From positions 1-6,722 of the forward strand of contig JACPHL010000074.1 in assembly GCA_016188625.1 (NCBI GenBank): 6,722 bases of DNA, written 5' to 3'. The stretch is from Candidatus Rokuibacteriota bacterium. Its GTDB lineage: Bacteria; Methylomirabilota; Methylomirabilia; Rokubacteriales; JACPHL01. Made by a program: the position numbers and the translations under genes. This document shows, in pieces, positions 1-6,722 of this stretch. How positions within the stretch are numbered: the first letter of the stretch is position 1; every line of letters starts with the position of its first letter. Under the pieces are notes generated by a model. It was not told the origin of the DNA. It saw nothing but the letters and a program-made list of their open reading frames with translations, and did not search any database.

Positions 1-1159
1 TGGCGCCGCTCCACGGCGTGCCGATCGGCGTCAAGGACATCTTCGACACCGGCGACATGCCCACCGAGCTCGGATCGCCATTGTGGGCGGGCCGCACGCC
101 GCGACGGGATGCGGCGGTGGTCGCCAGCCTGCGGGCGGCGGGCGCCGTGATCATGGGCAAGACTGTGACCACGGAGTACGCGTACTTCCAGCCGGGCAAG
201 ACCAGGAATCCCCACGATCCGGGCCGCACGCCGGGCGGCTCCTCCAGCGGCTCGGCCGCGGCGGTGGCGGCCTTCATGGTGCCGGGCGCCGTCGGCTCGC
301 AGACCAACGGCTCCGTGATCCGGCCGGCGGCGTTCTGCGGCGTGGTCGGCTTCAAGCCGACCCACGGCCTCATCCCGCGGAGCGGGGCGCTCCTCCTGTC
401 GCGGACCCTGGATCAGGTCGGCGTGTTCGCGCGCGCGGTCGAGGATGTGGCGCTCATCGCCGAGACGCTCGTCGGCTTCGACGAGGAGGACCCAGACACC
501 CGCCCCATCGCCCGGCCGCCGCTCGCCGCGGTGACCGCGTCGGAACCGCCGCTGCCGCCGCGTTTTGCCTATGTGCGGTCGCCGGTCTGGGAGCGCGCCG
601 AGCCCGTGACCCGCGAGGCGTTCGCCGAGCTGGTCGAGGCGCTGGGCGAGGCGGTCGTCGAGGTCGAGCTGGGGGCGAGCTTCGCGGGCGCCGTCGAGCT
701 GCACCGCACGATCATGGAAGTCGAGATGGCGCACAATCTCCAGCGTGATTACGAGAAGGGCCGCGACCGGCTCAGCGCGGTGCTGCGCGAGCTCATCGAG
801 CGCGGTCGAGGTTATGCGGCGGTCGATTACGCCGCGGCAGTCGCCGGCATCCTGTCGCTCAACGCCGCGCTCGATCCGGTCTTCGACGAGTTCGACGCGA
901 TCCTCACGCCGGCGACGCCGGGGGAAGCGCCGCGCGGGCTCGAGACTACCGGGGACCCGATCTTCTGCACCCTCTGGACCTATCTCGGCCCCTCGGGGTG
1001 CAGCTTGTGGGACGTCGGGGCAATGATGCGCGGCTGTTGCGCACTGCTCGCTGGCTTGTCAACGCCGTCGGCACGGCGCGACCTCGCCAGAGGCCGCAGC
1101 GGCCGGGCGCCGGGGCAGGCGGTTCGCCCCGCGCCGGCAGGAGGAAATCGTCATCATGA
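1..1159 (+). pseudogene. Amidase-signature family hydrolase, 5' partial and frameshifted near its 3' end
   Basis: Amidase-signature enzymes hydrolyse amide bonds with a Ser-cisSer-Lys triad. Reading starts in frame at base 3 (APLHGVPIGVKD), so the N-terminus lies outside the window. Visible are the catalytic Lys of GVKD (33-35), the GGSSSGS glycine/serine loop (234-254) that supplies the cis-Ser, and the nucleophile Ser of TNGS (312-314) followed by VIRPAAFCGVVGFKP. The chain is family-like to GDPIFCTLWTYLG, ending at 989. The expected next block (of the type LPAVSLP...GLP) is absent, and homology resumes in the +2 frame at 992 as LGVQLVGRRGNDARLLRTARW, running to a TGA at 1157-1159. Thus about 15-17 residues are lost with a frame change. 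Without the shift the first frame reads to 1436 across another gene, with non-family sequence. It is probably a decayed gene; a local assembly error is the alternative. The exact substrate cannot be told. Confidence 0.78.
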
Positions 1160-1329
1160 TGTTGGTCACGGGTATCGTCGGGATCGCCATGCTGGTGGCG
1201 TTCCTGGGCTTTCTGGTGTGGTGGATCAAGGACCTGCCCTTCACCATCATCGTCGTCGGCGTGGTCCTCCTGCTGCTCTACGACTTCGTGCGGACTCTGC
1301 GCTATGGCAATGGCGGTGGTGGGCGCTGA
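1156..1329 (+). CDS. Small two-span membrane protein, 57 aa, function unknown
   Basis: This short ORF begins with tandem ATG codons (MMLVTGIVG...) and ends in a glycine-rich tail (YGNGGGGR). Residues about 4-24 (VTGIVGIAMLVAFLGFLVWW) and 29-45 (FTIIVVGVVLLLLYDFV) are strongly hydrophobic, separated by a short KDLP turn, which predicts a hairpin of two membrane helices. Arg46 and Arg49 follow the second helix. The first ATG is preferred because AGGAGG lies 11 bases upstream (1139-1144); the second ATG would be 14 bases away. Its start overlaps the last codons of the frameshifted amidase (ATGA overlap at 1156-1159), so translation may be coupled to that gene. I do not recognise a named family. 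Hydrophobicity, ribosome site and GC-rich third positions make it a believable gene that a 60-residue cut-off would miss. Confidence 0.72.
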   Translation: MMLVTGIVGIAMLVAFLGFLVWWIKDLPFTIIVVGVVLLLLYDFVRTLRYGNGGGGR

Positions 1330-1390
1330 GGCGCTCGCCACCTGGCTGCAGAGGCTGGCGTTCCAGCAGCTCGATCTTTAGGCCGATTCC

Positions 1391-1425
1391 GGCCCTCCCC
1401 CTCTCGGTCGACCCCGGGTGGGGCC
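1391..1425 (+). terminator. Possible stem-loop terminator after the small membrane protein gene
   Basis: GGCCCTCCCC (1391-1400) can pair with GGGTGGGGCC (1416-1425): five GC pairs, one U-G pair, one mismatch, then three GC pairs, around a 15-base loop. It lies between the stop at 1329 and the next gene at 1478. There is no U-run after the stem, so intrinsic termination is only a possibility. Confidence 0.3.
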
Positions 1426-1477
1426 TGGGCGCCTGACGTCGCCCGGGCTACACTGGCTCCAGAGGACCGTCCCGGTC

Positions 1478-1906
1478 ATGAAGTGGTTCGCCACCTCCCT
1501 GCGCCGCGACCCCGACGACCCCCGCGGGCTCCTCGAGCGGATCGACGCCCAGGTCCGGGAGCGGGTCGAGGAGGCGCTCGACTTCTTCCTCCTCGACCTC
1601 CTCGTCCAGCTCCGCCGGGCCCAGGGCCGCCGGGCCCCGGTGGAGGGCAACTCGAGGGACCACCGCGAGTTCGAAGGGCTGGCGCGGGAGTTCCTGCTCG
1701 CCCTCGAGGCGGAGTGCGGCCCCGGCGCGAGCCCCACGCCGCCGGCGGCCCCCGACCTCGGGGCGCTCGTCGGCCGGCAGGTCGGCTACGCCAAGGCCCT
1801 GCCCGATTACTGGCAGCGCCTCGACCGGGTGAAGGAGCGCTTCCGCGCGGCCCGGCTCGAGGCGGCGGGCCGCCCCTCGCTCCTCCGCCGCCTGTTCGGC
1901 CGCTGA
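1478..1906 (+). CDS. Hypothetical charged helical protein, 142 aa
   Basis: I do not recognise a family. From the ATG at 1478 the product starts MKWFATSLRRDPDDPRGLLE and ends PSLLRRLFGR. It is rich in Arg, Glu, Leu and Ala with long helix-like stretches (about residues 18-50, 62-78 and 100-130), a Pro/Ala-rich linker around residue 85 (PTPPAAPD), and a basic amphipathic C-terminus. There is no signal peptide or membrane segment. The start was chosen because AGAGGA (1461-1466) lies 11 bases upstream and the in-frame GTG at 1418 would add an unlikely 20-residue leader inside a GC hairpin. The other frames across this stretch give only Arg/Pro/Gly-rich sequence typical of shadows. It converges with the minus-strand pair ending at 1943, leaving only 36 bases between. 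A cytosolic protein is likely; function is unknown. Confidence 0.68.
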   Translation: MKWFATSLRRDPDDPRGLLERIDAQVRERVEEALDFFLLDLLVQLRRAQGRRAPVEGNSRDHREFEGLAREFLLALEAECGPGASPTPPAAPDLGALVGRQVGYAKALPDYWQRLDRVKERFRAARLEAAGRPSLLRRLFGR

Positions 1907-1942
1907 TCGCCGCCTGGCTCCTCCCGGGGCCCCCTACCCCGC

Positions 1943-2044
1943 TCACCCCCGTCCGCAGCCGCAGGCCGGGCAGGGGGCCTCCGGCCGGGCCCGGAGGTAG
2001 CCGCAGGCCTCGCACGGGTAGCGCGGCTCGGCCGGGCCGGCCAT
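1943..2044 (-). CDS. Tiny rubredoxin-like zinc-ribbon peptide, 33 aa
   Basis: The ORF starts with ATG at 2044, one base after the stop of the 103-residue gene (TGAGATG), and ends with TGA at 1943-1945. It reads MAGPAEPRYPCEACGYLRAR and then PEAPCPACGCGRG. The pattern Y-x-CxxCGY, a nine-residue spacer including a Pro, then CPxCGC matches the metal-binding knuckles of rubredoxin-like and zinc-ribbon domains (Cys11, Cys14, Cys25, Cys28, with Cys30 extra). The C-terminal part that normally follows the second knuckle is missing. No own ribosome site is visible; translation is probably coupled to the upstream gene. A loss of one base before GAGATG would fuse it to that gene as a C-terminal zinc ribbon, so it may be the detached end of one protein. 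Metal binding is inferred from cysteine spacing only. Confidence 0.6.
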   Translation of the reverse strand: MAGPAEPRYPCEACGYLRARPEAPCPACGCGRG

Positions 2045-2045
2045 C

Positions 2046-2357
2046 TCAGGCGACTTCCGCCAGCGCCGGGGGCTCGGCCGACTCCCCCGCCTCCGGCGCC
2101 TCGGCGACCTGGATCGCCAGCCGCCAGAGCTGGTCGAGCTCGGCCAGGGTCTGGCGCCACCGGGCCAGGGTCGCGTCCGCGGCCAGGAGCTCCCGGTAGA
2201 GGGAGCCGAGCCTGGCCTCGGTCCGCTCGATCGCCGCCTTGAGCCCCGGGGCCTCCCGCTCGAGGCGCGCCGCGGTGCCAGGGGGGTACTCCGTCGAGAC
2301 CGCCTCGATCAGCCGTCCGAGGTCGGCCTCCATCAGCGCCCGCAGAGGTTGACTCAT
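2046..2357 (-). CDS. Hypothetical coiled-coil-like protein, 103 aa
   Basis: No family is recognised. The product (MSQPLRALMEADLGRLIEAV...) is almost wholly helical. Residues about 30-85 carry a Leu/Ala/Ile-spaced pattern with many Glu and Arg (LEREAPGLKAAIERTEARLG, then AELDQLWRLAIQVAE), which suggests a coiled coil, followed by an acidic Ala/Pro-rich tail (EAPEAGESAEPPALAEVA) that looks like a linker. The start is the ATG at 2357. The in-frame GTG at 2366 lies inside the Shine-Dalgarno sequence AAGGAGGTGATC and so cannot be the start. It has its own promoter just upstream and is probably well translated. Its stop is one base before the 33-residue zinc-ribbon ORF, so the two form an operon or are one interrupted gene. 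Likely cytosolic, possibly oligomeric. Confidence 0.72.
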   Translation of the reverse strand: MSQPLRALMEADLGRLIEAVSTEYPPGTAARLEREAPGLKAAIERTEARLGSLYRELLAADATLARWRQTLAELDQLWRLAIQVAEAPEAGESAEPPALAEVA

Positions 2358-2360
2358 AGC

Positions 2361-2374
2361 GATCACCTCCTTCC
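2361..2374 (-). promoter_or_regulatory. Extended Shine-Dalgarno site deciding the start at 2357
   Basis: Read on the minus strand the site is AAGGAGGTGATC, a 12-base match to the complement of the conserved 16S rRNA 3' end. The GGAGG core is 8 bases before the ATG at 2357. It excludes the overlapping GTG as the start codon and suggests high translation. Confidence 0.8.
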
Positions 2375-2380
2375 CTACAT

Positions 2381-2411
2381 ATACTAAACATCTGATGAGC
2401 TATCCTGTCAA
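2381..2411 (-). promoter_or_regulatory. Sigma-70-type promoter for the 103 aa gene, with possible operator
   Basis: On the minus strand a perfect TTGACA (-35, 2411-2406) is followed by an AT-rich stretch TTTAGTATATG. TTTAGT gives a 17-base spacer and TAGTAT a 19-base spacer, so the exact -10 (2388-2381) is uncertain. This is the most AT-rich spot in the window. The spacer holds the palindrome CATCAGATG (2397-2389) and the near-palindrome GATAGCTCATC (2404-2394), either of which could bind a repressor. Confidence 0.6.
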
Positions 2412-2451
2412 GCGAAAAATTCCAGCCGGTTGGTTCGGGCGAGGAGGGGCT

Positions 2452-3243
2452 TCAGCGAGCCTTGGGGGAGAGGGCCACCAGGAGCCGGTCCACCAGCCCC
2501 GGGGCCACGACGTCGGCGAGGAAGAGGAGCCGGGCGGGCGGGTAGGGGTGGACCTCGGGGCGCGGGCGCCGGATCGCCCGGATGATCCGGCGGGCCACGT
2601 GCTCGGCCGACTGGATCGGGCCGCGCCGGCCCGGAACGCCGAGGCGGTTCGTCTCCTGCTCGTGGAACTCCGACTCGGTCCCGATCGGGCAGACGCAGGT
2701 CACGTGGACCCCGGTGCCGAGGAGCTCCATCCTGAGGGCCTGGGAGAGCCCGACCAGCGCGAACTTGCTGGCCGCGTAGGCGGCGCGGTAGGGGGTGGCA
2801 CGCTTGCCGACCACCGAGGCCACGTTCACGATGTGGCCCGACCCCTGGCGGAGCATGAGGGGCAGCGTCGCCAGGATCCCGTAGACCGCCCCGAAGAAGT
2901 TGACGGCCATGAGGCGCTCGAACTCGCGCGGGCTCGTCGCGGTGACGCGGGCGAGGAGGCCGACCCCGGCGTTGTTGACGAGGACGTCGATCCGTCCCCA
3001 GCGGGCCACGGTGGCGTCCACCAGGGCCCGGACCCCGGTCTCCTCGGCCACGTCGGTCGGGATCGCCAGGGCCTCCCCGCCGGCCGCCCGGATCTCCTCG
3101 GCCACGGCCGCGAGCCGATCCTTCCGGCGCGCCGCCAGGACCACCCGCGACCCGGCGCGGCCCAAGGCCAGGGCGGTGGCGCGCCCGATCCCGCTCGAGG
3201 CCCCGGTGACGATGACGACCGCGCCCTTCAGCTCGAACCCCAT
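2452..3243 (-). CDS. Short-chain dehydrogenase/reductase (classical SDR), 263 aa
   Basis: Classical SDR enzymes are NAD(P)-dependent cytosolic oxidoreductases of alcohols, ketones, sugars or fatty-acid derivatives. The Rossmann glycine motif TGASSGIG is at residues 13-20. Arg39-Arg40 at the end of the second strand favour NADP over NAD. NNAG is at 90-93, and the catalytic tetrad is Asn115, Ser143, Tyr156 and Lys160 (YAASK). CPIGTES at about 186-192 replaces the usual PGxxxT motif. The length is typical and every key residue is present, so it should be active; the substrate cannot be inferred. The C-terminus (about 225-263) is hydrophobic and basic (PPARLLFLADVVAPGLVDRL) and could associate with a membrane, as in DltE-like SDRs. 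The ATG at 3243 is 16 bases after the HIT gene stop with only a weak ribosome site (GAAGG), so the two are probably co-transcribed and co-translated. Confidence 0.93.
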   Translation of the reverse strand: MGFELKGAVVIVTGASSGIGRATALALGRAGSRVVLAARRKDRLAAVAEEIRAAGGEALAIPTDVAEETGVRALVDATVARWGRIDVLVNNAGVGLLARVTATSPREFERLMAVNFFGAVYGILATLPLMLRQGSGHIVNVASVVGKRATPYRAAYAASKFALVGLSQALRMELLGTGVHVTCVCPIGTESEFHEQETNRLGVPGRRGPIQSAEHVARRIIRAIRRPRPEVHPYPPARLLFLADVVAPGLVDRLLVALSPKAR

Positions 3244-3259
3244 GGCAGCGACCGAACCT

Positions 3260-3694
3260 TCACCGGGGCTTGAGGTCGGGGTCCGTCGTCTCAGCCGGTC
3301 TCATGTTGATCGGCTCCTTGATCCAGTCCCGGATCCCCTTCCCCGCCAGCGGCTCATCCGCGAACCGCGGGATGACGTGCAGGTGGGCGTGGAAGACCTT
3401 CTGCCCCGCCACGCCCCCGCAGTTCCACCCCACGTTGTAGCCGGGGGGGTGGTGCTCACCATCGAGCAGGCGCTTGACCTCCCGGAGGAGCCGATAGGTG
3501 GCGGCCCACTCCTCCTTGGTGAGGTCGAAGACCGTCTCCCGGTGCGCCCGCGGGACGATGATCCCCGCCCCGACCAGCACCGGGTCGCTGGTCCTGAGAA
3601 ACCGGCAGTGCTCGTTGGCCAGCCGGGTGTCCCGGGCGAGCACGGCCTCATCGCAGAACCGACAGTTCGTCCTGTCCGAGCCCGCCATGGTCAT
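3260..3694 (-). CDS. HIT-family nucleotide hydrolase/transferase, 144 aa
   Basis: HIT proteins of the Hint type hydrolyse phosphoramidate or related bonds on nucleotides. The signature HAHLHVIPRF places the three histidines at 102, 104 and 106, with His104 the expected nucleophile, preceded by the usual GQKVFH. An N-terminal CRFC (Cys11, Cys14) with later histidines fits the zinc site found in part of the family. GIIVPRAHRETVFDL (about 44-58) matches the conserved strand and loop before the first long helix. Length is normal. Start choice is uncertain: the ATG at 3694 directly abuts the TAG of an 18-codon mini-ORF, a second in-frame ATG is at 3688, and neither has a clear Shine-Dalgarno site, which suggests coupled translation. 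It precedes the SDR gene by 16 bases. A specific substrate cannot be deduced. Confidence 0.92.
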   Translation of the reverse strand: MTMAGSDRTNCRFCDEAVLARDTRLANEHCRFLRTSDPVLVGAGIIVPRAHRETVFDLTKEEWAATYRLLREVKRLLDGEHHPPGYNVGWNCGGVAGQKVFHAHLHVIPRFADEPLAGKGIRDWIKEPINMRPAETTDPDLKPR

Positions 3695-3751
3695 CTACTT
3701 GATGGAGGCGACCTGGCCGCCCGTCATCTTCTTGCAAGTGTCGCGCCGCAT
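3695..3751 (-). CDS. Possible 18-codon mini-ORF linking DUF4440 and HIT genes
   Basis: ATG at 3751 overlaps the DUF4440 stop (TGATG), and its TAG stop at 3697-3695 is immediately followed by the HIT ATG (TAGATG). The peptide would be MRRDTCKKMTGGQVASIK. Sixteen of the 17 codons after the start end in G or C, as in real genes here. No ribosome site is visible for it or for the HIT gene, so it may pass ribosomes from one gene to the next. It could also be chance in GC-rich DNA; I know of no family for it. Confidence 0.35.
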   Translation of the reverse strand: MRRDTCKKMTGGQVASIK

Positions 3752-4140
3752 CACTGCCCCGGCGCTGGCCGGCTACTGTTCCAGATGTCGCGGTGAAGCT
3801 TCCACTGTCCCGCCTCTTGCTTCCAGATGACCACGTACTTGCCGGTGTCAACGACCTGGCCCCCTTCACCCTGGAGGGTATACCTCCCGACCTCGTTGGC
3901 AGCGCTTCCATAGCCCTCCACTTCAACGGTCTCGAGCTTGACTCCCGTGAGTCCCATGGTCATGACGCCCTGCCAGAACGTCTGGATCCCCTGCCTGCCT
4001 TCGATGACGTCGCTGTTGGGCGGGAGGATCTGACCGCGCTCAGTGTAGGCGGCGGCTATACTGCCCGCATCGCCGCGGCTGAAGGCCGCCATGAACTTTT
4101 CGTTCGCCGCCACAATCGCATCGCGGATCTCTTGGGGCAT
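3751..4140 (-). CDS. DUF4440 / NTF2-like (SnoaL-type fold) protein, 129 aa
   Basis: The protein matches the small NTF2-like cone fold of DUF4440 and SgcJ/EcaC-type proteins: an N-terminal helix (IRDAIVAANEKFMAAFSRGD, residues 5-24), then AAYTERGQILPPNSDVIEGR (29-48), a helix GIQTFWQGVM, and four strand-like segments ending in GKYVVIWKQEAGQWKLHRDI. These domains bind small molecules or act as isomerases or lyases, but many members have no known function, and I see no residues that fix a reaction. The C-terminus IWNSSRPAPGQ looks natural and complete. The ATG at 4140 has GGAGG 8 bases upstream. The spacer from the DUF4242 gene is 102 bases; the stop overlaps the next mini-ORF start. It is probably cytosolic, with no signal peptide. 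Confidence 0.88.
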   Translation of the reverse strand: MPQEIRDAIVAANEKFMAAFSRGDAGSIAAAYTERGQILPPNSDVIEGRQGIQTFWQGVMTMGLTGVKLETVEVEGYGSAANEVGRYTLQGEGGQVVDTGKYVVIWKQEAGQWKLHRDIWNSSRPAPGQ

Positions 4141-4242
4141 GGTTCTTTCCTCCCCGTTTTGAGAAAGGATTCCGTGCTGGCGAGGCGGATCGAGGCGCCC
4201 GGCCCTCCGGCCAAGGACCCGAGGCGCGACCCCGGGCGATCA

Positions 4243-4515
4243 TCACTCCGCGGTCGTCGGATCGATCACCGACCTGACCTCCGAGATGCGGTTCGCCGGA
4301 AAGCCCCCTTGGCGGGCGTGCTCCCGCACCAGCTCGGGGCTGGGCGCGATGTACACGCAGTAGACCTTGTCGTCGGTGACGTAGCTCTCGACCCACTGGA
4401 TCTTGGGCCCCAGCTTGCCGAGGACGCTGCACGACTTCTGCGAAATCGCCCGGAGCTCCTCGGGAGACAGCTTCCCCGCGCCCGGAAGATCGCGCTCGAT
4501 CACGTACCTGGACAT
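4243..4515 (-). CDS. DUF4242 protein (SCO4226-like ferredoxin-fold), 90 aa
   Basis: The sequence MSRYVIERDLPGAGKLSPEE, then ISQKSCSVLGKLGPKIQWVE (residues 25-43) and DDKVYCVYIAPSPELVREHA (48-67), is typical of the DUF4242 family of about 90 residues. One studied member, Streptomyces SCO4226, is described as a nickel-binding protein with a ferredoxin-like fold. Cys29, Cys53 and His66 are possible metal ligands here, but metal binding is an inference. It ends GGFPANRISEVRSVIDPTTA plus Glu. The start is the ATG at 4515 because AAAGGAGAA lies just upstream; the same frame stays open to 4779, but the added leader is Pro/Arg-rich, has no family resemblance and would cross the end of amrS. It is followed 102 bases later by the DUF4440 gene on the same strand. 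Confidence 0.9.
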   Translation of the reverse strand: MSRYVIERDLPGAGKLSPEELRAISQKSCSVLGKLGPKIQWVESYVTDDKVYCVYIAPSPELVREHARQGGFPANRISEVRSVIDPTTAE

Positions 4516-4625
4516 CGCCGTTCTCCTTTCGGTTTGAGGGATGTCCTGAGATAGGCCAAGTCTCGGCGTCCTCGGCGATCGGAACAAGGGCTTCTTCCAT
4601 CCCTGGCTCAGCGGTAGGCGCAGGG

Positions 4626-4653
4626 GGGGACGAGGGTCTTCAGGGGACGAGGG
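4626..4653. repeat. Two direct copies of GGGGACGAGGG, 17-base period
   Basis: Identical 11-base copies occur at 4626-4636 and 4643-4653 in the 214-base gap between the amrS stop and the DUF4242 start. Spacing is close to 1.5 helical turns. They could be a regulator site or simple G-rich duplication. No promoter for DUF4242 was recognised in this gap. Confidence 0.45.
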
Positions 4654-4669
4654 CGCCCCCTCCATCGGC

Positions 4670-4696
4670 TCTCGGCCACCGGCTGGAAGGCCGAGA
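4670..4696 (-). terminator. Stem-loop downstream of amrS, possible terminator
   Basis: TCTCGGCC (4670-4677) and GGCCGAGA (4689-4696) form a perfect 8-base-pair stem with an 11-base loop, about 33 bases after the amrS stop on the minus strand. No U-run follows, so it may be a factor-dependent terminator, an RNA-stability hairpin or a processing site. Confidence 0.4.
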
Positions 4697-4729
4697 AGTG
4701 GGCGTCGTGGAGGAGCCCCTGGGTTCCGA

Positions 4730-6722
4730 TCAGTCCCAGCGGCCCGGGATCGGGGTCCGGCACTTGGGGCAGGCCCCACCCGGCAGGAGGTTGTACTGGA
4801 GGATCGTGTACCCGACCCGCTCGATGAGGAGGGCGCGGCAGCCCGGGCAGTAGGTGTTCTCGTACGGCCCGACCCGGCCCGGGAGGTTCCCCGCGTAGAC
4901 GTAGCGGAGGCCGGCCGCCACCCCGATCTCGGCGGCGCGGAGGAGGGTCCGGGCCTGGGTGTTCTCGCGGTCGGTCATCTTATAGTCCTGGTGGAAGGCG
5001 GTGACGTGCCAGGGGATCTCCGGCGAGACGGAGACGAGGAACCGGGCGATGTCGCCCAGCTCCTCGTCCGAGTCGTTGAATCCTGGGACCACCAGGGTGA
5101 CGATCTCGAGCCAGAACCCCATCGCCTGGATCCGGCGGATCGAGTCCAGCACGACCTGGAGGACGCCCCCGAGCTTCCGGTAGTGCTTGTCGTCGAACCC
5201 CTTGAGGTCCACCTTGTAGAGGTCCACCCAGGGGCGGATGTAATCGAGGACCTCGGGGGTCGCGTTGCCGTTACTGACGTAGGAGCAGACGAACCCCTGC
5301 GGCTTGGCCGCCCGGAAGACCTCCACGGCCCACTCCGAGGTGATGAGCGGCTCGTTGTAGGTGCTGGTGAGGATCCGCGCCTTGTAGCGACGGGCCAGGG
5401 CGATGACGTCCTCGGGCGTGACGTCCTGAGGCGGCGTCCCCGCGACCGGGTCGCGCAGGGCCTGCGAGGTCAGGTAGTTCTGGCAGTTCCCCACCGCGAC
5501 GAAGTTGGCGAGGTAGCTGTGGGCCCCCTCCACCTCGAGGTTGTAGACCCACCCCTCGAAGGGCTCCTCGCCGAGCGCGCGGATGGGGATGAGGAAGTGG
5601 GTGTCGGTCTCCAGGACCCGCCGGCGGATCGGCTCACGGTACCAGACCACGGTGTACTGCGTGGCCGCCTGGCGGACCGTTCGCCCTTCGATGACTTTCT
5701 CCTCGGGGAGCCGGCTCGGGTACACGGAGGGGAGGTACCCGAGGCGCAGGGCCAGCCACGCCACCCCGTAGGCGAGATCCTCCGAGACGGTGGTCAGGCT
5801 GACCTTGCCGTTCCGGTAAACATGCCCGTCGCCGGCCACGAAGGCGTCCAGGAACGCCTCCACCACCGAGGGGTCGGCCTCAAGGAGGACTGGCGGGACG
5901 CGCTTGGTCTCGGCCCGCTCCCCGCACAGGGTCGCGAGGACGAGGGCGAGGGAGCTCTTGCCGATAGTCACCGCGATCGAGGTCTTCCGGCGAACAACGT
6001 GAGGCTGGAGCCCGAAGACCTCGGCGAAGAGCCCCCGGACCTCCTCCGCCCGCGCGGCCTCGGTCGGGCCGAAGGTCAGAACCACCACCCGGCTGTTCGG
6101 CCGGTTCCTGGATCGAACCACGCACCCCTCCGCGCAGTAGTAGCCGAGGAGCCTCACGAGGGGCTTGTCCAGGGGCAGAACACGCGGAATGCCGGGCCGC
6201 CGCTCCATGTGGAAGCGGACGTGCTCTCCCTCGACTACGAGACCCCGCACCTGCTCGTAGACCCAAAGCCCCCGTCGCACCCGGCTCTGGACGTGGCGGA
6301 TGTAGGAGGGGTCCTTGCCAAAGCCCGCGCCGATCTCCCGCGAGGTCCGCCCTTCGCCCGTGGCGGTCATGATCGCTTCCACCTCGGCGGGGGTGAGCTT
6401 CCTCGGGACCCTGAAGGTGCGCGTGGTCCCGTCGAGCAGGGCGGCGACGTCGAGGGACGCCACCCCGGACCGCGGAAGCGGCTTGGGGACTGCCAGGTAG
6501 TGTTCCGGCGTGAGGGAGCGGGCCTCGACGAGGCTCGGCGGCACCGCCGGATCGGAGGTGGCGAAGACGCGATGATCGGGCGTGCACCTGACCGCCGGTA
6601 GGTAGTAGGGGGTGATGACCACCAGTCGGCCGTGGTAGGGATGGCGGAAGACCTGGCGGATCGGCGCCGGCAGGCCCTGGTGGGTCACCGCCTCCCAGCC
6701 CGGAAGAGGCGCGGCCTCCCCC
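4730..6722 (-). CDS. amrS: AmmeMemoRadiSam-system radical SAM enzyme, interrupted by an intein (5' partial)
   Basis: This is the C-terminal extein (251 residues, 5485-4730) plus most of an in-frame intein; the N-extein lies past 6722. After the splice junction comes CQNYLTSQ, matching the end of the family's CxxxCxxCQNW cluster motif, where three Cys bind a [4Fe-4S] cluster that cleaves S-adenosylmethionine. Further motifs are TYNEP (5362-5348), YVSNGNATPEVL, VDLYKVDLKGFDDKHYRKLGG, EIVTLVVPGFNDSDEEL and PWHVTAFHQDYKMTD. The C-terminus holds two CxxC pairs 22 residues apart (YCPGC, ACPKC), a zinc-ribbon-like end, then TPIPGRWD, as in this family. With about 90 N-extein residues the spliced enzyme would be near 340 residues, the usual size. 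The system's reaction is not established. The GTG at 6688 is not the true start: the frame is open to the window edge. Pyruvate formate-lyase activase-like enzymes are the nearest alternative. Confidence 0.9.
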   Translation of the reverse strand, partial: GEAAPLPGWEAVTHQGLPAPIRQVFRHPYHGRLVVITPYYLPAVRCTPDHRVFATSDPAVPPSLVEARSLTPEHYLAVPKPLPRSGVASLDVAALLDGTTRTFRVPRKLTPAEVEAIMTATGEGRTSREIGAGFGKDPSYIRHVQSRVRRGLWVYEQVRGLVVEGEHVRFHMERRPGIPRVLPLDKPLVRLLGYYCAEGCVVRSRNRPNSRVVVLTFGPTEAARAEEVRGLFAEVFGLQPHVVRRKTSIAVTIGKSSLALVLATLCGERAETKRVPPVLLEADPSVVEAFLDAFVAGDGHVYRNGKVSLTTVSEDLAYGVAWLALRLGYLPSVYPSRLPEEKVIEGRTVRQAATQYTVVWYREPIRRRVLETDTHFLIPIRALGEEPFEGWVYNLEVEGAHSYLANFVAVGNCQNYLTSQALRDPVAGTPPQDVTPEDVIALARRYKARILTSTYNEPLITSEWAVEVFRAAKPQGFVCSYVSNGNATPEVLDYIRPWVDLYKVDLKGFDDKHYRKLGGVLQVVLDSIRRIQAMGFWLEIVTLVVPGFNDSDEELGDIARFLVSVSPEIPWHVTAFHQDYKMTDRENTQARTLLRAAEIGVAAGLRYVYAGNLPGRVGPYENTYCPGCRALLIERVGYTILQYNLLPGGACPKCRTPIPGRWD
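5486..6722 (-). mobile_element. Large intein with LAGLIDADG homing endonuclease and HTH segment (N-terminal end outside window)
   Basis: An intein excises itself from the precursor protein; its endonuclease spreads the element. About 412 residues are visible. Numbering from the GTG at 6688: block B is GRLVVITPYYLPAVRCTPDHRVF (split: GRLVVITPYYLP 20-31, AVRCTPDHRVF 32-42) with the TxxH of the splicing centre at 36-39. A helix-turn-helix-like stretch follows at 98-140 (GRTSREIGAGFGKDPSYIRH). The first LAGLIDADG helix is LLGYYCAEG (180-188), block D is KRVPPVLLEAD (262-272), and the second LAGLIDADG helix is FLDAFVAGDG (279-288). Acidic Glu187 and Asp287 are kept, so the nuclease may be active. 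Block F is VYNLEVEGAHSYLAN (381-395) with His390, and block G ends FVAVGN before Cys402, the +1 nucleophile. The penultimate residue is Gly400 rather than His. Block A with the first Cys or Ser should lie 20-40 codons beyond the edge. Base composition matches the host, suggesting long residence. Confidence 0.93.

Follow-up and report, generated by a model that had tools for sequence, protein, structure and literature searches.

The window, 6,722 bp long, is a whole contig of a draft metagenome-assembled genome (MAG; 2.6 Mb, 344 contigs, 84% complete) of the Rokubacteria type (Methylomirabilota), and carries part of amrS, the gene for the radical SAM enzyme of the AmmeMemoRadiSam system. On the minus strand, positions 4730-6721 form a 663-residue open frame that runs off the contig end and reads ...HSYLANFVAVGN↓CQNYLTSQALRD across the junction between an intein (the first 412 residues) and AmrS (the last 251). 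Positions 5486 and 5485 flank this N↓C junction, VAVGN↓CQNYLTSQ. A first-pass annotation had placed an intein in AmrS immediately before the third cluster cysteine, and the junction, the match to the AmrS model TIGR04337 and the intein domains all agree with this placement; its start at 5470 located the intein correctly but took in 16 bases of extein.

The C-extein (4730-5485, minus strand), 251 residues and a stop codon, begins at the third cluster cysteine, the C of CQNYLTSQ, and matches PF04055 and TIGR04337, the latter with an E-value of 9e-55 between frame residues 411-663 and profile positions 84-334. Alone, it scores 186 bits against a TIGR04337 cut-off of 220. This cut-off is exceeded by the complete homologue L003 (262 bits), by the host L008 and by nine of the ten distant homologues tested, the tenth, L124, being truncated by its own contig. 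A Memo gene (PF01875) lies directly upstream of amrS in the relative L072, the side of the gene that is absent from the window. Downstream of amrS, the window encodes a nickel-responsive SCO4226-like protein (4243-4515, minus strand; PF14026). The plus-strand frame 3-1436 encodes an amidase (PF01425); it stays open to 1436, but the homology ends near residue 312, the C-terminal part being lost or frameshifted.

Intein motifs and class

The window ends inside the intein (5486-6722, minus strand), of which the C-terminal 412 of about 446 residues are present, without block A and Cys1, as judged from alignment to complete relatives. Upstream of the junction, the frame matches the Pfam families Intein_splicing, LAGLIDADG_3 and Hom_end and the NCBIfam model intein_Cterm (TIGR01443). 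Block B, CTPDHRV (6566-6586, minus strand), contains the TxxH signature of class 1 inteins as CTPDH, with T79 and H82 invariant in our intein alignment (A1). Blocks F and G, GWVYNLEVEGAHSYLANFVAVGN (5486-5554, minus strand; TIGR01443, E-value 1.5e-5), keep the block F histidine and end with the terminal asparagine, which is followed by cysteine (GN↓C); N446 and C447 are both invariant in A1. The third cluster cysteine must thus be the +1 nucleophile, as the first-pass annotation had proposed: its codon (5483-5485, minus strand) specifies, on the evidence of homologues and of the DNA at empty and filled sites, both the splicing nucleophile and the third ligand of the radical SAM CX3CX2C motif. 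Cys1, whose position lies beyond the end of the contig, is a cysteine in all complete homologues at the AmrS site. The penultimate residue is glycine instead of histidine in the window, and K, S, H, G, A or R in relatives, most of which carry Lys, Ser, Ala or Arg. A penultimate histidine is usual in class 1 inteins and not obligatory, and the other residues, although unusual, have precedents among other inteins.

The endonuclease is indicated by the LAGLIDADG_3 match (PF14528, E-value 4.9e-12) and by two LAGLIDADG motifs (AEG and GDG) with their acidic residues. The first, RLLGYYCAEG (6125-6154, minus strand), has an acidic residue that is invariant in A1; in the second, AFLDAFVAGDGH (5822-5857, minus strand), GDGH is invariant. 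Further upstream in the frame, a helix-turn-helix-like segment, TSREIGAGFGKDPSYIRHVQSRVRRG (6269-6346, minus strand), presumably serves DNA recognition; it corresponds to an overlapping HTH_38 match below the cut-off (E-value 0.02) and to helices in the AlphaFold2 model of the homologue L003. This model of the L003 precursor (mean pLDDT 77.9) matches the intein endonucleases 2cw7 (E-value 4e-24), 7qsu, 7qss and 1dq3 in fold, and its exteins match pyruvate formate-lyase activating enzyme and other radical SAM folds.

Complete homologues and distribution

A search with a complete homologue did not find the N-terminal half in the rest of the window's own assembly; with the MAG 84% complete, this half is probably absent from it. 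Both junctions are present in genomes of the same order, L003 (an 831-residue frame), L004, L005, L007, L008 and L009, which follow the pattern GCDxHCx(Y or F)↓C...N↓C(Q or H)N, as in LGCDYHCGY↓CMLGETPVL...CAVKN↓CQNFLTSQ. These complete relatives belong to Candidatus Rokubacteria, and the window's genome to another family of this order. A scan of GTDB genomes yielded 31 loci, some of them in these same genomes, with both junctions in one frame. In none of the complete homologues were block A or the first two cluster cysteines missing upstream, an absence that would have spoken against an intein. Excising the intein gives exactly the uninterrupted AmrS sequence, GCDYHCGYCQNxLTSQALRD, as found in the intein-free relatives, which read GCDYHCGYCQNFLTSQ; since excision restores the sequence of these relatives, chance is excluded. 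Empty and filled sites in close relatives have the same flanking DNA, with no bases gained or lost.

The complete homologues also leave the earlier view, that no cluster could be held before splicing, unsupported as it was put. In each of them the intein begins with Cys1, which stands directly in the place of the third cysteine, so that the precursor retains a C-X3-C-X2-C motif and the claim does not follow. A precursor lacking the third cysteine was accordingly rejected.

Two observations concern individual alleles. In L034/L010 (G044 C61), the AmrS intein is split in its endonuclease region by a frameshift into two overlapping frames, which is decay or an assembly error. The MAG G003 holds two different AmrS intein alleles on two contigs, L035 (a mini-intein, KN type) and L011 (THN type), which represent two genes or mixed strains.

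The GTDB scan, seeded with the intein alignment, returned 80 loci. AmrS is a widespread host: inteins at exactly this site occur in several groups of archaea and in bacteria of nine phylum-level groups. The bacterial hosts are Rokubacteria, Bipolaricaulota, Chloroflexi (including Thermoflexus and Anaerolineae), Acidobacteria, Latescibacterota, Omnitrophota and Armatimonadetes, together with one MAG titled Deltaproteobacteria and one Falkowbacteria MAG; the archaeal hosts include Diapherotrites, Micrarchaeota and Thaumarchaeota. Among 60 genomes of the window's order, counted by hand, Rokubacteria-type AmrS is found with the intein in 12 and only without it in six. Extein and intein histories conflict: L109 and L094 share 86% identity in their exteins and 40% in their inteins, and L098 and L111 share 89% and 43%, respectively. 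We conclude from these comparisons of sequences that two intein lineages replace each other at a single AmrS position in different phyla, which is what homing would produce. In several pairs the inteins show roughly two to three times the synonymous divergence of the C-exteins (partly saturated), which points to homing as well. The inteins are under purifying selection, with dN/dS of 0.13-0.26, and the mini-inteins L012, L035 and L133 (172-236 residues) have lost the endonuclease but keep their splicing blocks in frame; both observations are expected if splicing is needed. Occupation of the site in many groups, the exchange of lineages, the loss of the endonuclease in some copies and the selection on the inteins mark the insert as a genuine, mobile intein that appears competent for splicing.

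Probable splicing and its possible control

The reading that we favor, and regard as very likely correct, is that amrS carries a mobile class 1 intein, with a homing endonuclease of the LAGLIDADG type, whose insertion point lies immediately ahead of the third cluster cysteine codon, and that this intein would splice by the standard mechanism, as its conserved residues suggest. Against it we count that the N-terminal half lies outside the window, that the penultimate residue is Gly instead of the usual His, and that the window and its relatives come from MAGs. Cys1 would attack the preceding peptide bond, the +1 Cys would take over the N-extein by transesterification, and the terminal Asn would cyclize, after which an S-to-N shift would join the exteins and the +1 Cys would become the third [4Fe-4S] ligand. 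The endonuclease target would be one of the most conserved stretches of amrS, so that the site would be hit repeatedly and imprecise loss would destroy the enzyme. With its SAM barrel interrupted by about 446 residues, the unspliced precursor is very probably inactive.

Before splicing, Cys1 would mimic the third cluster cysteine and form a CX2C pair with Cys-3, which could possibly oxidize to a disulfide or bind metal and thereby delay splicing. Control of AmrS splicing by redox or metal state is plausible by analogy, and the better candidate pair for redox control would be Cys-3/Cys1 rather than the +1 Cys that the first-pass annotation had in mind. In such a redox-gated intein, compatible with our favored reading and adding a regulatory step to it, oxidizing conditions would stop splicing through a Cys-3/Cys1 disulfide, and the oxygen-labile AmrS would be matured only in a reducing cell. 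Cys-3 is present together with Cys1 in the complete homologues, and the CX2↓C spacing, seen in every one of them, equals that of the Cys-3/Cys1 disulfide of the Pyrococcus abyssi MoaA intein. However, both cysteines are forced by the insertion site, Cys-3 being itself a cluster ligand, so that their conservation is no evidence of selection for gating, and we hold this step to be a tentative proposal that has less than an even chance of being right. Considerably less probable, and unlikely in itself, is gating by the cluster, in which Cys1 and the first two cysteines of the precursor would together bind a [4Fe-4S] cluster (or Fe/Zn), leaving Cys1 blocked until the cluster is lost or moved: the precursor retains a complete CX3CX2C motif, but the active site of the intein, where Cys1 must sit, may have a geometry that does not permit ligation of a cluster. 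A non-splicing insertion or a decayed intein, which the non-canonical penultimate residue and the frameshifted L034/L010 could suggest, is rejected as very unlikely given the invariant catalytic residues, the low dN/dS and the mini-inteins that remain exactly in frame.

Related inteins and known systems

The genome from which the window comes encodes another radical SAM protein (L037:1542-4199, contig C149), PflX-like by its sequence, which carries a 177-residue mini-intein at the same third cysteine, with the junctions WCNLRCVF↓CFHPD...VAVGN↓CQNFDLSQ; its relatives L032 and L033 have a full-length intein that keeps the endonuclease. In IspG (GcpE) of Rokubacteria and of one relative of the same class (L073:154-2409, L075:202-2436, L076, L077, L078 and L085), an intein lies directly before the conserved cysteine of MGCEVNGPGEA, the third cluster ligand, as AVMG↓C...HN↓CEVNGPGEA. 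Related inteins are also found directly before the CGD cysteine of NifU-like scaffolds (HN↓CGD; L131, L143 and L163), before the second cysteine of CPGC in the beta subunit of 2-oxoacid:ferredoxin oxidoreductase (WCPG↓C...HN↓CGDFG; L146, L147, L153, L154 and L170) and directly before a conserved cysteine of a BcrAD/BadFG ATPase (L137). The invaded cysteines of IspG, NifU and the oxidoreductase are known Fe-S ligands of these enzymes. Other proteins, such as a deaminase and S-adenosylmethionine synthetase, contain related inteins too, and since the scan was seeded with the AmrS intein, no enrichment at Fe-S ligands can be claimed.

In a wider proposal, inteins would have invaded Fe-S ligand cysteines again and again as a general class of site (in AmrS, a PflX-like protein, Tes, MoaA, IspG, NifU and the beta subunit of 2-oxoacid:ferredoxin oxidoreductase), and a ligand set recreated by Cys1 would let cluster or metal occupancy or, where present, a Cys-3/Cys1 disulfide sense redox or iron state and control splicing. 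We regard it as speculative and improbable in this full form, although the repetition is worth a census. The AmrS site offers about thirty natural inteins, bacterial and archaeal, in which one cysteine would have to be first a splicing nucleophile and then a cluster ligand, its place being taken until then by a cysteine of the intein. The AmrS set thus makes the question of whether inteins are regulators or only parasites testable in a defined Fe-S setting, where intein-free sister enzymes can serve as controls.

The first-pass annotation was aware of no description of this site in AmrS, and our searches of a collection of open-access papers for intein with AmmeMemoRadiSam found no paper; those for Rokubacteri returned nothing, and those for NifU and 4Fe-4S nothing relevant by title. 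The equivalent site is nevertheless known, in MoaA and, through an NCBIfam model, in Tes. Like the AmrS intein, that of Pyrococcus abyssi MoaA has a radical SAM host and combines Cys1 with a Cys at -3; the spacing reported for it, together with what is known of MoaA, would place it at the third cysteine of CX3CX2C. In that intein, the native Cys-3/Cys1 disulfide acts as a redox trap that blocks splicing until reduced (Callahan et al. 2011, as cited in PMC3922620 and PMC10663303). The host, by contrast, belongs to the MoaA family, and redox control, shown for MoaA, would apply to AmrS by analogy only. Tetraether lipid synthase (Tes) likewise belongs to the radical SAM enzymes. To NF045703, the model of intein-containing Tes, Tes-like proteins that lack an intein align only up to, and again from, exactly the third cysteine of CX3CX2C (model position 611), indicating that Tes inteins lie at the same place as the AmrS intein, to which they are distantly similar; Tes differs in being another, archaeal, host family. 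The mycobacterial SufB intein, which is reported to be oxidation-sensitive (PMC8529194), shares an Fe-S-related host and a Cys+1 with the AmrS intein, but SufB is a cluster-assembly scaffold; a related intein in a Chloroflexi SufB (L151) is not at a radical SAM motif. PI-PkoII (2cw7) and TliVMA/PhoVMA share the splicing fold and the LAGLIDADG endonuclease, but their hosts and sites are unrelated and identity in the fold match is 14-18%. AmrS, which we did not find described as an intein host in the papers searched, is therefore a new host, whereas the kind of site, the third cysteine of the radical SAM motif, is already known from MoaA and Tes.
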